In this document: one piece after another, positions 1 to 64,000 of the stretch | How the letters are laid out: each line of letters starts with the position of its first letter | Numbering within the stretch: the first letter of the stretch is position 1 | Assembly: GCF_003399625.1 (NCBI RefSeq) | Contig: NZ_NBXA01000002.1 | Span: 62,001 to 126,000 of the forward strand | DNA from: Subtercola boreus | Lineage (GTDB): Bacteria; Actinomycetota; Actinomycetes; Actinomycetales; Microbacteriaceae | Reading direction: 5' to 3' | Length of the DNA: 64,000 nucleotides | Program-made: the position numbers and the translations under genes | The notes under the pieces: model-generated | Told to the model about the DNA's origin: nothing | The model's input: only the letters and a program-made list of their open reading frames with translations | Databases searched by the model: none

Positions 1-502
1 CATCGACCGGGGCGCGTTCCTCTCCGGCCGCTACGGGTTGGTCTACGACCAGATCGTCGCGGTGAAGGAGGCCTGCCGCCGTGCCGACGGCAGCTTCGCA
101 CACCTGAAGGTGATCCTCGAGACCGGCGAGCTGAACACGTACGACAACGTGCGCCGGGCATCCTGGCTCTCGATCCTCGCCGGCGGCGACTTCATCAAGA
201 CTTCGACGGGCAAGGTGGCGCCCGCCGCGACCCTGCCCGTGACACTCTCGATGCTCGAGGTCGTGCGCGACTGGCACCGCCTGACCGGCCAGAAGATCGG
301 TGTGAAGCCGGCCGGCGGCATCCGTTCGTCGAAAGACGCGATCAAGTACCTCGTGACCGTCGCCGAGACCGTGGGGGAGGAGTGGCTGACGCCGCACCTG
401 TTCCGGTTCGGGGCGTCGAGCCTGCTGAACGACGTGCTGTTGCAGCGCCAGAAGCTCACGACCGGGCACTACTCCGGCGCCGACTACGTCACCATCGACT
501 GA
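1..502 (+). CDS. deoC: Deoxyribose-phosphate aldolase, C-terminal part
   Basis: Cleaves 2-deoxyribose 5-phosphate to glyceraldehyde 3-phosphate and acetaldehyde in cytosolic deoxynucleoside breakdown. The 5' end lies outside the window and the frame enters at base 2. The visible part holds the Schiff-base lysine in FIKTSTGK and the second catalytic lysine in VKPAGGIR, both hallmarks of class I DERA. It ends in TGA 47 bases before an aldehyde dehydrogenase gene. That context fits oxidation of the released acetaldehyde by the next enzyme. Identity is secure; only the N-terminus is unseen. Confidence 0.95.
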   Translation, partial: IDRGAFLSGRYGLVYDQIVAVKEACRRADGSFAHLKVILETGELNTYDNVRRASWLSILAGGDFIKTSTGKVAPAATLPVTLSMLEVVRDWHRLTGQKIGVKPAGGIRSSKDAIKYLVTVAETVGEEWLTPHLFRFGASSLLNDVLLQRQKLTTGHYSGADYVTID

Positions 503-549
503 TCTCTCAGACTGATCTTTCCCGACTGATCTTGCAAGGAACCGTACCC

Positions 550-2088
550 ATGACATTTCTCGAATACGCACCTGCCCCCGAATCGACGGGCCTGCTGAAC
601 CTCAAAGACTCCTACGGGCTCTTCATCGACGGTGAGTTCGTCGAAGCCCGCGGCGAGTCGTTCGCCACCATCTCCCCGGCCACCGAGAAGACCATCGCCC
701 TGATCTCCACGGCATCGGACGAGGATGTGGATGCCGCGGTCGCCGCCGCACGCCGCGCCTACGACTCGACCTGGTCACGCCTGTCGGGGCGGGACCGTGG
801 CAAGTACCTCTTCCGCATCGCGCGGCTCGTGCAGGAGAGGGCCCGCGAGCTCGCCGTCGCCGAATCCCTCGACAACGGCAAACCCATCAAGGAGAGTCGC
901 GACTTCGACATCCCAACGGTCGCGGCCTGGTTCTTCTACTACGCCGGCTGGGCCGACAAACTCGACCACGCCGGCCTCGGAGCCAACCCCTCCTCACTGG
1001 GTGTGGCGGCCCAGGTCATCCCGTGGAACTTCCCGCTGATGATGCTGGCGTGGAAGGTCGCGCCGGCGCTCGCCGCCGGCAACACCGTGGTACTGAAGCC
1101 CGCGGAGACCACGTCGCTCACCGCGCTGCTGTTCGCGGAGATCCTGCAGCAGGCCGACCTGCCCGCCGGTGTGGTGAACATCGTCACCGGTGCCGGCGCG
1201 ACCGGCCGCACGCTGGTCAACCACCCCGATGTGAACAAGGTCGCCTTCACCGGTTCGACAGCCGTCGGCCGGGAGATCGCTCGGTCACTCGCCGGAACCT
1301 CGAAGAAGATCACCCTCGAGCTCGGTGGCAAGGCGGCGAACATCGTGTTCGACGACGCACCCATCGACCAGGCGATCGAGGGCATCGTCAACGGCATCTT
1401 CTTCAACCAGGGCCAGGTCTGCTGCGCGGGGTCGCGCTTGCTGGTGCAGGAGAACATCCACGATGAGGTCGTCGCAAGGCTCAAGGAGCGCCTGTCGACC
1501 CTGCGGGTCGGAGATCCGCTCGACAAGAACACCGATGTCGGCGCGATCAACAGTGCGGCGCAGCTCGCCCGTGTCACAGAACTGACGGCGGCCGGCGAGG
1601 CTGAGGGCGCTGTGCGCTGGAGCCCTTCGTGCGACTTGCCTTCCGAGGGGTTCTGGTTCGCGCCCACGATCTTCACGAACGTGCAGGCCAGCCACCGCAT
1701 CGCCCGCGACGAGATCTTCGGGCCGGTGCTGTCGGTGCTGTCGTTCCGCACGCCCGCCGAGGCGATCGCCAAGGCGAACAACACGCCCTACGGACTGTCC
1801 GCCGGTATCTGGAGCGACAAGGGCAGCCGCGTGCTGGCCGTCGCCGACAAGCTGCGGGCGGGCGTCGTCTGGGCGAACACCTTCAACAAGTTCGATCCCG
1901 CGTCGCCGTTCGGCGGCTACAAGGAGTCGGGCTATGGCCGCGAGGGCGGTCGCCCGGGTCTGGCGGCGTACCTGAAGCCGGCGCCGCTCGGCAGTTCGGC
2001 TGCTGCTCCTGCCACCCCTGCTGCCCCGGCCACCCCCGCCGTCACTGCTCCCCGCTCCACCTCCGCCCGGAAGAAGGCCGCCAAATGA
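550..2088 (+). CDS. Aldehyde dehydrogenase (catalytically complete)
   Basis: NAD(P)+-dependent oxidation of an aldehyde to the acid, probably acetaldehyde or another product of the deoC pathway. Start chosen at ATG 550, preceded by AAGGA at 536-540; the frame stays open upstream to 382, but that stretch overlaps deoC. The protein has 512 residues, the normal ALDH length plus a tail. It carries the ELGGK motif (Glu257) and the catalytic cysteine in GQVCCAGSR (Cys291 by alignment to ALDH2 Cys302). The last 30 or so residues are a low-complexity Ala/Pro/Thr stretch ending in lysines, unusual for the family. Its stop codon overlaps the start of the next, truncated ALDH gene (ATGA), so the two are probably translationally coupled. 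Confidence 0.93.
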   Translation: MTFLEYAPAPESTGLLNLKDSYGLFIDGEFVEARGESFATISPATEKTIALISTASDEDVDAAVAAARRAYDSTWSRLSGRDRGKYLFRIARLVQERARELAVAESLDNGKPIKESRDFDIPTVAAWFFYYAGWADKLDHAGLGANPSSLGVAAQVIPWNFPLMMLAWKVAPALAAGNTVVLKPAETTSLTALLFAEILQQADLPAGVVNIVTGAGATGRTLVNHPDVNKVAFTGSTAVGREIARSLAGTSKKITLELGGKAANIVFDDAPIDQAIEGIVNGIFFNQGQVCCAGSRLLVQENIHDEVVARLKERLSTLRVGDPLDKNTDVGAINSAAQLARVTELTAAGEAEGAVRWSPSCDLPSEGFWFAPTIFTNVQASHRIARDEIFGPVLSVLSFRTPAEAIAKANNTPYGLSAGIWSDKGSRVLAVADKLRAGVVWANTFNKFDPASPFGGYKESGYGREGGRPGLAAYLKPAPLGSSAAAPATPAAPATPAVTAPRSTSARKKAAK

Positions 2089-2945
2089 GCCACCTTGCTG
2101 TACAGAAGACCTACAAGCTCTACATCGGTGGGGCGTTCCCCCGCAGCGAGTCGGGCTACACGACCGAGGTGCTGAGCGCATCCGGAACCTTCCTCGCCAA
2201 CGCGGCCAAGGCCTCCCGTAAAGACGCCAGGGATGCGGTCGTCGCCGCTCGCTCCGCCGTCTCGAAGTGGTCGGGTGCGACCGCATACAACCGCGGCCAG
2301 GTGCTCTACCGCATCGCCGAGGTGCTCGAGGGGCGCCGGGCGCAGTTCGTCGCAGAGATCGTTGCGAGTGAGAACGTGTCGGCCGCCGCCGCCGGCACAC
2401 AGGTCGACGAGGCGATCGACCGCTGGGTCTGGTACGCGGGCTGGTGCGACAAATACACGCAGGTGAGTGGCAACGCGAACCCGGTCGCCGGGCCCTACTT
2501 CAACATCTCGGTGCCCGAGCCCACCGGCGTCGTCGCCGTCGTCGCCCCGCAGGACTCGTCGCTGCTCGGGTTCGTCAGTGCGCTCGCCCCGGCTCTCGTC
2601 AGTGGAAACACCGTCGTCATCCTCGCGAGCGAGCGCTTTCCCCTCTCGGCCATCAGTTTCGCCGAGGTGCTTGCGACGAGTGATGTGCCGGGTGGGGTGG
2701 TGAACATCCTCACCGGTTCGGCCCGGGATGTCGCGCCCTGGCTGGCCTCCCACGCCGACGTCAACGCGCTCGACCTGGTCGGCGCCAACGCGCTCGACTG
2801 GATCTCCCTCGAGATCGCGGCCGCAGACACCCTCAAGCGTGTGCTCCCACCCGAGTCGGGTTCGGATGCCGCGGCCCCCGCCCTCGCCCGCATCCAGGCC
2901 TTCACCGAGACGAAGACGGTCTGGCACACCAAGAGCCTGATCTGA
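2085..2945 (+). CDS. Truncated ALDH-like protein without catalytic domain
   Basis: Starts at ATG 2085, overlapping the preceding stop by four bases, and has 286 residues where a full ALDH has about 480-500. It aligns with the N-terminal coenzyme-binding part of its neighbour (YIGGAFPRSESG, the YAGWCDKYTQ region, SALAPALVSGNTVV, GGVVNILTG). It then diverges where ELGGK should be and ends before any catalytic cysteine. It is therefore a pseudo-enzyme and may pair with the complete ALDH. ALDH16 enzymes contain a catalytic ALDH domain fused to a second, incomplete ALDH-like domain; this gene pair looks like that architecture split into two ORFs. The gene is intact, with no frameshift and normal codon use. 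Confidence 0.82.
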   Translation: MSHLAVQKTYKLYIGGAFPRSESGYTTEVLSASGTFLANAAKASRKDARDAVVAARSAVSKWSGATAYNRGQVLYRIAEVLEGRRAQFVAEIVASENVSAAAAGTQVDEAIDRWVWYAGWCDKYTQVSGNANPVAGPYFNISVPEPTGVVAVVAPQDSSLLGFVSALAPALVSGNTVVILASERFPLSAISFAEVLATSDVPGGVVNILTGSARDVAPWLASHADVNALDLVGANALDWISLEIAAADTLKRVLPPESGSDAAAPALARIQAFTETKTVWHTKSLI

Positions 2946-2962
2946 CAGCCGCGGGCTGCTCG

Positions 2963-3025
2963 CCCGGGAGGAGCTGAGCCGATCCGCGGCCGTATGCGGG
3001 TCACGTTGGCTCAGCTCCTCCCGGG
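2963..3025. repeat. Palindromic element, copy A of a 60-bp repeat
   Basis: Perfect 18-bp inverted repeat: arm 2963-2980 (CCCGGGAGGAGCTGAGCC) pairs with 3008-3025, around a 27-base GC-rich loop. It sits between the convergent ALDH-like gene and dctA, where it could end transcription from both sides, although no T-run follows. Bases 2966-3025 align without gaps to 21331-21390 (45 of 60 identical by hand count), so it is a dispersed repeat as well as a possible terminator. Confidence 0.8.
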
Positions 3026-3042
3026 GGGAGCGGCGCGACGCG

Positions 3043-4527
3043 TCAGCGCGGGCGCCGGCTGCCGACCGGGCCCTCGACGATGGCGGCGAGCTGCGACGTC
3101 GAGACCCGCTCCCCGTCAGAGGTTGTGTCGGCGACGGCACCGTGGCCCGCGGCATCCAGAACCGGCTCGTCGTCCTCCGTGCTCATCGTCGCCTCATCGA
3201 ACGGGAGCTGCCGCGAGAGCACCGCCCGGACGCGCTCGTGGTCGATCTGCTTCGTCCAGGTGCCGATCAGGATGGTCGCCACCGCGTTCCCGGTGAAGTT
3301 CGTCAGTGCGCGGGCCTCCGACATGAACCGGTCGATACCGACGATCACGCCGACGCCGTTGACGAGGTCGGGACGGTGCGCCTGGAGGCCGCCGGCGAGG
3401 GTGGCGATTCCGGCACCGGACACCCCGGCGGCACCCTTGGAGGCGATCATCATGAACAGCAGCAGCGAGATCTGCTCCCCGATGCTGAGCGGCGTCCCCA
3501 TGGCGTTGGCGATGAACAGCGACGACATCGTGAGGTAGATCGCGGTCCCGTCGAGGTTGAACGAGTACCCGGTGGGAACCGTGATGCCCACCACCGACTT
3601 CGTGACGCCCACGTGCTCCATCTTCGCGATGAGACGCGGCAGCGCGACTTCGCTCGACGACGTCGACACGATCAGCAGGTACTCCCGGCCGAGGTAGCGC
3701 ATCAGCTGGAAGATGTTGGTGCGTGCCGCGATCCAGAGCAGACCGCCCAGGATGACGACGATGAACAGCGCGCAGGTGATGTAGAAGGCGATCATCAGCG
3801 TGCCGAGGCTCACCAGGGCGGCCGCGCCGCTCGAGCCGACGACCGCCGCGATCGCACCGAACGCACCGATCGGCGCAACCCACATGATCATCGACAGGAT
3901 GCGGAACACCAGCACCTGGATCTGCCCGATCGCGTTCAGGATCGGCTTGCCCTTCGCGCCGAGGTGCTGCAGGGCGAAGCCGACGAGCAGAGCGACGAAC
4001 AGCACCTGCAGGATGTTGCCCGCAGTGAGCGACGAGAGGAGCGACGTCGGGATGATCCCCAGCACGAACTGCGTGGAATCCGCCGGGGCCAGCGCGGAGG
4101 TGTCATAGGTCGCGTTGGCGATGTTCAGCCCGTCGCCGGGGTGGATGACGTTGCCGACGACCAGCCCGATGCCGAGCGCGAACGTCGACATGAGGATGAA
4201 GTAGCCGAGCGCCAGCCCGCCGATCTTGCCGACCGTGGCCGCTTTGGCGATGGATCCGACACCGAGCACGATGGTGCAGAAGATGATGGGCGCGATCATC
4301 ATCTTGATCAGTGCGACGAACCCGTCGCCGAGCGGCTTCAGTCCCTTGGCGAACTCGGGGGCGAGGAGCCCGACCGCGATGCCCGCTGCGACGGCGACGA
4401 TGACGAACAGGTAGAGGTAGTGTGCGCGGTCGAGGCGCCGTCTGGGGCGGCCGGCAACAGAACCGGAGCCGGAGCCGGGCGTGCGGGCTGTACCGGCGGA
4501 GCCGGCCGTGGGGGGCGTCTTTGCCAT
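3043..4527 (-). CDS. dctA: C4-dicarboxylate/cation symporter (DctA family)
   Basis: Secondary transporter of the DAACS family in the cytoplasmic membrane, expected to import succinate, fumarate and malate with protons or sodium. It has 494 residues, with a Pro/Gly/Arg-rich N-terminal tail of about 33 residues before the first membrane segment (HYLYLFVIVAVAAGIAVGLL). The family motifs are present: KMMIAPIIFCTIVLGV, the serine-rich STSSSEVALPRL hairpin, and GYSFNLDGTAIYLT. ATG 4527 has AAAGGGAA just upstream. It is divergent from a CitA/DcuS-type sensor kinase and regulator, the usual genomic partner of dctA, so control by that pair is likely. An acidic C-terminal tail of about 60 residues is species-specific. 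Confidence 0.93.
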   Translation of the reverse strand: MAKTPPTAGSAGTARTPGSGSGSVAGRPRRRLDRAHYLYLFVIVAVAAGIAVGLLAPEFAKGLKPLGDGFVALIKMMIAPIIFCTIVLGVGSIAKAATVGKIGGLALGYFILMSTFALGIGLVVGNVIHPGDGLNIANATYDTSALAPADSTQFVLGIIPTSLLSSLTAGNILQVLFVALLVGFALQHLGAKGKPILNAIGQIQVLVFRILSMIMWVAPIGAFGAIAAVVGSSGAAALVSLGTLMIAFYITCALFIVVILGGLLWIAARTNIFQLMRYLGREYLLIVSTSSSEVALPRLIAKMEHVGVTKSVVGITVPTGYSFNLDGTAIYLTMSSLFIANAMGTPLSIGEQISLLLFMMIASKGAAGVSGAGIATLAGGLQAHRPDLVNGVGVIVGIDRFMSEARALTNFTGNAVATILIGTWTKQIDHERVRAVLSRQLPFDEATMSTEDDEPVLDAAGHGAVADTTSDGERVSTSQLAAIVEGPVGSRRPR

Positions 4528-4552
4528 GAGTGTTCCCTTTCGAATGTCGCCG

Positions 4553-4564
4553 CACGACGTCGTG
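4553..4564. promoter_or_regulatory. 12-bp perfect palindrome upstream of dctA
   Basis: CACGACGTCGTG reads the same on both strands and lies 25 bases upstream of the dctA start, inside the 195-base divergent spacer shared with the sensor kinase gene. Its position makes it a candidate operator for the adjacent response regulator. The spacer is otherwise featureless apart from a TACCCT -10-like box at 4658-4663 for the kinase. Confidence 0.4.
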
Positions 4565-4657
4565 AGCGCTCTTCAGTGGGGCAATCCTCCGGCACACCAC
4601 GAGGGGCTTCGGGGTTCTGTTCATAGTGTTCGCGAGCATCCTCTGCCCGCGGCGTCT

Positions 4658-4663
4658 ACCCTG
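4658..4663 (+). promoter_or_regulatory. Candidate -10 box for the sensor kinase operon
   Basis: TACCCT fits the actinobacterial TANNNT -10 pattern. It lies 59 bases before ATG 4723, giving a leader of about 50 nt for the kinase/regulator operon. No convincing -35 box was seen. Confidence 0.4.
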
Positions 4664-4722
4664 AGGGTGACCGAACGTTTCGCACCGTCGCGAGAGCAGA
4701 ACAGGGCAGGTGGGCACGCCGC

Positions 4723-6423
4723 ATGATCGCCTGGATCCGTCGCTGGAGCATCTCCCGGCGACTCTTCGCGCTGCAGTTCGTGTTCATCCTGCTGCTCACG
4801 GCGGCGGCGCTGGCCTGGCTCTGGAACGATGCCCGTGGAATCGTCGAGACGAGCGCCACCGACCACAGCCTGTCGGTGGCGACCTCGATCGCCGACAATC
4901 CGTTCGTGCTCGAGGCGATCCAGGCGGCGGGTCCGGATGCCGCGGGGTCGGCCGGCAGCGGAATCGCCGGTGCCGATCCGAGCGTTCTGCTCGAGCCGTA
5001 TGCCGAGAACCTGATGGCCGACACCGCGACCGACTTCATCACGATCATGGCGCCCGACCGCACGCGTTTCACGCACCCGAACGTGGAGGAGATCGGCTGG
5101 CCGTTCGTCGGCACCATCGAACCGGCGCTCGAGGGCCGCACCTTCACCGAGACGTACACCGGCACTCTGGGGCCGTCGGTGCGCGCGGTGGTGCCCATCC
5201 TGAACCACCAGGGAAGCGTCGTCGCGCTGGTGGCGGCCGGGGTGACGGTGTCGAAGGTGTCGGGTGCTCTGGCCGAGCGGCTGCCGCTCGTGTTCGGATT
5301 CGCCGGCCTCACGCTGCTCTTCGGCGCCCTCGCGTCGTGGCTGCTGAGCCGGTACCTGCAGCGGGTGACCTGGGGCCGTGGGCCCGAGGAGATGAGCCGC
5401 ATGTTCTCGTACTACGAGGGCGTACTGCACTCCGTCCGGGAGGGTCTCGTGCTCGTCGACTCCCGCGGCCGCCTGGTGCTGCACAACGACCGGGCGGCCG
5501 AGTTGCTCGGCCTTCCGCCGTCGGGGAGTGTGCCGGTGGCGGTCTCCGAGCTGCAGATTCCGGATGCCCTGCGGAGCCTGCTCGCCGGCGGAGACCGTGC
5601 CGTCGACGAGATCTTCGTCACCGAGAACCGGGTGCTGGTGGTGAACCAGGAGCCCGCGGTTGCAGTGGCGCCGGGGCGCGGCACGTCGCGTCGCGTGATG
5701 GGCACGGTGACGACCCTCCGGGATCACACCGATCTGCTCCGCATCTCGGGTGAGCTGCAGAACATGCGGACGCTCTCCGACGCGCTTCGCTCGCAGACGC
5801 ACGAGCACGCGAACCGGCTCCACACGATCGTGGCTCTGATCGAGCTGGGTCGCGGCGAGGAGGCGATCGCGCTGGCCGCCGGGGAACTCGATCGCGGCCA
5901 GAACCTCGCCGACCGGCTCATCGAGGCTGTCGAGGAGCCGGTGCTCGCCGCGCTCCTCGTGGGCAAATCGGCCGAGGCCCGGGAGAGAGGGGCGGAGCTC
6001 GAGCTGGTGATCGCACCGGAGCTCGGACCGCTGGGAGTGCCCGCCGACGACCTCATCACGATCGTGGGCAACCTCGTCGACAACGCCCTCGACGCGGCGA
6101 TCGACGGCGGCACGGGGCATCCGCGGGTCGTCGTGGCTGTGAGCGGGGGCCCCTCGGCGGCGGACTCCGCAGAAGAGCTCGTGGTCATCCGCGTCTCCGA
6201 CAACGGACCGGGCATCGACGACGTCGGCCGCGCCTTCGAGCGGGGCTACTCGTCGAAGGCGGCAGGGCCGCACGGGCGCGGATTCGGCCTGGCGCTGGTG
6301 GGCCAGAGCGTGCGGCGCCTGGGCGGCAGCATCGGCGTCGAAGCGGACGGGGGCGCCGTGGTGACGGTTACGCTGCCGCGGGGCGCTCACCGGCCGTCCG
6401 CGCGCGAGACGGCGCCCCGATGA
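4723..6423 (+). CDS. Sensor histidine kinase, CitA/DcuS family
   Basis: Membrane-bound sensor of extracellular carboxylates that phosphorylates the regulator encoded next to it. The 566 residues read as: TM1 about 14-34, an extracytoplasmic PDC/Cache-like sensor domain about 35-185, TM2 about 188-210, a PAS-like region (GLVLVDSRGRLVLHNDRAAELLG), then the phosphoacceptor helix with the family signature SQTHEHANRLHTI. An HATPase domain follows with N-box NLVDNALDAA, DNGPGI and GRGFGLALV. The stop codon overlaps the regulator start (ATGA). It is divergent from dctA, the expected target of the pair. Ligand identity cannot be read from the sequence. Confidence 0.92.
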   Translation: MIAWIRRWSISRRLFALQFVFILLLTAAALAWLWNDARGIVETSATDHSLSVATSIADNPFVLEAIQAAGPDAAGSAGSGIAGADPSVLLEPYAENLMADTATDFITIMAPDRTRFTHPNVEEIGWPFVGTIEPALEGRTFTETYTGTLGPSVRAVVPILNHQGSVVALVAAGVTVSKVSGALAERLPLVFGFAGLTLLFGALASWLLSRYLQRVTWGRGPEEMSRMFSYYEGVLHSVREGLVLVDSRGRLVLHNDRAAELLGLPPSGSVPVAVSELQIPDALRSLLAGGDRAVDEIFVTENRVLVVNQEPAVAVAPGRGTSRRVMGTVTTLRDHTDLLRISGELQNMRTLSDALRSQTHEHANRLHTIVALIELGRGEEAIALAAGELDRGQNLADRLIEAVEEPVLAALLVGKSAEARERGAELELVIAPELGPLGVPADDLITIVGNLVDNALDAAIDGGTGHPRVVVAVSGGPSAADSAEELVVIRVSDNGPGIDDVGRAFERGYSSKAAGPHGRGFGLALVGQSVRRLGGSIGVEADGGAVVTVTLPRGAHRPSARETAPR

Positions 6424-7172
6424 CTCCCGGTCCCGTCCGGGTGCTCGTGGTGGACGACGAGGAGATCACGGCCAGCGCCCATGCCGCCTACCTCGGCCGA
6501 GTCGGCGGGTTCGAGGTGGCGGGCATCGCGCACACCGGGCAGGAGGCCATCCGGCAGCTCCGTGCCGCGGCGGCACGCGGAACCGAGCCTCCGGCCGGGG
6601 TGGACCCACGGCATCCCGAACCTCGACCGGCGCCGATCGACCTGATCCTGCTCGACATGAATCTCCCCGACATGTACGGGCTCGACCTCTGTCGCCAGGT
6701 GCGCAGCGCGGGGCTCGAGATCGACGTGATCGCCATCACGGCGGTGCGCGAGATGGCGGTGGTGCGGGCATCCGTGTCGCTCGGTATCGTGCAGTACCTG
6801 ATCAAGCCGTTCGCCTATGCCACGTTCGCCGAGCGGATGCGGAGCTACCTCGATTTTCGGCACACGTTCGACGCCGACCGCCCGCTGGCGACACAGGGCG
6901 ATGTCGACAGCACCTTCGGGGCCCTCCGTTCGGCGGCACCGGTCTCATACGACAAAGGCCTCTCCGAAGGAACGCTGCAGGTCGTGGTGGCGGCGCTCGC
7001 CGCGGCTCCCCGGGCGCTGTCGGCGAGCGAGGTGAGCGAAGCGGCGACCGTGTCGCGGGTCACGGCGCGGCGCTACCTCGAACACTTGGTCGGGTCGGGC
7101 GCGGCGGAGAAGACCTCCCGCTACGGAACCCCCGGGCGCCCCGAGGTGGAGTACCGGCTCACGCGGAGCTGA
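6420..7172 (+). CDS. Response regulator, CitB/DctR type
   Basis: Cytosolic transcription regulator of 250 residues. The N-terminal receiver carries the acidic pair in VVDDEE, the phospho-acceptor Asp79 in LLDMNLPDMYG, and the conserved lysine in LIKPF. About 23 extra residues, rich in Pro and Arg, lengthen the loop just before the Asp-bearing strand. The C-terminal part (ALSASEVSEAATVSRVTARRYLEHLV) is the helix-turn-helix typical of CitB/DcuR-type regulators. Translation is coupled to the kinase by a 4-base overlap. Its most likely target is the divergent dctA gene. Confidence 0.92.
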   Translation: MTPGPVRVLVVDDEEITASAHAAYLGRVGGFEVAGIAHTGQEAIRQLRAAAARGTEPPAGVDPRHPEPRPAPIDLILLDMNLPDMYGLDLCRQVRSAGLEIDVIAITAVREMAVVRASVSLGIVQYLIKPFAYATFAERMRSYLDFRHTFDADRPLATQGDVDSTFGALRSAAPVSYDKGLSEGTLQVVVAALAAAPRALSASEVSEAATVSRVTARRYLEHLVGSGAAEKTSRYGTPGRPEVEYRLTRS

Positions 7173-7403
7173 TCGGGCCGGGTCGGCCCGCCTGCCGTCG
7201 CGCCCGCCCGTTCTACCTCCCCGAGCATCCGGCATCCTCCAGAACCGGTTGCCGCAGGGCAACCTCTCGGTGAATTCCCCGGCCGAATCTGAACAGCTCG
7301 TGACCGAGAGGCAGCGGGTTCGTTCACGCTGCTTTCCTCACCCATTCGGGGGACATTCTCCGTCTAACGTGGCTGACGAACTGAACAGCGAAGGTGGTTG
7401 CAG

Positions 7404-8441
7404 ATGACGTCGACAGCGACGCGCCCAGCGGCGGGTGAGACGCCCGGGCAGGCGGAGACGGGGCGCGGCGCCCAGCCCGCCGCACAGCCCGGCACCGTGC
7501 CTCCCGCGAAGCGGAACGTGCCCGATCCGGCCGAGCGAGCCCGGGCACGAAAGCTCCAGTCTCGGCGCACTCAGGCCCGCAACTGGCTGCTCTTCGTGCT
7601 GCTCGCCGGCCCGAACATCGCCCTGCTCATCGCTTTTACGTACAAACCGCTGCTGCAGTCGTTCTACTACTCGACGCTGCAGTGGAACATCGGCTCACAA
7701 CGCGCCATCGATGTGGGGTTCCGCAACTACACCGACTGGCTGACCGATTCGGCGACCCCGCAGGTGGTCGGGGTGACGGTCATCTTCACCCTCGCCACGG
7801 TCGGCGGCGGCATGGTGATCGGTCTCGGGCTCGCTCTGCTGCTCAACCAGAAGCTCAAGCTGCGCGGCCCGGCGCGAACGATCATCGTGGCACCCTACGT
7901 GCTCTCGGGCGTCGCCGTCGGCCTGCTCTGGCTGTTCGTCTTCGACCCGAACTTCGGCATCGTCGCAGCTGTTCTCGGTGCGATCGGGCTGCCCTCGCCG
8001 GCCTGGTACAACGACCCTCAGTGGGCGCTGGTGATGGTGATCATCGTGCAGCTCTGGAAGAACGTGGGCTACATTGCGCTGATCTACCTGGCGGGGCTGC
8101 AAGCAATCCAGGCCGATGTGCTCGAAGCGGCGGCGCTCGACGGCGCGGGCCCGGTGCGAACCTTCCGGCGCATCATCCTGCCCCTGCTCGGCCCGACCTC
8201 CTTCTTCCTCAGCGTGACCACGCTGCTCTCTTCGCTGCAGAGTTTCGACATCATCCAGGCGATGACGAAGGGCGGCCCGCTCGAGGGCACCACCACGATG
8301 ATGTACGAGATCTACCGGGAGGGCTTCGTCGCGGGCCGGGCCGGGTACTCGTCTGCCGTCGCCACCATCCTCTTTGTCGTGCTGCTCATCGTGACACTGG
8401 TGCAGCTGCGATTCGTCGAACGAAAGGTGCACTACTCATGA
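7404..8441 (+). CDS. ABC transporter permease, UgpA/MalF type
   Basis: Inner-membrane subunit of a carbohydrate (CUT1) importer, 345 residues. Start ATG 7404 is chosen because AAGGTGG at 7391-7397 stands six bases upstream; a TTG at 7398 is also in frame. A hydrophilic N-terminal tail of about 55 residues precedes six membrane segments. The EAA coupling loop reads EAAALDGAGPVRTFRRIILP. It overlaps the next permease by four bases. The neighbours are UgpB-like and GDPD proteins, pointing to glycerol 3-phosphate or glycerophosphodiester uptake. No ATPase is encoded in the operon, so a shared MsmX/UgpC-type subunit is presumably supplied from elsewhere. Confidence 0.92.
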   Translation: MTSTATRPAAGETPGQAETGRGAQPAAQPGTVPPAKRNVPDPAERARARKLQSRRTQARNWLLFVLLAGPNIALLIAFTYKPLLQSFYYSTLQWNIGSQRAIDVGFRNYTDWLTDSATPQVVGVTVIFTLATVGGGMVIGLGLALLLNQKLKLRGPARTIIVAPYVLSGVAVGLLWLFVFDPNFGIVAAVLGAIGLPSPAWYNDPQWALVMVIIVQLWKNVGYIALIYLAGLQAIQADVLEAAALDGAGPVRTFRRIILPLLGPTSFFLSVTTLLSSLQSFDIIQAMTKGGPLEGTTTMMYEIYREGFVAGRAGYSSAVATILFVVLLIVTLVQLRFVERKVHYS

Positions 8442-9259
8442 TGCGCAGATTCCCGATCGGCGGATACCTCGCCCTGTTGGTCGCCGTCGCCGCGATGGTC
8501 CTTCCTCTGGTCTGGATGCTGTTGGCCAGCTTCAAGGGCCAGACGGAGATCTACTCCCTCCCCATCCAGTGGCTGCCGTCGTCGTTCGCGCCGACGAACT
8601 ACAGCGATGCGCTCGACGTGGTGCCGTTCGGGGCGTTCTTCGTCAACAGCGCCATCACCACGGTCGTCGGGGCCGGCATCAAGATCATCCTGGGGCTGAT
8701 GACGGCCTACGCCCTGGTGTTCATCGAGGTGCCCTTCAAGAAGGTGTTCTTCGCGATCGTGATCTTCGCACTGCTCGTTCCGCAGCAGATCGTGATCATT
8801 CCGAACTACACGCTGGTCGCGAGCCTCGGCTGGCTGAACACCTACCAGGGCATCATCGTGCCCGGCCTGGCGAGTGCGTTCGGCACCTTCCTGTTCCGGC
8901 AGCACTTCCTCTCGCTGCCGCCCTCGGTGCTCGAAGCGGCGGCGCTCGACGGCGCGGGTCACCTCCGGCGGCTCTGGGCCTTCGTCGTGCCGATGTCGAC
9001 CCCGACCATCGCAGCGGTCGCCCTCGTCTCGGTGGTCACCGAGTGGAACGAGTACCTCTGGCCGCTCCTGGTGGTCGACCGCCCGAACATGATGACTCTC
9101 CCGATCGGCCTCACGCTGCTGCAGAACACCGACGGCATCACGAACTGGGGTGTGCTGATGGCCGGCACGGTTCTGGTCACCCTGCCGATCCTCATCGTCT
9201 TCTTCGTGATGCAGCGAAAGATCGTCGCCGGTCTCACCGCGGGCGCGGTCACCGGTTAG
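8438..9259 (+). CDS. ABC transporter permease, UgpE/MalG type
   Basis: Second membrane subunit of the same importer, 273 residues with six hydrophobic segments. It shows the EAA loop EAAALDGAGHLRRLWAFVVP and the MalG-like C-terminal pattern (EWNEYLWPLLV). ATG 8438 overlaps the upstream stop codon; ATG 8441 is an alternative one codon later. It probably forms a heterodimer with the preceding permease. An 80-base gap separates it from the binding protein gene. Confidence 0.92.
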   Translation: MMRRFPIGGYLALLVAVAAMVLPLVWMLLASFKGQTEIYSLPIQWLPSSFAPTNYSDALDVVPFGAFFVNSAITTVVGAGIKIILGLMTAYALVFIEVPFKKVFFAIVIFALLVPQQIVIIPNYTLVASLGWLNTYQGIIVPGLASAFGTFLFRQHFLSLPPSVLEAAALDGAGHLRRLWAFVVPMSTPTIAAVALVSVVTEWNEYLWPLLVVDRPNMMTLPIGLTLLQNTDGITNWGVLMAGTVLVTLPILIVFFVMQRKIVAGLTAGAVTG

Positions 9260-9339
9260 CCCCCCTCGCACCAGCACCCCGCTCACCAGCTCCCCCCTCG
9301 CCTTCTCCCCACCCCGCCCTCTGACAGAAAGACAGAACC

Positions 9340-10719
9340 ATGACGCCTCGTTTCGATCTCTCGAATGCCTTCCCCAACGGCGTGACGCGCCGCAATGTAC
9401 TCGCCTTCGGGGCCGCGCTCTCGGGCACGGCCCTCCTCGCCGCCTGCGCCGGGCCCTCCGTGGGCGGCGATGTCGGTTCTGCCGCCTCCGCCACTCCCGC
9501 CCAGGACTGGACGAACGTCAAGCCGGCCTCCTCGATCACCTGGTGGACCAACCACCCCGGCAACTCGATGGCGACGGAGCAGGCCATCATCGACGGCTTC
9601 CAGGCGGCGAACCCGGGTATCGTCGTCAACATGGTCACGGCCGGTGCGAACTACGACGAGATCGCGCAGAAGTTCCAGGCGGCATCCGGAACCGACAGCG
9701 TGCCCGACCTGGTGGGCGCGAGCGACGTGTGGTGGTTCCGTTACATGATCAACCAGCAGATCATCCCGCTCGACGACCTCGCCGCGCACCTCAACGCGAA
9801 CACCGACGACTTCAACAGCACCCTCTACGGCGACTACGAGTACAACGGCAGCCACTGGGCGATGCCCTACGCGCGGTCGACGCCGCTGTTCTACTACAAC
9901 AAGTCGCTCTGGAGCGCAGCCGGCCTTCCCGACCGCGCACCCGCGACCTGGGACGAGTTCGACGAATGGGCCCCGAGGCTCAGCGCCGTGATGAACGGTG
10001 CGGCCCCGCTCGGTATCGGCAAGGGCACCTCCTGGGCCGCCTGGTGGTTCTGCAACATCATGTGGGGCAAGGGCGGCGCGTACTCGAGCGACTGGACCAT
10101 GAAGCTCGATCAGCCCGAGACCCTCGAGGCGGGGGAGTACCTCCGCTCGATGATCAACGAGAAGAAGAGCGCCACGGTGTCGGCGACCGACTCGGCGGCC
10201 GACTTCGGGGCGGGCCTCAGCGCCTGCACGGTCGCCTCGACGGGTGCACTCACGGGCATCCTGAAGTCGTCGACCTTCGACGTCGGGACGGGCTTTCTGC
10301 CGGCCGGCCCGAAGGGCGCGTTCACGCCGACGGGCGGAACGGGCATGGCGATCCCGGCGGGAAAGACGCCCGAGCAGCAGCTTGCGGCCGGAATGTTCCT
10401 CAAGTACCTCACCGATGCCGAGCAGACGGCGACGTTCTCGGCGGCGACCGGCTACATGCCGGTGCGCACCTCGGCGATGGATGGCGCCACGATGAGTGCG
10501 ATCTACACGCAGAAGCCGCAGTTCCGCACCGCGGTCGACCAGCTGAAGAACGCGCGCTCGCAGGACTGGGCGCGTTCGTTCGTGCCGTCGGGCGACAAGT
10601 ACCTCACCACCGCGCTCGAGCAGATCATGCTGCAGAACTCCGCCGCAGCCGACGTGTTCCCGAAGGCATCTGCCGACATCACCACCTCGTACGAGCAGAA
10701 CGTGGTGCCGTACCTGTGA
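9340..10719 (+). CDS. Extracellular solute-binding lipoprotein, UgpB-like
   Basis: Substrate-capture subunit of the importer, 459 residues. The N-terminus combines a twin-arginine motif (TRRNVLAFG) with a lipobox (LLAAC, Cys36), so it is likely Tat-exported and lipid-anchored on the outer face of the membrane. The body is an SBP_bac_1-type protein (TWWTNHPG, VPDLVGASDVWWFRYMINQ, MPYARSTPLFYYNK), closest in style to UgpB. Position between the permeases and a glycerophosphodiesterase gene supports glycerol 3-phosphate or glycerophosphodiesters as ligand; sugars cannot be excluded. An AGAAAGACAGAA purine run precedes ATG 9340. Confidence 0.92.
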   Translation: MTPRFDLSNAFPNGVTRRNVLAFGAALSGTALLAACAGPSVGGDVGSAASATPAQDWTNVKPASSITWWTNHPGNSMATEQAIIDGFQAANPGIVVNMVTAGANYDEIAQKFQAASGTDSVPDLVGASDVWWFRYMINQQIIPLDDLAAHLNANTDDFNSTLYGDYEYNGSHWAMPYARSTPLFYYNKSLWSAAGLPDRAPATWDEFDEWAPRLSAVMNGAAPLGIGKGTSWAAWWFCNIMWGKGGAYSSDWTMKLDQPETLEAGEYLRSMINEKKSATVSATDSAADFGAGLSACTVASTGALTGILKSSTFDVGTGFLPAGPKGAFTPTGGTGMAIPAGKTPEQQLAAGMFLKYLTDAEQTATFSAATGYMPVRTSAMDGATMSAIYTQKPQFRTAVDQLKNARSQDWARSFVPSGDKYLTTALEQIMLQNSAAADVFPKASADITTSYEQNVVPYL

Positions 10720-11600
10720 GCCCCCTCGTTGTCGCTCCCCGCATCATCGCCCACCGCGGCGCTTCGTCGGTCGCCCCGGAGAACACCATCGCCTCCTTCG
10801 ACGCCGCGCTCGCGGCCGGAGCCGACGCCATCGAGGTCGATCTGCAGCTCACAGCCGACGGGGTCGCAGTGGTCATCCACGACGACCGCCTCGACCGCAC
10901 GACCGATCTGGTCGGCTCGGTGGCCGACACGGATGCTCGCTCCCTTGCCTCGGCCGACGCCGGAAGCTGGTTCGCCCCGGCCTTCGCGGGTACCCGCGTG
11001 CCGACCTTCGACAACCTGATCGCCTGGGCCGTCCGGCACCCGGAGACGGGATGGCTGCTGGAGTTCAAGGGCCGCTGGGAGGAGCGTTCGCTCGCGCCGG
11101 AGCTGGAGAAGGTGCGCCTTGCCGGGATGGTGCCCCGCACCGTCGTGCAGAGCTTCGACGTCGAGACGGTGCGGGCGCTGGGCGCTACGGCCCCGGATGT
11201 GCGGCTCGAGTTGCTCGTTTCGGAGCTGCCGGGGTTGCCCGCCCGACGCGCGTGGATAGGGGCTGCGGAGGCTGCCGCCGTCACGCCGCCCGGCGTGGCC
11301 GATGCGGAGGCGGCGGCGGTGGGAGCAGCGGAGGCTGCGGCTGCGGCGACTGCGGAGCTCGTTCGTCTGCTGGGCGAGCTGGGCGCCGCCGGGTGCAATC
11401 CGTACGGGCTACTGCTCGTCGAGCATCCGGAGCTCGCCGCCGATCTCCGGGCGGCCGGGTACTCGGTGACGCCCTGGACGCTGGATGAGCCCCGACAGTG
11501 GGAGCTCGCCGTGTCGGCGGGTGTCGACGGGATCATCACCAACCGGCCCCAGGACCTCGCGGCCTGGGCGGAGGGTGAGGGGACGGGCACGGGCGCCTGA
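10716..11600 (+). CDS. Glycerophosphodiester phosphodiesterase
   Basis: Hydrolyses glycerophosphodiesters to glycerol 3-phosphate and an alcohol. It has 294 residues and starts at GTG 10716, overlapping the binding-protein stop (GTGA). It carries the GDPD motifs IIAHRGASSVAPENT, EVDLQLTADG and VIHDD. No signal peptide is visible, so it should act in the cytosol, like UgpQ. As last gene of the uptake operon it mirrors the ugp arrangement of enterobacteria. An Ala-rich stretch (about residues 187-215) interrupts the C-terminal half and looks like a low-complexity insertion within the TIM barrel. Confidence 0.92.
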   Translation: MSPLVVAPRIIAHRGASSVAPENTIASFDAALAAGADAIEVDLQLTADGVAVVIHDDRLDRTTDLVGSVADTDARSLASADAGSWFAPAFAGTRVPTFDNLIAWAVRHPETGWLLEFKGRWEERSLAPELEKVRLAGMVPRTVVQSFDVETVRALGATAPDVRLELLVSELPGLPARRAWIGAAEAAAVTPPGVADAEAAAVGAAEAAAAATAELVRLLGELGAAGCNPYGLLLVEHPELAADLRAAGYSVTPWTLDEPRQWELAVSAGVDGIITNRPQDLAAWAEGEGTGTGA

Positions 11601-11671
11601 GCCCGCGCCTGCGTCTGCGCCTGCGTGGACTCCGGGCATCCGGAGCCAGCCCATGACAGGCTGGTGACGTG

Positions 11672-13624
11672 ATGGAACTGTTGATCGCGGGGGTGTGCGC
11701 CCTCCTGGGCATCGCCGGCGCTGCCCTGCTCGGGCCCAAGGTGCGGATCGCCTCGCCGCTGGTGCTCGTCGCGCTCGGCATCGCGGTGAGCTTCCTGCCG
11801 GTGGTGCCGGCGTTCCAGGTCGAGCCGGAGTTGATCCTGGCGGGCGTGCTCCCGCCGCTGCTCTACTCGGCGTCGGTCTCGATGCCGGCGATGAACTTCC
11901 GCCGGGAGTTCGCCGCGATCAGCGGGCTCTCGATCGTGCTGGTGATCGCCTCGTCGGTGGTGCTCGGCCTGTTCTTCGCCTGGGTGATCCCGGGGCTCGA
12001 CCTCTGGTGGGGCATCGCGCTCGGTGCGATCGTGAGCCCCACGGATGCGGTGGCCACCTCGATCGTCAAGAGATCGCCTGTCTCCTCCCGTGCGGTGGCG
12101 ATCCTCGAGGGCGAGAGCCTGCTGAACGACGCGACGGCCCTCGTGCTGCTGCGTACAGCCGTCGCGGGAGCGGCCGCCTCCGTCTCCCTCTGGGGCACGA
12201 TCGGCGAGTTCGCCTTCGCGGTCGCCGTCGCCGCTGCGCTCGGATTCGTGGTGGGCCGCCTGAACCTGTTCGTGCGCGCGCGCATCCAGAACGCGACGGT
12301 GGGCACGGTCATCTCGTTCACGGTGCCGTTCCTGGCGTCGATCCCGGCCGAGCTGCTGGGCGCATCCGGTCTCGTCGCCGCCGTCGTGGCCGGCCTCGTG
12401 ACCGGCCGCCTCGGGCCCCGGGTGCTGTCGCCGCAGAGCCGCCAGTCGGACACCCAGAACTGGAACACGGTCGAGCTGGTGCTCGAGGGCGCCGTCTTCC
12501 TCCTGATGGGGCTCGAACTCTCGTCGATCTTCGCGGAGGTGGGCCAGGAGCGGATCGGCGTCGGACCGACACTGCTGATCGCGCTCGGCGCCCTGTTGCT
12601 GACGATTCTGGTACGGGCCGCCTATGTCGCACCGCTGTTGCGAGGGCTGAAGAAACGCTCGGAGCGCACGGCGAGCATGAAGCCGCGCCTGACCCGGATG
12701 GCATCGGCGCTCGCCGACCCGGCCGCCGCAGCCCAGCGCGCATCGGGGATGATCGAGGCTGCGCGTGCGGGGCAGGGCGCGGAGCGGCTGCGCGCCCTCG
12801 GGGCCGGTGCGGTCGGTGCCGACGTTGATGCCGGTGCCGATGCAGACGTTCCGCGGACCCCCGGCATCCCGCAGGCGCCCGGCGCGGGATGGGCGCCGGG
12901 CGAGGTCGTGGGCGGGCCCGGCTTCGGGCGGGGTGCGGCCGCACGGAACGGCGGAGCGACCTCCGATCTCGCCCTCCGCGCAGACCTCAGCGACCGCGCC
13001 CGGCGACGCATCAAGCGGCGACTGCGGAGGCGCCGCCCACCGACCGTCGCCGACATGACCCGGTTCACCACGCGCATCACCCGCACCCTCGCCGACATCG
13101 ACTACCTCGTGCAGGCGCCGCTCGGTTGGCGAGACGGCGCGGTCGTCGTCTGGGCCGGCATGCGCGGAGCGGTGACGGTCGCAGCGGCCCAGACCCTTCC
13201 GCAGGAGACCCCGAACCGCTCGCTCCTTGTGCTCATCGCGTTCGTCGTCGCTGCCCTGTCGCTGCTGGTCCAGGGCGGAACACTGCCGCTGGTCATCCGG
13301 TGGCTGAAGCTCGCACCCCTCGACGCGGACCTCGCTGCGGACGAACGGGCCCGCTTGTTCACGCTGCTCAGCGAGACGACGCTGGATGATCATCCGGAAG
13401 CCGTGGACAGCACGACCACCACCTCGGAGGACTCGGACGACGTACCCGACGCAGACCGCACCCCGAAGCAGCAGGCGCTGGCCCTCATCGCGGCGAAGCG
13501 AACCGTGCTGCTCGACGCCCGCGACGACGGCACCTTCAACGCCGACACCCTCGACGCGGCCCTCTCGGCCCTGGACGCCGATCAAATAGCCCTCCAACTC
13601 CAGCCCCCCACCCCCACCCCCTGA
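11672..13624 (+). CDS. Monovalent cation/proton antiporter, CPA1 (NhaP-like)
   Basis: Polytopic membrane protein of 650 residues exchanging Na+ or K+ for protons. The core motifs are GAIVSPTDAVAT and EGESLLNDATALVLL, the latter with the ion-binding Asn-Asp pair. Membrane segments fill residues 1-325. They are followed by a long charged loop of about 140 residues, rich in Ala, Gly, Pro and Arg, and then by the last segments including GMRGAVTVAAAQTLP. Such a loop is longer than in typical family members. The C-terminus is cytosolic, acidic and Thr-rich. GTG 11669 directly precedes ATG 11672, so the exact start is ambiguous by one codon. Confidence 0.9.
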   Translation: MELLIAGVCALLGIAGAALLGPKVRIASPLVLVALGIAVSFLPVVPAFQVEPELILAGVLPPLLYSASVSMPAMNFRREFAAISGLSIVLVIASSVVLGLFFAWVIPGLDLWWGIALGAIVSPTDAVATSIVKRSPVSSRAVAILEGESLLNDATALVLLRTAVAGAAASVSLWGTIGEFAFAVAVAAALGFVVGRLNLFVRARIQNATVGTVISFTVPFLASIPAELLGASGLVAAVVAGLVTGRLGPRVLSPQSRQSDTQNWNTVELVLEGAVFLLMGLELSSIFAEVGQERIGVGPTLLIALGALLLTILVRAAYVAPLLRGLKKRSERTASMKPRLTRMASALADPAAAAQRASGMIEAARAGQGAERLRALGAGAVGADVDAGADADVPRTPGIPQAPGAGWAPGEVVGGPGFGRGAAARNGGATSDLALRADLSDRARRRIKRRLRRRRPPTVADMTRFTTRITRTLADIDYLVQAPLGWRDGAVVVWAGMRGAVTVAAAQTLPQETPNRSLLVLIAFVVAALSLLVQGGTLPLVIRWLKLAPLDADLAADERARLFTLLSETTLDDHPEAVDSTTTTSEDSDDVPDADRTPKQQALALIAAKRTVLLDARDDGTFNADTLDAALSALDADQIALQLQPPTPTP

Positions 13625-13645
13625 CCCCACCCCCCCCCCAACACA

Positions 13646-13707
13646 AATCGAGTGGGCAGTTTGGGCCCCAACCTTGCGGTTTTGGGGCCCAAACTGCCCA
13701 CTCGATT
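13646..13707. repeat. 26-bp-arm perfect palindrome between convergent genes
   Basis: Arm 13646-13671 pairs perfectly with 13682-13707 around a 10-base loop; the arms contain CGAGTGGGCAGTTTGGGCCC. It lies between the stop codons of the antiporter gene and metQ, so a bidirectional terminator is plausible. No T-run follows either arm, and the length and perfection of the arms suggest a mobile or dispersed palindromic repeat serving as the terminator. Confidence 0.75.
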
Positions 13708-13733
13708 GGAAAAGGGGAGGGGAGGGGGGAGGG

Positions 13734-14648
13734 TCAGGGGGCGGTGAGGGGGAGGAGGATGCCCGCGACCGACGGATCCGTGGCGAGGAAGTTCTGCACG
13801 GCCGGGTCCTGGAACGCGGCGACCAGCTTCTTGATGTTGTCGGTGTCCTTGAAGTCCGATCCGATCGTGAGCTGCCCGGCGAACTCGTCGGGCGCCTGCG
13901 GGGCGAAGATCTGCTTGGCGATCGGGATGTTCGCCGCCAGGTAGTACTCGGTGTAGCCGACGGCCGCGTCGAGGTCGGGCAGTGAACGGGACTGGGCCGC
14001 GAAGTCGAGCAGCGTGAACTTCAGGTTCTTCGGATTGGAGGCGATGTCGTCCTGTGTCGCAGTGCCCTTGCTGGTGCCCGGCTTCAGGGTGATGAGGCCG
14101 GCGCTGTCGAGGATCCACAGCCCCTGCGCCTCGTTTGCCGGGTCGGAGTACAGCGAGATCGTTCCGCCGTCGGGAATCTCGGAGACGTCGGTGTACTTGT
14201 CGCTCCAGAGCCCGAAGCCCCAGCGGAACACCGGCGTCGCTGCCTCCTCCTTGAAGTCGGGGTTCGACTCGAGCACCTGCCCGAGCCAGAGCTTGTGCTG
14301 GTACACAGTTGCAGCGACTTCGCCGTCACTCACCGCGCGGTTGATCGTGTTGCTGTCGCTCAGGCCCTTGAACTGCACGTTGATGCCGTACTTGGGCGCG
14401 ACGTTCGCGGCGACGAAATTCACAAGTGCCTGCTCCGAGGCGTTGCCTTCCGCGGTGGCCACATAGAGGGTTGCGCCGGCCGTGTCGTTCGCTGAGGCGG
14501 TCGGGCTGAGCAGCGGGATGGTGATCGCGGCGGCGACGCCGACGACGACCACTGCGGCACCGGCGACAAAGGGCCAGCGGCGGCGCTTCTTGAGCTCGAA
14601 TCCGAGCTCGGAGTCGGGGCCGGAGCTGTGTGAGGGTGTTTCGGACAT
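13734..14648 (-). CDS. metQ: MetQ/NlpA-family substrate-binding protein
   Basis: Binding subunit of a methionine-type ABC importer, 304 residues. The NlpA domain is clear (YGINVQFKGLSDSNTINRAVSDGEV, LDFAAQSRSLPDLDAAVGY, AFQDPAVQNFL). Unlike typical MetQ there is no lipobox. Residues about 24-48 form a hydrophobic segment after a basic KKRRRWP stretch, so the protein is probably held by an N-terminal membrane anchor. It is last in an apparent operon monooxygenase-metN-metI-metQ. With the flavin monooxygenase upstream, the ligand could be an organosulfur compound other than methionine. Confidence 0.9.
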   Translation of the reverse strand: MSETPSHSSGPDSELGFELKKRRRWPFVAGAAVVVVGVAAAITIPLLSPTASANDTAGATLYVATAEGNASEQALVNFVAANVAPKYGINVQFKGLSDSNTINRAVSDGEVAATVYQHKLWLGQVLESNPDFKEEAATPVFRWGFGLWSDKYTDVSEIPDGGTISLYSDPANEAQGLWILDSAGLITLKPGTSKGTATQDDIASNPKNLKFTLLDFAAQSRSLPDLDAAVGYTEYYLAANIPIAKQIFAPQAPDEFAGQLTIGSDFKDTDNIKKLVAAFQDPAVQNFLATDPSVAGILLPLTAP

Positions 14649-14713
14649 GGGGGTAGTACCTCTCGTGGATGCTGTGAGAAAAGAAGGAGAAAAGGGTGGA
14701 GCGCGTACCGGGC

Positions 14714-15475
14714 CTACGCCGGTGACGTCGCGTTCGCCGCTTCGATGTCGGCGCGCGCGATGCGCCGCGCATACCGCCGCCCGCTGGCCGTGGCCGCGTG
14801 CGGCGTGGTCATTCGCACCAGCCGGTCGCCGGTGACCTGAACCAGCGCGACGGTCGCGACGAGGATGATGATCGTCGCTCCCATCACCGTGTTGTCGAAC
14901 CGCTGGTAGCCGTACGTCACGGCGACGTAGCCGATGCCGCCGGCCCCGATCGTGCCGGCGATGGCCGAGTACTCGATCATCGCGATGGTGTTGATGGTGA
15001 GCCCGCCGATCAGCGACGGGATCGCCTCAGCGAGCTGCGCGGTGCGAATGATCTGCAACCGTGACCCGCCCGAGGCCTTCGCCACACGCACCAGCGACGG
15101 CGGAACGCTCCGCAACGAGTTCTCGACGATGCGCGTGAAGAACGCGATCCCGGCGATCGACATCGGCACGACGGCGGCCGCGATCCCGATGTTCGTGCCG
15201 GTGATGAAGCGCGTGAACGGCACGATCGACGCCATCAGGATCAGGAACGGGAGCGATCGCCCGATGCTGACGATCCAGCTCAGCACCTGGTGGAGCGCCG
15301 GGTTCTCGAACAGCCCGCCGGGCGCGAGGTTGTGGATGATCGACCCGAGCGGGATGCCCACCACCACCACGATCGCCATGACGATGCCGACCATGATCAG
15401 GGTCTCCCCGAGCGCGGGGAAGACCAGCGCGGGGATGTCCGCGAGCGGCACCTGGTTGTTCGCCAGAACGCTCAT
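14714..15475 (-). CDS. metI: Methionine-type ABC transporter permease
   Basis: Five-segment MetI-type permease, 253 residues, a little longer than E. coli MetI because of a C-terminal tail. Family features include the LGETLIMVGIVMAIVVVVGIPLG start and the coupling-loop region VAKASGGSRLQIIRTAQLAEAIPSLIGG. ATG 15475 overlaps the metN stop codon (ATGA), showing coupled translation. It forms the membrane channel for the MetQ-delivered substrate. Confidence 0.92.
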   Translation of the reverse strand: MSVLANNQVPLADIPALVFPALGETLIMVGIVMAIVVVVGIPLGSIIHNLAPGGLFENPALHQVLSWIVSIGRSLPFLILMASIVPFTRFITGTNIGIAAAVVPMSIAGIAFFTRIVENSLRSVPPSLVRVAKASGGSRLQIIRTAQLAEAIPSLIGGLTINTIAMIEYSAIAGTIGAGGIGYVAVTYGYQRFDNTVMGATIIILVATVALVQVTGDRLVRMTTPHAATASGRRYARRIARADIEAANATSPA

Positions 15476-16575
15476 GCGGCGACCTCCGCCGGCTCGCGGG
15501 CGGCGTTCTCGGCGGCGTCGGGAGCGGCGTCCGGAGCGGCGTTCTCGGCGGCGTCGGAAGCGGCGTCCGGAGCGGCCGACGCGGGGACCGGAGCGAGAAC
15601 GCCCGGCCGGGCGTCCAGACCCAGCGCCGCGGCCGCAGCAACGACGGCGCTCGCGTCCGACGCCCGCAGCCCGATCGTCGCGTTGCCGACGACCGAACCG
15701 TTGATCGTCTCGATCGACGCTCCCAGCAGCGAGACCGGCGTCGACAGGGCGCTGGAGAGCCGCGTGACCCAGTCGGTCGGCACGGCCGACGACGTGTAGC
15801 TGACCACCCAGGCCGCCTCGTCGAGGCCGCCTGCCAGCGGCACCCGCACCGGGTTCAGCGCCAGCCCGAGCGGCGACGACGCGTCGCGCAGCAGGTCGAC
15901 GACCCGCCCCGACTCCACGATGTGGCCGTGGTCGAGCCGCGCGACCGAATCGGCGACCTTAAGCACGGTCTCCATCTCATGAGTGATGAACAGGATCGAG
16001 AGCCCGAGGTCGTCGCGCAGCTCCTTCAGCAGCGTCGTGATCGACGTCGTCGATTCGGGGTCGAGCCCCGAGGTGGCCTCGTCGGCGAGCAGGATCGACG
16101 GCCGGAGCGCGAGAGCCCGCGCGATCCCGACCCGCTGCCGCTGCCCGCCCGAGAGCTCGTGCGGGTAGTGGTTCGCCCGCGACGACAGCCCGACCCGGTC
16201 GAGCAGTTCGGTGACGCGCTTCTTCGACTCCCTGGCGGTCACGCCGAGATACCCGAGTGGCAGGGCGACGTTCTCGGCGGCAGTGCGCCGGCTGAACAGC
16301 CCGTCGGACTGGAAGATCGTGCCGATGCGACGGCGCGCGATCCGGAGTTTCTCCTCGGAGAGAGACGACAGGTTCTCGCCGTTCACGACGACCGAGCCGG
16401 AGGTGGGCCGCTCCAGGAGGTTGACGCACTGCGCGAGGGTCGACTTGCCGGCCCCGCTCGGCCCGACGACCGCAAAGATCTCGCCCGCCGCAACGCTGAA
16501 GTCGAGGTTGTCGAGCACGGTGACCGCCGAGGGTCCCTGCCCGTAGACCTTCGTGAGCTTCTCGAGGGCGATCAT
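15472..16575 (-). CDS. metN: Methionine-type ABC transporter ATP-binding protein
   Basis: ATPase subunit of the importer, 367 residues from ATG 16575 (MIALEKLTKVYG). Walker A is GPSGAGKST, the signature LSGGQRQRVGIARAL and Walker B ILLADEATSGLDP. A C-terminal NIL regulatory domain follows at about 265-335. The final 35 residues are an Ala/Asp/Glu/Pro tail encoded by two tandem 36-bp repeats, not a standard MetN feature. The gene begins four bases after the stop codon of the upstream monooxygenase, placing both in one transcript. Confidence 0.92.
   Translation of the reverse strand: MIALEKLTKVYGQGPSAVTVLDNLDFSVAAGEIFAVVGPSGAGKSTLAQCVNLLERPTSGSVVVNGENLSSLSEEKLRIARRRIGTIFQSDGLFSRRTAAENVALPLGYLGVTARESKKRVTELLDRVGLSSRANHYPHELSGGQRQRVGIARALALRPSILLADEATSGLDPESTTSITTLLKELRDDLGLSILFITHEMETVLKVADSVARLDHGHIVESGRVVDLLRDASSPLGLALNPVRVPLAGGLDEAAWVVSYTSSAVPTDWVTRLSSALSTPVSLLGASIETINGSVVGNATIGLRASDASAVVAAAAALGLDARPGVLAPVPASAAPDAASDAAENAAPDAAPDAAENAAREPAEVAA
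15500..15571. repeat. Two tandem 36-bp in-frame repeats in metN
   Basis: Bases 15500-15535 and 15536-15571 are identical except for one position. The unit is a multiple of three and encodes 12 residues of the pattern DAAENAAPDAA, forming the low-complexity tail of MetN. An in-frame duplication, probably neutral. Confidence 0.8.
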
Positions 16576-16579
16576 CCGG

Positions 16580-17968
16580 TCACGACCCGACGGAGGCGGG
16601 TTGCCCCACCCGGTACTGGGCACCGAGGTGCTCCGACGGCAGGCGGTCACCCCGGCCGTGCAGCTTGTTGCGGAGCGTTCCCTCCACGTAGTCGGTCGGA
16701 TACGCGCCGCGCGCCTGGAGCTCGGGGATGATGAACTCGACCACGTCCTCGAACGTGCCGGGCGTGATCGCGTAGGCGAGGTTGAACCCGTCGACGTCGG
16801 TGTCGGCCACCCACTCCTGCAGGTGGTCGGCCACCTCGGAGGGTGAGCCGACGATGAACGGGCCGAGTCCGCCGATCGCGCCGAGCTTGGCGATGTCGCG
16901 CACCTTCCACTCGCTGCCGTCCTCGTTCGCGGCCTGGAAGTTCGCCACGGTCGACTGGATCGCGTTGCTCTTCACATTGCCGATCGGCTCGTCGAGGTCG
17001 TACTGCGACAGGTCGATGCCCATCCAGCCCGACATGAAGACCAGGGCGCCCTCTTCGCTGGCATATGACAGGTAGTCCTGGTGCTTGGCGTGCGCCTTCT
17101 CGCTGGTCTCGTCGGTGATGATCGTCAGCAGTGTGTAGATCTTCGCCGAGTTCCGGTCGCGGCCGGCCGCTTCGAGCGCGTCGCGGATCCTGCCCACCGT
17201 CTCCTTCAGCCCGGCCTTCGTGGAGGCGGCCACGAAGATCGCTTCGGCGTTGCCGGCGGCGAACCGGATGCCACGGGGCGAGGCCCCCGCCTGGTAGATC
17301 ACGGGCGTGCGCTGCGTCGACGGCTCCGACAGGTGGATGCCCGGAACGGTGTAGTTCTTGCCGTAGTGCCCGATCTCGTGCACCTTGGCCGGGTCGGTGA
17401 AGACACCCGTCTCCCGGTTGCGGATGACGGCGTCGTCCTCCCAGGATCCCTCCCACAGCTTGTACAGCACCTCGAGGTACTCATCCGCCACGTCATAGCG
17501 GTCGTCGTGTTCGAGCTGGTCGTCGTGCCCCATGTTGCGGGCAGCGCTCGGCAGGTAGCCCGTGACGACGTTCCAGCCGACCCGCCCCTTCGTCAGGTGG
17601 TCGAGCGTCGACATGCGACGTGCGAAGGGGTACGGATGCTCGTAGGCCGTGCCGGCTGTGATGCCGAAACCGAGGTTCTCGGTGACCGCAGCCATCGCGC
17701 TGACCAGCAGGATCGGGTCGTTGACTGGAACCTGCGCCCCGTGCCGGATCGCGGCTTCGTTCGACCCGCCGTACACGTCATACGTGCCGAGCACGTCGGC
17801 GATGAAGATGCCGTCGAACCTGCCGCGCTCGAGCAGCTTCGCGAGCTCCGTCCAGTAGGAGAGCTCCTTGTAGCGCCATGACTGGTCCTGGGGGTGGCGC
17901 CACATGCCCGACGACTGGTGGGCGACACAGTTCATGTCGAAGGCATTGAAGCGGATCTGCTTGGTCAT
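16580..17968 (-). CDS. LLM-class flavin monooxygenase, NtaA/SnaA/DszA family
   Basis: FMNH2-dependent monooxygenase of 462 residues. The family includes NtaA (nitrilotriacetate), DszA (dibenzothiophene sulfone) and SfnG-like enzymes for sulfur scavenging. Typical features are the start KQIRFNAFDMNCVAHQSSGMWRHP, MSTLDHLTKGRVGWNVVTGYLPSAARNMG, and PVIYQAGASPRGIRFAAGNAEAIFVA. It sits immediately upstream of metN, metI and metQ in the same direction (4-base gap), which argues for uptake and oxidative cleavage of an organosulfur compound. A partner flavin reductase is not encoded nearby. The substrate is unknown. Confidence 0.9.
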   Translation of the reverse strand: MTKQIRFNAFDMNCVAHQSSGMWRHPQDQSWRYKELSYWTELAKLLERGRFDGIFIADVLGTYDVYGGSNEAAIRHGAQVPVNDPILLVSAMAAVTENLGFGITAGTAYEHPYPFARRMSTLDHLTKGRVGWNVVTGYLPSAARNMGHDDQLEHDDRYDVADEYLEVLYKLWEGSWEDDAVIRNRETGVFTDPAKVHEIGHYGKNYTVPGIHLSEPSTQRTPVIYQAGASPRGIRFAAGNAEAIFVAASTKAGLKETVGRIRDALEAAGRDRNSAKIYTLLTIITDETSEKAHAKHQDYLSYASEEGALVFMSGWMGIDLSQYDLDEPIGNVKSNAIQSTVANFQAANEDGSEWKVRDIAKLGAIGGLGPFIVGSPSEVADHLQEWVADTDVDGFNLAYAITPGTFEDVVEFIIPELQARGAYPTDYVEGTLRNKLHGRGDRLPSEHLGAQYRVGQPASVGS

Positions 17969-18048
17969 AGGGACATCCTGAGCGAAGCCGCGCTGCCGCG
18001 CATCCGCCCGCGTTACACGGCGTCACAAACCAGATCCCCCCGAGCGGG

Positions 18049-18285
18049 CTACGCCTCGATGTCGCCCCGAGCGATCGCGTCGGCGTACTTGCGCACATCC
18101 GGGCCCGGCTCGTAGTCGATGAACCGATCCTTGAGGCGCTCGTTGAGGGCGGCGTAGATCTCATCGGACGGCTTTCCCTGCATGCTGCCGTTCAACTCGA
18201 CGACCGCGTCGCGGAGCACGTTGTCGGCGTCGGTGAGCACTTTGGCGCGGGCTTCGTCGTTCCAGCGGATCTCTGATGCGTTCAT
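18049..18285 (-). CDS. Small conserved-looking protein upstream of the monooxygenase
   Basis: A 78-residue soluble protein beginning MNASEIRWNDEARAKVL and rich in charged, helix-forming residues. I do not recognise the family. Start ATG 18285 is preceded by TAGCGT (18293-18298) and a 7-base gap, so the transcript is probably leaderless. An alternative reading opens at 18354, but its extra residues are Arg-rich and unconvincing. It is followed after 80 bases by the flavin monooxygenase in the same direction and may be the first gene of that operon. Confidence 0.7.
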   Translation of the reverse strand: MNASEIRWNDEARAKVLTDADNVLRDAVVELNGSMQGKPSDEIYAALNERLKDRFIDYEPGPDVRKYADAIARGDIEA

Positions 18286-18397
18286 GTCTCCGACGCTACC
18301 CGGCGGGGCCCGCCGGCGAACCCCCCTTGCGCACAGCCTCCCGACGGTGTGCAACGTCGAATTCGCGTCTGTGGTCTGTGGGCTGGCGGGCTGGCGG

Positions 18398-19945
18398 TCA
18401 GGTGAGTATCTCGGGTGTGGCTGCGACCGTGCGGAGAGCTTGCTCGCGGTTCGTCACTCCGAGTTTCCGGTAGATGGTGCGAGCCTGGGATTTGATCGTG
18501 TTCGGAGACAGATGCTCGGTCGTGGCTATCTGCTGGATCGTCTGGTCAGTGACCAGGTGGCGCAGAACGACGCGTTCTCGTGGGCTGAGATTCGGGAGGG
18601 ACAGCGTTCTCTGCTGCCGGAGCGTCAGGCTGAGAGACGTCACGACGCGGGTGAGTTCAGGGGAGTGGGCCTCGTCGGTGTCGGCGATGAGGGTCTCCAG
18701 TTCTGTGCGGGTGAAACGGAGGAGAACCGAATAGAGCTTCTCCTGGAGCACGAGCCTGATGAGGGACCGGAAATGGGCGGCGGCTTCCTTCGGTTGCGCG
18801 AGCGCGAGATTCGCGGCGGCGAGGACTGCCAGGCGCTCCGCCGTCACGCGCACATGGACCTGCCGGCCTGTGTTCGTCCCCGCGAGAGCGACGGCCTTCT
18901 GGGCACCTCCTCGGCGAAGTTCTGCCCATGCACGAAGGACTGTGGCGTGTGGTTTCAGGTCTCCCGACCAGGTCACCGCGGTGAGGGCCCGCTGGGTTGC
19001 GTGCATGTCCCCGCTTGAAAGACTCAGTTCGGCCTCAGCGAGAGCGAGGATCTCCGCGTTCAGTCCGTTGTTCCAGGCGCTCTCGGGATGCGCACCTCTG
19101 GTTGAACTGAGCCGAGCCAGCTGGGCCCGGAGGTCACCGTCGACGACGGCGAGGATGGACTCGGTGTACAGGCGGAGAGCCCATGGCTCGGGCGCGATGT
19201 CGTCGGACAGTGCCGAGTCGAGCGATGCTCGGGCTTGTTCCGGTTCCAGGGCGGTGGCTGCGAGCAGGGCTTGCCCCAGTTCGCCCATGACTCTCACCGT
19301 GTCGGTCTGCGACTCACTGAGGGTCGGCCGACGGGCGAGCCAGTTCTCCGCCCGCTTCCTGTCGCCGGAGAATCCGTAGTTGAAGGCGATCGTCCCTGCG
19401 GCTTCGACCGCGATGCGATTGTTACCGAACTGCAGAGCTTCGTCATAGGTCTCTTCGTAGCACCGGGATGCGTCTGAGAGCATCCCACCCAGTTCCAGGG
19501 TGATGGCCCACTGCAGTCGGATGTCCGGAAGCACGGGCCAGATCGTTGCGAGTGTCGTGTCGGAAACGTCGCGGATCGTGGCTTGGGCCTCGCGGACGGC
19601 TGCGACGGAATCACTGAACCTGCCTGCGAATCGTGCGGCGACGCTCTGGCTTGTCAGTTCAGCCAACACGTCCAACAGTCCGCCGCGATGCGTGGGGCTG
19701 TGTTGATATCGGTTCGGACGCACGTTGCCGGCCGCGGGAAGGAAGTTGGCGTAGTCCTTCGCCGCAACGAGCCGGGGGCTTGTTCGGAGAAATCCTTCCG
19801 GGACCGCATTCAGGAAGGTGCCGAGGAACTCGAGTCGGTGCTGGGAGAGGGCCGGCCAGTGCACTTCGACGAGTGCGATGGCGTCTTCCCATTCCCTGCC
19901 GACCATATGTTCCCGGATGGCGTCTTCCACCGCTTCTGTCCCCAT
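18398..19945 (-). CDS. LuxR-family regulator with helical-repeat N-terminal part
   Basis: A 515-residue regulator. The C-terminal about 65 residues are a LuxR/GerE helix-turn-helix (LSPRERVVLRHLVTDQTIQQIA, then HLSPNTIKSQARTIYRKLGV). The long N-terminal part is alpha-helical and TPR-like (repeated ALEPEQARASLDSAL-type helices) and has no ATPase P-loop, so it is a shortened MalT/LAL-like protein without the STAND domain. ATG 19945 stands six bases after TAGGCT (19952-19957), indicating a leaderless transcript. The upstream gene in the same direction codes for a Tat-exported protein. Target and signal are unknown. Confidence 0.85.
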   Translation of the reverse strand: MGTEAVEDAIREHMVGREWEDAIALVEVHWPALSQHRLEFLGTFLNAVPEGFLRTSPRLVAAKDYANFLPAAGNVRPNRYQHSPTHRGGLLDVLAELTSQSVAARFAGRFSDSVAAVREAQATIRDVSDTTLATIWPVLPDIRLQWAITLELGGMLSDASRCYEETYDEALQFGNNRIAVEAAGTIAFNYGFSGDRKRAENWLARRPTLSESQTDTVRVMGELGQALLAATALEPEQARASLDSALSDDIAPEPWALRLYTESILAVVDGDLRAQLARLSSTRGAHPESAWNNGLNAEILALAEAELSLSSGDMHATQRALTAVTWSGDLKPHATVLRAWAELRRGGAQKAVALAGTNTGRQVHVRVTAERLAVLAAANLALAQPKEAAAHFRSLIRLVLQEKLYSVLLRFTRTELETLIADTDEAHSPELTRVVTSLSLTLRQQRTLSLPNLSPRERVVLRHLVTDQTIQQIATTEHLSPNTIKSQARTIYRKLGVTNREQALRTVAATPEILT

Positions 19946-20022
19946 TCCCGCAGCCTATCCAACGCTCATCGTGCCCGAGCCCCAGACTGTATTGCCCGCG
20001 GCGGTGAACCGGTTGCCGGAGG

Positions 20023-20583
20023 TCAGGGCTGAACGGTCGCGGTCGCTTCCCCGACGACGACCCCGGCCGTGGTGTCGGTGAGAGCGAAGGAGATGCTCTG
20101 CGGGAAGGCGCTCGGCTTGACCCGGACGAAAGTGCTGATCGTCGCGGTGTTGAGCACCCAACTGTAGACATACTGACCGTTCACGATCGTCGAACCCGTG
20201 GACGACAGCGTCGAAGTGTCGAAGGTGATGTTCGTGAGGGGTGCCGTCGAGGACACGACGAACGTCCATCCGGGCTTGTACGACGCATATTCCTGCTCTT
20301 CGGTCGCCGCTGTGAACGTGGTCTTCGCGAACCCGGTCGATGTGGCGCTCTTCAGGCTCGGGTTGCTGAACAGCTGCGTCGTGGCCGAGAAGGTGGCATC
20401 CGGGTATGTGGCGGGCTGGCCGGGCACCACAACAGGAGCGCTCGCCGCGTGAGCGGGGGCTGCGACGGCAAGGGCGATCACGGGCAGCGACCAAGCCGCG
20501 CCGACGGCGACCTGGCGCCTTGTCAGACCCTTCTGGGTCTGGGGGGAGGTGAGAAGTTCGCCGTCGGTAGGGGTGAAGCCCAT
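20023..20583 (-). CDS. Tat-exported protein of unknown function
   Basis: A 186-residue secreted protein. The N-terminus has a twin-arginine signal (LTRRQVAVGAAWSLPVIALAVAAPAHA, about residues 20-47) with an AHA cleavage site. The mature part is Ser/Thr-rich and beta-strand-like, with no recognised domain or catalytic motif. The stop lies 77 bases before the leaderless promoter of the LuxR-type regulator gene. AAAGGCC stands upstream of ATG 20583. The 278 bases before it hold only its promoter region and a small hairpin at about 20640-20656 (CTTCTCGACGCGAGAAG). Confidence 0.75.
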   Translation of the reverse strand: MGFTPTDGELLTSPQTQKGLTRRQVAVGAAWSLPVIALAVAAPAHAASAPVVVPGQPATYPDATFSATTQLFSNPSLKSATSTGFAKTTFTAATEEQEYASYKPGWTFVVSSTAPLTNITFDTSTLSSTGSTIVNGQYVYSWVLNTATISTFVRVKPSAFPQSISFALTDTTAGVVVGEATATVQP

Positions 20584-20861
20584 GAGGAGTGGCCTTTCAG
20601 GTCGGAGTTCGTGGTCGCGGAATGAAGGCCCTGAACCGCGCTTCTCGACGCGAGAAGAATCAGCCCCAAGGATTCACATCGTCGGCCCACACTCGCAGTG
20701 CAGCTCGACGCCCCCGGCCGGATACCCGATTTTTCACCCCTGCTTTAACCCGGAGGGGCCTGGCGAGCGCAGCCTCGAGCAGGCCGGAGTCCCGTACCGC
20801 CGGCGGTGTGCCTCTGCCGGGGGACTGGCGGGGCCCGCTCGGCGCGACGTACGGTTGATCG

Positions 20862-21308
20862 ATGGATGAACGTGGGGAGCTTCCGGCCGAGCGCCGGGAG
20901 CACGAGTTCCGGGGCGCTGCCGCCCCGGGCGAGGTGGATGAGCTGTCGCGTGCCGAGCATGTCGAGCAGGCCGTGATCCTGTGCGAACGACGGCTGCTCG
21001 ATCCGGTCGTGCGGCTCGACCCGGAGGCTGTCGAGGCGCTGCTCGACCCGGAGTTCCGCGAGATCGGGCAGTCGGGGCGGCTCTGGTCGCGCCCGGAGAT
21101 GGTGGCGGCGCTCGCGACCCTCGACATGTCCTCGACCCTCGATGCGCACGAGTTCTCGGATCCGCGCGTCGAGGCCCTCGCTCCGGAGCTGTACCTGCTC
21201 ACGTACCTGCTCCGAAGCGGATCCGGCCTCACTCGCCGCTCGTCGATCTGGCGGGAGACCGAGGCCGGTCTCCGGTGCGTCTTCCACCAGGGCACCCGCC
21301 TCGCCTGA
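20862..21308 (+). CDS. DUF4440/NTF2-like protein
   Basis: A 148-residue cytosolic protein with a DUF4440-type NTF2-like fold: an N-terminal helix (AVILCERRLLDPVVRLDPEAVEALLDPEFREIGQ), then WSRPEMVAAL and a beta-rich C-terminus ending RCVFHQGTRLA. The family covers a cone-shaped ligand pocket with varied or unknown functions. ATG 20862 follows TACGGT (20850-20855) by six bases, consistent with leaderless expression. The gene is isolated. Its 3' end is 22 bases from copy B of the palindromic repeat, which separates it from the convergent kinase gene. Confidence 0.8.
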   Translation: MDERGELPAERREHEFRGAAAPGEVDELSRAEHVEQAVILCERRLLDPVVRLDPEAVEALLDPEFREIGQSGRLWSRPEMVAALATLDMSSTLDAHEFSDPRVEALAPELYLLTYLLRSGSGLTRRSSIWRETEAGLRCVFHQGTRLA

Positions 21309-21330
21309 CGTCGCGCGTCCGTTCCCCTTC

Positions 21331-21390
21331 GGGAGGAGCTCAGCCGACGTGCCGCCCTATTCGGCTGACGTGGGCTGTGTTCCTCCCGAA
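21331..21390. repeat. Palindromic element, copy B of the 60-bp repeat
   Basis: Aligns without gaps to 2966-3025 (45 of 60 identical). Outer arms 21328-21337 and 21381-21390 pair over 10 bp, and inner arms CAGCCGA (21341-21347) and TCGGCTG (21361-21367) pair over 7 bp. The right half, from 21357, is inside the 3' coding end of the diacylglycerol kinase gene, so the element supplies that protein's last residues (SGGTQPTSAE). It probably terminates the two convergent transcripts. Confidence 0.7.
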
Positions 21391-22472
21391 CGGGAAGATG
21401 CGGCCTCTGCCTCGACGGCGGGCAGGCTCGAGGCCGGCAGTGCCCGGCCGCCGAACGAACCGCGTACGCGGAGCGCGCCCGCCTCGATCCACGCCGTGGC
21501 CGAGGTCACCCGGCCGAGGTACTCGCCGTCGATCTCGAAGTCCTGCGCCTCAGTCACGGCGAACGTGATCGCATTCGCCCGCGCGTGGCGCACCGACGAA
21601 GTCGTGACGGGGGCCGATCCGTCGGCTGCGGCGCGCGCAGCGGGCTTCCGGGGCAGATACGCGGTGTTGGTGCGCCAGAACCAGTGGATCGCCCGGGCCC
21701 ACTCGCCGGCACCGAGGGGGCTCAGCACCACCACGTCGAGCTGGCCGTCGTCGATCAGGGCACCGGGGATCATCCGGATGCCCGCCGGCAGCACGCCCGC
21801 ATTGCCGAGCACGATCGTGTGGGCCGGGGTCTCGGGCAGTGTCACGCCGTCGAGCGTGTAGCTGAGGTCGAAGCGTCGGTTGCGAACGAAGGAGTCGAGG
21901 ATCGCGCCGACGTACCCGGTCCAGCCGAGGGTGTCCTTGCCCTTGGGCGAGGTGTTGACCACCATCTGGGCATCGACGCCCATGCCTGCCATGACGGTGA
22001 ACGCGCGGCTGATCGTCTCGCCGGAGTCGAGCACGGCGTCCACCCGGCCGACGTCCACCGTGCGGACCGTCTCGCTGAACGCTGCCCGCAGCGCCTTCCG
22101 GGCGTTCACGAACGGCAGGCCGATCACGCCGAGCGGCAGGCCGAGTGCCCGTGCGAAGAGGTTCGTCGTTCCGGTCGGCAGGATTCCGAGCGGAACCTGC
22201 TGGTGGGTGAGGGCCTGGGCGACAGCGCTGACGGTGCCGTCGCCGCCGGCAGCGATCACCACGTCGGGGGAGGACTCCAGCAGGCGGAGTGCGGCATCGT
22301 GCCCCGGATCCTCCACCGTGGTGGCGGCCCAGAGCGACGGAGCCCAGCCCTTCTCGGCCTCCACCGCGGCGACCATCGCGCGAAGACGTTTCTCCGTGAC
22401 CTTCGTCGGGTTGTAGACGATCGCGGCCGTCGGCCCACGCCTTTCGGCGGGCACTCCCCCCGGAGTGGACAC
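21357..22472 (-). CDS. Diacylglycerol/lipid kinase (DAGK catalytic domain)
   Basis: Cytosolic or membrane-associated lipid kinase, 371 residues. It carries the DAGK signature AAGGDGTVSAV, followed by LGILPTGTTNLFARALGLP, and the C-terminal beta-sandwich typical of YegS/DgkB proteins (FEIDGEYLG). It would phosphorylate diacylglycerol or a related neutral glycerolipid. GTG 22472 lies 20 bases after the stop of the upstream diiron protein gene in the same direction, so both are probably co-transcribed. This places a lipid kinase at the edge of the 21-32 kb lipid block. The last residues derive from a palindromic repeat. Confidence 0.92.
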   Translation of the reverse strand: MSTPGGVPAERRGPTAAIVYNPTKVTEKRLRAMVAAVEAEKGWAPSLWAATTVEDPGHDAALRLLESSPDVVIAAGGDGTVSAVAQALTHQQVPLGILPTGTTNLFARALGLPLGVIGLPFVNARKALRAAFSETVRTVDVGRVDAVLDSGETISRAFTVMAGMGVDAQMVVNTSPKGKDTLGWTGYVGAILDSFVRNRRFDLSYTLDGVTLPETPAHTIVLGNAGVLPAGIRMIPGALIDDGQLDVVVLSPLGAGEWARAIHWFWRTNTAYLPRKPAARAAADGSAPVTTSSVRHARANAITFAVTEAQDFEIDGEYLGRVTSATAWIEAGALRVRGSFGGRALPASSLPAVEAEAASSRSGGTQPTSAE

Positions 22473-22492
22473 GGCCGCGCTCAGCTCACCGG

Positions 22493-23290
22493 TCAGACCG
22501 CGGCGATGCCGTGGCCGTCGAGAGAATCGGCGACGATCGTGAGCCCCTTGAGCCCGGGCATCTTGGCGATGTGGGCGTCGATTGCGTTGATGGCCTTACG
22601 ACCGTCGATGCCACCGAAGATGTGGCCCATCACGTGCTTGACCTCGGTCTGGTCCATGATGGTCGAACCCACCGGGCCCCAGAACTTGCCGAGCGCGAAC
22701 CGCGCGAACTTCTGGGCGAGCAGGCTCTTGCCAAGTCGCTCACGGGCCTGGGTCGCGTAGAAGGCCACGTGGCGGGCCTCCTGCATCGCGATGCGCTTCA
22801 GTAGCTCGGCGAGCACGGGGTGGCCCTCGATCTCGGCGAGTCGCTTGTAGGCGGCCACGGCCGACCACTCGTTCGCGGCGCCCCAGATCATGTGCACGGC
22901 GATGAAGTCCTTGCCGACCAGGTTCGAGAGCACCGACTGCTTCACGGGATCGATGCGATCCTTCCAGCCGAGCTTCAGGCGCTTCGACTTCAGCTCGTCG
23001 AACTCGAGCTCGATGTCGTGCATCCGGAGCACATCGGCGAGAGCTTCGCCGTGCCAGAACTCCTCACGGTTCCACATCGTCATGAAGCCGGTCACGTCTT
23101 TGTCGCGGTGCGAGGGGGTGACGAGCATGTCGCGCATGTAGCAGACCGTGTGGTATTCGACGTCGGCCATGTACCGGATGACGCGGAGGGTGTCGTCCGG
23201 CAGCGGATTCGTGCGGAACGTCTCGAAGTCGAGGTCTTCCCAGGCGACGTTCTTCGACGTCTTCGTGTAGTTGTCGATGTCGAAGGCCAT
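22493..23290 (-). CDS. Ferritin-like diiron protein, desaturase-like (intact site)
   Basis: A 265-residue all-helical protein. Six putative iron ligands occur in the spacing of the ferritin-like/acyl-ACP desaturase superfamily: Glu45, Glu77 and His80 (EFWH), Glu141 (NEWS), Glu171 and His174 (EARH). Such sites activate O2 for desaturation or oxidation of lipid-linked substrates. No membrane segment or signal peptide is evident. A diacylglycerol kinase gene follows in the same transcript, and a degenerate paralogue lies at 28005-28820 beside a fatty acyl-CoA reductase. A role in fatty acid or ether-lipid desaturation is an inference. Overall family placement is firm, the substrate unknown. Confidence 0.85.
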   Translation of the reverse strand: MAFDIDNYTKTSKNVAWEDLDFETFRTNPLPDDTLRVIRYMADVEYHTVCYMRDMLVTPSHRDKDVTGFMTMWNREEFWHGEALADVLRMHDIELEFDELKSKRLKLGWKDRIDPVKQSVLSNLVGKDFIAVHMIWGAANEWSAVAAYKRLAEIEGHPVLAELLKRIAMQEARHVAFYATQARERLGKSLLAQKFARFALGKFWGPVGSTIMDQTEVKHVMGHIFGGIDGRKAINAIDAHIAKMPGLKGLTIVADSLDGHGIAAV

Positions 23291-23439
23291 GGGCGCTTGA
23301 GGCGGTGCACGTTGCCGGGCGGTGCCTCATCCTCCTGTTTCTGAAAGTGCCAAGTTCTGGCGGTCGGGTTCTACCTATTGTGCGGGGTGAATCTGAAAAT
23401 TGTAGCCATGCCGGCTGAGCAGCATCGGTTGTGAGACTT

Positions 23440-24132
23440 CTACTGCCACACTCGGCGTCTGGTCGGGCCGGTCGGTGTCGCTGTGGCCTTCCACATCCGC
23501 CGCCAGCCGGCCTCTGGCTGCCCCTCGGTCTCCCGGGGAACGACGACGTCGGCCGGCGACCTCCGTGCGCCGTACCAGCCTCGAGACTCCTCGGCCAGCC
23601 CGACCTCGATCGCCTGGGCGATACTCTCGGTCACTGCGGATGATTCGTCGCCGGAGCCCGCTCGGATTGGTCGGGAGAACAGCACCGAGACGCGGGGACG
23701 CCCGGGCTCCACCGTGAGGCGCCACGGCGGGAGGGCCCGGAAGGTGCCGAGGAGCGCCACCGGCACGAGCGGCACACCGGTGCGGATGCCGAGAGCGGCT
23801 GCCCCGAGGTCGAGCGGAGCGAGCGATCCATCGCCGGTGCGGGTCGTCTCGGCGAACAGCAGCACGCTGGTGCCGCTCTTCAGCAGGGCGGAGAGGCGGC
23901 TGGCCGACCGGAGGCTGAGGGCCTGGTCCACGAGGCCCCGGATGCCGCCCCGCGGTTCCACGGCAACCGAGACCAGCCGTGGCACGACGCTTCGGAGGGC
24001 ATTCCGCACCAGCGCCTCGTCGAGCTCCGACGGGTGGTTCGCCACGAAGATGAACGGCCCGCCCTGCTCCTTCACGTGTTCGAGACCGTGGACGGACGGC
24101 GTGACGGCGAGCCGGATCGCGAGCCCGGCCAT
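23440..24132 (-). CDS. PlsC-type acyltransferase (lipid block, minus strand)
   Basis: A 230-residue 1-acylglycerol-3-phosphate acyltransferase-like protein starting at ATG 24132, which overlaps the previous stop (ATGA). The catalytic block reads FVANHPSELDEAL (HX4D in the form HPSELD), and the second block is FAETTRTGDGSLAPL where PlsC usually has FPEGTRS. It then continues GVPLVPVALLG. The altered EGTRS motif (ETTRT) suggests an unusual acyl acceptor. It is the last gene of the four-gene operon running from 28820, with the reductase/HAD fusion and the LarA-like protein. It could acylate glycerol phosphate, DHAP or a lyso-ether lipid; the sequence does not decide. Confidence 0.85.
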   Translation of the reverse strand: MAGLAIRLAVTPSVHGLEHVKEQGGPFIFVANHPSELDEALVRNALRSVVPRLVSVAVEPRGGIRGLVDQALSLRSASRLSALLKSGTSVLLFAETTRTGDGSLAPLDLGAAALGIRTGVPLVPVALLGTFRALPPWRLTVEPGRPRVSVLFSRPIRAGSGDESSAVTESIAQAIEVGLAEESRGWYGARRSPADVVVPRETEGQPEAGWRRMWKATATPTGPTRRRVWQ

Positions 24133-25685
24133 CAGCTGACCTCGGAGATACTCACCGGTGCACCGTGCACGTAGGTGATCGCCGGGGCGAGCCCGACCGA
24201 GCCGGAGGCCATCTCGAGGGCGTCGGCGAGGGTCGAGGCCGACTTGAAGCCGAGGCGCCTGGTCGAGCCGTGGTCGCCGCCCACGAAGATGATCTCGCCG
24301 AGGTGGGCGATGGCCGGAGCAGCGGAGTACCAGGCGTGGAACGGGTGCAGCGCATGGTTCGACGAGCTGGTCTGGTAGACGTGCCGGTACCACGGGTCGG
24401 CTGCGAACTTCTCCTCGAACTGCTCCGAGATGACGGCCGGATCGGTGCTCTGGGTCAGTACCTCGGCGAAGAAGTCGATGTAGGCGGGGTCGTGGAGCGG
24501 GTGGAACCACGGGGTCAGCGGGTGGTAGAAGATCGCGGTTCCGCCGGCCCGCACGACGGGCTCCGCGGTAGCCCCGTTGAAGATCTGGCCGAGTCCGAGG
24601 GCTGCCGCCGTGACGGGGTTCAGGCTCGACCCGATGGTTCCCGGGTTCGGGATGCCGAACAGCGCGACATCCGCCGGCCTGTCGAACTGGGCGACCTGCT
24701 GCTGGGCCAGGAACGCCTCGGTCAGCGGATGCACGGAGCTGGGTTTTCCCGCGACCACCGAGGTGACCCCGTAGCCGACCCCCGAGACCTGAGCCAGGCC
24801 GATCCGGGCGCGGGCGGGAAGGATGCGCGTGGCAGCCTGGAGCCCGGCGGAGAGGGCGCGGTCGGTGAGGCTCCACTCCCGCTCGCGCTTGCTGAGGAAG
24901 GCGGAGGCGGGGCCGGTGGGCTCCGGGGTGAGGGTGACGTCGACGGTGAAGACCTGGGCCTTGTCGCCGATGGTGTCGACGAGGTCGTCGAACGCGTCTG
25001 TGCTGATTTCAGCTGCCGCTGCCGCCGTGCGTACCGCGAACGAGCCGCGGGCCCGCGCCGTCTTCGCACCGATCAGCTTGGTCGCAACGGCCGCAGCGCC
25101 CTCGTTGCCGACCGCCGTGGCGAGGCGCACCGAGATGACGAGGTCGCTCGACGCGACCCGACCGTTGACCTCGATCGGGGTTCCGTCTGCCAGCTCGCCG
25201 ACCACCTGGAGGTTCTCGTCTTCGGCGTCGTGGCTTCGCACGTGGTCGGGTGCGAACGAGGCGTACACGCGCTCGCCCAGCACGCGCTGCAGGTCGTGCG
25301 CGGTGAGGCGGCGCCGGAGCCCTGTCGCCGCGATGAGCTCGACGTCGTCGACGCCGGCTGCCGCCGCCCGTTCGAGCACGAGTTCGATGACGCGCTGCCG
25401 CACATCCGGAGCCGTACGGCTCGTGACCGGCTGCGAGAGGTCTTCGAACACGATCGTGACGCGGGAACCACGCTTCAGGAGCGCACGGAGCGGTTCGCTG
25501 TCGACGGGGGCGTCGAGTGCACGGCTGATCGCCTCGTCGAGCGAGCGGATGCCCTGCAGCGCCTCGGGCGGGTACAGCACGCTCGCATCGACCGGGAGCC
25601 GCTCGAGAAGAACCTTCTCGCCCTGGAACACGACGAGCGGAGGAGTCTGGGCATCGACGCTCAGAACGAAGCCTGGTCTACTCAT
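24132..25685 (-). CDS. LarA-like (DUF2088 family) protein
   Basis: A 517-residue protein related to the nickel-pincer lactate racemase LarA. The N-terminal motifs are recognisable but altered: EDLSQPV where LarA has a DxTRP-like motif, ATGLRRRLT where LarA has a His in ATGxHR, then HDAEDEN and GTPIEVN. The PHxxxGxSGG region around the pincer lysine and histidine is replaced by RLATAVGNEGAAAVATKLIGAKTAR, so racemase chemistry seems unlikely. ATG 25685 overlaps the stop of the reductase gene by eight bases. It lies within a lipid operon, whereas lar genes usually come with larB and larC; neither is here. The function is unknown. Confidence 0.75.
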   Translation of the reverse strand: MSRPGFVLSVDAQTPPLVVFQGEKVLLERLPVDASVLYPPEALQGIRSLDEAISRALDAPVDSEPLRALLKRGSRVTIVFEDLSQPVTSRTAPDVRQRVIELVLERAAAAGVDDVELIAATGLRRRLTAHDLQRVLGERVYASFAPDHVRSHDAEDENLQVVGELADGTPIEVNGRVASSDLVISVRLATAVGNEGAAAVATKLIGAKTARARGSFAVRTAAAAAEISTDAFDDLVDTIGDKAQVFTVDVTLTPEPTGPASAFLSKREREWSLTDRALSAGLQAATRILPARARIGLAQVSGVGYGVTSVVAGKPSSVHPLTEAFLAQQQVAQFDRPADVALFGIPNPGTIGSSLNPVTAAALGLGQIFNGATAEPVVRAGGTAIFYHPLTPWFHPLHDPAYIDFFAEVLTQSTDPAVISEQFEEKFAADPWYRHVYQTSSSNHALHPFHAWYSAAPAIAHLGEIIFVGGDHGSTRRLGFKSASTLADALEMASGSVGLAPAITYVHGAPVSISEVS

Positions 25686-28008
25686 GGGTGATTTCTTTCG
25701 GGCTCGGGCCGAGGGCCGGGGTGGAGGATGCGCTCTGCACGATGTCGCCGCGCAGCAGCTCGCCGACGGTGTCGAATCGGCTGTGGTTGTGGTCGCTCCA
25801 CTGGTGGATGCGCCAGTGCTTCTGGGTCGCGTGCTGGAACAGTGCGGCGTCGGGGTTGACAGCCTGCGGGTTGCCGACGAGTTCGAGCCAGGCACGGTCG
25901 GCGATGCTGTCACCGTACGCGTACGACTTCTTCAGGTCGATGCCCTCACGCTCCCCGTAGAGGCGGAGCCACGCGGCCCGGGCCTCGTCGACGAGCGGGG
26001 GCTTCGAGAGGTGGCCCGTCCAGATGCCGTCCTTCGAGTGCATGTGGCTCGACACGACCTCGTCGAACAGGGTGACGAACGGTTCGACGAGCACATCGAT
26101 GGCCCCGGTGACGAGGATCGTGCGGTGCCCGGCCTCGCGGTGCTTCCGGATCTGGCGCACGGCCTCCGGGCGGATCCGCTGCAGCAGCACGTCGCCGACG
26201 GTGTCGTGGATCAGCTGGCGGAGCGCCTGCTCGTCGACACCCTCGTACCGCCGGTAGAACGTGCGGATGAACTCGCCCCGGTCGCGTCGGTCGGCGGCGA
26301 GGTACTTCGGGAGCGAGCCGAACAGGTTCGCGAGCTCCTGCGGCCACTTCGCACGATCGAGGCTGGCGAGCCGCACCCAGAGGTACTGCTCGACGATGTT
26401 CGAGGCGAGAACGGTGCCCTCGAGGTCGAAGAACGCGGCCGCCTCGGGGTTCTGGGGCAGGGGCTTCTCGACCTGGGCCTTCGCGCGGGGCCGCGAGCTG
26501 AAGGTGCGCATCAGCGTCGTGACGGCCGGGAAGTGAACCTCCTGCAGGTAGTTGTCCCAGTCGATCTCGGTGGCGTCGAAGCCGAACGTCTGCCGGGCAT
26601 CCGGCGGCAGCGTGTCGTTCAGCGCCGCCGTGCGGGAGTCGTCGTAGATGATCTCGGCCTGCGTGTAGTTCTGGTAGAGGTCGCTGTAGGCACGGAGGAG
26701 CTCGAGATCGGTCTGCCGGGCGGAGGCCTGCCGCATGAAACTGCGGGTGGTCTGGGTGGAGGGCAGGCGGAGCAGCGTGCGCTGCAGCAGCTTGTTCGCA
26801 CGCTCACCCGTGCGGAGGCTCCGCGCGATCGCCCGGGCGCCGGGGAAGTCCCAGTAGGGGGTGCGGATGTGGCCGCGCTGCTCGTCGGGGATCGGATTCG
26901 CGCGGAAGTACTTCAGCACGTTCTCGTAGATCTCGCGGAAGGTCAGCGGGTTGCGCCCACCGGAGGAGAGGTGGAAGTACTTCGGGTCGGCGGGGGCCGG
27001 CGGGTTGGCCGCCACGGCGAGCGTCGCGTTCACGACGATGTCGACCGGGATGATGTCGAGGATGCTGTCGGGCAGTCCCGGGAATTCGGGGACGAGCCCG
27101 CGGCCGTAGGCGATGATGAGCGGATCCGCCACCTTGAAGCCGTCGATCCAGCCCGGGAACGGGTGCTTCAGGGCGCTCTCGATGATCGCGGGGCGCACGA
27201 CGGAGAGCCGGTGGCCGTTGCCGGCCCAGAGCTCCTCGGCGACCCGCTCGCTCATCGATTTCGTGAAGGCGTACACATCCGCCCAGCCGACGCTCTGCGC
27301 GCGGGTGCGCCCGTAGTCGACGAGGCGCTTCGTGACCCATTCGGTGCGACCGATCTCGGCCGCGATGGCGACGGCGTGCGGGCCGACCTTGCCGTTGTCG
27401 AGCTTCGCGTCGGCGATCATCTTGCGGAGCACCTCGGGGCGCCTCGAGGAGGCCTCGACCGTGGTGCGGGCGGCCAGCGCGGCCGCCATCTCGTCACGCC
27501 ACTGGATGGTGTGCTTCAGGCTGGCCTCGAGAACCGTGCCCTTGTTGATGCCGCCGACGTACGCGGTCGACACGTGCACGACGTGCGGGTCGCTGCCCGT
27601 CGCGAGCAGAGCTTCGTAGAGGCCGACGGCACCGCCGACGTTCGTCTTGAACGCCTCGTCGATGGGCGGGTCGAAGGAGACGGTCGAGGCGCTGTGGATG
27701 AGCACGTCGAGGTCCGCAGGAAGGCCCGCCACCGATCCCATGCTCGACTCGATGACGGAGATTCGCTCCGTCATCGCACGGTCGACCTCCTCCTGGCCGA
27801 CGCGTTCACGCCACTTCGAGAAGACGGGCTTTCGCAGCAGGCTCTTCAGCCGCGCCTGGCCGGTGAGCGAACCCTTCGGCCTGATGAGGAGGGTCATCCG
27901 TGTCGTGGGGTAGTCGGCGAGGAGCTTCTCGAGAATGGCCTGGCCCACGAAACCGGTCGCGCCGGTGAGCATGATGTGCTGGCCCTCGAGGGGGGAGAAG
28001 GCGCTCAC
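25678..28008 (-). CDS. Fatty acyl-CoA reductase fused to HAD-IB domain
   Basis: A 776-residue two-part protein. Residues 1-about 500 form a FAR-type extended SDR: nucleotide loop TGATGFVG, catalytic Tyr246 and Lys250 (YAFTK), and a sterol/FAR_C-like C-terminal part. It should reduce acyl-CoA to fatty alcohol with NADPH. Residues about 520-750 form a SerB-like HAD-IB phosphatase domain with AAFFDLEGT (nucleophile Asp528), ILVTGAIDVLVEPF and YAYGDSIAD. The usual Asp two residues after the nucleophile is Glu530, which may alter phosphatase activity. GTG 28008 overlaps the upstream stop by four bases. It is the central enzyme of the proposed ether-lipid block; wax ester or fatty alcohol production are alternatives. 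Confidence 0.88.
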   Translation of the reverse strand: MSAFSPLEGQHIMLTGATGFVGQAILEKLLADYPTTRMTLLIRPKGSLTGQARLKSLLRKPVFSKWRERVGQEEVDRAMTERISVIESSMGSVAGLPADLDVLIHSASTVSFDPPIDEAFKTNVGGAVGLYEALLATGSDPHVVHVSTAYVGGINKGTVLEASLKHTIQWRDEMAAALAARTTVEASSRRPEVLRKMIADAKLDNGKVGPHAVAIAAEIGRTEWVTKRLVDYGRTRAQSVGWADVYAFTKSMSERVAEELWAGNGHRLSVVRPAIIESALKHPFPGWIDGFKVADPLIIAYGRGLVPEFPGLPDSILDIIPVDIVVNATLAVAANPPAPADPKYFHLSSGGRNPLTFREIYENVLKYFRANPIPDEQRGHIRTPYWDFPGARAIARSLRTGERANKLLQRTLLRLPSTQTTRSFMRQASARQTDLELLRAYSDLYQNYTQAEIIYDDSRTAALNDTLPPDARQTFGFDATEIDWDNYLQEVHFPAVTTLMRTFSSRPRAKAQVEKPLPQNPEAAAFFDLEGTVLASNIVEQYLWVRLASLDRAKWPQELANLFGSLPKYLAADRRDRGEFIRTFYRRYEGVDEQALRQLIHDTVGDVLLQRIRPEAVRQIRKHREAGHRTILVTGAIDVLVEPFVTLFDEVVSSHMHSKDGIWTGHLSKPPLVDEARAAWLRLYGEREGIDLKKSYAYGDSIADRAWLELVGNPQAVNPDAALFQHATQKHWRIHQWSDHNHSRFDTVGELLRGDIVQSASSTPALGPSPKEITHE

Positions 28009-28820
28009 GCGGCTGCCTTCACGCCGTAGCGCCTGGTCGCCCTCGTCATGACCTTCAGCCCGCCCAGGCCCGGAAGTGCATCGACACCCCGGTCGACGCC
28101 GAAGACTCCAGCACGCCCCTCGGCGTCACTGAACAGGTACTTCATCATCAATCGGGTCTCCTGGATCGGTTGCTCGTGCGTGCCCGTCGGCACCCACGAG
28201 CGCCTGAGCGACGACCGGGTGAGCTTCCGAGCCGATACCGATTCTTCCAGTCTTCGCACGGTTTCGCCTTCGAAGAACTGCAGATGCCGGTCGCGGAGCT
28301 TCTGGAAGGCGGCCAGAACCTCGACCAGCGCGGGATTCGGGTCGTTCTTCGACAGCTGGGAGTAGGACACCCGGCTCACCAGCTCGTCGATGTAGCCGCG
28401 AGTGACGTGGCCCGCGATGATGTCCTCACCGATCAGGTTCGAGCGGATGGCCGTGACGATCGGCGACACCCTGTCGATGGCCTCCCGGGTGAATCGCACG
28501 ACACCGGAGCGTGCGCGGTGCGTCACGGGAGCGAAATCCGGGTGCACGGCGATGATGCGGTCGAACGCATCCGCGATCCAGAACTTCTCAAACGCCCACG
28601 TCGCGAGGAACGCCGTGAGCCGCGCATCCTTGTGGCTCGGGGTCACCAGCACGTCGCGCATGTGGTGCATCGTGAAGTCCTCGAGGTCGCGCAGGTACGC
28701 CAGCGTCTGAAGCGTCTGGTCGGTGAGCGGATGCTCGGCGAACGCCGCCAGCGGCAGGGTCGCCTCGTGGCTGCCCGCCGCGGTGCGGGTGTATTCGCGG
28801 ATGTCGAAGTCAGAGGTCAT
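28005..28820 (-). CDS. Degenerate ferritin-like diiron paralogue
   Basis: A 271-residue paralogue of the protein at 22493-23290, sharing the block MRDVLVTPSHKDARLTAF and overall spacing. Three of the six metal ligands are lost: the EFWH pair becomes Lys79 and Ile82, and the first Glu of EARH becomes Arg176. Glu47, Glu146 and His179 remain. It is therefore probably non-catalytic, perhaps a partner or regulator of the intact paralogue. GGAG precedes ATG 28820, and TATGAATACT lies in the 83-base divergent spacer shared with the SDR gene. It is the first gene of the operon that continues with the reductase/HAD fusion (GTGA overlap). Confidence 0.82.
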   Translation of the reverse strand: MTSDFDIREYTRTAAGSHEATLPLAAFAEHPLTDQTLQTLAYLRDLEDFTMHHMRDVLVTPSHKDARLTAFLATWAFEKFWIADAFDRIIAVHPDFAPVTHRARSGVVRFTREAIDRVSPIVTAIRSNLIGEDIIAGHVTRGYIDELVSRVSYSQLSKNDPNPALVEVLAAFQKLRDRHLQFFEGETVRRLEESVSARKLTRSSLRRSWVPTGTHEQPIQETRLMMKYLFSDAEGRAGVFGVDRGVDALPGLGGLKVMTRATRRYGVKAAA

Positions 28821-28903
28821 GGTGGTCTCCGGTCGGGCAGAGGAAGTGAGTATTCATACAGCGGTGCATCAGTCGTTCGTCGCCATCACGTATCGTGATT
28901 GCC

Positions 28904-29674
28904 ATGGTTACGGCAATGGTCACGGGTGGCACCTCGGGTATCGGTGCGGCGTTCGCGCGCGCACTGGCAGACCGGGGTGACAACCTGGTCATCGTCGCAC
29001 GCGACGAAACACGACTCGCCGAGACCGCCGAGTCGCTGCGCACAGAATACGGCATCGATGTCGAGACGATCTCGGCCGACCTCGGTGAGCGCGCCGATGT
29101 GCTGCGCGTGGCCGCCCGTCTCGAAGACACCTCCTCGCCCATCGACATGCTGGTGAACAACGCAGGTTTCGGCGTGCACGCCTCTCTTCTGGCCGTCGAC
29201 ACGACGCCGCACGAGCGCGCGATCGAGGTGATGATCCGCGGCGTGCTCATGCTGGGGGCCGCTGCCGGGCGCACGATGCGTGAGCGCGGGTCGGGAACGA
29301 TCGTCAACGTGTCGAGCGTGGCCGGCTTCATCACGATGGGGAGCTACTCGGCCGTCAAGGCCTGGGTCGCGTCCTACAGCCAGGGCCTCTCGGTCGAGCT
29401 CCGAGGTTCGGGAGTGCAGGTCACGACGCTCTGCCCCGGCTGGGTGAAGACCGAGTTCCACGCCCGGGCGGGCATCCGGGAGTCGTCGATCCCGAACTTC
29501 CTCTGGGTCGATGTCGACGAGCTGGTGGCGGCATGCCTGGCCGATGTGCAGAAGGGCAAGGTCATCTCGGTGCCCTCCCGCCGGTTCCAGTTCCTGATGT
29601 TCGTGATCAAGCACGCTCCGCGGAGCGGAATCCGCTGGGCGTCGGGAAAGATCTCGTCCAGCCGCAACGACTGA
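28904..29674 (+). CDS. Short-chain dehydrogenase/reductase
   Basis: A classical SDR of 256 residues: cofactor loop TGGTSGIG, NNAG, catalytic Ser-Tyr-Lys with YSAVK, and PGWVKTEF. An Arg after the second strand (VIVARDETRL) suggests NADP(H). Start ATG 28904 follows TATCGT (28891-28896) by seven bases, a leaderless arrangement; GTG 28895 is in frame but would overlap that box. It is divergent from the reductase operon and precedes an acyltransferase and an alkyl-DHAP-synthase-like gene. In that setting it could perform the keto reduction done by acyl/alkyl-DHAP reductase (DHRS7B) in animals; this is inference. Confidence 0.88.
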   Translation: MVTAMVTGGTSGIGAAFARALADRGDNLVIVARDETRLAETAESLRTEYGIDVETISADLGERADVLRVAARLEDTSSPIDMLVNNAGFGVHASLLAVDTTPHERAIEVMIRGVLMLGAAAGRTMRERGSGTIVNVSSVAGFITMGSYSAVKAWVASYSQGLSVELRGSGVQVTTLCPGWVKTEFHARAGIRESSIPNFLWVDVDELVAACLADVQKGKVISVPSRRFQFLMFVIKHAPRSGIRWASGKISSSRND

Positions 29675-29726
29675 CAGGGTGCCGCACGCGTTTCGGTTCC
29701 ACAGGCGGAGTGGGTACTCTGGGTTG

Positions 29727-30491
29727 GTGCAGTTCGGCAACAGATACACCTCTAAGGCCCAAGCGGGTGCCCGCTTCGTCGCCCAGCGCCTGCTGCTGAA
29801 GCCGGTCATCTGGTCGATGGTGCATGTGACCATCACCGATCGCGCCCTTCTCAAAGACGTCAGGGGCCCGTACATCGTGGTGGCGAACCATTCCAGCCAC
29901 CTGGATGCGCCCCTCATCCTCGGGTCGATGCCCTCGCGCCTCTCCCGCTACCTCGCGGCCGCTGCTGCGGCGGACTACTTCTTCGACGTGTGGTGGCGGA
30001 AAGGCCTCACCGCGCTGTTCTTCAACGCCTTCCCGGTCGACCGCAGCGCGAACGCCCGGTCGACCGGCTTCACGGGCAAGCTCCTGAAGGCTGGAGTGCC
30101 GCTGCTCGTCTTCCCCGAGGGCACGCGCTCGAAAGACGGCACGATCGCCCCGTTCAAGGGCGGCGCCGCCGCGCTCTGCCTCAAGGCGGGCATCCCGTGC
30201 ATCCCGATGGCCCTCGTCGGCGCCACGCAGGCCATGCCGCGCGGCCGCAACTGGCCCGTGCCCGGAAGGCCGCCCGTCCGGGTGCGCTTCGGCCAGCCGC
30301 TCATCGCCGCCGAAGGCGAGAACGTCACCGACTTCAACGACCGCATCGAGAAGGTCGTGCGCGAGATGCACGCGGCCGAGTTCGCGCTGTTCCTCGCCGA
30401 GACGGGCGCCAACGTCCACAATCACCCCACTGTCGAATCTGCCGATGCAACCGGCGACTCCGACGAGCACCCCCGTGAAGGAGCCGCATGA
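29727..30491 (+). CDS. PlsC-type acyltransferase (lipid block, plus strand)
   Basis: A 254-residue acyltransferase with canonical motifs: VVANHSSHLDAPL (HX4D), FNAFPVDRS, FPEGTRSKDG and IPMALVG. GTG 29727 is preceded by TACTCT (29715-29720) at six bases, supporting a leaderless start. The stop overlaps the ATG of the alkyl-DHAP-synthase-like gene (ATGA), so the two enzymes are co-translated. That coupling is telling: in animals the AGPS enzyme uses acyl-DHAP made by the acyltransferase GNPAT. It would acylate DHAP, glycerol phosphate or the sn-2 position of an alkyl-glycerol phosphate. Confidence 0.9.
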   Translation: MQFGNRYTSKAQAGARFVAQRLLLKPVIWSMVHVTITDRALLKDVRGPYIVVANHSSHLDAPLILGSMPSRLSRYLAAAAAADYFFDVWWRKGLTALFFNAFPVDRSANARSTGFTGKLLKAGVPLLVFPEGTRSKDGTIAPFKGGAAALCLKAGIPCIPMALVGATQAMPRGRNWPVPGRPPVRVRFGQPLIAAEGENVTDFNDRIEKVVREMHAAEFALFLAETGANVHNHPTVESADATGDSDEHPREGAA

Positions 30492-32158
30492 CCGACGTCA
30501 AGCACATGAAATGGTGGGGCTGGGGCGTCGAAGGGGTGGGGTTCCACCACGAGGACAAGCCGGGCTTCGCGCCGTTCGTCGTCAACGCCGTCGGCATCGA
30601 TGTGTGGCGGGAGCCGGTTCCCCCGGTCGCCTTCTCCGAACTCGACGTTCCCGCATCCCAGGCACCCGCAGAGCTCCTCGAAGCCCTCACGACGATCGTC
30701 GGGCCCGAGTTCTCGACCGTCGACGATGAAGAGCGCGTCGTGCACACGTACGGCAAGAGCATCCGTGACCTGATCCGTGTGCGTGCCAGCACGTTCGCGC
30801 GGGTGCCCGACGTCGTGGTCTACCCGGCAGACGAGAGTGCGGTGCAGCGCATCGTCGACCTCGCGGTGTCGCTCGACGCCGTGGTCATCCCGTTCGGCGG
30901 CGGCAGCAACATCGTCGGTTCGCTCGAGCCGATGCCCACCGAGACCCGTACCGTGATCTCGCTGGACATGGGCCGGCTCTCGCGCGTGCTCGACATCGAC
31001 GAGTACTCCGGGCTCGCGGTCATCCAGGCGGGCGTCCTCGGCCCCGACATGGAGGAGCAGCTGCAGGCCCGTGGCTGGACCATGGGCCACCAGCCCGACA
31101 GCTTCACCTACTCCACCCTCGGTGGCTGGATCGCAACCCGCTCATCGGGCATGCAGAGCGACAAATACGGCGACATCGCCGACATCACGAAGGGCCTCCG
31201 GGTCGTGCAGCCGGGCAAGCTGCTGGTCGTCCGCCCCATCCCCTCGTCTGCCACAGGCCCGAGCGTGCGGGAGGCCATCCTCGGCAGCGAGGGTCGTCTC
31301 GGCATCATCACCGAGGCCACCGTGCAGGTGCACCGCCTGCCCGAGAAGCGCGAGGTCATCGGCTACCTCTTCCGCGACTGGGAGTCCGGCCTCGCCGCCA
31401 TGCACGACATCAACACCAGCGATGCCGCGCCCTCCATCACCCGGGTCTCGGATGCCCGTGAGACTGCGTTCTCGTTCTCGACCTCGAAGGCCTCGCACGG
31501 CATCAGTGGCCAGGTGCAGAAGGCGCTGTTCGCGTTCCTGCAGAAGCGCAGCTGGAACCTCGACGAGGTCTGCCTCTCCTTCATCGGCTACGAGGGTTCG
31601 GCCGCCAACGTCGCACACCAGAAGAGCCTGGTCGGCAGCATCGTGAAGAAGCACGGGGCGATCACCCTCGGCAAGGGCCCGGGTACCCTCTACGACCAGA
31701 AGAAGTTCGACACGCCCTACCTCCGCGACTTCCTCCTCGACCGCGGTGCGGCGGCGGATGTCTCGGAGACCTCCGCCCCGTGGTCCCGCCTGAAGCCCCT
31801 CTACGACAACGTCTTCGCGGCGGCCAACAAGGCCTATGACTCGCTCGGCGAGAGCGGCTGGATCATGTGCCACCTCTCGCACTCGATGCACTCCGGCGCC
31901 TGCCTCTACTTCACCTTCGCCTTCACGCACGACGGCGTGGATCCCCTCGCACAGTACGACGTGGTGAAGTCCGCCATCCAGCAGGCCTTCATCGATTCGG
32001 GCGGAACGCTCTCGCACCACCACAGCGTCGGTGTCGAACATTCCCAGTGGACGGAGCAGGACATCTCGGTGGCCGGCGCAGACCTCATCCAGGGCATGTT
32101 CACGGCCGTGGACCCGGGCAAGAACCTGAACCCGGGGAAGATCCTCCGCCGGGACTGA
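30488..32158 (+). CDS. Alkyl-DHAP-synthase-like FAD-linked oxidoreductase
   Basis: A 556-residue flavoprotein of the VAO/PCMH family that resembles alkyldihydroxyacetonephosphate synthase (AGPS). AGPS swaps the acyl chain of acyl-DHAP for a fatty alcohol to make the ether bond. AGPS-like marks are MKWWGWG near the N-terminus (residues 7-13), the FAD loop PFGGGSNIVGSLE, TRSSGMQSDKYGDI, the Tyr-containing GACLYFTFAF, and a triple histidine (His510-512, HHHSVG). A simpler D-lactate or glycolate dehydrogenase role is the alternative, but the N-terminal and HHH motifs favour AGPS. It is followed by a strong terminator. Confidence 0.85.
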   Translation: MTDVKHMKWWGWGVEGVGFHHEDKPGFAPFVVNAVGIDVWREPVPPVAFSELDVPASQAPAELLEALTTIVGPEFSTVDDEERVVHTYGKSIRDLIRVRASTFARVPDVVVYPADESAVQRIVDLAVSLDAVVIPFGGGSNIVGSLEPMPTETRTVISLDMGRLSRVLDIDEYSGLAVIQAGVLGPDMEEQLQARGWTMGHQPDSFTYSTLGGWIATRSSGMQSDKYGDIADITKGLRVVQPGKLLVVRPIPSSATGPSVREAILGSEGRLGIITEATVQVHRLPEKREVIGYLFRDWESGLAAMHDINTSDAAPSITRVSDARETAFSFSTSKASHGISGQVQKALFAFLQKRSWNLDEVCLSFIGYEGSAANVAHQKSLVGSIVKKHGAITLGKGPGTLYDQKKFDTPYLRDFLLDRGAAADVSETSAPWSRLKPLYDNVFAAANKAYDSLGESGWIMCHLSHSMHSGACLYFTFAFTHDGVDPLAQYDVVKSAIQQAFIDSGGTLSHHHSVGVEHSQWTEQDISVAGADLIQGMFTAVDPGKNLNPGKILRRD

Positions 32159-32163
32159 GCGTC

Positions 32164-32195
32164 AAAAAAGGGGCCCCAGCTGGGGCCCCTTTTTT
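32164..32195 (+). terminator. Rho-independent terminator, perfect 32-bp palindrome
   Basis: Six A, then GGGGCCCCAGCTGGGGCCCC, then six T: a fully self-complementary hairpin ending in a T-run. It lies five bases after the AGPS-like stop codon and ends the SDR-PlsC-AGPS transcript. A second small hairpin (32217-32231, GGCCCC/GGGGCC) probably serves the nuclease-family gene on the other strand. Confidence 0.93.
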
Positions 32196-32257
32196 GTGTC
32201 TGTTCAAGGCCTGAAGGGCCCCTCCGGGGCCATTTCGTGCCTGGCTTCGCTCCGCGG

Positions 32258-33049
32258 TTACTCGACGCCGCCCAGGACGGGATCCTGCGGGTCGTGGCCC
32301 GCGTCCTGGAGATCCTGCGCCTGCTGCTCGTGCAGGTTCTGGCGCTTCAGGATCTCTGCCGTGATGAGGATGGGGCGGTGGTCGGAGAGGCCCTTCGGGA
32401 GGGTCTCGACGAGCTGCACATCCATGCCCTTGGAGGTTGCGAAGTCGAAGTGGTAGGCGATCGACTTCGAGTAGTAGTAGGTCGGCCCGTCGCTCAGCGA
32501 GAGCGAGAACCCCGCCTTCTCGACCTGCTTGATGAGCCGGCTGCGAAGGAGCGGATAGTTGAAGTCACCGGTCATGACCGTGGGGACGTCGCCCGTCAGT
32601 TCGGTCAGATGAACGTGTGCCTGGGCGATCTGCTGTCGGCGGAGGAGATTCGTCGCCGAGAGCGGTGAGGCGTGGAACGAGGCCAGTTGCACATCCTGTC
32701 CGGACTGCAGGTCGACGAGTCGCGTGGTGAGCAGGCGTTCGATGCCGGGCAGCAGCACGCGGTCGTGCAGTGCCTTCCGCAGCGTGAAGGCGTGGGAGTC
32801 GAGCGCCGTGAAGCGGTCGGGGCGGTAGTAGATCGCGAGCCCGAGTTCGCTCTTGTAGGTGGCCGCGCTCAACTGCAGCTCACCGATCTGCTCGGGCATA
32901 CGCGTGCCCTCGCCCTCCTGCAGGCACAGGGCATCGACGGGGTGGCGCAGGACCAACTCTTCCAACTCGGCGACGGCTGCATGCCGCCGCAGGTTGTAGC
33001 TCATGATCTTCAGGACGAACCACCCAACTCTTGCACCCCTGTCTGTCAC
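32258..33049 (-). CDS. Endonuclease/exonuclease/phosphatase family protein
   Basis: An EEP-fold metal-dependent hydrolase of 263 residues if begun at GTG 33049. ATG 33004 is the other candidate, but it would cut the first beta strand (FVLKIMSYNLRR). Family motifs are MSYNLRR, DALCLQEGEG (metal-binding Glu), ASFHASP, TGDFNYP (catalytic Asp-Asn) and GLSDHRPI (Asp-His). Members cleave DNA, inositol phosphates or other phosphodiesters. No signal peptide is visible. The C-terminal tail is Gln/Asp-rich. The gene is monocistronic and faces the convergent AGPS-like gene across terminators. Confidence 0.85.
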   Translation of the reverse strand: MTDRGARVGWFVLKIMSYNLRRHAAVAELEELVLRHPVDALCLQEGEGTRMPEQIGELQLSAATYKSELGLAIYYRPDRFTALDSHAFTLRKALHDRVLLPGIERLLTTRLVDLQSGQDVQLASFHASPLSATNLLRRQQIAQAHVHLTELTGDVPTVMTGDFNYPLLRSRLIKQVEKAGFSLSLSDGPTYYYSKSIAYHFDFATSKGMDVQLVETLPKGLSDHRPILITAEILKRQNLHEQQAQDLQDAGHDPQDPVLGGVE

Positions 33050-33219
33050 CAGTAGTCTAACCAGCTTCGCTGAGGGGCTCGTGCGAACTCTCGCTCGCAT
33101 ACAGCGTGGTATTCGTAGGCGTCTGCGCTGCGGTTTGGTCGCGGGGTTGCGGCTTCCTCGCGGCGTCCTGTAGCTTAGCTGACCAATGCTCACTGTTTGA
33201 CCTACGACCCGAGGACGCC

Positions 33220-34929
33220 ATGCCCCAGCCCACCCTTTCCGCCTCGCGGCTTCGTCGCCTGATCGCTCTCGGCGGTGCTGCGGTCACCGTCGGCGCGGTC
33301 TGCCTGTGCGCTTCAGGGGCCGCTCTCGCGGTGCTTCCGACCCTCGACCAGACGGTGATGACGAGCGTCACGCCCGCGTCGCCGCCCAACGCAGGGGACC
33401 ACGCTTCTGGTGAGAGCAGCGTGTCGTCCGATGGTCGATTCGTCGCGTTCTCATCTCTGTCAGACGATCTTGTCTCCGTCGGCAACCACGAGAAGTCACA
33501 GGTCTACAAGCGAGACCAGCTCACCGGAGTCACCACGCTCGTGAGCGCGGCACTGGCCGGAACGGACTCAGCCAATGCCGATGCGACCGACCCATCGATT
33601 TCCGCTGATGGCCGCTTCGTGTCGTTCACCTCCTCAGCCCACAACCTCGCCCTACCACTTGACCTTGCCGACGACCACAAGCAGGTCTTCATCCGCGACA
33701 CGCTCACCGGCGTGACGCGAAAGGTCAGCCTGACGCCCCGTCAGCTCTCCGGCGGCAACGGTGACTCGGAATGGTCGTCGATCTCGGCAGATGGATCGAG
33801 AGTGGCCTTCCAGTCGGCGGCGACGAATATCCTGCCCGGCCTGGCGACGACCGACACCCAGGTCTACGTCGCCCAGAACGCGACCGACCCGGCCATTCAG
33901 CTGGGAAGTGCCCGGGACGGTCTGCCCATCACTCTTCCCAACGACGACTCGACCCACCCTTCCCTGTCCGGTGACGGGCAGTCGGTGGCATTCGCCAGTG
34001 CAGCGAGTGACATCACCGCGGAGACCGGCAATGGCCAGACTCAGATCTACGTGCACAGTGTGCTGGCCTCGACCACGACGTTGATCACCTACGCCGCAGG
34101 TGATCGCACTGAATTCGGTGACGGGTCGTCCGACCATCCGTCGGCCTCCTTCGACGGTTCTCGTGTGGCCTACGACTCGAAAGCGACCAACCTCGTCGGA
34201 GTCATTGTCGGTCGGTCGCGACAGGTGTTCCGGTACGACAGTGTTCGGGAGCAGAACATCCTTGTGTCCTTCGATTCGAGCAACAGTGCGGGTGCCACGG
34301 GCGACTCGTCTGCACCCTCGATCTCCGCCAGGGGCGATGTCGTTGCGTTCACCTCGATTTCCCAGGGCCTCACGACGATACCGACCTCGGCGAAGACACA
34401 GGTCTACACACGGAACATCGATGTCTCGAGGACCCGGGTGGTGAGTGTGCAGCGCGCGAATCCCGCTGCCGGTGGAACGGCTGACTCGAACCAGGCAGCA
34501 CTTTCGGGCGACGGCAACTATGTCGGGTTCACCTCGCTGGCTCCCGGTCTGTCCGAGACGGCTGGGTCGTTGGATGCGCAGACCTACCTGCGAGCCATAA
34601 CTGCCGTCACTCCGCCTACGACGACTCCGCCTACGACGACTGCACCGCCGACGCCGACGCCGACCGGTACCGGAACCACGGGTTCGACCGGATCACCGTC
34701 GACGACGGGTGCGCCGACCACGGGAACAGGCGGGGGCGCTGGAGGCAGCGACCGGGGTGGCTCAGGCACAGACGGAGGGCAACTCGCGTCGACCGGCCTG
34801 AGCCAGGCGCCGATCATCGCTGCGGGGGTGGCCGCTGCGGCGCTCGCGCTTGTCGGTGGGTCGATCCTCCTAGGATCGCGGGCGGCTCGCCGCAAGAAGC
34901 AGGCGGCACGCTCGGTGGATCCCGAGTAA
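33220..34929 (+). CDS. Wall-anchored beta-propeller (PD40-like) protein
   Basis: A 569-residue surface protein. The signal peptide spans about residues 1-40 (LRRLIALGGAAVTVGAVCLCASGAALA). The body contains six or so WD40-like/TolB-type repeats with the recurring phrase S-x-DG-x-x-VAF (SSDGRFVAFSS, SADGRFVSFTS, SADGSRVAFQS, SGDGQSVAFAS). A Thr/Pro/Gly linker follows, then LASTG (522-526), a hydrophobic helix and an Arg/Lys tail: a sorting signal of the LAxTG type. ATG 33220 follows GAGGAC. It is a likely protein-binding scaffold on the cell wall; its ligand is unknown. Confidence 0.88.
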   Translation: MPQPTLSASRLRRLIALGGAAVTVGAVCLCASGAALAVLPTLDQTVMTSVTPASPPNAGDHASGESSVSSDGRFVAFSSLSDDLVSVGNHEKSQVYKRDQLTGVTTLVSAALAGTDSANADATDPSISADGRFVSFTSSAHNLALPLDLADDHKQVFIRDTLTGVTRKVSLTPRQLSGGNGDSEWSSISADGSRVAFQSAATNILPGLATTDTQVYVAQNATDPAIQLGSARDGLPITLPNDDSTHPSLSGDGQSVAFASAASDITAETGNGQTQIYVHSVLASTTTLITYAAGDRTEFGDGSSDHPSASFDGSRVAYDSKATNLVGVIVGRSRQVFRYDSVREQNILVSFDSSNSAGATGDSSAPSISARGDVVAFTSISQGLTTIPTSAKTQVYTRNIDVSRTRVVSVQRANPAAGGTADSNQAALSGDGNYVGFTSLAPGLSETAGSLDAQTYLRAITAVTPPTTTPPTTTAPPTPTPTGTGTTGSTGSPSTTGAPTTGTGGGAGGSDRGGSGTDGGQLASTGLSQAPIIAAGVAAAALALVGGSILLGSRAARRKKQAARSVDPE

Positions 34930-35155
34930 TACCGCAGGGCGGTGGCAACCGGCCATTGCCGCCCCCATACCCTCAGCTCTCGCGGCCTTCGCTCACTCCC
35001 CCCGGGCGTCGGCCGCGAGTCATGGCCGGAGCCGCGGCCACCACCCCCACCCCCCCCAGAGGACGGTCGCGGCTCCACTCCCAACTCCGCTCGCCGACTG
35101 CAATCCGCCCGCCCGCCCCGCCGGAGAGTCACCGGCCCCGGCGTACGCTGGGAGG

Positions 35156-35743
35156 GTGCAGCAGGCAGACAATGGTGGCAGCGGTGAGCTGGACTACCGT
35201 TACGAGGTCGAGATCGCGCACCTGCTGGCGTCGCCGCTGCACCGGTACGAGGGGCGGCCGGGCGACGGGCCGCGGCCCGTGCCGACCGGAGCTCCCGATG
35301 AGGTGCGGCAGAGCATCCAGCTGCGGGCGCACCTCGGCATTGTCGGCGACCGGCACTTCGGGCATGCGGCGCACCGCAGCGCCTCCGTGACGGTGATGGC
35401 CGTCGAATCGGTCGAACACGTCGAACGGGTGCTCGGGCTTGCGGCACCGCTCGATCCGTATGCCACACGACGCAACATCCTGCTCCGAGGAGTCGACGTC
35501 GATCTGCTCAAGAAGGCCCGGTTCAGTCTGGACTCCGGCCAGGGTGCAGTCGAGTTCCGCGGGCATCGGCCGGCGAATCCGTGTGCGTGGATGGACGTGA
35601 TGCTCGCCCTGGGAGCACACCAGGCCCTCCGGGGGCGAGGCGGTGTGCGGTGCGAGCCGGTCAGCAGTGGAACCCTGGCGGTGGGCCGGGCGGTGCTCCG
35701 ATCATCCATCGCCCTCGAGACCAACGGGTCAGTGCTCTTCTGA
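35156..35743 (+). CDS. MOSC-domain protein
   Basis: A 195-residue MOSC protein related to the sulfur-transfer C-terminal domain of molybdenum-cofactor sulfurases. Typical phrases are LGIVGDRHFG, RRNILLRGVDVDLL, NPCAWMDVML (with the conserved Cys) and GGVRCEPVSSGTLAVG. GTG 35156 follows TACGCT (35144-35149) by six bases, so the GGGAGG between them is probably a spacer of a leaderless promoter and not a ribosome site. A molybdopterin sulfite-oxidase-like gene lies 3 kb downstream, but no direct link is shown. Upstream, 34930-35155 holds only C-rich spacer. Confidence 0.85.
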   Translation: MQQADNGGSGELDYRYEVEIAHLLASPLHRYEGRPGDGPRPVPTGAPDEVRQSIQLRAHLGIVGDRHFGHAAHRSASVTVMAVESVEHVERVLGLAAPLDPYATRRNILLRGVDVDLLKKARFSLDSGQGAVEFRGHRPANPCAWMDVMLALGAHQALRGRGGVRCEPVSSGTLAVGRAVLRSSIALETNGSVLF

Positions 35744-35850
35744 GGCCGACAGCAATGGGTTGACAGGTTTGGACGGGAGGCGAAACGTGGGAGAAAGCGC
35801 GCGCACGCCCACGCGAGCACACCGTGAAGACACTGCCTACAGGAGGAATC

Positions 35851-36825
35851 ATGACCCGCTGGGGATACACGCTGATGACCGAGCAGAGTGGACCGAAGGA
35901 ACTGGTGAAGTACGCCGTCGACGCCGAGAACGCCGGCTTCGACTTCGAGGTCTCGAGCGATCACTACTCGCCGTGGCTGGTGTCGCAGGGGCATGCTTCC
36001 TACGCCTGGACCGTGCTCGGCGCCGTCGCGCAGGCGACGAACCGGGTCGAACTGGCCACCTACGTCACGTGCCCGACCGTGCGGTACCACCCCGCGATCG
36101 TCGCGCAGAAGGCGGCAACCCTGCAGTTGCTCGCCGACGGCCGCTTCATCCTCGGGTTGGGCGCCGGCGAGAACCTCAACGAGCACGTGGTCGGTGAGGG
36201 CTGGCCGATGGTGGATGCCCGGCAGGACATGCTCGAAGAGGCTGTGCAGATCATCCGCGAACTCCACAAGGGCGAACTCGTGACCTGGGAGGGGGAGTAC
36301 TTCCGTGTCGACTCGGCACGCATCTGGGACCTGCCCGACGGCGGGGTTCCGATCGGTCTTGCGGTCTCGGGAGAGAAGTCGATCGCCCGCTTTGCTCCGC
36401 TCGGCGACCACCTGATCTCGACGGAGCCCGAGGCCGACCTGATCTCGGGCTGGAGTGCGGCGCGCAGCAGCGACCAGCCGGCCTCACGTTCCATCGGCCA
36501 GGTCCCGATCTGCTGGGGCCCCGACAAAGCCGAGGCGATCTCGCTCGCGCACGACCAGTTCCGCTGGTTCGCTGGCGGCTGGTCGGTGAACGCCGATCTG
36601 CCGACGACGGCGGGTTTCGCGGGTGCGAGCCAGTTCGTACGCGAGGAGGATGTGGCCGACAGCATCGCCTGCGGCCCCGACCTCGATGAGCTCGCCGAGA
36701 GCGTCAGGCCGTTCCTCGAGGCGGGCTACATCGACATCGCACTCGTGCAGGTGGGCGACCAGCGCCAGCAGGAGTTCCTCGACACCGTTGCCGAGCCGCT
36801 GCTCGAAAAGCTGCGCGCGCTGTGA
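35851..36825 (+). CDS. F420-dependent LLM-class oxidoreductase (TIGR03557-like)
   Basis: A 324-residue luciferase-like oxidoreductase resembling F420-dependent glucose-6-phosphate dehydrogenase-type proteins. It has GFDFEVSSDHYSPWL, YVTCPTVRYHPAIVAQKAATL, and LGLGAGENLNEHVVG, typical of F420-binding members. ATG 35851 is preceded by a strong AGGAGGA; upstream TTGACA (35760-35765) could be a -35 box. It transfers hydride between coenzyme F420 and an unidentified substrate in the cytosol. It is monocistronic. Confidence 0.88.
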   Translation: MTRWGYTLMTEQSGPKELVKYAVDAENAGFDFEVSSDHYSPWLVSQGHASYAWTVLGAVAQATNRVELATYVTCPTVRYHPAIVAQKAATLQLLADGRFILGLGAGENLNEHVVGEGWPMVDARQDMLEEAVQIIRELHKGELVTWEGEYFRVDSARIWDLPDGGVPIGLAVSGEKSIARFAPLGDHLISTEPEADLISGWSAARSSDQPASRSIGQVPICWGPDKAEAISLAHDQFRWFAGGWSVNADLPTTAGFAGASQFVREEDVADSIACGPDLDELAESVRPFLEAGYIDIALVQVGDQRQQEFLDTVAEPLLEKLRAL

Positions 36826-36958
36826 CGCCGCACCTCCCCGCCGCATCCAGCCGTCGTGAAAGAGGTCCCGGCGGCCGTTGCGTCGAGTCGAGGTCCACCT
36901 CCGGCGTGGTCCTCTTCTCCGACGCCACGCAACGCGCGGCGGTCGGTAGGCTCAGCGC

Positions 36959-37711
36959 ATGAGCGAACTGGGCGCACCCACCGTCAGCGACGTCGACCTC
37001 ACCGGGCAGGCTCTGGTCGGCATGAGCCCGGGCCTTCACGGAGTGCTCGCCGTGCCGGCGGGTGAGGGCCCCTGGCCCGCCGTCGTCATGGTGCATGAAG
37101 CGTTCGGGCTCACTGAGGTGATGAAGCGGCAGGTCGAACGGATGGCCGCGGCCGGCTTCCTCGTCCTGATGCCCGACCTCTTCGTCGACGGCGGCCCGCG
37201 CAAGTGCCTCCGCGCAACGTTCCGAGCGATCACGAGTGGGCACGGCCGGGTGTGGATCGACGTCGAGGCGGCCCGCTCGTACCTCGTCGGGCGCGAGGAC
37301 TGCACGGGGCGAGTCGGCGTGCTCGGCTTCTGTATGGGCGGCGGATTCGCTCTCGTGGCGGCAGCCGACCGCGGGTTCGATGTGGCCTCGGTGAACTACG
37401 GCCGGCTTCCGCGCGATCTCGACGACGCCCTCATCGGTGCGTGTCCGATCGTCGGCAGTTACGGCGGACGGGACAACACCCTCCGCGGAGCCGCCGCGAA
37501 ACTCGACGCGGCTCTGGAGGCCCGTGGCATCCCGCACGATGTCACGGAGTACCCGGCTGCGGGCCACTCGTTCCTGAACGATGCCCCCACAGGCCCTGCG
37601 GCGCTCCGTCCGCTGATGAAGGCGATCATGGGTGCCGGCCCCGAACCCGAGGCCGCGGCAGATGCCTGGGCCCGCATCGACGCCTTCTTCGGGCTGCACC
37701 TCGCGGGTTGA
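36959..37711 (+). CDS. Dienelactone hydrolase family protein
   Basis: An alpha/beta-hydrolase of 250 residues with the DLH triad: nucleophile Cys in GFCMGGGF, an acid residue after SYGGRDN, and His in AGHSFLND. It hydrolyses dienelactones or related esters; many homologues have other ester substrates. ATG 36959 follows TAGGCT (36947-36952) by six bases (leaderless). The gene is followed by a 16-bp minisatellite before the convergent reductase gene. Confidence 0.9.
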   Translation: MSELGAPTVSDVDLTGQALVGMSPGLHGVLAVPAGEGPWPAVVMVHEAFGLTEVMKRQVERMAAAGFLVLMPDLFVDGGPRKCLRATFRAITSGHGRVWIDVEAARSYLVGREDCTGRVGVLGFCMGGGFALVAAADRGFDVASVNYGRLPRDLDDALIGACPIVGSYGGRDNTLRGAAAKLDAALEARGIPHDVTEYPAAGHSFLNDAPTGPAALRPLMKAIMGAGPEPEAAADAWARIDAFFGLHLAG

Positions 37712-37738
37712 AGCCGCCCGGCCCTTCCGCCGCCGTGT

Positions 37739-37875
37739 GCCGCGCCCACACGCTGCCGCGCCCACACGCTGCCGCGCCCACACGCTGCCGCGCCCACACG
37801 CTGCCGCGCCCACACGCTGCCGCGCCCACACGCTGCCGCGCCCACACGCTGCCGCGCCCACACGCTGCCGCGCCC
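37739..37875. repeat. 16-bp minisatellite, 8 copies plus a partial
   Basis: Eight identical head-to-tail copies of GCCGCGCCCACACGCT (37739-37866), then the first nine bases of a ninth. It fills most of the 170-base gap between the stop codons of the dienelactone hydrolase and the ferredoxin-reductase-like gene. Perfect identity of all units implies recent expansion or gene conversion, so copy number should vary between strains. Open frames through it exist in several phases but are artefacts of the repeat. Confidence 0.95.
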
Positions 37876-37881
37876 GGGCCG

Positions 37882-38661
37882 CTACGCCCCGCCGAACCGC
37901 TCGGTCAGGATGCGCGCAGCCGGATGCCCGAACTCGACCAGCCACCCGGAGATACCCTCGACGAAGCTGTTCGGCCCGCAGAGATACGTCGTGGGCGACG
38001 AAGCGACCGGCAGGGTGAGCATCGCCAGTTCGTCGCGCATCACGCGGCCGATCGAACGGTCCGCACCCGTCGGCGCCTCCCGGGTGAACGCGTAGTCGAC
38101 CGTCAGCGATCCGCTCGACGAATCGACGAGCCGCCGGAGCTCCTCGGTGTAGAACGCGAACTGCGGCCCGCGCACCGAGTACAGCAGCCGCATCGGCGCG
38201 GGATGCCCGGCCGCTGCATGCGTGCGGAGCATCGACATCAGCGGCACGATCCCCGACCCGCCGGCGATCAGTTGCACGGGTTCGGTCTGCGAGACCTTCC
38301 AGACGAAATACCCGCCGACCGGCCCCCGGATCTCGAGGTGGTCTCCGATCTCGAGCCCGCGCACCAGGTAGGGCGAGACCTCACCGTCGTCGAGCTCCTC
38401 CACCGAGAACTCCACATTCACCCCCGACTCAGCGAGACCGGAGGGCGCAGCATCCACCTCGCCCGAAGCGATCGAGTACTCCCGCGACGCGCTGTACCCA
38501 TCGGGCGCCGTCACCCGGATGTCGACGTGCTGCCCGGCGAGGTGCCCCGGCCAGCCGGGAACGTCGAACACCAGGGTGCGCGCCGTCGCCGTCTCATCGT
38601 GCGCCGCCACCAGCCGGGCGGCCTGCCACTCAGGAATAGCGTTCCTCTTTCCACGGGTCAC
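37882..38661 (-). CDS. FAD/NAD-binding oxidoreductase (ferredoxin reductase type)
   Basis: A 259-residue FNR-like reductase: FAD domain with REYSIAS, then GPVGGYF, and NAD domain with LIAGGSGIVPLMSMLR and YLCGPNSFVEG. No iron-sulfur domain is present. The start is probably GTG 38661, overlapping the upstream sulfite-oxidase-like gene by 32 bases, because later codons would remove the first strand of the FAD domain. Close overlap suggests it passes electrons to or from the molybdoenzyme encoded just before it. Confidence 0.88.
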   Translation of the reverse strand: MTRGKRNAIPEWQAARLVAAHDETATARTLVFDVPGWPGHLAGQHVDIRVTAPDGYSASREYSIASGEVDAAPSGLAESGVNVEFSVEELDDGEVSPYLVRGLEIGDHLEIRGPVGGYFVWKVSQTEPVQLIAGGSGIVPLMSMLRTHAAAGHPAPMRLLYSVRGPQFAFYTEELRRLVDSSSGSLTVDYAFTREAPTGADRSIGRVMRDELAMLTLPVASSPTTYLCGPNSFVEGISGWLVEFGHPAARILTERFGGA

Positions 38662-39223
38662 CGATGTCGTGGTAGCCGTACTGCTCCCAGAACCCCAGCT
38701 CGTGGTGGCTCATCAGGGTGATGCTGTTGACCCACTTCGCGCTCTTCCAGAGGTAGAGGTGCGGGATCAGCAGTCGCGCCGGCCCGCCGTGCTCGGGTGC
38801 GAGGTCGGAACCGTCGAACTGGAACGCGATCCACGCCTTGCCGCCGAGCAGGTCTGACGTGCGCACGTTCGTCGTGTACCCGCCGTAGCAGGAGGCCATC
38901 GCGAACTCGGGGGTGGTGTCGACGCCCTCCAGCAGGTGATCGAGCGAGACACCCCGCCAGCCCATGCCGAACTGCGACCAGCGCGTCACGCAGTGCAGAT
39001 CCACCGTGAAGTCGTCGACGGGGTTGCCCATCAGCGTCTCCCAGTTCCACGCCTTGAGCGTTCCGCCCGCGTCGCGCACCGAGAACGCCCAGTCGTCCTT
39101 CGCGATCGTCGGCGTGGGGCCCGCGGAGAGAACCGGGAAGTTCGTCACCTCGTACTGCCCCGGGGGCAGGAGCGGGTTCGCATCACGCCGCCTGCCGACA
39201 AAGCCTGGAGAGAAAATGCCCAT
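38630..39223 (-). CDS. Sulfite-oxidase-like molybdopterin oxidoreductase
   Basis: A 197-residue protein of the sulfite oxidase/YedY molybdopterin fold without the dimerisation or heme domains. The molybdenum-ligating cysteine is in DLHCVTRWS, and MASCYGGYTTNV, GGPARLLIPHLYLWKSAKWV and FWEQYGYHDIGDPW match the family. No Tat signal is seen, so it is cytosolic, unlike MsrP. GAAAGGAAGAG precedes ATG 39223. With the overlapping reductase gene it forms a two-component system whose oxyanion or sulfoxide substrate is unknown. Confidence 0.9.
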   Translation of the reverse strand: MGIFSPGFVGRRRDANPLLPPGQYEVTNFPVLSAGPTPTIAKDDWAFSVRDAGGTLKAWNWETLMGNPVDDFTVDLHCVTRWSQFGMGWRGVSLDHLLEGVDTTPEFAMASCYGGYTTNVRTSDLLGGKAWIAFQFDGSDLAPEHGGPARLLIPHLYLWKSAKWVNSITLMSHHELGFWEQYGYHDIGDPWKEERYS

Positions 39224-39307
39224 GATCTCTTCCTTTCGCCCGATGATCTTAAACTCAATCTAGCGAACGGGAAGCCCGCGCTGTTCTATCCGGGGGAGGA
39301 AGCTCGC

Positions 39308-40405
39308 ATGACGCTCTTCGACTTCGACGCACCGGGCGACGGATTCGAGCCGCCTGAGCCGCCGGTGCCGCGCAGCCGGGCGGCGGTGCTGATCCGCCGC
39401 ATCGCCCTGATCGTCGTGATAGCGGTGATCATCGGGGTGCCGGTGGGGGCCGTGGCATGGAGTTTCGTGTACCAGCGCGTCGAAGACCAGGTCGAGGTCT
39501 GGCAGTACCGCCCGAGCCCGGCGATCAGTGAGATGGCTGCCGAATCCGGCATGAGCGACGAGGGCCGGTTCTATTTCTACGCCAGCGCGCCGACGGTCGA
39601 GAACGCTGCCGACTTCCAGAGTGTCTGCGGTTCGTCGAGCGACGATTTCGTGCTGCTCGGGTGCTACACCGGTTCGAGCATCCATGTCTTCGATGTGGCG
39701 GATGCCCGGCTGAGCGGCATCCGGGGCGTGACCGCCGCGCACGAGATGCTGCACGCGGTCTACGCGCGGCTGAGCGACTCCGACCGCAGTGATCTCGACG
39801 TGCTGCTCGAGCAGCAGTACGAGGCGCACAAAGACGACCCGGACCTCGCCGCCCGCATGCTGAGCTACGCCACAACGGAGCCGGGCCAGCGCGACAACGA
39901 GCTGCACTCCATCTTCGGTACGGAGGTTGCCGGTCTCAGCCCTGCTCTCGAAGCCCACTACGCGAAATACTTCACCGATCGCAGCAAGGTCGTCGCGCTG
40001 AACGCTTCGTTCGAGGCGGTATTCAACCAGATCCACGACCAGGAGAGCGCGCTCGCCGCCCAGGTCAGCGCTGCCGGTGACGCCATCGACCGCGAGAGTG
40101 CGCAGTACTCCGCCGACAGCGACACTCTCAGCCAGGATGTTGCCGACTTCAACAGCAGGGCCTCGGCCGGCGACATCGTGAGCCGTGCCGAATTCGACCG
40201 GCAGCGCGCGGCGCTGGAGGGACGCCAAGCCGACCTTGCGACTCGTTACACGGGGATCCAGAACGACATCACGGCGTACAACGCTCTGCGAGACCAGCTC
40301 GAGGCACTCAATTCACAGGCCCAGGAGCTCGGGCGAAGCCTCGACAGCACGCTCCAGGTGCCACCGACTCCGCCGCCCGCCCCGGCCCCGGTCGCGGGCG
40401 GGTAG
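39308..40405 (+). CDS. Membrane-anchored HExxH protein with coiled-coil tail
   Basis: A 365-residue protein with one N-terminal membrane segment (about residues 27-53). An extracytoplasmic domain contains a zinc-protease-like HEMLH (His145, Glu146, His149) and, about 55 residues later, NELHSIFGTE, which could supply a third Glu ligand. The segment from about 230 is a heptad-rich coiled coil, and the end is Pro-rich. The family is not one I can name. GGGGGAGGAAG precedes ATG 39308. It may be a surface metallopeptidase; without a homologue this remains a motif-based proposal. It is not in an operon. Confidence 0.7.
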   Translation: MTLFDFDAPGDGFEPPEPPVPRSRAAVLIRRIALIVVIAVIIGVPVGAVAWSFVYQRVEDQVEVWQYRPSPAISEMAAESGMSDEGRFYFYASAPTVENAADFQSVCGSSSDDFVLLGCYTGSSIHVFDVADARLSGIRGVTAAHEMLHAVYARLSDSDRSDLDVLLEQQYEAHKDDPDLAARMLSYATTEPGQRDNELHSIFGTEVAGLSPALEAHYAKYFTDRSKVVALNASFEAVFNQIHDQESALAAQVSAAGDAIDRESAQYSADSDTLSQDVADFNSRASAGDIVSRAEFDRQRAALEGRQADLATRYTGIQNDITAYNALRDQLEALNSQAQELGRSLDSTLQVPPTPPPAPAPVAGG

Positions 40406-40434
40406 GCGCCGACTCACAACCGGATGCCCGGGTC

Positions 40435-41847
40435 TCAGCTGCCCCGGATCGTCTCGTACGCCGCCAGCGCGCGCTTCCGCGACTCGCCGAGGTCGACGAT
40501 CGGCTCCGGATACCCGGGCGTTCCCGCCTCGGGCACGTACTGGTTGATGTACTCTCCGCCGCCGTCGAACTTCTTCGCCTGCAGCTCCGGATTGAACACG
40601 CGGAAGTAGGGTGCGGCATCCGCTCCCGAACCCGCGACCCACTGCCAGTTCATCGTGTTGCTGGCCGGGTCGGCATCGACCAGGGTGTCCCAGAACCAGG
40701 CCTCGCCGAGCCGCCAGTCGAGCAGCAGATTCTTGACGAGGAACGAGGCGGTGACCATCCGGATGCGGTTGTGCATCACCCCGGTCTGCCAGAGCTCCCG
40801 CATGCCGGCATCGACGATCGGAATGCCCGTCTGGCCCTGCTGCCAGCGTCCGAGCACCTCGGGATCGGGGTCGTTCCACGGGAACGCGTTGAACGCCGGG
40901 CGCATGTTCTCTGTGCCGAGCTTCGGCCAGTGGTAGAGCAGGTGGTAGGCGAACTCGCGCCAGCCGATCTCCCGGAGGAAGGATGCCGCACCGTCGGCCG
41001 ACGACGCATCCCGCATCCCGTGCCAGACCTGGAACGGGCTCATCTCCCCGTGCCGGAGCCGTGGCGACATTCTGGAGGTCGAATCCTTCGAGGGGAAGTC
41101 GCGCTCGCGCTGGTAGTCGCCGAGCCCCTCCTTCTCGAAGGCGCGGAGTTCGGCATGGGCTGCCTTCTCGCCGGGCGTCCACGTGTCGCGGAGTCCGGCG
41201 GCCCAGTCGGGCCTGGTCGGCAGGAAGCCCCAGTCGCCGAGCTCCTCACTCGACACAGCCTTCGCTCCGTTCGCGCCGGTCGCACCGGTGACGTGGCCGG
41301 CCGAGGGTGCAGGCAGTGGATGCCGCGGGGTGGGCGCGCCGAGGCATGCCCGCCAGAACGGGGTGAACACCTTGTACGGCTGGCCCTGCCCCGTGCGGAG
41401 CGTCCACGGTTCGAAGAGCAGGTTGGCCTGGAAGCTCCGTGCCTCGACGCCCGCCTCCTTCAGACTGGTCTTGATCGACGCGTCGAGTTCCCGCTCCGCG
41501 AGACCGTAACGGCGGTTCCAGTACACCGCGCCGGCCTTCGTCTCCCGCTGCAGTCCGGCGATGACATCGGCAGCGGGGCCGGAGCGGAGGGTGAGGCTGA
41601 GGCCCCGGGCATCCAGTTGATCGGCGAGAGCGGTGAGCGAATGGTGCAGCCACCACTTCGCGGCCCCGCCGTTCGGCCTGATGCCGGGGGAGTCGTCGCT
41701 GAAGACATCCGCGTTCGAGTAGTCGGTCTCTTCGTCGAAGACGTAGACGCAGACAATCGGTTCGCCGCGTTCGGCGGCGGCGTGCAGGGCCGGATGATCG
41801 CCCACCCGCAGGTCGTCGCGGAACCAGACGATGCTGGGGGAGGCCAT
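40435..41847 (-). CDS. phr: Deoxyribodipyrimidine photolyase
   Basis: Blue-light repair enzyme for cyclobutane pyrimidine dimers, 470 residues. The N-terminal antenna domain begins IVWFRDDLRVGDHPAL, and the FAD-binding domain has RLRHGEMSPFQVWH, GIPIVDAGMRELWQTGVMHNRIRMV, SFLVKNLLLDWR and WQWVAGSGADAAPYFRVFNP. ATG 41847 overlaps the marR stop, so expression is coupled to that regulator. A CPD class I assignment fits; a cryptochrome-only role is unlikely given full conservation of the repair motifs. Confidence 0.94.
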   Translation of the reverse strand: MASPSIVWFRDDLRVGDHPALHAAAERGEPIVCVYVFDEETDYSNADVFSDDSPGIRPNGGAAKWWLHHSLTALADQLDARGLSLTLRSGPAADVIAGLQRETKAGAVYWNRRYGLAERELDASIKTSLKEAGVEARSFQANLLFEPWTLRTGQGQPYKVFTPFWRACLGAPTPRHPLPAPSAGHVTGATGANGAKAVSSEELGDWGFLPTRPDWAAGLRDTWTPGEKAAHAELRAFEKEGLGDYQRERDFPSKDSTSRMSPRLRHGEMSPFQVWHGMRDASSADGAASFLREIGWREFAYHLLYHWPKLGTENMRPAFNAFPWNDPDPEVLGRWQQGQTGIPIVDAGMRELWQTGVMHNRIRMVTASFLVKNLLLDWRLGEAWFWDTLVDADPASNTMNWQWVAGSGADAAPYFRVFNPELQAKKFDGGGEYINQYVPEAGTPGYPEPIVDLGESRKRALAAYETIRGS

Positions 41848-42338
41848 CAGGCGCCCGGGGTTTCGACGATGCAGTCGTCGTCGACACCGCTCGCGCCGAT
41901 GCGGAGCTTGTCGCAGAGCGCCGCCAGCTGGGCGAGTTCGTCGTCGGTGAGCGCCTTGGTCATCTGGCCGGTGATGGAGCGGCCGTGGGTGCGTGCGGCA
42001 TCACGGTAGACGTCGAAGCCCTTCTCGGTCAGCGCGACGATCGTGCCGCGCCCGTCGGTGGGGTCGACGGATTTGGCGACAAGACCCCGCAGGGCGAGCC
42101 GGTCGACCAGCCGCGAGACGCTCGGCTGGGTGAGGAGCGTGCGGGAGTTCAGGTCGCGGATGCGCATCCGCCGTTTCGGCTGGAACGACAGCGTGTACAG
42201 CACGTCGTACTCGGTGAAGGAGACCCCTTTGAAGGGAAAATCTTCTGCGAGAGTGCGCATCACCTGCACCTGGGCGCGGAAGAGGGACTCCCACGAGGCG
42301 ATCGGCGACACCTTTGTCACAAGGGTTCTGTCAGTCAT
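41847..42338 (-). CDS. MarR-family transcriptional regulator
   Basis: A 163-residue winged-helix dimeric regulator: helices around MRIRDLNSRTLLTQPSVSRLVDRLALRGLV, then the wing DPTDGRGTIVALTEKGFDVYRDA. ATG 42338 lies six bases after TACCCT (42345-42350), consistent with leaderless expression. It is translationally coupled to the photolyase gene, so it may control its own operon, possibly in response to oxidative or light stress. The inducer is unknown. Confidence 0.9.
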   Translation of the reverse strand: MTDRTLVTKVSPIASWESLFRAQVQVMRTLAEDFPFKGVSFTEYDVLYTLSFQPKRRMRIRDLNSRTLLTQPSVSRLVDRLALRGLVAKSVDPTDGRGTIVALTEKGFDVYRDAARTHGRSITGQMTKALTDDELAQLAALCDKLRIGASGVDDDCIVETPGA

Positions 42339-42404
42339 GACTACAGGGTAGTTCGTCGGTGGTGTCGGGCCGGGTGGGTTGCGCGCGTGGGCCGTTAAAC
42401 GGAC

Positions 42405-42438
42405 AAGAGCCGGTCGTAGAGGCTAACGACCGGCTCTT
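42405..42438. terminator. Orphan hairpin upstream of marR
   Basis: Perfect 13-bp stem: AAGAGCCGGTCGT (42405-42417) and its complement at 42426-42438, with an 8-base loop, followed on the plus strand by CCC. It looks like an intrinsic terminator but has no obvious gene reading into it, since marR points away and the next plus-strand gene starts at 42610. It could end a small RNA or be a remnant of a lost gene. The rest of 42339-42609 is AT-rich and holds an imperfect inverted repeat (42496-42506 with 42533-42543). Confidence 0.6.
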
Positions 42439-42609
42439 TCCCTTGCACCAAGAGTGTCCTGCAATCACATTCCGCGCTTCGCTGCCACAGCAAACAACTA
42501 ACGCTCTTGAACTATATAACGGTTGCGTAACGGAGCGCTAGTTACCCAATCGTTATTTTTCCAAGAGTTTGCCCAGAGGACGTTTCGGCCCCTTCCGATA
42601 ACATGACGT

Positions 42610-43572
42610 ATGCTCATTTTGATCAAGAGGTTCCTCAGGTCCCTCGCTCTCAGCGCCTGCACGGTCGTCGCGGCAGCAATATTCATCGTCATTCCAGCCT
42701 CGAGTTCATCCGCACTCGGCTGCGTGCTCGGACCCAGCCTGGGAGCGGCCGCTGCCAAGGTCGGAATCTCATGCCCCACCGTTGAGGGCGATGGGGGAAT
42801 TGAAGGAGAGGGTGGCGGCGCGTGGGGGTCGGCGCCCGGAGCGTGCAGGTATGGATGGAGCAACGCCAACCTGCCCGCAGGTCTCTTCGATTACCTGCAG
42901 ACTCTGCCAAGTAAGACAAATGACTTCATGGTGGGTAGGCAGCACATTAATCAGACTGTGTTCCAGAAGAACGGAAAGTTCGCTGGTCGAATCTCCATCA
43001 CTTTTCGCGACGACAGCAGCTTCGTCATGACGGTAGATCTCCTCAATCGATCCTGGGGTAGCCACGAGTTTGTCTACTTCGATTGTGCCCAATCTTCGGG
43101 CGGCCCGACGTATGAGAATCTCGGCGGGAGTCTCTTCCTCGCTATGCCTGGCTCAACCGATCCTGTCCCTGCGGGTGTTCGAGGCTCGATAGTGGCGCAT
43201 GGCGCAACATCTTCCCTGCCCGCTAAGAAGTTCCTCCTTCGAGTCGACGTCACGAACGCGGGTACCTCAAACAACTATGCGGAGATTGATCTCGGACTGG
43301 CGGGATATTCGATCGACACGATTCCAACTCTTCCCGCGGGTATGAATTGTGTGCCCTTGGAGGGGCTCATTTGCTCCTACAACGGGCTGAACGCCGGACA
43401 GACGGTGACGGTCGTGCTGGTGCTGAGTCAAGAAAATGACCTACCTGGCGGCACTCCCGTTGATATTGCAGTGTCCGCTTCGGGATTTCAAAAGGTACAT
43501 GTCGTTGACGGCGTTGTTGCTCTAAATCGGCCGGTGACAGTCAGCAATCTCTACAGGATCACACCACTTTGA
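42610..43572 (+). CDS. Secreted protein of unknown function, AT-richer gene
   Basis: A 320-residue exported protein. Signal peptide is about residues 1-36 (FLRSLALSACTVVAAAIFIVIPASSSSALG). A Gly-rich linker follows, then a beta-rich domain with two distant cysteines and, near the end, a DUF11/Ig-like strand pattern (DVTNAGTSNNYAEIDLGLAGYSID, LNAGQTVTVVLVLSQEND). I recognise no family. The gene and its 5' flank are visibly poorer in GC and use A/T-ending codons far more than neighbours, a sign of recent acquisition. TAACAT ends five bases before ATG 42610. It is bounded by palindromes at 42405-42438 and 43615-43653. Confidence 0.72.
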   Translation: MLILIKRFLRSLALSACTVVAAAIFIVIPASSSSALGCVLGPSLGAAAAKVGISCPTVEGDGGIEGEGGGAWGSAPGACRYGWSNANLPAGLFDYLQTLPSKTNDFMVGRQHINQTVFQKNGKFAGRISITFRDDSSFVMTVDLLNRSWGSHEFVYFDCAQSSGGPTYENLGGSLFLAMPGSTDPVPAGVRGSIVAHGATSSLPAKKFLLRVDVTNAGTSNNYAEIDLGLAGYSIDTIPTLPAGMNCVPLEGLICSYNGLNAGQTVTVVLVLSQENDLPGGTPVDIAVSASGFQKVHVVDGVVALNRPVTVSNLYRITPL

Positions 43573-43614
43573 AGTTCGGGTTTCGTGGGGGTGGCGGGTG
43601 ATCCCGGGCAGCGA

Positions 43615-43653
43615 GAGTGCACAACCCGAGGACAATCTTCGAGTTGTGCACTC
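43615..43653. repeat. Inverted repeat after the AT-rich gene
   Basis: GAGTGCACAAC (43615-43625) pairs perfectly with 43643-43653. A related stretch GCGAATTGTGCCCTTC follows 15 bases later, partly repeating the right arm. It lies between the convergent secreted-protein gene and formaldehyde dehydrogenase gene, so it may terminate both; it also resembles a dispersed palindromic repeat. Confidence 0.6.
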
Positions 43654-43712
43654 AGTTGCTGCCTGCGAATTGTGCCCTTCATCTAATCCACAGAATCACG
43701 CTCATTCAGCAG

Positions 43713-44936
43713 CTACGCCGCGTCGAGGTACCCGTTCGGGTTCAGAACGTACTTCGTGGCGGCACCGGCGTCGAATTCGGCGTAGCCCCGGGGAGCATCC
43801 TCAAGGGTGATCGCCTGCGCGTTCACGTTCTTCGCGATGTGCACCCGGTCGTGCAGGATCGCCTGCATCAGGCCGTGGTTGTACTTCATCACCGGGCACT
43901 GGCCCGTCGTGAACGAGAGCGACTTGGCCCAGCCGGTGCCGAGGCTCAGGCTGAGGGAGCCCTTCTTGGCGGCCTCGTCGATTCCGCCCGGGTCTCCGGT
44001 CACATACAGTCCGGGGATGCCCAGGGCGCCGCCCGCTGCCGTGATGTCCATGAGCGAGTTGAGCACCGTTGCGGGTGCCTCCGCCGCATCGGCACCGTGG
44101 CCCTGGCCTCGCGCCTCGAAGCCGACGGCGTCGATGCCGCAGTCGACCTCCGGGATGCCGAGGATCTGCTCGATCTGGTCGACGATGTCGCCCTGGCTGA
44201 GGTCGATCGTCTCGCATCCGAAGCTCCTGGCCTGCTCCAGGCGTCCGGCGTTCATGTCGCCGACGATCACCGCGGCCGCACCGAGAAGCAGAGCGGATGT
44301 CGCGGCCGCCAGTCCGACGGGCCCCGCGCCTGCGACGTACACCGTCGAGCCGACGCCCACGCCCGCGGTCACCGCGCCGTGGAAGCCCGTCGGGAAGATG
44401 TCGGAGAGCATCGTCAGGTCGAGGATCTTCTCGAGGGCCTGGTCGCGATCCGGGAACTTCAGCAGGTTCCAGTCGGCGTACGGCACCAGCACGAATTCGG
44501 CCTGGCCGCCGACCCAGCCGCCCATGTCGACATACCCGTAGGCGCTGCCCGGGCGGTCGGGGTTGACGTTCAGGCAGATGCCGGTCTTCCGCTCCTTGCA
44601 GTTGCGACAGCGCCCGCAGGCGATGTTGAACGGCACCGAGACGATGTCGCCGACCTTGATGAACTCGACGCCGGGGCCGACCTCCACCACCTCGCCCGTG
44701 ATCTCGTGGCCGAGCACGAGGTTGACGGGTGCGGTCGTCCTGCCGCGCACCATGTGCTGGTCGGATCCGCAGATGTTGGTCGCGACGGTGCGGATGATCG
44801 CACCGTGCGGAACCTTCCGGCCGATGTTCGCCGGGTTCACGCCCGGCCCGTCCTTCAGCTCGAACGTGGGGTAGTCGATGTCGATGACTTCGACGACTCC
44901 GGGTGCCTTGTAGGCGACTGCTCTGTTCTCTGCCAC
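43713..44936 (-). CDS. fdhA: Glutathione-independent formaldehyde dehydrogenase
   Basis: Zinc-dependent NAD+ enzyme oxidising formaldehyde to formate without glutathione, 407 residues. GTG 44936 is chosen because AAGGAGGA stands just before it; a TTG further up overlaps that site. Catalytic zinc residues are in ATNICGSDQHMV and GHEITGEVVEVG, the structural zinc cysteines in CGRCRNCKERKTGIC, and the long GSAYGYVDMGGWVGGQAEFV segment is typical of FdhA. The cofactor loop is AGAGPVGLAAA. Monocistronic. A related alcohol dismutase role is possible. Confidence 0.93.
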   Translation of the reverse strand: MAENRAVAYKAPGVVEVIDIDYPTFELKDGPGVNPANIGRKVPHGAIIRTVATNICGSDQHMVRGRTTAPVNLVLGHEITGEVVEVGPGVEFIKVGDIVSVPFNIACGRCRNCKERKTGICLNVNPDRPGSAYGYVDMGGWVGGQAEFVLVPYADWNLLKFPDRDQALEKILDLTMLSDIFPTGFHGAVTAGVGVGSTVYVAGAGPVGLAAATSALLLGAAAVIVGDMNAGRLEQARSFGCETIDLSQGDIVDQIEQILGIPEVDCGIDAVGFEARGQGHGADAAEAPATVLNSLMDITAAGGALGIPGLYVTGDPGGIDEAAKKGSLSLSLGTGWAKSLSFTTGQCPVMKYNHGLMQAILHDRVHIAKNVNAQAITLEDAPRGYAEFDAGAATKYVLNPNGYLDAA

Positions 44937-45071
44937 GTGATCCTCCTTGATCAACGGCCCGGTTGGGGCCGGTCTGCCCAGCCTATGGCGGGCACGCCGC
45001 GTGCGGTCAGATCACGAATCCGATTGACAGTTTCGCCCCATCCCACTATCGAACGAACAGAGGGAGAAGGG

Positions 45072-45815
45072 CTAGATCAGGTCGGGGGACGGGGTCGAAC
45101 TCTGGCGCACCGAGACGTCAGCGTGACGGTCGAAACGGTAGCCGACGCCGCGCACGGTGCGCACGATGTCCTCGTAGTCGCCGAGCTTCGCGCGGAGGCG
45201 GCGCACGTGCACGTCGATGGTGCGCTCATTGGGGATGTCGTCGAGATCTTCGTGGCCTGCGCCCCAGAGAGACGAGATGAGTTCGGCGCGCTCGATGGTG
45301 CGACCCTCGCGGAGCACCAGGTACTGCAGCAGCTCGAACTCCTTGTAGGTCAGGTTCGCGGCTTCATTGTCGAGTAGCACGCGCTTGCGGGAGAGGTCGA
45401 CGACCACTCCGTCACGGGCACGATCGGACGGATCGGCTCCGGGCTCGGTGTTCTGGCGGTGCTTGGCGAGTGCGGACGGATCCTGCAGCGCGAGGCGCAC
45501 GACCTCGACGTCACGACCTCCGGATCCGCGCGGCGCCAGGGCGACGGCGGCGTAGGTCTCGGAGCTCGGGGCGAGCTGGGCGACGAGCGCCCTGATCTGC
45601 GAGACGATCGAGCCGAGCGAGGTTCCGTCGGCTTCGGCCTTCTCCTCGTCGAGCCCTACATACACGACGAAGCCGCGGGCCTCGGTGCCGGCGGGCACCG
45701 CACGGATGTGGGGGGCCGGGGCAGCGGTCGACAGTGGCGCCGAGTGGATGGCCGGGGTCTCGGCCGGGGCGACGTAGGAGGTGGTGCGGGGGCTGGTCAG
45801 GTGTGCAATGGACAC
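45072..45815 (-). CDS. OmpR-type winged-helix regulator without receiver domain
   Basis: A 247-residue protein with a C-terminal OmpR/PhoB DNA-binding domain (LTYKEFELLQYLVLREGRTIERAELISSLW, IDVHVRRLRAKLG, VRTVRGVGYRF). The N-terminal 140 residues lack the receiver aspartate pattern and begin with an Ala/Pro/Thr-rich stretch, so it is not a phospho-regulated response regulator. Start GTG 45815 follows AAGGAAC. The 403-base upstream region holds no gene but has palindromes (46106-46132) that may be operators. The signal and targets are unknown. Confidence 0.85.
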   Translation of the reverse strand: MSIAHLTSPRTTSYVAPAETPAIHSAPLSTAAPAPHIRAVPAGTEARGFVVYVGLDEEKAEADGTSLGSIVSQIRALVAQLAPSSETYAAVALAPRGSGGRDVEVVRLALQDPSALAKHRQNTEPGADPSDRARDGVVVDLSRKRVLLDNEAANLTYKEFELLQYLVLREGRTIERAELISSLWGAGHEDLDDIPNERTIDVHVRRLRAKLGDYEDIVRTVRGVGYRFDRHADVSVRQSSTPSPDLI

Positions 45816-46105
45816 GGGGATGTTCCTTCGGGTGATGATGCTGTGCACCGGCGGCCACGAGGGGCCTGGCGAGCGGTGCTGTGAGTCGAGTCGGCAGGAG
45901 CCGGAGAACGGATGACGGCGGCGCGGCATCCGGGAGCCGTACGACGGCCACGCCCACAGAGTGCGGGTGCGGTGAGCGTCAGGGCTCGGCGAGGGGTGTT
46001 CTCGTCAGCGACACATTCGACAACGCATGGCCGCGCCGCCGGGCATCATCATGCCGGCGTTCCTCAGAGCCTCGAAGGAGGTTGGGGCGGTCGCATTGTC
46101 ATACA

Positions 46106-46132
46106 TACTCATGAGTAAAGCCGATTATCGGC
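46106..46132. promoter_or_regulatory. Palindrome pair in a 403-base intergenic region
   Basis: TACTCATGAGTA (46106-46117) is a perfect palindrome, followed by GCCGATTATCGGC (46120-46132), a second inverted repeat with a 3-base loop. They lie in the AT-richest part of the gap 45816-46218, about 290 bases upstream of the winged-helix gene on its coding strand and downstream of upp. Candidate operator or promoter region; no coding potential was seen in the gap. Confidence 0.4.
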
Positions 46133-46218
46133 GCCCATGTCAATTCTTTTGCGCGTATCCGGGCCGAATCGCTGGATGCTGCGGCAGTTCGCCTCAGGGC
46201 AGTGGCGAACACTGCGTG

Positions 46219-46851
46219 CTACACCAGGCCGTAGAGCCGGTCTCCCGCGTCGCCCAGCCCGGGCACGATGTAGCCGTTCTCGTTCAGTCGCTCATCCAGT
46301 GCGCCGAGCACCAGCGTGACATCGCGGCCCTCTGTGCGCTTCTCGAGCATCTCCACGCCCTCGGGAGCGGCGAGCAGGCAGATCGCCGTGACGTCGACGG
46401 CGCCCCGGTCGAAGAGGAAGTCGATGGCCGCGCTCAGCGACCCGCCCGTGGCGAGCATCGGGTCGAGCACGAAGCACTGCCGGTCGCTGAGGTCGTCGGG
46501 CAGCCGCTCGGCATATGTCGTGGGCTGCAGGGTCTCTTCGTTCCGAACCATGCCGAGAAAACCGACCTCGGCCGTGGGCACGAGTTTCACCATGCCTTCG
46601 AGCATGCCGAGCCCGGCGCGGAGGATCGGCACGACCAGGGGCCGCGGCTCGCTGAGGGCCACACCGGTGGTGGTCGTCACGGGTGTCTCGATGGTGACCT
46701 CGTTGATGCGCACGTTCCGCGTCGCCTCATAGGCCAGCAGCGTGACGAGCTCCTCGGTGAGTGCCCGGAACGTCGCCGACGGCGTGGTCTTGTCGCGCAG
46801 CACTGTCAGTTTGTGCGTGATGAGCGGGTGGTCGGCAACGTGTACTCGCAT
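46219..46851 (-). CDS. upp: Uracil phosphoribosyltransferase
   Basis: Salvages uracil to UMP with PRPP, cytosolic, 210 residues (normal length). Recognised by [34 protein letters not shown], the PRPP loop [12 protein letters not shown] and the C-terminal uracil-binding [18 protein letters not shown] 46851 follows TAGATT (46858-46863, minus strand) by six bases, a leaderless promoter. Divergent from tadA, an arrangement common in actinobacteria. Confidence 0.97.
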
Positions 46852-46913
46852 AGGCTCAATCTACAGGTGTGCCGCTGCCGCGGCACCGTCCCGGAACGGC
46901 TGGAGGAGCGCAC

Positions 46914-47396
46914 GTGCCCATGCCGCTTCCGCCTGCCTCGCCCGAACACGACGGGTGGATGCTCGAAGCCCTCGCGGAGGCCCGGCAGGCGTTGCGCACG
47001 GCTGATGTGCCGGTCGGCGCGGTCGTCGTCGGCGCGAACGGTGAGCTGCTGGCCCGCGGGCACAACGAGCGGGAGCTGCTGAACGATCCGACAGCCCATG
47101 CCGAGATCGTCGCGCTGAGGCGGGCGGCCGCACTTCTCGGGGACTGGCAGCTGGCAGGCAGCACGCTCGTCGTGACACTCGAGCCCTGCGTGATGTGCGC
47201 CGGAGCCATCCTGGCCGCCCGCGTCGCGCGCGTGGTCTTCGGCGCCTGGGACGACAAGGCCGGGGCTGCCGGATCTGTCTACGACGTGCTGCGCGATCGT
47301 CGGCTGAATCATCGTGTCGAAGTGTTCGCCGGGGTTCGCGCCGAGGAGAGCGGCGAACTGCTCAGCGGCTTCTTCCGCGAACATCTTCAGGCATAG
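46914..47396 (+). CDS. tadA: tRNA-specific adenosine deaminase
   Basis: Deaminates A34 to inosine in tRNA-Arg(ACG), required for decoding. 160 residues from GTG 46914; GGAGGA at 46902-46907 is six bases upstream, and ATG 46920 is the alternative. Zinc-site motifs are HAEIVAL (catalytic Glu) and PCVMC. Typical of TadA are DVPVGAVVVG, NDPTAHAE and the helix FFREHL. Confidence 0.95.
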   Translation: MPMPLPPASPEHDGWMLEALAEARQALRTADVPVGAVVVGANGELLARGHNERELLNDPTAHAEIVALRRAAALLGDWQLAGSTLVVTLEPCVMCAGAILAARVARVVFGAWDDKAGAAGSVYDVLRDRRLNHRVEVFAGVRAEESGELLSGFFREHLQA

Positions 47397-47508
47397 GACC
47401 ACCCGGCACAACTCCCCCGAAGGGGTGCAGGCGTTTGCGAGCTTTTTTCGCCGTCATGTCGCAGAATGAGACCTCCTAGCATTCCTCTCGCGTTTCCTGC
47501 GCGGGTTC

Positions 47509-49023
47509 GTGGCCGATCCGAAACCGGCCGCAGACGGTGAGTTTCTCGTGGACTCGTCCCTCGATGTTCAACGCGTGACCGAGAGGTCGACTGCCAGCGG
47601 AGCTGAGCGCGACCTCGCCTCCGCCGAGCCTGCAGTATCCGGTACCCGCCGTGCGCGACTCTGGTTCGGCGGGCATGCGGTGTCGCTCGGCTGGTTCGTT
47701 CCGCCGATCGCCCTCGGAACCGCTGTGCATGCCGCGGTGCTGAAAGCCCGAGCCGCTCCGGATGACCTTCCCGCGGCGGTCGCGGCGGCCGGCTTGGCAA
47801 CAGTGGCCGCCCTGCTTCTCTGGATGCTCGCGCGCCGCCTGAATCTCACTCAGCCGGCTGCCGCCCTTGCGGTCTTCGTCTTCCTCCTGTCACCGCTGGC
47901 ACTCACCGCGCACACGACGCCGTCGCTCGAGAACGCTGCTGCGCCCGTACTCCTGGCGGGCGTCATCGTCGTCGTCGATCCGCGCAGAACCACGAGGCTC
48001 CGGATGATCGTGGGTGCCGTCGTCGCCGCCCTGCTGGCTGTCGTGCTGCTCCTCGAGCTGGCCGCGTCGGGTGCGCCCGCAACGTCGTCGGTGATCGGGA
48101 GGTGGTGGGACCTCGATCCCGCGATTCTGATTCTCGGCGCAGGCTGTTCGGTTGTGGCTCTCGCGGTGGCCCGCCTGAGACCGTTCGGTGTGGTCTCGCT
48201 CGGGCTGGTCCTTCTTGCCCTCCGCCCCGGAGCGGACACGCCTGTGCCGGCTGCCGCCCTGTGGCTGCCGCTCGCGGCGCTCCTCGTCGCCGCCACCGTG
48301 CAGGCCGCGACGCAGGCCGCGTGGGAGGCCGGTTTCACGGCCGTCTGGCTGGAGATCGTGGCCGGAATCTTCCTGGTCGCCGTGGTGGGTGTGTTCATTT
48401 TCGCCGCTCCCGCGCTCGCGCCGGGGTATCGCACGCTGCTGGAGGGTTCGCCGGGCGGGCAGCCCGGGCAACCCGGGGCTGTTCCGGCGCCCGCGCAGTC
48501 CGAGGTCGCCGGGGATGCCGCGGCCGCTCCGACGCCGCCGGCATCGGCCGGTGCCCCCGCTCCGGGGACGGGCGATCCGACGGCCCCCGCGGCAGAAGCG
48601 GGAGGCGGCCAGGCCCTCGCCGGGGCGGAGGCCCTGGCCCGGGCATCCCTCGGCCTGCAGTTGAGCACGAACCCGCAGTTGCAGCTCTCCGCCGAGGCCA
48701 CTGCTGAGCTGGTCGCCGGCGATGTCGATGTGCGTTCCGTGCTCGCGCTCGCACAGCTTCTTGCTTCCACACCTGTCGCGGTCGCCGATTTCCCGGCGGT
48801 CGCCGGCGAGGTCGGCGCCCCGCGTCGGCAGATCACCATTTCCTCGCTCGGCGGCCGGTCGTCGACGGGCAGCACCGCAGTACGGAACGACGTCTCGGCA
48901 TATTTCGAGAACCTCGCGCCGCCTCTCGGCGGGGCGGAGGTGGCGAGCGCGGGCGACGGAGTGCTCGTGACCTTCCCATTCGGCGAACCGGTCGACCTGT
49001 TGCCCGCCGGCCAGGGACCCTGA
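47509..49023 (+). CDS. Polytopic membrane protein with extracytoplasmic tail domain
   Basis: A 504-residue protein I cannot assign to a family. Residues about 55-310 contain eight or so hydrophobic segments, giving a look similar to truncated GT-C-type or O-antigen-ligase-like membrane proteins, but no catalytic motif is apparent. A Pro/Ala/Gly linker (about 320-380) leads to a soluble domain of about 120 residues (QLSTNPQLQLSAEATAELVAGDVD, then RQITISSLGG). GTG 47509 has no clear ribosome site. It precedes DUF4397 and sortase genes in the same direction, so all three probably act at the cell surface. Confidence 0.7.
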   Translation: MADPKPAADGEFLVDSSLDVQRVTERSTASGAERDLASAEPAVSGTRRARLWFGGHAVSLGWFVPPIALGTAVHAAVLKARAAPDDLPAAVAAAGLATVAALLLWMLARRLNLTQPAAALAVFVFLLSPLALTAHTTPSLENAAAPVLLAGVIVVVDPRRTTRLRMIVGAVVAALLAVVLLLELAASGAPATSSVIGRWWDLDPAILILGAGCSVVALAVARLRPFGVVSLGLVLLALRPGADTPVPAAALWLPLAALLVAATVQAATQAAWEAGFTAVWLEIVAGIFLVAVVGVFIFAAPALAPGYRTLLEGSPGGQPGQPGAVPAPAQSEVAGDAAAAPTPPASAGAPAPGTGDPTAPAAEAGGGQALAGAEALARASLGLQLSTNPQLQLSAEATAELVAGDVDVRSVLALAQLLASTPVAVADFPAVAGEVGAPRRQITISSLGGRSSTGSTAVRNDVSAYFENLAPPLGGAEVASAGDGVLVTFPFGEPVDLLPAGQGP

Positions 49024-49134
49024 TCGAAGGCCTCCGCTCCCGGAAGGCCGCTCTCCACGCTCTTCGCGCACCCCCCCCCGCCCGCCTCCACCGCGTGGCG
49101 GCCCACAGCACTCCCACCTCGGAAGGACCATCCC

Positions 49135-50106
49135 ATGGCATCGCACTCCCGCACCGGCTCCTCGATCGCAGGGAGGCTCCCCGCGGCTGTGGCGGCGGCC
49201 ACCATCGCTCTGGCCGCCTCCCTTCTCGGGTTCGGCAGCGTCGGAGCTTCGGCCGCGACGACCTCCTCCGCCGCTCTGGCTCCGGCCGCCGGGGCTTCCC
49301 CCGCCGCGGTGACGACCGGTTGGCTGCGGCTCGCGCATCTCTCACCCGACACGTCTGCGGTCGACATCCGGCTCTCCGCCCTCGCCGGTGGAACGCTCAC
49401 GCAGTCGCTCTCCGACATCGGCTACGGAGGGGTGTCGGCCTACATGGCGCTTACTCCCGGCACCTACGTCGTCGCGATGGTTCCGAGCGGAGGCGACTTC
49501 ACCCAGCCGATCATCCAGACCTCCGTGACCGTGGTCGCCGGCCAGCCGCTGACTGTCGCGGCCTTCGGGAAGAATGCAGATCTCAGGGCCGCCGTCTACC
49601 GTGACGATCTGACCACCCCGCCGGCGGGGCAGGCGCGGGTCCGGGTGGTTCAGGCCTCGACGATCGTGCCGACTGTGAGTGTCGCCACGTCGACCGGACG
49701 CTCGATCGCGACCGACGTCGCCCAGGGTGTCGCCACCGACTACGCGAGTGTTCCGGGCGGGCCTTGGAAGCTCGATCTCACCGCTGGCGCGGTTCAGTCG
49801 ACGGCCGATGTCGATCTGGCGCAGGGATCCATCTCCACGCTCTTCGTGCTCGACACTGCCTCGGGGGGGCTGGCGCTGAAGCCGGTGCTGGACTCCTCCA
49901 GCGCCGGAGACCTCCCGGTGGGCGGCGTGCAGACGGGTGCAGGCGGCACTGCCCTCGTGCACACGAGTCCCGCCGGTGACAGCAATCGGCGCATCATCGA
50001 CGTCGGAACGGGTGTTGTCTGCGTGCTGGTTGCCACGGTCGTGATCCTCGTCCGCCGTCGTCGCACTCGGTTGTCCGAGAGCAGCAGCGAGTCGGAAAGG
50101 CGCTGA
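49135..50106 (+). CDS. DUF4397 surface protein, C-terminally membrane-anchored
   Basis: A 323-residue exported protein: signal peptide about 1-40, DUF4397 repeats (WLRLAHLSPDTSAVDIRLSA, GYGGVSAYMALTPGTYVV, QARVRVVQASTIVPTVSVAT), a C-terminal hydrophobic helix (GVVCVLVATVVILV) and an Arg/Ser/Glu tail. There is no LPxTG-type sorting motif before the helix, so it is membrane-anchored. GGAAGGA precedes ATG 49135. Five bases separate it from the sortase gene, so it could hold or present sortase substrates. DUF4397 function is unknown. Confidence 0.85.
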   Translation: MASHSRTGSSIAGRLPAAVAAATIALAASLLGFGSVGASAATTSSAALAPAAGASPAAVTTGWLRLAHLSPDTSAVDIRLSALAGGTLTQSLSDIGYGGVSAYMALTPGTYVVAMVPSGGDFTQPIIQTSVTVVAGQPLTVAAFGKNADLRAAVYRDDLTTPPAGQARVRVVQASTIVPTVSVATSTGRSIATDVAQGVATDYASVPGGPWKLDLTAGAVQSTADVDLAQGSISTLFVLDTASGGLALKPVLDSSSAGDLPVGGVQTGAGGTALVHTSPAGDSNRRIIDVGTGVVCVLVATVVILVRRRRTRLSESSSESERR

Positions 50107-50111
50107 TTCGA

Positions 50112-50825
50112 ATGCGCTTCACGATCGGTTCGGCGGCGGTTCGCGGCGTCGCGTCGCTGATGCTCGTCGGCGGTCTGTGGGGCGTCACCGGATGCTCGAC
50201 CGCTGTATCGCCCGGGGCGCTGCCGGTCGGGGCATCCGGCACCGCCGAACCGGGGACCGCCGCACCGGGGATCGCGTCGCCGGGCGGAACGGCAGACCGC
50301 GGCGGCACCGGCAGCGTGCAGAACCCCGACCTCGGCGCTGCACCCGGGCCCGCTGTGGTCGACGGATCTGCGCGGCCCGTCCGTGTGCAGATCGCCTCGA
50401 TCGGCGTCGATTCGGCCCTGGAATCGCTCGAGAAGGATGGCGGCGGCTCCCTTCTGCCGCCCGTGGACTTCGCCTCAGCGGGCTGGTACAGCGGGGGAGT
50501 GGTGCCCGGCGCTGTCGGCCCCGCCGTGATCGCCGGTCACATCGATTCGTCGGTCGGCCCCGCCGTCTTCTCCCGGTTGTCGTCGCTGGCCGCGGGGGAT
50601 CCCGTGGGAGTCACTCTGTCCGATGGGCGCGTGGCGACCTTCACCGTCGACCGGGTGATCCAGGTCGCCAAGGCCGACTTCCCCACGGCAGAGGTCTACG
50701 GGGCCGTCCCGACCGCGCAGCTGCGACTGATCACGTGCGGCGGCGTGTTCGACGACGACTGGGGGCACTACCTCGACAACGTCGTGGTGTTCGCCTCGGA
50801 GACGGCGATCAGCACTCAGCCCTGA
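50112..50825 (+). CDS. Class F sortase
   Basis: Membrane or lipid-anchored transpeptidase, 237 residues. The signal region about 1-35 ends near a Cys (VTGCSTAV), followed by an Ala/Gly/Pro linker. The catalytic domain starts RPVRVQIASIGVDS, has His143 in IAGHID and Cys209 in ITCGGVFDDDWGHYLDNVVVFA. The sequence resembles actinobacterial class F sortases. Candidate substrates in the window end in LASTG (33220-34929 and 54823-58257), although LAxTG is typically a class E signal. It is the last gene of the three-gene surface operon. Confidence 0.9.
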   Translation: MRFTIGSAAVRGVASLMLVGGLWGVTGCSTAVSPGALPVGASGTAEPGTAAPGIASPGGTADRGGTGSVQNPDLGAAPGPAVVDGSARPVRVQIASIGVDSALESLEKDGGGSLLPPVDFASAGWYSGGVVPGAVGPAVIAGHIDSSVGPAVFSRLSSLAAGDPVGVTLSDGRVATFTVDRVIQVAKADFPTAEVYGAVPTAQLRLITCGGVFDDDWGHYLDNVVVFASETAISTQP

Positions 50826-50879
50826 TCGGCATCCAGCCCTGACCGGCACTCAGCCCTGGTCAGCACTCAGCCCTGACCA
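50812..50879. repeat. 17-bp imperfect tandem repeat at the sortase stop
   Basis: Four consecutive 17-bp units related to GCACTCAGCCCTGACCG. The first unit contains the final codons CAG CCC TGA of the sortase gene; the next three copy that sequence into the spacer. It suggests local slippage that replicated the gene end. Confidence 0.8.
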
Positions 50880-50913
50880 GCCGGCGACCCCGGGACTCAG
50901 TCGACCCGAGGAC

Positions 50914-51876
50914 TCAGTCCGAGGCCCGGATGACGATCGCCTCCGTGGGCGTCGCCGGGTCGACGGGTGCGATGTACACGTCGGGTTCGATGTAGATCAC
51001 CCGCGCGATCGGCACAGCGGCCCGGATGCGCGCTTCCACCGAGTTGATCGCGCTCGCGACATCCTCGAGCCGCGCGCTGGCCGGCATGGCGACCTTGGTC
51101 GCCACCAGGAGTTCCTCCGGCCCGAGGTAGAGGGTCTTCATGTGGATGACGCGCTCCACGTCGTCGCCCGACTCGATGGCTTCGAGGATGGCGCGGGTGT
51201 CGACCTCGCCGGCGCCTTCGCCCACCAGCAGGCTCTTGGTCTCCATGCCGAGCACGAGTGCCACGAGGATCAGCAGCACCCCGATGCCGACCGTGCCGAT
51301 GCCGTCGAAGACCCCGTTGCCGGTGATGATGGCGAGCAGAACACCGACGAAGGCGAGCGCGAGGCCCACCAGCGCAGCGAAGTCCTCGAGCAGCACGACC
51401 GGCAGTTCGGGAGCCTTTGCGCGGCGGACGAACTGCACCCAGCTCTGCTTTCCGCGGGTGTGGTTGCTCTCCTTCATCGCGGTGCGGAGCGAGAAGCCCT
51501 CGAGCACCATCGCGGCCAGCAGCACGGCGATCGGCAGCCACGGTGTCTCGATCGGGTGCGGATGCCCGATCTTCTCGATCCCCTCGTAGAGCGAGAAGAC
51601 CCCGCCGACGGAGAACAGGATGATCGACACGACGAAGGCGTAGACATAGCGTTCCCGGCCGTAGCCGAACGGGTGTTCGCTGTCAGCCGCCTTCTTGGCC
51701 TTCCGGCCGCCGAGTAGCAGGAGCAGCTGGTTTCCCGAGTCGGCGAGGGAGTGCACGCTCTCGGCGAGCATCGACGACGACCCCGAGAAGACGAAGGCGA
51801 TGAACTTGATGACCGCGATGCCGATGTTCGCCCCGAGGGCTGCGAAGATCGCCCTGTTGCCGCCGCCTGTGCTCAC
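50914..51876 (-). CDS. Cation diffusion facilitator transporter
   Basis: Proton-coupled divalent metal (Zn/Co/Fe/Mn) exporter in the membrane, 320 residues. Six segments are seen, with the CDF metal site HSLADSGNQLLL in TM2 and a second, LLEDFAALVGLA, in TM5, plus a cytosolic ferredoxin-like C-terminal domain (ILEAIESGDDVERVIHMKTLYLGPEELLVATKV). The TM5 site has Glu-Asp where many CDFs have His-x3-Asp, which bears on metal choice. GTG 51876 follows GAGGGAA. It lies next to the Ktr genes but is a separate unit. Confidence 0.92.
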   Translation of the reverse strand: MSTGGGNRAIFAALGANIGIAVIKFIAFVFSGSSSMLAESVHSLADSGNQLLLLLGGRKAKKAADSEHPFGYGRERYVYAFVVSIILFSVGGVFSLYEGIEKIGHPHPIETPWLPIAVLLAAMVLEGFSLRTAMKESNHTRGKQSWVQFVRRAKAPELPVVLLEDFAALVGLALAFVGVLLAIITGNGVFDGIGTVGIGVLLILVALVLGMETKSLLVGEGAGEVDTRAILEAIESGDDVERVIHMKTLYLGPEELLVATKVAMPASARLEDVASAINSVEARIRAAVPIARVIYIEPDVYIAPVDPATPTEAIVIRASD

Positions 51877-51938
51877 GTGATGTTCCCTCGTTCGATCGAG
51901 CCCTGAGGGCCAAGTTTAGAGCCGACAGGCTCCGCAGG

Positions 51939-52610
51939 TCAGCGCGGCAGCCGAGCGAACGCGTCGATGTCGGACGCGGTGCCGGAGACGACGATGAAGT
52001 CCTCGGCCCCCACCTGGGTGCTCGCACCCGCGTAGACGAACGGTGCGCCGTGAGACTTGACGCCCACCACCGTGATGCCGAACCGGCGACGGAGCCCGAG
52101 CTCCTGCAGCGGCCCGCCGCGAGCCACCTCCGGTGGGCGGAGCTTCGCAAGCGAGAGTTCGTCGTCGAACTCGATGAAGTCGAGCACCTGGCCCGACACG
52201 AGATGGGCGATCCGGTCGCCCGACTCCGCCTCGGGGTAGATCACGTGATTCGCACCGATCCGCTCCAGGATCGTGCCGTGCGACTTCGACATCGCCTTCG
52301 CCCAGATCTGCGAGATGCCGAGGTCAACCAGGTTCGCGGTGATGAGCACGCTGCCCTCGACGGATGATCCGACCGCCATGACCGCCACGTCGAAGTCCTG
52401 CCCGCCGATCTGCCGCAGGGCATCCAGATCCGTCGCATCGGCCTGCACGACATGGGTCACGCGCGTCGCCCACTTCTGCACGAGCATCGCGTCGGTGTCG
52501 ATCACGAGCACCTCGCGCCCGAGCTGTTCGAGCTTGTCGGCGGCGGCAGCACCGAACCTGCCGAGCCCGATGACCAGCACCGGAGCGCCACTGGATCTGT
52601 CTCTAGCCAA
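51939..52610 (-). CDS. ktrA: K+ uptake regulatory subunit (KtrA/TrkA, RCK)
   Basis: Cytosolic gating ring of a Ktr potassium channel, 223 residues. RCK_N has the Rossmann loop VIGLGRFGAAAADKL and acidic VIDTDAMLV; RCK_C is the last 80 residues, where c-di-AMP binds in related proteins. TTG 52610 overlaps the ktrB stop by eight bases and has GAGGAGAGG seven bases upstream, favouring it over later GTG codons. Translationally coupled to ktrB. Confidence 0.92.
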   Translation of the reverse strand: MARDRSSGAPVLVIGLGRFGAAAADKLEQLGREVLVIDTDAMLVQKWATRVTHVVQADATDLDALRQIGGQDFDVAVMAVGSSVEGSVLITANLVDLGISQIWAKAMSKSHGTILERIGANHVIYPEAESGDRIAHLVSGQVLDFIEFDDELSLAKLRPPEVARGGPLQELGLRRRFGITVVGVKSHGAPFVYAGASTQVGAEDFIVVSGTASDIDAFARLPR

Positions 52611-54051
52611 CGATCGGCCTCTCCTCGGGGTTCTGGTAGAGCTGTCGCCGCTGCCTGAGCGCCAGTGCGGCGGCGAACGTCACTGTACCAATGCGTCCCA
52701 TGAACATCGTGGCCGCCAAGACGTAGACCCCGGCATCCGGAAGCTGTGCGGTGAGCCCTGTCGAGAGGCCGGACGTTCCGAAGGCCGAGATCACGTCGAA
52801 GAGCACGTTGTCGAGGGGGGCCTTCGAGATCTGCAGGATGATGATGGCCGAGACGGCGATGGTGCTCGCGCCCCAGAGCACCACGCTCACCGCGAGGCGG
52901 AGGATGTCGACGGGGATGCGGCGGCGGAACGCCTGCACCTGGTTGTTGCCGCGCGCCTCGGCGACGGCGGCGAGGAAGAGGATCGCGAGCGTGGTCACCT
53001 TGATGCCGCCGGCTGTGGATGCCGAACCTCCGCCGATGAACATCAGCATGTCGGTCACGAGCATGCTCGATCCGTTGAGCTGGTCGATGGGGATCGTCGA
53101 GAAACCGCCCGACCGGGTCATCGTCGACAGGAACAGCGACTGGAAGCCCTTGTCGAACCCGTTCATCGGCCCGAAGGTCGCCGGATTCGCGAACTCGAGA
53201 GCGAAGTACAGAACGGCGCCGGCGCCCAGCAGGATGACCGAGGTGACGAGCGTCAGCTTGACGTGCAGCGACCACTGGTTGCGGCCAGGCGTGCGGAGCG
53301 CCCGCGAGAAGGCGTAGATCACGGGAAAGCCGATGCTGCCGAGGAAGACGCCGATCATGAGGACCGTGAGGAAGTAGTAGTCCGACGCGAACGGTGTGAG
53401 CCCCTCGGAGTTCGGGGTGAAGCCCGTGTTGGTGAAGGCCATCGCCGAGTAGTAGAGGCTCTCGAGTGCGGCGGTGCCGACGGGTACGCCGGCGATGAGC
53501 AGCCGGGGGAAGAGGAGGAGCGCCAGGCCGCCCTCGATCACCAGCGCGCTCACGGCCACGGTGGCGAGCAGCCCGCCCACCTCGCCGAGCCGCACGGCCT
53601 GGCTGGCACCGGCCACGCCCGAGTGGGTACGTGAGGGATCGGCCTCGCCTGCCGCGAGGATGCGCGAACGGAGGCCGAGGCGCCGCGAGACGACGAGGCC
53701 GAGGATCGACGCCAGAGTCAGCACTCCGACGGCGCCGATCTGCACACCGATGTAGATGACCACCTCGCCGAAGAACGACCAGTGGGTGGCCATGTCGACG
53801 GTGGAGAGACCGGTGACGCAGATCACGGTGACGGCGGTGAAGAGTGAGTCCGCCAGATTCGTCGACGTGCCGGTCGCGCTCGAGATCGGCAACGAGAAGA
53901 GGAACGTGAACAGCACGATCAGGAGCAGGAAGACGAGCACCGCGAAGCGTGAGGGTGACCTGCCCGAGAAGTCCTCGATGGCGTCCCTGACCCGCCTCGA
54001 ACCCGACCGCACACCGTAGCGGGGCGCTCTGACGGGTGCGCCCTGGTCCAT
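52603..54051 (-). CDS. ktrB: K+ uptake channel subunit (KtrB/TrkH family)
   Basis: Membrane pore subunit, 482 residues from ATG 54051. The four selectivity-filter loops are visible: VICVTGLST, FTNTGFTP, MTRSGGFST and FGTSGLST, each with the conserved Gly. The intramembrane gate region MFIGGGSASTAGGIKVTT is present. The N-terminal tail of about 40 residues is basic. It carries K+ (with Na+ in some homologues) under control of the KtrA ring. It diverges from an ArsR-type regulator gene 63 bases away. Confidence 0.93.
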   Translation of the reverse strand: MDQGAPVRAPRYGVRSGSRRVRDAIEDFSGRSPSRFAVLVFLLLIVLFTFLFSLPISSATGTSTNLADSLFTAVTVICVTGLSTVDMATHWSFFGEVVIYIGVQIGAVGVLTLASILGLVVSRRLGLRSRILAAGEADPSRTHSGVAGASQAVRLGEVGGLLATVAVSALVIEGGLALLLFPRLLIAGVPVGTAALESLYYSAMAFTNTGFTPNSEGLTPFASDYYFLTVLMIGVFLGSIGFPVIYAFSRALRTPGRNQWSLHVKLTLVTSVILLGAGAVLYFALEFANPATFGPMNGFDKGFQSLFLSTMTRSGGFSTIPIDQLNGSSMLVTDMLMFIGGGSASTAGGIKVTTLAILFLAAVAEARGNNQVQAFRRRIPVDILRLAVSVVLWGASTIAVSAIIILQISKAPLDNVLFDVISAFGTSGLSTGLTAQLPDAGVYVLAATMFMGRIGTVTFAAALALRQRRQLYQNPEERPIVG

Positions 54052-54114
54052 GCCCCCCAGCTTGGCACCCGCGTACGGCGGACACAACGCGGCGCGGCGC
54101 ACTACCCTGTAGCC

Positions 54115-54624
54115 ATGGCCGACATCTTCTCTGTGATAGCTGACCCCACGCGCCGCCACGTGCTCTCGCTGCTGTTGAAGAGATACGTCGCAGCCGACCG
54201 CGATGACGAGGGCGACGGCGAGGGCGCCGAACCGTTCGGCGCGATCGGCGTCTCCGAGCTGGTCGCCCAGTTGGAACTGAGCCAGCCGACGGTCTCCAAG
54301 CACCTGAAGGTGCTGCGGGATGCCGGGCTCGTGAGCGTTCGCGAGGTCGGGCAGCATCGATACTACGCGCTCGAAGCGTCGCCACTCGAAGAGGTCGAGG
54401 ACTGGCTGATCCCGTTCCTGAGTGCCGACTTCGACGAGGTCGAGCAGGAGGACGGGTCGGGCGTCGAGGGGAACCTCGCCGATTTGGCCGAGCAGGGCAA
54501 GTCGCAGGCGTCGATCGTGGGGGAGCGGGTCGGCCAGTCTGTCGCCACGGCGACCGGTCGTGCCCGCTCGATCTTCGAAGAAGTCACTCGGAGATTTCCG
54601 AACATTACAAGAAGTAGCGATTAG
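54115..54624 (+). CDS. ArsR-family winged-helix regulator
   Basis: A 169-residue regulator: FSVIADPTRRHVLSLLL, then the recognition helix LVAQLELSQPTVSKHLKVLRDAGLV and wing VREVGQHRYYAL. No ArsR-type cysteine metal site is seen. An acidic insertion (DRDDEGDGEGAEP) sits between helices 2 and 3. A C-terminal extension of about 60 residues is Gln/Ser/Glu-rich. ATG 54115 follows TACCCT (54103-54108) by six bases, a leaderless arrangement. It is divergent from ktrB, which it might regulate. Confidence 0.88.
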   Translation: MADIFSVIADPTRRHVLSLLLKRYVAADRDDEGDGEGAEPFGAIGVSELVAQLELSQPTVSKHLKVLRDAGLVSVREVGQHRYYALEASPLEEVEDWLIPFLSADFDEVEQEDGSGVEGNLADLAEQGKSQASIVGERVGQSVATATGRARSIFEEVTRRFPNITRSSD

Positions 54625-54730
54625 TCGCGGGAATCTTTCGTCCGCGCGACATACGCGCTGAGAAAGCACTGTGAGCGCAAAGATTCTGTGCCAGCTCACA
54701 TCCTTAACACAACGGAAACATAGCTTTCCC

Positions 54731-54803
54731 TTGTATATGCCGGGAATTTGCTTAGGGTGGACGAACGAGTGCGGGCCTGTCCCGCGCCCAGACACTGTTC
54801 GTC
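54731..54803 (+). promoter_or_regulatory. Promoter and structured 5' leader of the subtilase gene
   Basis: TTGTAT (54731-54736), a 16-base spacer and TAGGGT (54753-54758) form a good promoter. The predicted transcript starts near 54765, at the foot of a stem: 54760-54766 pairs with 54797-54803 (GACGAAC/GTTCGTC), 54768-54771 with 54793-54796 and 54772-54775 with 54781-54784. The stem ends 19 bases before GTG 54823, so it could affect mRNA stability or translation. Confidence 0.55.
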
Positions 54804-54822
54804 TACAGATAGAGGTTCCTAC

Positions 54823-57800
54823 GTGAGTAGTTCCCGGCGACGTATTCCTGCGCCCCATCCCCGTTCATTCTCCAGGCGGGGCGGTGTCGTCGCCGCAGCG
54901 GCTGCGCTCGTGCTCGCCGTCGCCGGTGCAGCAGGAAGTGCTGCGGCCTTCACGCCCGCAGCGACATCTGCAGCCGTCTCAGCGCAGACCGACAGGGCTG
55001 TCGGCCTCGTTCCCCTCCCGGGTGGTGCGACGAAGCCCTCGACCGACTTCACGGCAGGGCGCTACATCGTCACTCTGACGAACCCCTCGGCGGCCACCTA
55101 CAGCGGAGGCATCGACGGCTTCGCAGCCACCAAGCCGTCGGCCGGTGACCAGATGAACGCCCGCTCGGCGCCGGTCTCCAGCTACACCGACTTCCTCGCC
55201 GGCCGCCAGAAGGATGTCGCAGCGTCTGCGGGAGTCAGCATCGACTATTCGTACACGCTCTCCCTCAACGCGTTCTCGGCGAACCTCACGCCCGAGCAGG
55301 CCTCGGCCCTGACCTCGAGCAAGGATGTCGCCCAGGTCACCCATGACGAGATCCAGCACATCACCGCCGCTGAACCCTCCACCACCTACCTCGGCCTCGA
55401 CGGCGACACGGGCGTCTGGGCGCAGCACGGCGGCGTGGCGGATGCGGGCAAGGGGATCGTCATCGGCGACCTCGATACCGGCATCGCCCCCGAGAACCCC
55501 TCCTTCTCAGGCGACCAGCTCGGCACCACGCCGGGCGACGCGCCGTACCTGACCGACGAGGTCGACCCGGCGCACAACGACACGGACATCCGTTTCAACA
55601 AGGCAGACGGCAGCACCTTCTACGGCGCCTGTGTCACCGGTGAGCAGTTCGACGCGAGCGACTGCACGACCAAGATCGTCGGGGCGCGCTACTACCTCGA
55701 CGGTTTCGGAAAGGCCAACATCGGCACCGCAGCCACCGGCGAGTACGTCTCCCCGCGTGACGGCGACGGCCATGGTTCGCACACCGCCAGCACCGCGGGT
55801 GGCAACAACGCCACCGATGCGACCATCGCCGGCAACAGCTTCGGTAACATCAGCGGTGTCGCCCCGGCGGCGAAGATCGCGGTCTACAAGGTCTGCTGGT
55901 CGGGCCCCGACCCCGTCGGAACGGCAGACGACGGATGCTCGACGGCCGACATGCTCGCCGCGATCGACCAGGCAGTGCTCGACGGCGTCGACGTGCTGAA
56001 CTTCTCTATCGGCGGCAGCTCCGCACAGACGACCGTGTCGCTGACCGACCAGGCGTTCCTCGGAGCGGCCTCGGCCGGTATCTTCGTCGCAGCCTCCGCG
56101 GGCAACTCCGGCCCCGGGGCCTCCACCCTGGACAACGCCTCGCCGTGGTACACCACGGTGGCGGCATCCACGATCCCGAGCTACGAAGCCACCGCCACCC
56201 TCGGCGACGGCAGCAAGTACGCCGGCGGATCGATCACCGTGCAGCCGGGTGACGAGGCTCCCGTCGAGGGCGACCTCGTTCGTGCCGACCTCGTGAAGGC
56301 CGACACCGCCAGTGTCGCCGACGCACTGCTCTGCGCGCCGAAATCGCTCGACCCCACAAAGGTCGACGGCAAGATCGTCTTCTGCCAGCGGGGGGTCTAC
56401 GACCGCACGGCCAAGTCGGCCGAGGTGAAGCGCGCCGGTGGTATCGGCATGCTGCTGGTGAACAAGACCGGCTCCTCGATCGACCTCGACGAGCACTCCG
56501 TGCCCACCGTGCACCTCGACGCTCCGGCGTGGGATGCGACCTACGCCTACGCAGCGAAGGCCGGCGCGACCGTCACGTTCACCAAGGGCAACACGGCAGG
56601 CGCCTCGCCCGCCGTTCCCGTTCTGGCCGGATTCTCCAGCCACGGACCCGTTGTCGCGGACGGCAGCGACATCCTGAAGCCGGACATCACGGCCCCGGGT
56701 GTGGCGATCCTCGCCGCCGCTGCGAACGCCGAAGGTGCGTCGCCGACGTGGGAGTTCCTCTCCGGAACCTCCATGGCCGCCCCGCACATCGCCGGTCTGG
56801 CCGCGCTCTACCTCGGTGTGCATCCGAAGGCCTCGGTGTCGGAGATCAAGAGTGCGATGATGACCACCGCGACCGACACTGTCTCGTCTGACGGAAAGCC
56901 CGTCGAAGACGTCTTCGGCCAGGGTGCCGGTGAGGTGACCCCGACGAAGTACTTCAACCCGGGTCTGCTCTACCTGAACGGCGTCGACGACTGGTACTCC
57001 TACCTCGAGGGCATCGGCTACGACGTCGGACGCACCCCGAAGCCGATCGATGCGAGCGACCTGAACCTGGCGTCGATCGCGATCGGTTCGCTGACCGGAA
57101 CCCAGACGGTGACCCGCACGGTCACGTCGACAGAGGCGGGTACCTTCACCGCTCTGCCCGTCACGGTTCCCGGCATCGACACTGTCGTGACCCCGTCGAC
57201 GCTCTCCTTCTCGGCTGCTGGCGAGTCGAAGACTTACACGGTGTCGTTCACCCGCACGGATGCCCCACTGAACGAGTTCACGACCGGGTACCTCACCTGG
57301 GCGAACGGTGACCAGACGGTTCGCAGCCCCATCGCGCTGCAGCCCGTTCCGATCGCCGCGCCCTACGAGGTCGACGGAACCGGCACCACCGGTTCGGTGG
57401 ATGTCTCGGTGACGCCCGGCTCCGACGGCGCCATCCCGCTCGTGGTCGAAGGACTGGCGAAGGCCGACCTGCTGGTCGCCGACAACCAGGACCCGGCCAT
57501 CCCGCTCGACGGTCACTCGGCGGTCACGCCGCTGAAGGGCACGGCGACGTTCGCGGTCACCATTCCGGCAGGTCTCACCGAGGCACGCTTCGACCTGAAG
57601 TCGATCACGACGGCAGAAGAAGGTGCTGACCTCGACCTGACCGTCGACCAGCTCGACGCCGACGGTACGGTCATCGCGACCTACAGCTCGGCGACAGGGG
57701 CGGCCGACGAACGTGTCGACATTCCGGCCCCTGAGGCGGGAAAGTATGCCGTGCGCGCCGATGTGTTCGCCCTGCCGACAGGCCAGGCCGATGCAGCGAT

Positions 57801-58257
57801 GGACCTCAACGCGTTCTACGTCACACCGGACAGCGGAGACGGGGCCTTCACCGCGCCGGCGACCGTCGAAGGAGTGCAGGGCACGCCGGTCACCTACACC
57901 GCATCGTGGACGGGTCTCGACTACTCCTCGAAGTACCTCGGGCTTGTCGCCTACGGTGACTCGGGAGTCTCGACCTTCGTCGGAGTGAGCACGGAGGCAG
58001 CGCCCACACCGACGCCGACTCCCACGGCGACGCCCACCTCGACGGCTGTTCCGCTGCCGACCGGTGGCCCGGGAACGCCCACCGCGACCCCGGTTCCGGG
58101 TGACGGCGGCGGAGACCCCAGTGGTGGCCTCGCCAGCACCGGTCTCAGCACCATCGTGCCGATCGGACTGGCGGGCATCCTGTTGCTCGCCGGCATCGCA
58201 GCCCTCGTTGTGCGCCACCAGCGCCGCGTCGGCCGGGCGGACAGCAGCGACGAGTAG
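54823..58257 (+). CDS. Wall-anchored subtilisin-like serine protease (S8)
   Basis: A 1144-residue secreted protease from GTG 54823 (GAGG upstream). Order: signal peptide about 1-46, I9 propeptide inhibitor about 70-170, S8 catalytic domain with Asp218 (GDLDTG), His317 (DGHGSHT) and Ser650 (SGTSMA). A PA domain is inserted at about 485-570. Fibronectin-III-like and further beta domains follow from about 760. A Thr/Pro linker, LASTG (1103-1107), a membrane helix and an Arg-rich tail form a sorting signal. This resembles plant-type subtilases, also known from Clavibacter and relatives, where some are virulence-related. Probably degrades extracellular proteins while attached to the wall. Confidence 0.94.
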   Translation: MSSSRRRIPAPHPRSFSRRGGVVAAAAALVLAVAGAAGSAAAFTPAATSAAVSAQTDRAVGLVPLPGGATKPSTDFTAGRYIVTLTNPSAATYSGGIDGFAATKPSAGDQMNARSAPVSSYTDFLAGRQKDVAASAGVSIDYSYTLSLNAFSANLTPEQASALTSSKDVAQVTHDEIQHITAAEPSTTYLGLDGDTGVWAQHGGVADAGKGIVIGDLDTGIAPENPSFSGDQLGTTPGDAPYLTDEVDPAHNDTDIRFNKADGSTFYGACVTGEQFDASDCTTKIVGARYYLDGFGKANIGTAATGEYVSPRDGDGHGSHTASTAGGNNATDATIAGNSFGNISGVAPAAKIAVYKVCWSGPDPVGTADDGCSTADMLAAIDQAVLDGVDVLNFSIGGSSAQTTVSLTDQAFLGAASAGIFVAASAGNSGPGASTLDNASPWYTTVAASTIPSYEATATLGDGSKYAGGSITVQPGDEAPVEGDLVRADLVKADTASVADALLCAPKSLDPTKVDGKIVFCQRGVYDRTAKSAEVKRAGGIGMLLVNKTGSSIDLDEHSVPTVHLDAPAWDATYAYAAKAGATVTFTKGNTAGASPAVPVLAGFSSHGPVVADGSDILKPDITAPGVAILAAAANAEGASPTWEFLSGTSMAAPHIAGLAALYLGVHPKASVSEIKSAMMTTATDTVSSDGKPVEDVFGQGAGEVTPTKYFNPGLLYLNGVDDWYSYLEGIGYDVGRTPKPIDASDLNLASIAIGSLTGTQTVTRTVTSTEAGTFTALPVTVPGIDTVVTPSTLSFSAAGESKTYTVSFTRTDAPLNEFTTGYLTWANGDQTVRSPIALQPVPIAAPYEVDGTGTTGSVDVSVTPGSDGAIPLVVEGLAKADLLVADNQDPAIPLDGHSAVTPLKGTATFAVTIPAGLTEARFDLKSITTAEEGADLDLTVDQLDADGTVIATYSSATGAADERVDIPAPEAGKYAVRADVFALPTGQADAAMDLNAFYVTPDSGDGAFTAPATVEGVQGTPVTYTASWTGLDYSSKYLGLVAYGDSGVSTFVGVSTEAAPTPTPTPTATPTSTAVPLPTGGPGTPTATPVPGDGGGDPSGGLASTGLSTIVPIGLAGILLLAGIAALVVRHQRRVGRADSSDE

Positions 58258-58418
58258 CAGTCGCAGATGATCGGGGCCGGGTTCTGCATCGCAAGGTGCG
58301 GGGCCCGGCCCTCCTCCCGTGTACCAGCGCTTTACAGCGGTTCACACCAGCCCCTAGAGTTCACTCAGGCAACATCCACCTTCTTCTCTCCCGCACGGCT
58401 CTGTGAAAGGCGTACGCA

Positions 58419-58640
58419 ATGCCGAACGATCTGGCTGACGTGCGTTTTCTCACCGTCGCCGAAGTGGCCGACATGATGCGTGTCTCGAAGATGACCGTCT
58501 ACCGGCTGGTGCACTCGGGTGAGCTGCCGGCCATCCGGTTCGGGCGCTCCTTCCGGGTGCCGGAGACGGCCGTCGCCGAGGTGCTCGCGCGGCCCGCTTC
58601 CTCCCTGCCCCCGGCCGCGGAGAATCAGCAGGCGCGGTAG
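58419..58640 (+). CDS. bldC: BldC-family helix-turn-helix regulator
   Basis: A 73-residue MerR-like DNA-binding protein: FLTVAEVADMMRVSKMTVYRLVHSGELPAIRFGRSFRVPETAVAEVL, matching Streptomyces BldC, which binds DNA head-to-tail on direct repeats. AAAGG precedes ATG 58419. It is followed by the bS22 gene, a neighbourhood conserved in actinobacteria. Upstream 58258-58418 holds a spacer with no gene. Confidence 0.93.
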   Translation: MPNDLADVRFLTVAEVADMMRVSKMTVYRLVHSGELPAIRFGRSFRVPETAVAEVLARPASSLPPAAENQQAR

Positions 58641-58645
58641 TGCGC

Positions 58646-58651
58646 TAGACT
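58646..58651 (+). promoter_or_regulatory. Candidate -10 box for the bS22 gene
   Basis: TAGACT lies just after the bldC stop codon and 84 bases before GTG 58736, implying a separate promoter and a leader of about 75 nt for the tiny ribosomal protein gene. A T-run (CAATTTTTCC) follows it in the leader. Confidence 0.4.
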
Positions 58652-58735
58652 GCTGCGAGGCAATTTTTCCTTCTCGGTTGCGCGCGGCAGCATGTTCTCG
58701 CCGGTGTGGCCACTCCCCAATCTTGTGAGGTACAT

Positions 58736-58834
58736 GTGGGCTCCGTAATTAAGAAGCGTCGTAAGCGCATGGCGAAGAAGAAGCACCGCAAGCTGCTTCG
58801 TAAGACGCGCCACCAGCGACGCAACAAGAAGTAG
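58736..58834 (+). CDS. Small ribosomal subunit protein bS22 (AURKAIP1/COX24-like)
   Basis: A 32-residue, highly basic peptide (MGSVIKKRRKRMAKKKHRKL and on), read from GTG 58736, with GAGG nine bases upstream, to TAG 58832-58834. It matches the actinobacterial bS22 protein seen bound to the 30S subunit in mycobacteria, and the COX24 motif of mitochondrial AURKAIP1. More than half of its residues are Lys, Arg or His. Location after bldC is the conserved context. Confidence 0.92.
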   Translation: MGSVIKKRRKRMAKKKHRKLLRKTRHQRRNKK

Positions 58835-58872
58835 CTCCTACTTCAGCCAATCAGCGTCAGAACCGTCTCCTC

Positions 58873-59643
58873 TCAGGATGATCCGGTCTGGCGCTTTTTG
58901 TGTCGGTGCGTGCCCGGTGCGGGGTTGCGGCGTTGCGGGCTCCGCGTACGCTGCCTGCGCTTCCTGGTCAGGTCAATCACCGGCCAGCCCCGGGTGGATG
59001 CCTCGACGCGGAGGCGGTCGTCAGGGTTGACGGCCACCGGATGCCCGACCATCCCGAGCAGAGGCAGGTCGTTCGCGGAGTCGGAGTAGGCCCAGCAGTC
59101 CTCGAGATCGACCCCGTTCTCTGCGGCGAGGCTCCGTGCGGCCTCCGCCTTGGCGCCGCCGTGCAGCATCTCGCCGTCGAGCCGGCCCGTGAAGACCCCG
59201 TCGGCCGCCTCGAAGCGCGTGCCGAGCGCTCCGGTGAGGCCGAGCCTGCGGGCGATGACCTGCGCGACGATCTCGCCGGTGGCCGAGACCAGCCAGACTT
59301 GGTCCCCCTGCTCGAGGTGCTCGTGCGCCTTCGCGACGACGTCGGGCCAGAGCCGGGCGGCGATCTGGCGGTCGTAGACGTCTTCGCCGAGCCGCAGCAG
59401 CTCGTCTTCGGTGTGCCCCGACAGCATCTGCAGGGTGCGGGTCTTCATGCTCTCGGTGTGGCGCATGTTCTCGCCGACCGAGATGAAGCGTGCCTGTTGC
59501 CAGGCGAAGGTCGCGACATCCCGCACGTTGAGCAGGCGCAGGCGCCAGGCGCCGAACCCGACGAAGTACACGGTGGCACCGCGCACGAGGGTGTTGTCGA
59601 TGTCGAAGAACGCGATGGCGGGGCGTCTGTCGGCGGGAAGCAT
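58873..59643 (-). CDS. HAD-IB family phosphatase
   Basis: A 256-residue SerB-like HAD hydrolase with motif I FFDIDNTLV (both aspartates present), motif II LVSATGEIVAQV, and YSDSANDLPLL for Mg2+. The C-terminus ends in a basic tail (KRRQRTRSPQRRNPAPG) probably disordered. ATG 59643 follows TAGCAT by six bases (leaderless). Divergent from a glutaredoxin gene. The phosphorylated substrate is unknown; lysophospholipid or phosphoserine are options. Confidence 0.9.
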   Translation of the reverse strand: MLPADRRPAIAFFDIDNTLVRGATVYFVGFGAWRLRLLNVRDVATFAWQQARFISVGENMRHTESMKTRTLQMLSGHTEDELLRLGEDVYDRQIAARLWPDVVAKAHEHLEQGDQVWLVSATGEIVAQVIARRLGLTGALGTRFEAADGVFTGRLDGEMLHGGAKAEAARSLAAENGVDLEDCWAYSDSANDLPLLGMVGHPVAVNPDDRLRVEASTRGWPVIDLTRKRRQRTRSPQRRNPAPGTHRHKKRQTGSS

Positions 59644-59718
59644 GGCGCCATGCTAGCGAGTCCGGGTTACAGGCGGTCGCCCGGGGTGCGCCGCGATCTG
59701 CCGCGCTAGAGTGAAATC

Positions 59719-59988
59719 GTGGCCCGAACCGAACTCACCCTCGTCTCGAAGCCGGGGTGCCACCTCTGCGACGATGCGCGGTCCGTGATCGAAACTGTGG
59801 TCGAAGGTCTTGCGCGGCGCGAACCGTCCGTGGTGGTCGACGTGCACGAAGTGTCGATCTTCGACGACCAGGCGCTCTACGACGAGCACGTCGAAGACAT
59901 TCCGGTCGTGCTGATCGACGGCCGGGTCCACACCTTCTGGCGCGTCGACCCGGCGCGTCTCACCTCGGCACTCCTGGGAGCCTCATGA
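59719..59988 (+). CDS. Glutaredoxin-family thiol-disulfide protein
   Basis: An 89-residue thioredoxin-fold protein with active-site CHLC (KPGCHLCDDA) and the cis-proline DIPVVLIDG. It is a DUF836/glutaredoxin-like type found next to heme biosynthesis genes in many actinobacteria. GTG 59719 follows TAGAGT (59707-59712) by six bases. The stop overlaps the ATG of the Dabb gene. Confidence 0.9.
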   Translation: MARTELTLVSKPGCHLCDDARSVIETVVEGLARREPSVVVDVHEVSIFDDQALYDEHVEDIPVVLIDGRVHTFWRVDPARLTSALLGAS

Positions 59989-60284
59989 TCCGTCACATCG
60001 TCACGTTCACCCTCGCCGATCCCTCGCCCGAGAAGCGCGCGGAACAGGCGTCGTTCGTCGCCAGCCAGTTGCGCTCGCTGGTGGGGGTCGTTTCCGAGAT
60101 CATCGCGCTCGACGTGGTGACCGACGTGCACGCGACGCCGGGCAATGCCCACGTCGCCCTGATCTCGGACTACGAAGACCAGGCGGCGTTGGAGCGGTAC
60201 CAGGTGCATCCTGACCACGTGCGGGTGTCGTCGTCGATCAAGCCGCTCTTCTCGGGGCGGGCTGCCATCGACTTCGAGGTCTGA
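59985..60284 (+). CDS. Dabb family (stress-responsive A/B barrel) protein
   Basis: A 99-residue dimeric alpha/beta barrel protein: MIRHIVTFTL, VVSEIIALDVV, HVALISDYEDQAALERYQVHPDHVRV. Homologues include plant stress proteins and polyketide cyclases; the bacterial function is mostly unknown. Translation is coupled to the glutaredoxin gene by a 4-base overlap. Confidence 0.9.
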   Translation: MIRHIVTFTLADPSPEKRAEQASFVASQLRSLVGVVSEIIALDVVTDVHATPGNAHVALISDYEDQAALERYQVHPDHVRVSSSIKPLFSGRAAIDFEV

Positions 60285-60427
60285 GCGAGGCTGGTTCCTT
60301 TCGTGGGCTGAGCCGCCCGCTGCCCTGCGGAGGCTGTCTTCTCGTCCACAGGCGCTTCCGACGAGAGTTTCTCCACAGTTCAGGGCCCGGCCCGGTATCG
60401 GAGGCCGGGCAGCTCTACCGTTGCCGC

Positions 60428-61150
60428 ATGACAACGCCTCGTGAATCGCTCTGGACAGTCGCTCCAGAAGACCGGCCGCGCGAAAGACTCGCCCGGTTGG
60501 GCCCGGGTGGTCTGAGTGACGCCGAGCTCGTTGCGCTCGTTCTCGGTTCCGGGATGCCCGGGGTGAACGTTCTCGACAGTGCCGGGTCGCTCCTTCGTCA
60601 GACGGGCGGTGTCACCGAACTGATGAGCATGACCGTGAGCGAACTGCGGTCGCTGGCGGGCGTCGGCGTGGCCACCGCGGGGCGGATCGTCGCCGTGGCC
60701 GAGCTCTGGCGCCGCGCGAACGACCCGCCGCCGGGTGACGTGCTCGAGACGCCCCAGCATGTGGTGCGCGCGGTGCGGGCGTTCCTCGCGGCGGAACGCG
60801 CGGGGCCGGTCAACGGCGGCGCCGCGCCTGCGCTCGTGGTTGTGGTGGCCGACAGCGAACTCCGGCTGCGACAGGTGGTGCCGCTCGTCGGCGCGCTGGT
60901 GCCGGTCTCCGCTCCGGCATCCGCATCCGCACCCATGACCATGCACGCGCTCGTCGCGGCGACCCTGCACGAGGTGCTGTACCGCGGGGGTTCGGCATTC
61001 GCGCTGGCTCTCGTTCCCGGCGAGCATCCAGAGCCGACCGACGAGCTCCGCGCCATCCGCGACGTGCTGAAGCTTGCGTCGACGACCGTGGGACTGCGCT
61101 GTCTGTCGACCGTCGTCGTGGCCGAAGACGACTGGGCGCCCCTCGCGTGA
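60428..61150 (+). CDS. RadC-like (UPF0758) protein with degenerate JAB site
   Basis: A 240-residue RadC-family protein. The helix-hairpin-helix region is well kept (RERLARLGPGGLSDAELVALVLGSG, ELRSLAGVGVATAGRI). The JAB/MPN domain is degraded: RadC normally has HNHPSG with an Asp later, but here the segment reads LVPGEHPEPTDELRAI, and the upstream catalytic Glu region is diverged. So no metal-dependent activity is expected. ATG 60428 follows TACCGT (60416-60421) by six bases. Convergent with aspS. Confidence 0.82.
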   Translation: MTTPRESLWTVAPEDRPRERLARLGPGGLSDAELVALVLGSGMPGVNVLDSAGSLLRQTGGVTELMSMTVSELRSLAGVGVATAGRIVAVAELWRRANDPPPGDVLETPQHVVRAVRAFLAAERAGPVNGGAAPALVVVVADSELRLRQVVPLVGALVPVSAPASASAPMTMHALVAATLHEVLYRGGSAFALALVPGEHPEPTDELRAIRDVLKLASTTVGLRCLSTVVVAEDDWAPLA

Positions 61151-61182
61151 CCAGCCCCGAGCGCCCCGAGCGCGTGAGGCGG

Positions 61183-62517
61183 CTAGGGAGTGAGGCGCGT
61201 CGGGCCGCGGAAGAGGTACGTGACCTCGCGGAGGTTCCCCTGGTCGAGCATCAGCATCAGCACACGGGCGAGGCCCATGCCGAAACCGCCGTGCGGCGGC
61301 ACGCCGTGGCGGAAGAAGTCGAGGTAGTAGTCGAGTTCCCGCGGGTCGAGCCCCTTCTGGGCAGCCTGGGCCTCGAGGATGTCGACGCGGTGCTCGCGCT
61401 GCGCTCCGGTGGTGATCTCCGTGCCGCGGAAGATGAGGTCGTAGCTCTTCGTGAGAGCCGGATCCTCGTCGCTGTGCATGTGGTAGAACGGCCTGATGCT
61501 CGTCGGGTACTCGGTGAGGAAGACGAACTGGTGCCCGAAGGTCTCCTCGACGTGGGCCGCGATCTGGCGCTCGCCCTCGGGGTCGAGGTCGTCGTCTGCG
61601 CGGTCGATGACGTGACCGCGGGCGGCGACGATCTGCTTCGCCTCGAGCAGCGGGATGCGCGGGAACGGGATGCTCGGCACGACGATGTCGATGCCGAAGA
61701 GTTCCGAGATCTCAGCCCCGTGCTTCGCTTTGACGGCACTGAATCCTGCGACGAGCAGTTCCTCCTGCATCGCCATGACGTCTTCGTGACTGTCGATCCA
61801 GCTGATCTCCGCGTCGACACCGGTGTACTCGGTGGCGTGACGCGAGGTGAACGACGGATCTGCGCGGAAGACCGGGCCGATGTCGAAGATCTTGCCGAAC
61901 CCGGCCGACTGGGCCATCTGCTTGAAGAATTGCGGACTCTGCGCGAGGTAGGCAGTGGTGTCGAAGTAGTCGAGCTTGAAGAGCTCGGCATTCGACTCCG
62001 ACGGGCTCGCCATCAGCTTGGGGGTGTGGATCTCGACGTAGTCGCGGTCGATCCAGTAGGTACGGAACGCGTGTTCCAGCGTCGTCTGGATGCGGAAGAT
62101 GAGAGCGTTCCGCGGAACCCGCAGGTCGAGGAAGCGCCAGTCCATCCGCTTGTCGATCCCGCTGTCGGCGGCGATGGGCGTGGCCGGGTCGGCCAGAGCG
62201 GAGACCGTGAGCGAAGCCAGCTTCACCTCGAGGCCACCGAGCTTGACCCGTTCGTCGTGCTTCAGCTCACCGGTCGCCGTGACGAACGAGCCCTGGGTCA
62301 AAGACGAGATCGTCGTGGCCGGCTCGTCGGCGACCACGACGCCGTCAGCATCCGACGTGCGAGGGTTCACCAGTTGCACGGCGCCGGACTCGTCGCGGAG
62401 AACGACGAACTGCACCTTCTTCTGGTCGCGGACGGTCTCGACCCAGCCGGAGACCGTGACGGTTCCGTCGGCGAGAGCGGGCAGGTCTTTGATGAGAACG
62501 CGTTCAGTCACGGGCAC
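61183..62517 (-). CDS. aspS: Archaeal-type aspartyl-tRNA synthetase
   Basis: Charges tRNA-Asp (and possibly tRNA-Asn) with aspartate; 444 residues, far shorter than the usual bacterial AspRS (about 590) because the GAD insertion domain is absent. OB-fold anticodon domain 1-110, then class II motifs: motif 2 FRADPSFTSRHATEYTGVD and motif 3 GGFGMGLARVLML, in archaeal style. GTG 62517 or GTG 62511 may be the start; TAGGAT lies eight bases before the latter. If non-discriminating, it needs GatCAB for Asn-tRNA. Confidence 0.93.
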   Translation of the reverse strand: MPVTERVLIKDLPALADGTVTVSGWVETVRDQKKVQFVVLRDESGAVQLVNPRTSDADGVVVADEPATTISSLTQGSFVTATGELKHDERVKLGGLEVKLASLTVSALADPATPIAADSGIDKRMDWRFLDLRVPRNALIFRIQTTLEHAFRTYWIDRDYVEIHTPKLMASPSESNAELFKLDYFDTTAYLAQSPQFFKQMAQSAGFGKIFDIGPVFRADPSFTSRHATEYTGVDAEISWIDSHEDVMAMQEELLVAGFSAVKAKHGAEISELFGIDIVVPSIPFPRIPLLEAKQIVAARGHVIDRADDDLDPEGERQIAAHVEETFGHQFVFLTEYPTSIRPFYHMHSDEDPALTKSYDLIFRGTEITTGAQREHRVDILEAQAAQKGLDPRELDYYLDFFRHGVPPHGGFGMGLARVLMLMLDQGNLREVTYLFRGPTRLTP

Positions 62518-62545
62518 TCATCCTATGCGGTCCGCCCGGGCAGCC

Positions 62546-62677
62546 TCAGGGGAGACGGCGGAAGTACGAGCGGGTTGCGACGTGGCCGTAGCCGTCGGTC
62601 GCGGTCTGGATGATGGCCGCGACGATGCCGACGAGGGCGAGCAGTGCGAAGACGGAGAGAACGATGATGAGTGCCAT
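62546..62677 (-). CDS. 43-residue single-span membrane peptide
   Basis: Short ORF read from ATG 62677 to TGA 62546-62548: MALIIVLSVFALLALVGIVA, then AIIQTATDGYGHVATRSY and a basic end. One membrane segment covers about residues 2-24, with a short positively charged tail. AAAGG lies seven bases before the start. Its length, hydrophobic profile, ribosome site and position 28 bases from aspS support a real gene, possibly co-transcribed with aspS. No family recognised. Confidence 0.65.
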   Translation of the reverse strand: MALIIVLSVFALLALVGIVAAIIQTATDGYGHVATRSYFRRLP

Positions 62678-62815
62678 GAGTGAACCTTTCCGGACTCAAT
62701 ACTTCCCTCGACAACTGTTCAGCACAATCTCTTTCATCTTGAGTTTTCATGAAGCAGAGCTACACATTTGGAGGCGCATTCAGGTGGCGGGCAGCTTGAT
62801 GACTTCTACGCTCCG

Positions 62816-62821
62816 TAGACT
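62816..62821 (+). promoter_or_regulatory. -10 box of a leaderless transcript
   Basis: TAGACT ends seven bases before GTG 62829. TTGATG at 62796-62801 could be a weak -35 with a short 14-base spacer. The transcript would begin at or next to the start codon. Confidence 0.5.
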
Positions 62822-62828
62822 TGTCGCT

Positions 62829-63473
62829 GTGGTAGCCAGCCAACTTCATCTCGTGCGTCACGGCGAGGTCTTCAACCCCGAGCACGTGCTCTATGGGCGC
62901 CTGCCCGGATTCGGTCTCTCCGAGCTCGGAGTACGCATCGCCCAGTCGGCCGCCGACGAGCTCGTCGAGCGGGGTCGACCCGTCTCTGCGCTCTTCGCGT
63001 CGCCGCTCCAGCGCGCCCAGGAATCGGCCGCGCCCCTCGAACGCGCCTTCGGGATCACCATCCAGACCGAGCCGCGCATCATCGAACCGACGAACCGGTT
63101 CGAGGGAATGAGCCCCGCCGTGCGGAACCGCGCCCTCCGCAACCCGAAGAACTGGCACTGGGTGCGCAATCCCTTCCAGCCCAGCTGGGGGGAGCCCTAC
63201 GTGAGCATCACCACCCGGATGATCGCCGCCATGAACGACGCCTACGATTCGGTGGAGGGGGGCGATGTCGTCATGGTGAGCCACCAGCTCCCGATCTGGT
63301 CGACACACCTCCAGATCACGGGGCAGCGCCTCTGGCACGACCCTCGCAAGCGCCGGTGCAACCTCTCGAGCATCACCTCCTTCGAACGTCGGGGTGCCCG
63401 GTTCGTCGAGGTCGGCTACGAAGACCCGGCCGGGTTGCTCCTGGCAGCTGCTGTCGACGACGGGGCGGTCTGA
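62829..63473 (+). CDS. Histidine phosphatase family protein
   Basis: A phosphoglycerate-mutase-like phosphatase of 214 residues from GTG 62829; ATG 62799 is an in-frame alternative but lies before the -10 box. The RHG motif is in LHLVRHGEVFNPEH with catalytic His; ASPLQRAQESA and VSHQLPIW supply the other site residues. It precedes a TlpA-like gene by three bases. In actinobacteria this pair heads the ccdA-resB-ccsA cytochrome c maturation operon. The substrate is unknown. Confidence 0.9.
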   Translation: MVASQLHLVRHGEVFNPEHVLYGRLPGFGLSELGVRIAQSAADELVERGRPVSALFASPLQRAQESAAPLERAFGITIQTEPRIIEPTNRFEGMSPAVRNRALRNPKNWHWVRNPFQPSWGEPYVSITTRMIAAMNDAYDSVEGGDVVMVSHQLPIWSTHLQITGQRLWHDPRKRRCNLSSITSFERRGARFVEVGYEDPAGLLLAAAVDDGAV

Positions 63474-63476
63474 GCC

Positions 63477-64000
63477 ATGGCACTCTTCGGCACCGACATT
63501 CGAGCCACCAGGCGCGCCGCCCTCGCGGTGGCCGCGGCGGCGATCGCCCTCGGCGTGCTCGCCGGATGCTCGAGCGACCCTCTCGCGGCCCAGTACAGAA
63601 GCGGTGACAGCAAGCAGTACATCGCCGGCGACGGCACCGTCACCGAGATCCCCCTCGCCGACCGCGCTGCCCCCGTCTCGTTCACGGGCACCACGGAGAC
63701 CGGCGCATCGGTCGATTCGTCGCAGTACCTCGGGCAGGTGCTGGTGCTGAACTTCTGGTACGCCGGCTGCGCGCCGTGCCGCGCCGAGGCGCCCGCGCTC
63801 GAGACCCTCAACACGAAGTACACCGACAACGGGGCTTCGTTCCTCGGCGTGAACGTGCGCGACCAGGCTGCGACGGCGGTCGCCTTCGGCACCTCCTTCG
63901 GCGTGACCTACCCATCGGTGATCGACACCGACGGTGCCGTGCAGCTCGCGATGAGCGGGGTCGTGGCGCCGAATGCCGTGCCCACCACCCTCGTCATCGA
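63477..64000 (+). CDS. TlpA/ResA-like thioredoxin lipoprotein (3' truncated)
   Basis: The first 174 residues are seen; the gene runs off the window. Signal peptide with lipobox LAGC (Cys31), then a thioredoxin fold with active-site CAPC (Cys98 and Cys101 in FWYAGCAPCRAEAP) and VPTTLVI around the cis-proline. It would reduce apocytochrome c heme-binding cysteines outside the membrane. The expected downstream genes are ccdA, resB and ccsA. Coupled closely to the histidine phosphatase gene. Confidence 0.92.
   Translation, partial: MALFGTDIRATRRAALAVAAAAIALGVLAGCSSDPLAAQYRSGDSKQYIAGDGTVTEIPLADRAAPVSFTGTTETGASVDSSQYLGQVLVLNFWYAGCAPCRAEAPALETLNTKYTDNGASFLGVNVRDQAATAVAFGTSFGVTYPSVIDTDGAVQLAMSGVVAPNAVPTTLVI

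Follow-up and report, generated by a model that had tools for sequence, protein, structure and literature searches.

A conserved gene block of Subtercola and related actinobacteria predicted to make ether lipids, most likely plasmalogens, with a ferritin-like protein as candidate vinyl-ether desaturase

Nine close-set open reading frames without internal stops occupy positions 21357-32158 of the 64,000-nucleotide stretch of Subtercola boreus DNA analyzed here (the window), and comparison of loci across the family shows that the block is also kept in genera beyond Subtercola. The reading that we favor, with moderate confidence, is that this block directs the synthesis of ether glycerolipids, plasmalogens being the likeliest, by an aerobic, animal-like logic, with the ferritin-like protein FERa as the leading candidate for the last step. 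The case for ether-lipid synthesis by AGPS logic is strong; alkyl ethers are a highly probable product, and the block is probably responsible for the plasmalogens of Subtercola. The AGPS type of the flavoprotein, the type of the fatty acyl-CoA reductase (FAR), the conserved core and the diiron desaturase-type site of FERa are established from sequence. The features are as follows.

21357..22472, minus strand: DAGK, accessory lipid kinase of the YegS/Rv2252 type (DAGK_cat 1.4e-19, YegS_C 5.8e-11)
22493..23290, minus strand: FERa, candidate delta-1' (vinyl-ether) desaturase, a ferritin-like diiron protein that folds like acyl-ACP desaturases (ligands, fold)
23440..24132, minus strand: PLSCa, first PlsC-type acyltransferase, accessory (Acyltransferase 3.4e-12, query 23440-24165)
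24132..25691, minus strand: LARA, LarA-like protein with Arg at a catalytic His column (Lar_N 1.8e-28)
25678..28008, minus strand: FAR-HAD, fusion of a fatty acyl-CoA reductase with a HAD-IB hydrolase (NAD_binding_4 6.2e-45, HAD 2.4e-33)
28005..28820, minus strand: FERb, FERa paralogue without the full metal site, presumed partner subunit (ligand columns, fold)
28821..28894, no strand: intergenic region separating two divergent operons, promoters presumed (sequence reading)
28895..29674, plus strand: SDR, short-chain dehydrogenase, candidate acyl/alkyl-DHAP reductase (adh_short 9.7e-42)
29679..30491, plus strand: PLSCb, conserved-core PlsC-type acyltransferase, candidate DHAP acyltransferase (Acyltransferase 1.8e-21)
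30488..32158, plus strand: AGPS, alkyl-DHAP synthase-type flavoprotein (FAD_binding_4 and FAD-oxidase_C; PDB matches, active-site columns, tree)

Successive genes are spaced by 20, 149, -1, -14, -4, 74 (divergent), 4 and -4 bases, an organization of two divergent operons in which six genes form the conserved core. The four negative spacings bear out the tight packing with stop/start overlaps noted in a preliminary description of the window, and the lipid kinase, two PlsC proteins, FAR/HAD fusion, SDR and AGPS-like flavoprotein named there were all matched in family searches; the ninth gene, which it left unnamed, encodes the LarA-like protein. The first PlsC gene starts at ATG 24132, overlapping the preceding gene's TGA by one base, and ATG 28904 is a possible alternative start for SDR. 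DAGK is possibly an alkylglycerol/diacylglycerol kinase.

The window flavoprotein is of the AGPS type, for which exchange of an acyl chain for a fatty alcohol is predicted. Its best PDB matches were the Dictyostelium (390 bits) and guinea-pig (288 bits) enzymes, with values of 1.9e-115 against 2uuu and 1.4e-84 against 4bby, and D-lactate dehydrogenase came next at 68. The MKWWGWG and HHH motifs reported earlier were located as HMKWWGWG at residues 6-13 and as SHHHSVG. In a tree of 51 rows (66 less three duplicates and 12 rows related to retained groups), the window type joined Dictyostelium and guinea pig (97/94), both eukaryotic rows lying on long branches, and glycolate-type rows fell outside (100/99). 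The columns that we take to be the AGPS active site (guinea-pig numbering H300, D303, R419, R515, Y578, H615-617) are all retained in the window protein and its close orthologues; columns 527 and 635 vary even between the two eukaryotic AGPS. It is extremely improbable that the flavoprotein is a D-lactate/glycolate-type dehydrogenase in a block unrelated to ether lipids. The top NCBIfam model was indeed GlcD (6.3e-36), yet at 124 bits versus a cut-off of 568, and several AGPS columns are common to six of the 12 glycolate-type rows; however, the other six lack nearly all of these columns, none of the 12 has the D303 residue, and the PDB matches and tree favor AGPS. Together, tree and PDB matches exclude the grouping with D-lactate or glycolate dehydrogenases that had been named in advance as grounds for abandoning the ether-lipid proposal, and the glycolate/D-lactate dehydrogenase identity was rejected on these two results. 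More distant AGPS-like flavoproteins occur in other Actinomycetota, in some cases close to a DAGK-like gene; they belong to the same superfamily (30-40% identity among the matches listed) but form a separate tree group (98/92), in which the D303 column holds Glu or Gln.

The FAR identity of FAR-HAD was upheld by NAD_binding_4 and by a full-length match to the solved fatty acyl-CoA reductase 7eoz (8.2e-45, residues 7-496 covered); its Sterile C-terminal domain scored 35.0 bits versus a cut-off of 35.4. PDB matches of SDR, a putative counterpart of DHRS7B, were to generic SDRs only, and those of PLSCb, a putative counterpart of GNPAT, to generic PlsC/AGPAT proteins only (AGPAT 5kym, 7.2e-18). 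LARA scored 491 bits against the NCBIfam LarAH14/15/16 model (cut-off 740). With its first catalytic His column occupied by Arg (GLRRRLT vs GLHRKNT in 9q2u), and with LarC of the cofactor route in 0 of 11 Subtercola genomes (controls positive in 6 of 14), LARA departs from the LarA nickel-pincer racemases on both points.

The FERa ligands comprise a pair of ExxH motifs plus another two Glu residues, with E45 present in 140 of 141 rows and E77, H80, E141, E171 and H174 in all 141. Its fold resembles those of stearoyl-ACP desaturase (Z 17.6) and DesA2 (15.5), and DesA2 aligns with it at E141, E171 and H174, so that by fold and diiron ligands FERa belongs to the soluble diiron acyl-ACP desaturase superfamily. 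It differs from these enzymes in its 14-19% identity over the fold, in its sub-cut-off FA_desaturase_2 score (16.9 bits vs 22.7; no Pfam or NCBIfam family exceeded its cut-off) and in its linkage to ether-lipid genes. The best NCBIfam match among 29 FERa rows (alignment A1, 29 of 38 rows, nine near-duplicates excluded) was AcsF, at 7.7e-6. FERb has the same type of fold, and 27 FERb rows gave no Pfam match at 0.01 (alignment A2, 27 of 38 rows, excluding six whose best FERb match fell on a FERa gene and five near-duplicates). Across 113 FERb rows, E77 is replaced by Lys in 105 and E171 by Lys or Arg in 108, and H80 is never His. The earlier label of desaturase-like diiron proteins therefore fits FERa, with all six ligands, whereas FERb is a paralogue that has lost three. 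The FERa tree comprised 123 rows, with rows below 230 residues and identical rows excluded.

A search for CarF/PEDS1 (PF10520, Lipid_desat) gave no match in any of 199 family genomes; because that search lacked a positive control, it was repeated across the phylum, where the profile was positive in 12 of 296 genomes. None of the block proteins matched PF10520 at 0.01. The animal-like logic of the preliminary description thus stands for the AGPS-type flavoprotein and the FAR match but not for PEDS1/CarF, and the O2-activating candidate of the core is a soluble ferritin-like protein. We tentatively propose FERa as a non-homologous stand-in for PEDS1/CarF at the vinyl-ether step. Slightly more speculative is the proposal that FERa, mostly with the metal-poor FERb, constitutes a second O2-dependent vinyl-ether desaturase, of independent origin and with a soluble acyl-ACP-desaturase fold, that serves aerobic actinobacteria as PEDS1/CarF serves animals and myxobacteria. 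It counts against this role that membrane ether lipids would be unusual substrates for a soluble desaturase.

The six-gene core (FERa, FAR-HAD, FERb, SDR, PlsC and AGPS) was present in 37 of 40 family loci and in 58 of 80 named loci, a count that does not split FERb matches from FERa cross-matches; a hand count among named loci with FERb and FERa places kept separate gave 59, including two with partial AGPS. Among the loci compared, the kinase, first PlsC and LarA-like genes were seen in this arrangement only in Subtercola and Labedella-type loci, and the block is also carried by Agreia bicolorata and Glaciihabitans tibetensis. Among the candidates scored in 199 family genomes (the best seven or fewer per genome, G057 and G079 having more), an AGPS orthologue was found in 55, FER in 60 and both in 54 (Fisher 1.2e-40, kinship ignored); one of the 54, G113, has a single, FERb-like FER match. 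FERa and AGPS-like genes were unassociated across 396 phylum genomes (at least six shared vs 4.9 expected), and since only the best six or best three candidates per genome were scored, the phylum figures are minimum values. Two phylum genomes, among the matches listed, have a 59-60% AGPS without FER. FER without window-type AGPS occurred in nine of 21 genomes (four Agromyces, two Leifsonia, Haloactinopolyspora, Actinopolymorpha and one MAG) and, leaving aside G107, which a contig end truncates, in five family genomes; the two sets seem to overlap by one genome (G102/Leifsonia flava). By Pfam scan, nine neighbors of AGPS-less FER pairs in loci L077-L079, and one of a distant FERa in L117, were housekeeping or unrelated genes; among them were DNA ligase, LigD primase, Na/H exchanger, peptidyl-tRNA hydrolase, RNase H and NusA. 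FERb apart from FERa was not found in seven Jiangella genomes. These discordant distributions, together with the lack of association at phylum level, weigh against the proposed FERa step.

A locus from a MAG (L173) carries FAR-HAD, LarA-like, PlsC and FERa genes together, and AGPS was not found in that genome at E 1e-20. This pattern would suit a block composed of two half-pathways, one of FAR-HAD, LarA-like protein, PlsC and FERa for a wax, alcohol or aldehyde lipid and the other of SDR, PlsC and AGPS. We consider this unlikely, as the MAG may be incomplete and as two Jiangella genomes and Naasia retain FER apart from a FAR-SDR-PlsC-AGPS block; because FAR-HAD, SDR, PlsC and AGPS adjoin where FER is elsewhere, FAR belongs with AGPS.

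A more substantial alternative, though one that we regard as less likely than a FERa vinyl-ether step, is that the block yields saturated alkyl ethers while FERa and FERb desaturate acyl chains and another enzyme, e.g., a PF00487 membrane desaturase, forms the vinyl ether. FERa has the acyl-ACP desaturase fold and also occurs without AGPS, PF00487 is present in 11 of 11 Subtercola genomes, and three Subtercola type strains are reported to contain 12-52% C18:1 as summed feature 8 (PMC9287328), which might be an alternative desaturase product. However, 54 of the 55 AGPS-bearing family genomes have a FER match among the candidates scored, FER is retained even when located elsewhere, and a separate table of four Subtercola species lists monounsaturated branched chains as a trace in one only and no C18:1. 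Both this alternative and that of two half-pathways overlap with the main explanation, so the probabilities assigned do not sum to one.

Dimethylacetals are a signature of plasmalogens. Those mentioned for Subtercola in the preliminary description are in print, at 21-29% in the type strains of four species, with branched chains also among the fatty acids; among aerobic actinobacteria they are likewise published for Kineococcus. Agreia bicolorata has low dimethylacetals. The available portions of the respective sources list 'C14:0 2-OH' at 4.2% in Glaciihabitans tibetensis and as traces in Lacisediminihabitans profunda; S. endophyticus has none. We count the Agreia and Glaciihabitans values, which come from carriers of the block, in favor of the main reading and the other two against it. 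Anaerobic synthesis by PlsA/PlsR would likewise yield dimethylacetals, leaving the block with another task, but this is very unlikely. PF09989, which we take to be a PlsA domain, was found in 0 of 11 Subtercola genomes (controls positive in 4 of 14), and two Subtercola species are described as aerobic in the accessible text, although PlsA/PlsR orthologues occur in several actinobacterial orders according to the part of PMC9702350 consulted. Excerpted sources state that the MIDI system detects dimethylacetals only with its anaerobe database (PMC7472656) and that plasmalogens can be misnamed by standard fatty-acid kits. By term search, the S. vilae genome paper mentions neither plasmalogens nor dimethylacetals (PMC6518244), and in PMC11767043 the word 'dimethylacetal' appears in a reference only. 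The literature surveyed, in its accessible parts, yielded no gene assignment for aerobic-actinobacterial dimethylacetals.

In the pathway that we favor, FAR-HAD would reduce a branched acyl-CoA or acyl-ACP to a fatty alcohol, and PLSCb would acylate dihydroxyacetone phosphate. AGPS would then replace the acyl chain with this alcohol to give 1-O-alkyl-DHAP, which SDR would convert to 1-O-alkyl-glycerol-3-phosphate. A PlsC would acylate the sn-2 position, and ordinary enzymes would supply the head group. FERa, usually with the metal-poor FERb, might finally introduce the 1'-2' double bond in an O2-dependent reaction, replacing PEDS1/CarF. What PLSCb and SDR act on, how the steps follow one another and the whole of the FERa step are inferred.

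The animal aerobic plasmalogen pathway consists of FAR1, GNPAT, AGPS, PexRAP/DHRS7B and PEDS1. The block resembles it in AGPS grouping and active-site columns and in bringing together FAR, SDR and acyltransferases, but differs in the fusion of FAR to a HAD hydrolase, in its arrangement as one bacterial gene block and in having a soluble diiron-type pair where PEDS1/CarF was not found (199 family genomes). Myxococcus xanthus, as described in the available part of PMC9131029, likewise has a bacterial AGPS alongside FAR, acyltransferase and NAD-dependent genes, in the elb operon and MXAN_1676-1674, together with CarF. In contrast, the block lacks an ElbD-type FAR-ACS-ACP-AT protein, the window protein having FAR and HAD domains only; CarF was not found in the 199 family genomes, and that part of PMC9131029 mentions no ferritin-like pair for M. 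xanthus.

The block offers a short list of individually deletable genes and may act as a genomic marker of plasmalogens. If FERa is indeed the desaturase, the O2-dependent vinyl-ether reaction would have arisen twice, once in a membrane enzyme and once in a soluble ferritin-type enzyme.

The nine genes that the preliminary description placed at 21357-32158 proved to be real open reading frames and are arranged as two divergent operons:

28820 down to 21357, minus strand: operon of a ferritin-like protein (FERb), a fatty acyl-CoA reductase fused to a HAD domain (FAR-HAD), a LarA-like protein (LARA), a PlsC-type acyltransferase (PLSCa), a second ferritin-like paralogue (FERa), and a lipid kinase (DAGK)
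28895 to 32158, plus strand: operon of a short-chain dehydrogenase (SDR), a PlsC-type acyltransferase (PLSCb), and an alkyl-DHAP synthase-type flavoprotein (AGPS)

The labels FERa, FERb, PLSCa, PLSCb, and LARA were coined in this analysis; FER denotes either ferritin-like paralogue or the pair. PLSCa starts at 24132, and one base is common to its start and the LARA stop. In Subtercola boreus P27479, the top-ranked relative in the scan of named genomes described below, FERa is identical to that of the window and the remaining block genes are 95-99% identical, which places the window in Subtercola. LARA (24132-25691) has Arg at the column of the first catalytic His of its relatives, and LarC was detected in 0 of 11 Subtercola genomes; LARA therefore probably works without the nickel-pincer cofactor. 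At one further locus (L173), a LARA-like gene occurs together with FAR-HAD, PlsC, and FERa, and no AGPS match was found in that genome.

Among PDB sequences, the window flavoprotein matched Dictyostelium AGPS best (1.9e-115, 390 bits), followed by guinea-pig AGPS (288 bits) and then by the D-lactate dehydrogenase group (68 bits). In a multiple alignment, the window protein keeps the columns of guinea-pig H300, D303, R419, R515, Y578, and H615-617, the active-site residues of that enzyme. The D303 column is kept in none of 12 glycolate-type rows; nearly all of the active-site columns are missing in six of these rows, and the other six share several of them. Within the GACIYFYF stretch, the guinea-pig entries differ (Phe in 4bca versus Tyr in 4bby), and the window has Tyr. 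A tree of 51 rows placed the 21 rows of the window type in a single group (100/100) joined to two eukaryotic AGPS (97/94); outside this assemblage lay the AGPS-like proteins of distant type (98/92) and those of glycolate type (100/99). The exclusion of the glycolate type is surer than the exact placement of the eukaryotic AGPS because the eukaryotic branches are long. A grouping with D-lactate or glycolate dehydrogenases, which the preliminary description had named as refuting, was looked for in this tree and not seen, and the flavoprotein is AGPS-type.

An AGPS orthologue (at least 63% identity) is present in 54 family genomes besides the window's. Loci were fetched for 38 of these and for two genomes with a distant AGPS, and a six-gene core (FERa, FAR-HAD, FERb, SDR, PLSCb, and AGPS) was found in 37 of the 40, in a single arrangement in 36. 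The FER pair is relocated and inverted at L068, FER was not seen at the L043 locus, and the two loci with distant AGPS (L074 and L075) have only AGPS of the core genes. When named genomes were scanned with the FERa alignment as query and the best 80 of 256 relatives retained, all six core genes were present at 58 of the 80 loci, in genera including Subtercola, Labedella, Herbiconiux, Salinibacterium, Lacisediminihabitans, Rhodoglobus, Glaciihabitans, Agreia, Amnibacterium, Galbitalea, Pseudolysinimonas, Phytoactinopolyspora, and Ruania. The block in a record named Corynebacterium-like bacterium B27 is of the Herbiconiux type, and its FERa groups with Herbiconiux; the record's name may be wrong. 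AGPS lies in two overlapping frames in G135, and its match is split in two pieces at L187, each reflecting a broken gene or a sequencing error.

FAR-HAD, SDR, PlsC, and AGPS form one block without FER in Naasia and two Jiangella genomes, where FER lies at a separate place (FERa in Jiangella, the FER pair in Naasia). Alkyl-ether synthesis and FER are therefore two modules, co-travelling yet separable. AGPS is present in all seven Jiangella genomes searched; a FERb separate from FERa was not found in these seven with the FERb profile, which matched each genome once (1e-70 to 3e-72), the J. muralis match having the coordinates of FERa.

Neither FERa nor FERb matched a Pfam or NCBIfam family over the cut-off. 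In FERa, the six-ligand set of a ferritin-like diiron carboxylate site (E45, E77, H80, E141, E171, and H174) is almost invariant, each residue occurring in 140 or 141 of 141 rows. Of 113 FERb rows, 105 have Lys in place of E77, none keeps H80, and 108 have Lys or Arg in place of E171. This pairing of a putative catalytic with a metal-less subunit would resemble soluble methane-monooxygenase-type enzymes. Among known folds, the predicted FERa structure (pLDDT 83.9) is nearest to that of stearoyl-ACP desaturase (Z 17.6, rmsd 3.6 over 231 residues); R2-type proteins score Z 14.7 or lower, and the best Foldseek E-value is only 1.8e-3. In a profile search (E 0.0028), E141, E171, and H174 were in register with Mycobacterium DesA2. 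For FERb, the predicted structure (pLDDT 89.3) has a fold like that of FERa, with weaker scores (best E 0.098).

Subtercola plasmalogen requires a 1'-2' double bond. A search for PEDS1/CarF, the enzyme for this step in animals and myxobacteria, had been proposed in the preliminary description, and it returned no match in 199 family genomes; the profile works as a control, matching 12 of 296 phylum genomes. PF09989, a part of anaerobic PlsA, was detected in none of 11 Subtercola genomes and in 4 of 14 controls. FERa is by sequence the sole putative O2-activating protein type within the conserved core and may be the vinyl-ether desaturase. Among the 199 family genomes, AGPS occurs in 55, FER in 60, and both in 54, kinship not being accounted for; in G113, counted among the 54, FER is represented by a single FERb-like match, and G101, which alone has AGPS without FER, is 85% complete.

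Other distributions weigh against this candidacy. FER occurs without an AGPS orthologue in six family genomes: a contig end cuts G107, the AGPS of G142 is a distant one (34%), none was found in G025 and G102, and G057 and G079 have none among the scored candidates. Of 21 genomes reached via named loci, 12 have AGPS (at least 62% identity) and nine lack it. FERa of the Agromyces-Leifsonia type is nested, in the tree, within the type from loci with the ether-lipid block, a placement that suggests that the ether genes were lost and FER retained; FER would therefore be of some use even where AGPS is missing. At phylum level, FERa and AGPS-like proteins show no association (at least 6 shared versus 4.9 expected, counts being lower bounds), and a 59-60% AGPS occurs in two genomes that lack FER. 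At L257 and L258 (family f42), this AGPS adjoins a PlsC-like gene and FER was not found in the genomes, making them a possible alkyl-only natural control. The missing enzyme could instead be a PF00487 membrane desaturase, present in 11 of 11 Subtercola genomes. FERa is retained as the candidate in the model below.

Vinyl ethers are converted to dimethylacetals by acid methanolysis. The dimethylacetals that the preliminary description mentioned for Subtercola are borne out by a published table, with sums highest in S. boreus (~29%) and S. frigoramans (~27%) and lower in S. vilae (~22%) and S. lobariae (~21%), chiefly as i16:0, a15:0, and a17:0 chains; the same paper gives little for Agreia (at most 4%) and reports Frondihabitans to be without them (PMC5945732). 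C18:1 (summed feature 8) is reported at 52% in S. lobariae, 40% in S. frigoramans, 12% in S. boreus, and 0.8% in S. vilae (PMC9287328), figures that disagree with that table. In Kineococcus strain B12, the MIDI peak "C14:0 2-OH" is reported to be anteiso-C15:0 dimethylacetal (PMC7472656), and the peak may be so elsewhere. Values from two papers differ little for the type strains of S. boreus (10.4 versus 11.0) and S. frigoramans (9.9 versus 10.3) and disagree for those of S. lobariae (3.9 versus 9.7) and S. vilae (15.6 versus 3.2); the peak is listed too for Frondihabitans and Frigoribacterium faeni. Glaciihabitans tibetensis, with 4.2% C14:0 2-OH and the block (L181), speaks for the model. 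Dimethylacetals may not be general among block-bearing strains, which counts against it: in two putative block carriers, published fatty-acid data give C14:0 2-OH as traces only (Lacisediminihabitans profunda) or not at all (S. endophyticus), and for Herbiconiux the main text names no dimethylacetals.

Agps homologues in Actinobacteria MAGs were previously listed (PMC11868695), and aerobic plasmalogen genes are described in myxobacteria by a review that names only Leptospira for true CarF elsewhere (PMC9131029), whereas CarF/PEDS1-type PF10520 proteins occur in 12 of 296 Actinomycetota genomes, 11 from family f18 (e.g., L274-L276). Among open-licence papers, mostly at listing level, none was found that ties genes to actinobacterial dimethylacetals or describes a ferritin-like vinyl-ether desaturase.

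In our best model, which has six stages, FAR-HAD would provide the fatty alcohol, PLSCb would form acyl-DHAP, AGPS would convert this to alkyl-DHAP, and SDR would reduce the product, with sn-2 acylation and head-group addition by PlsC and ordinary enzymes. As guesses, the HAD domain might strip phosphate from an intermediate and DAGK might re-phosphorylate alkylglycerol. Lastly, FERa with O2 and ferredoxin would introduce the vinyl ether.
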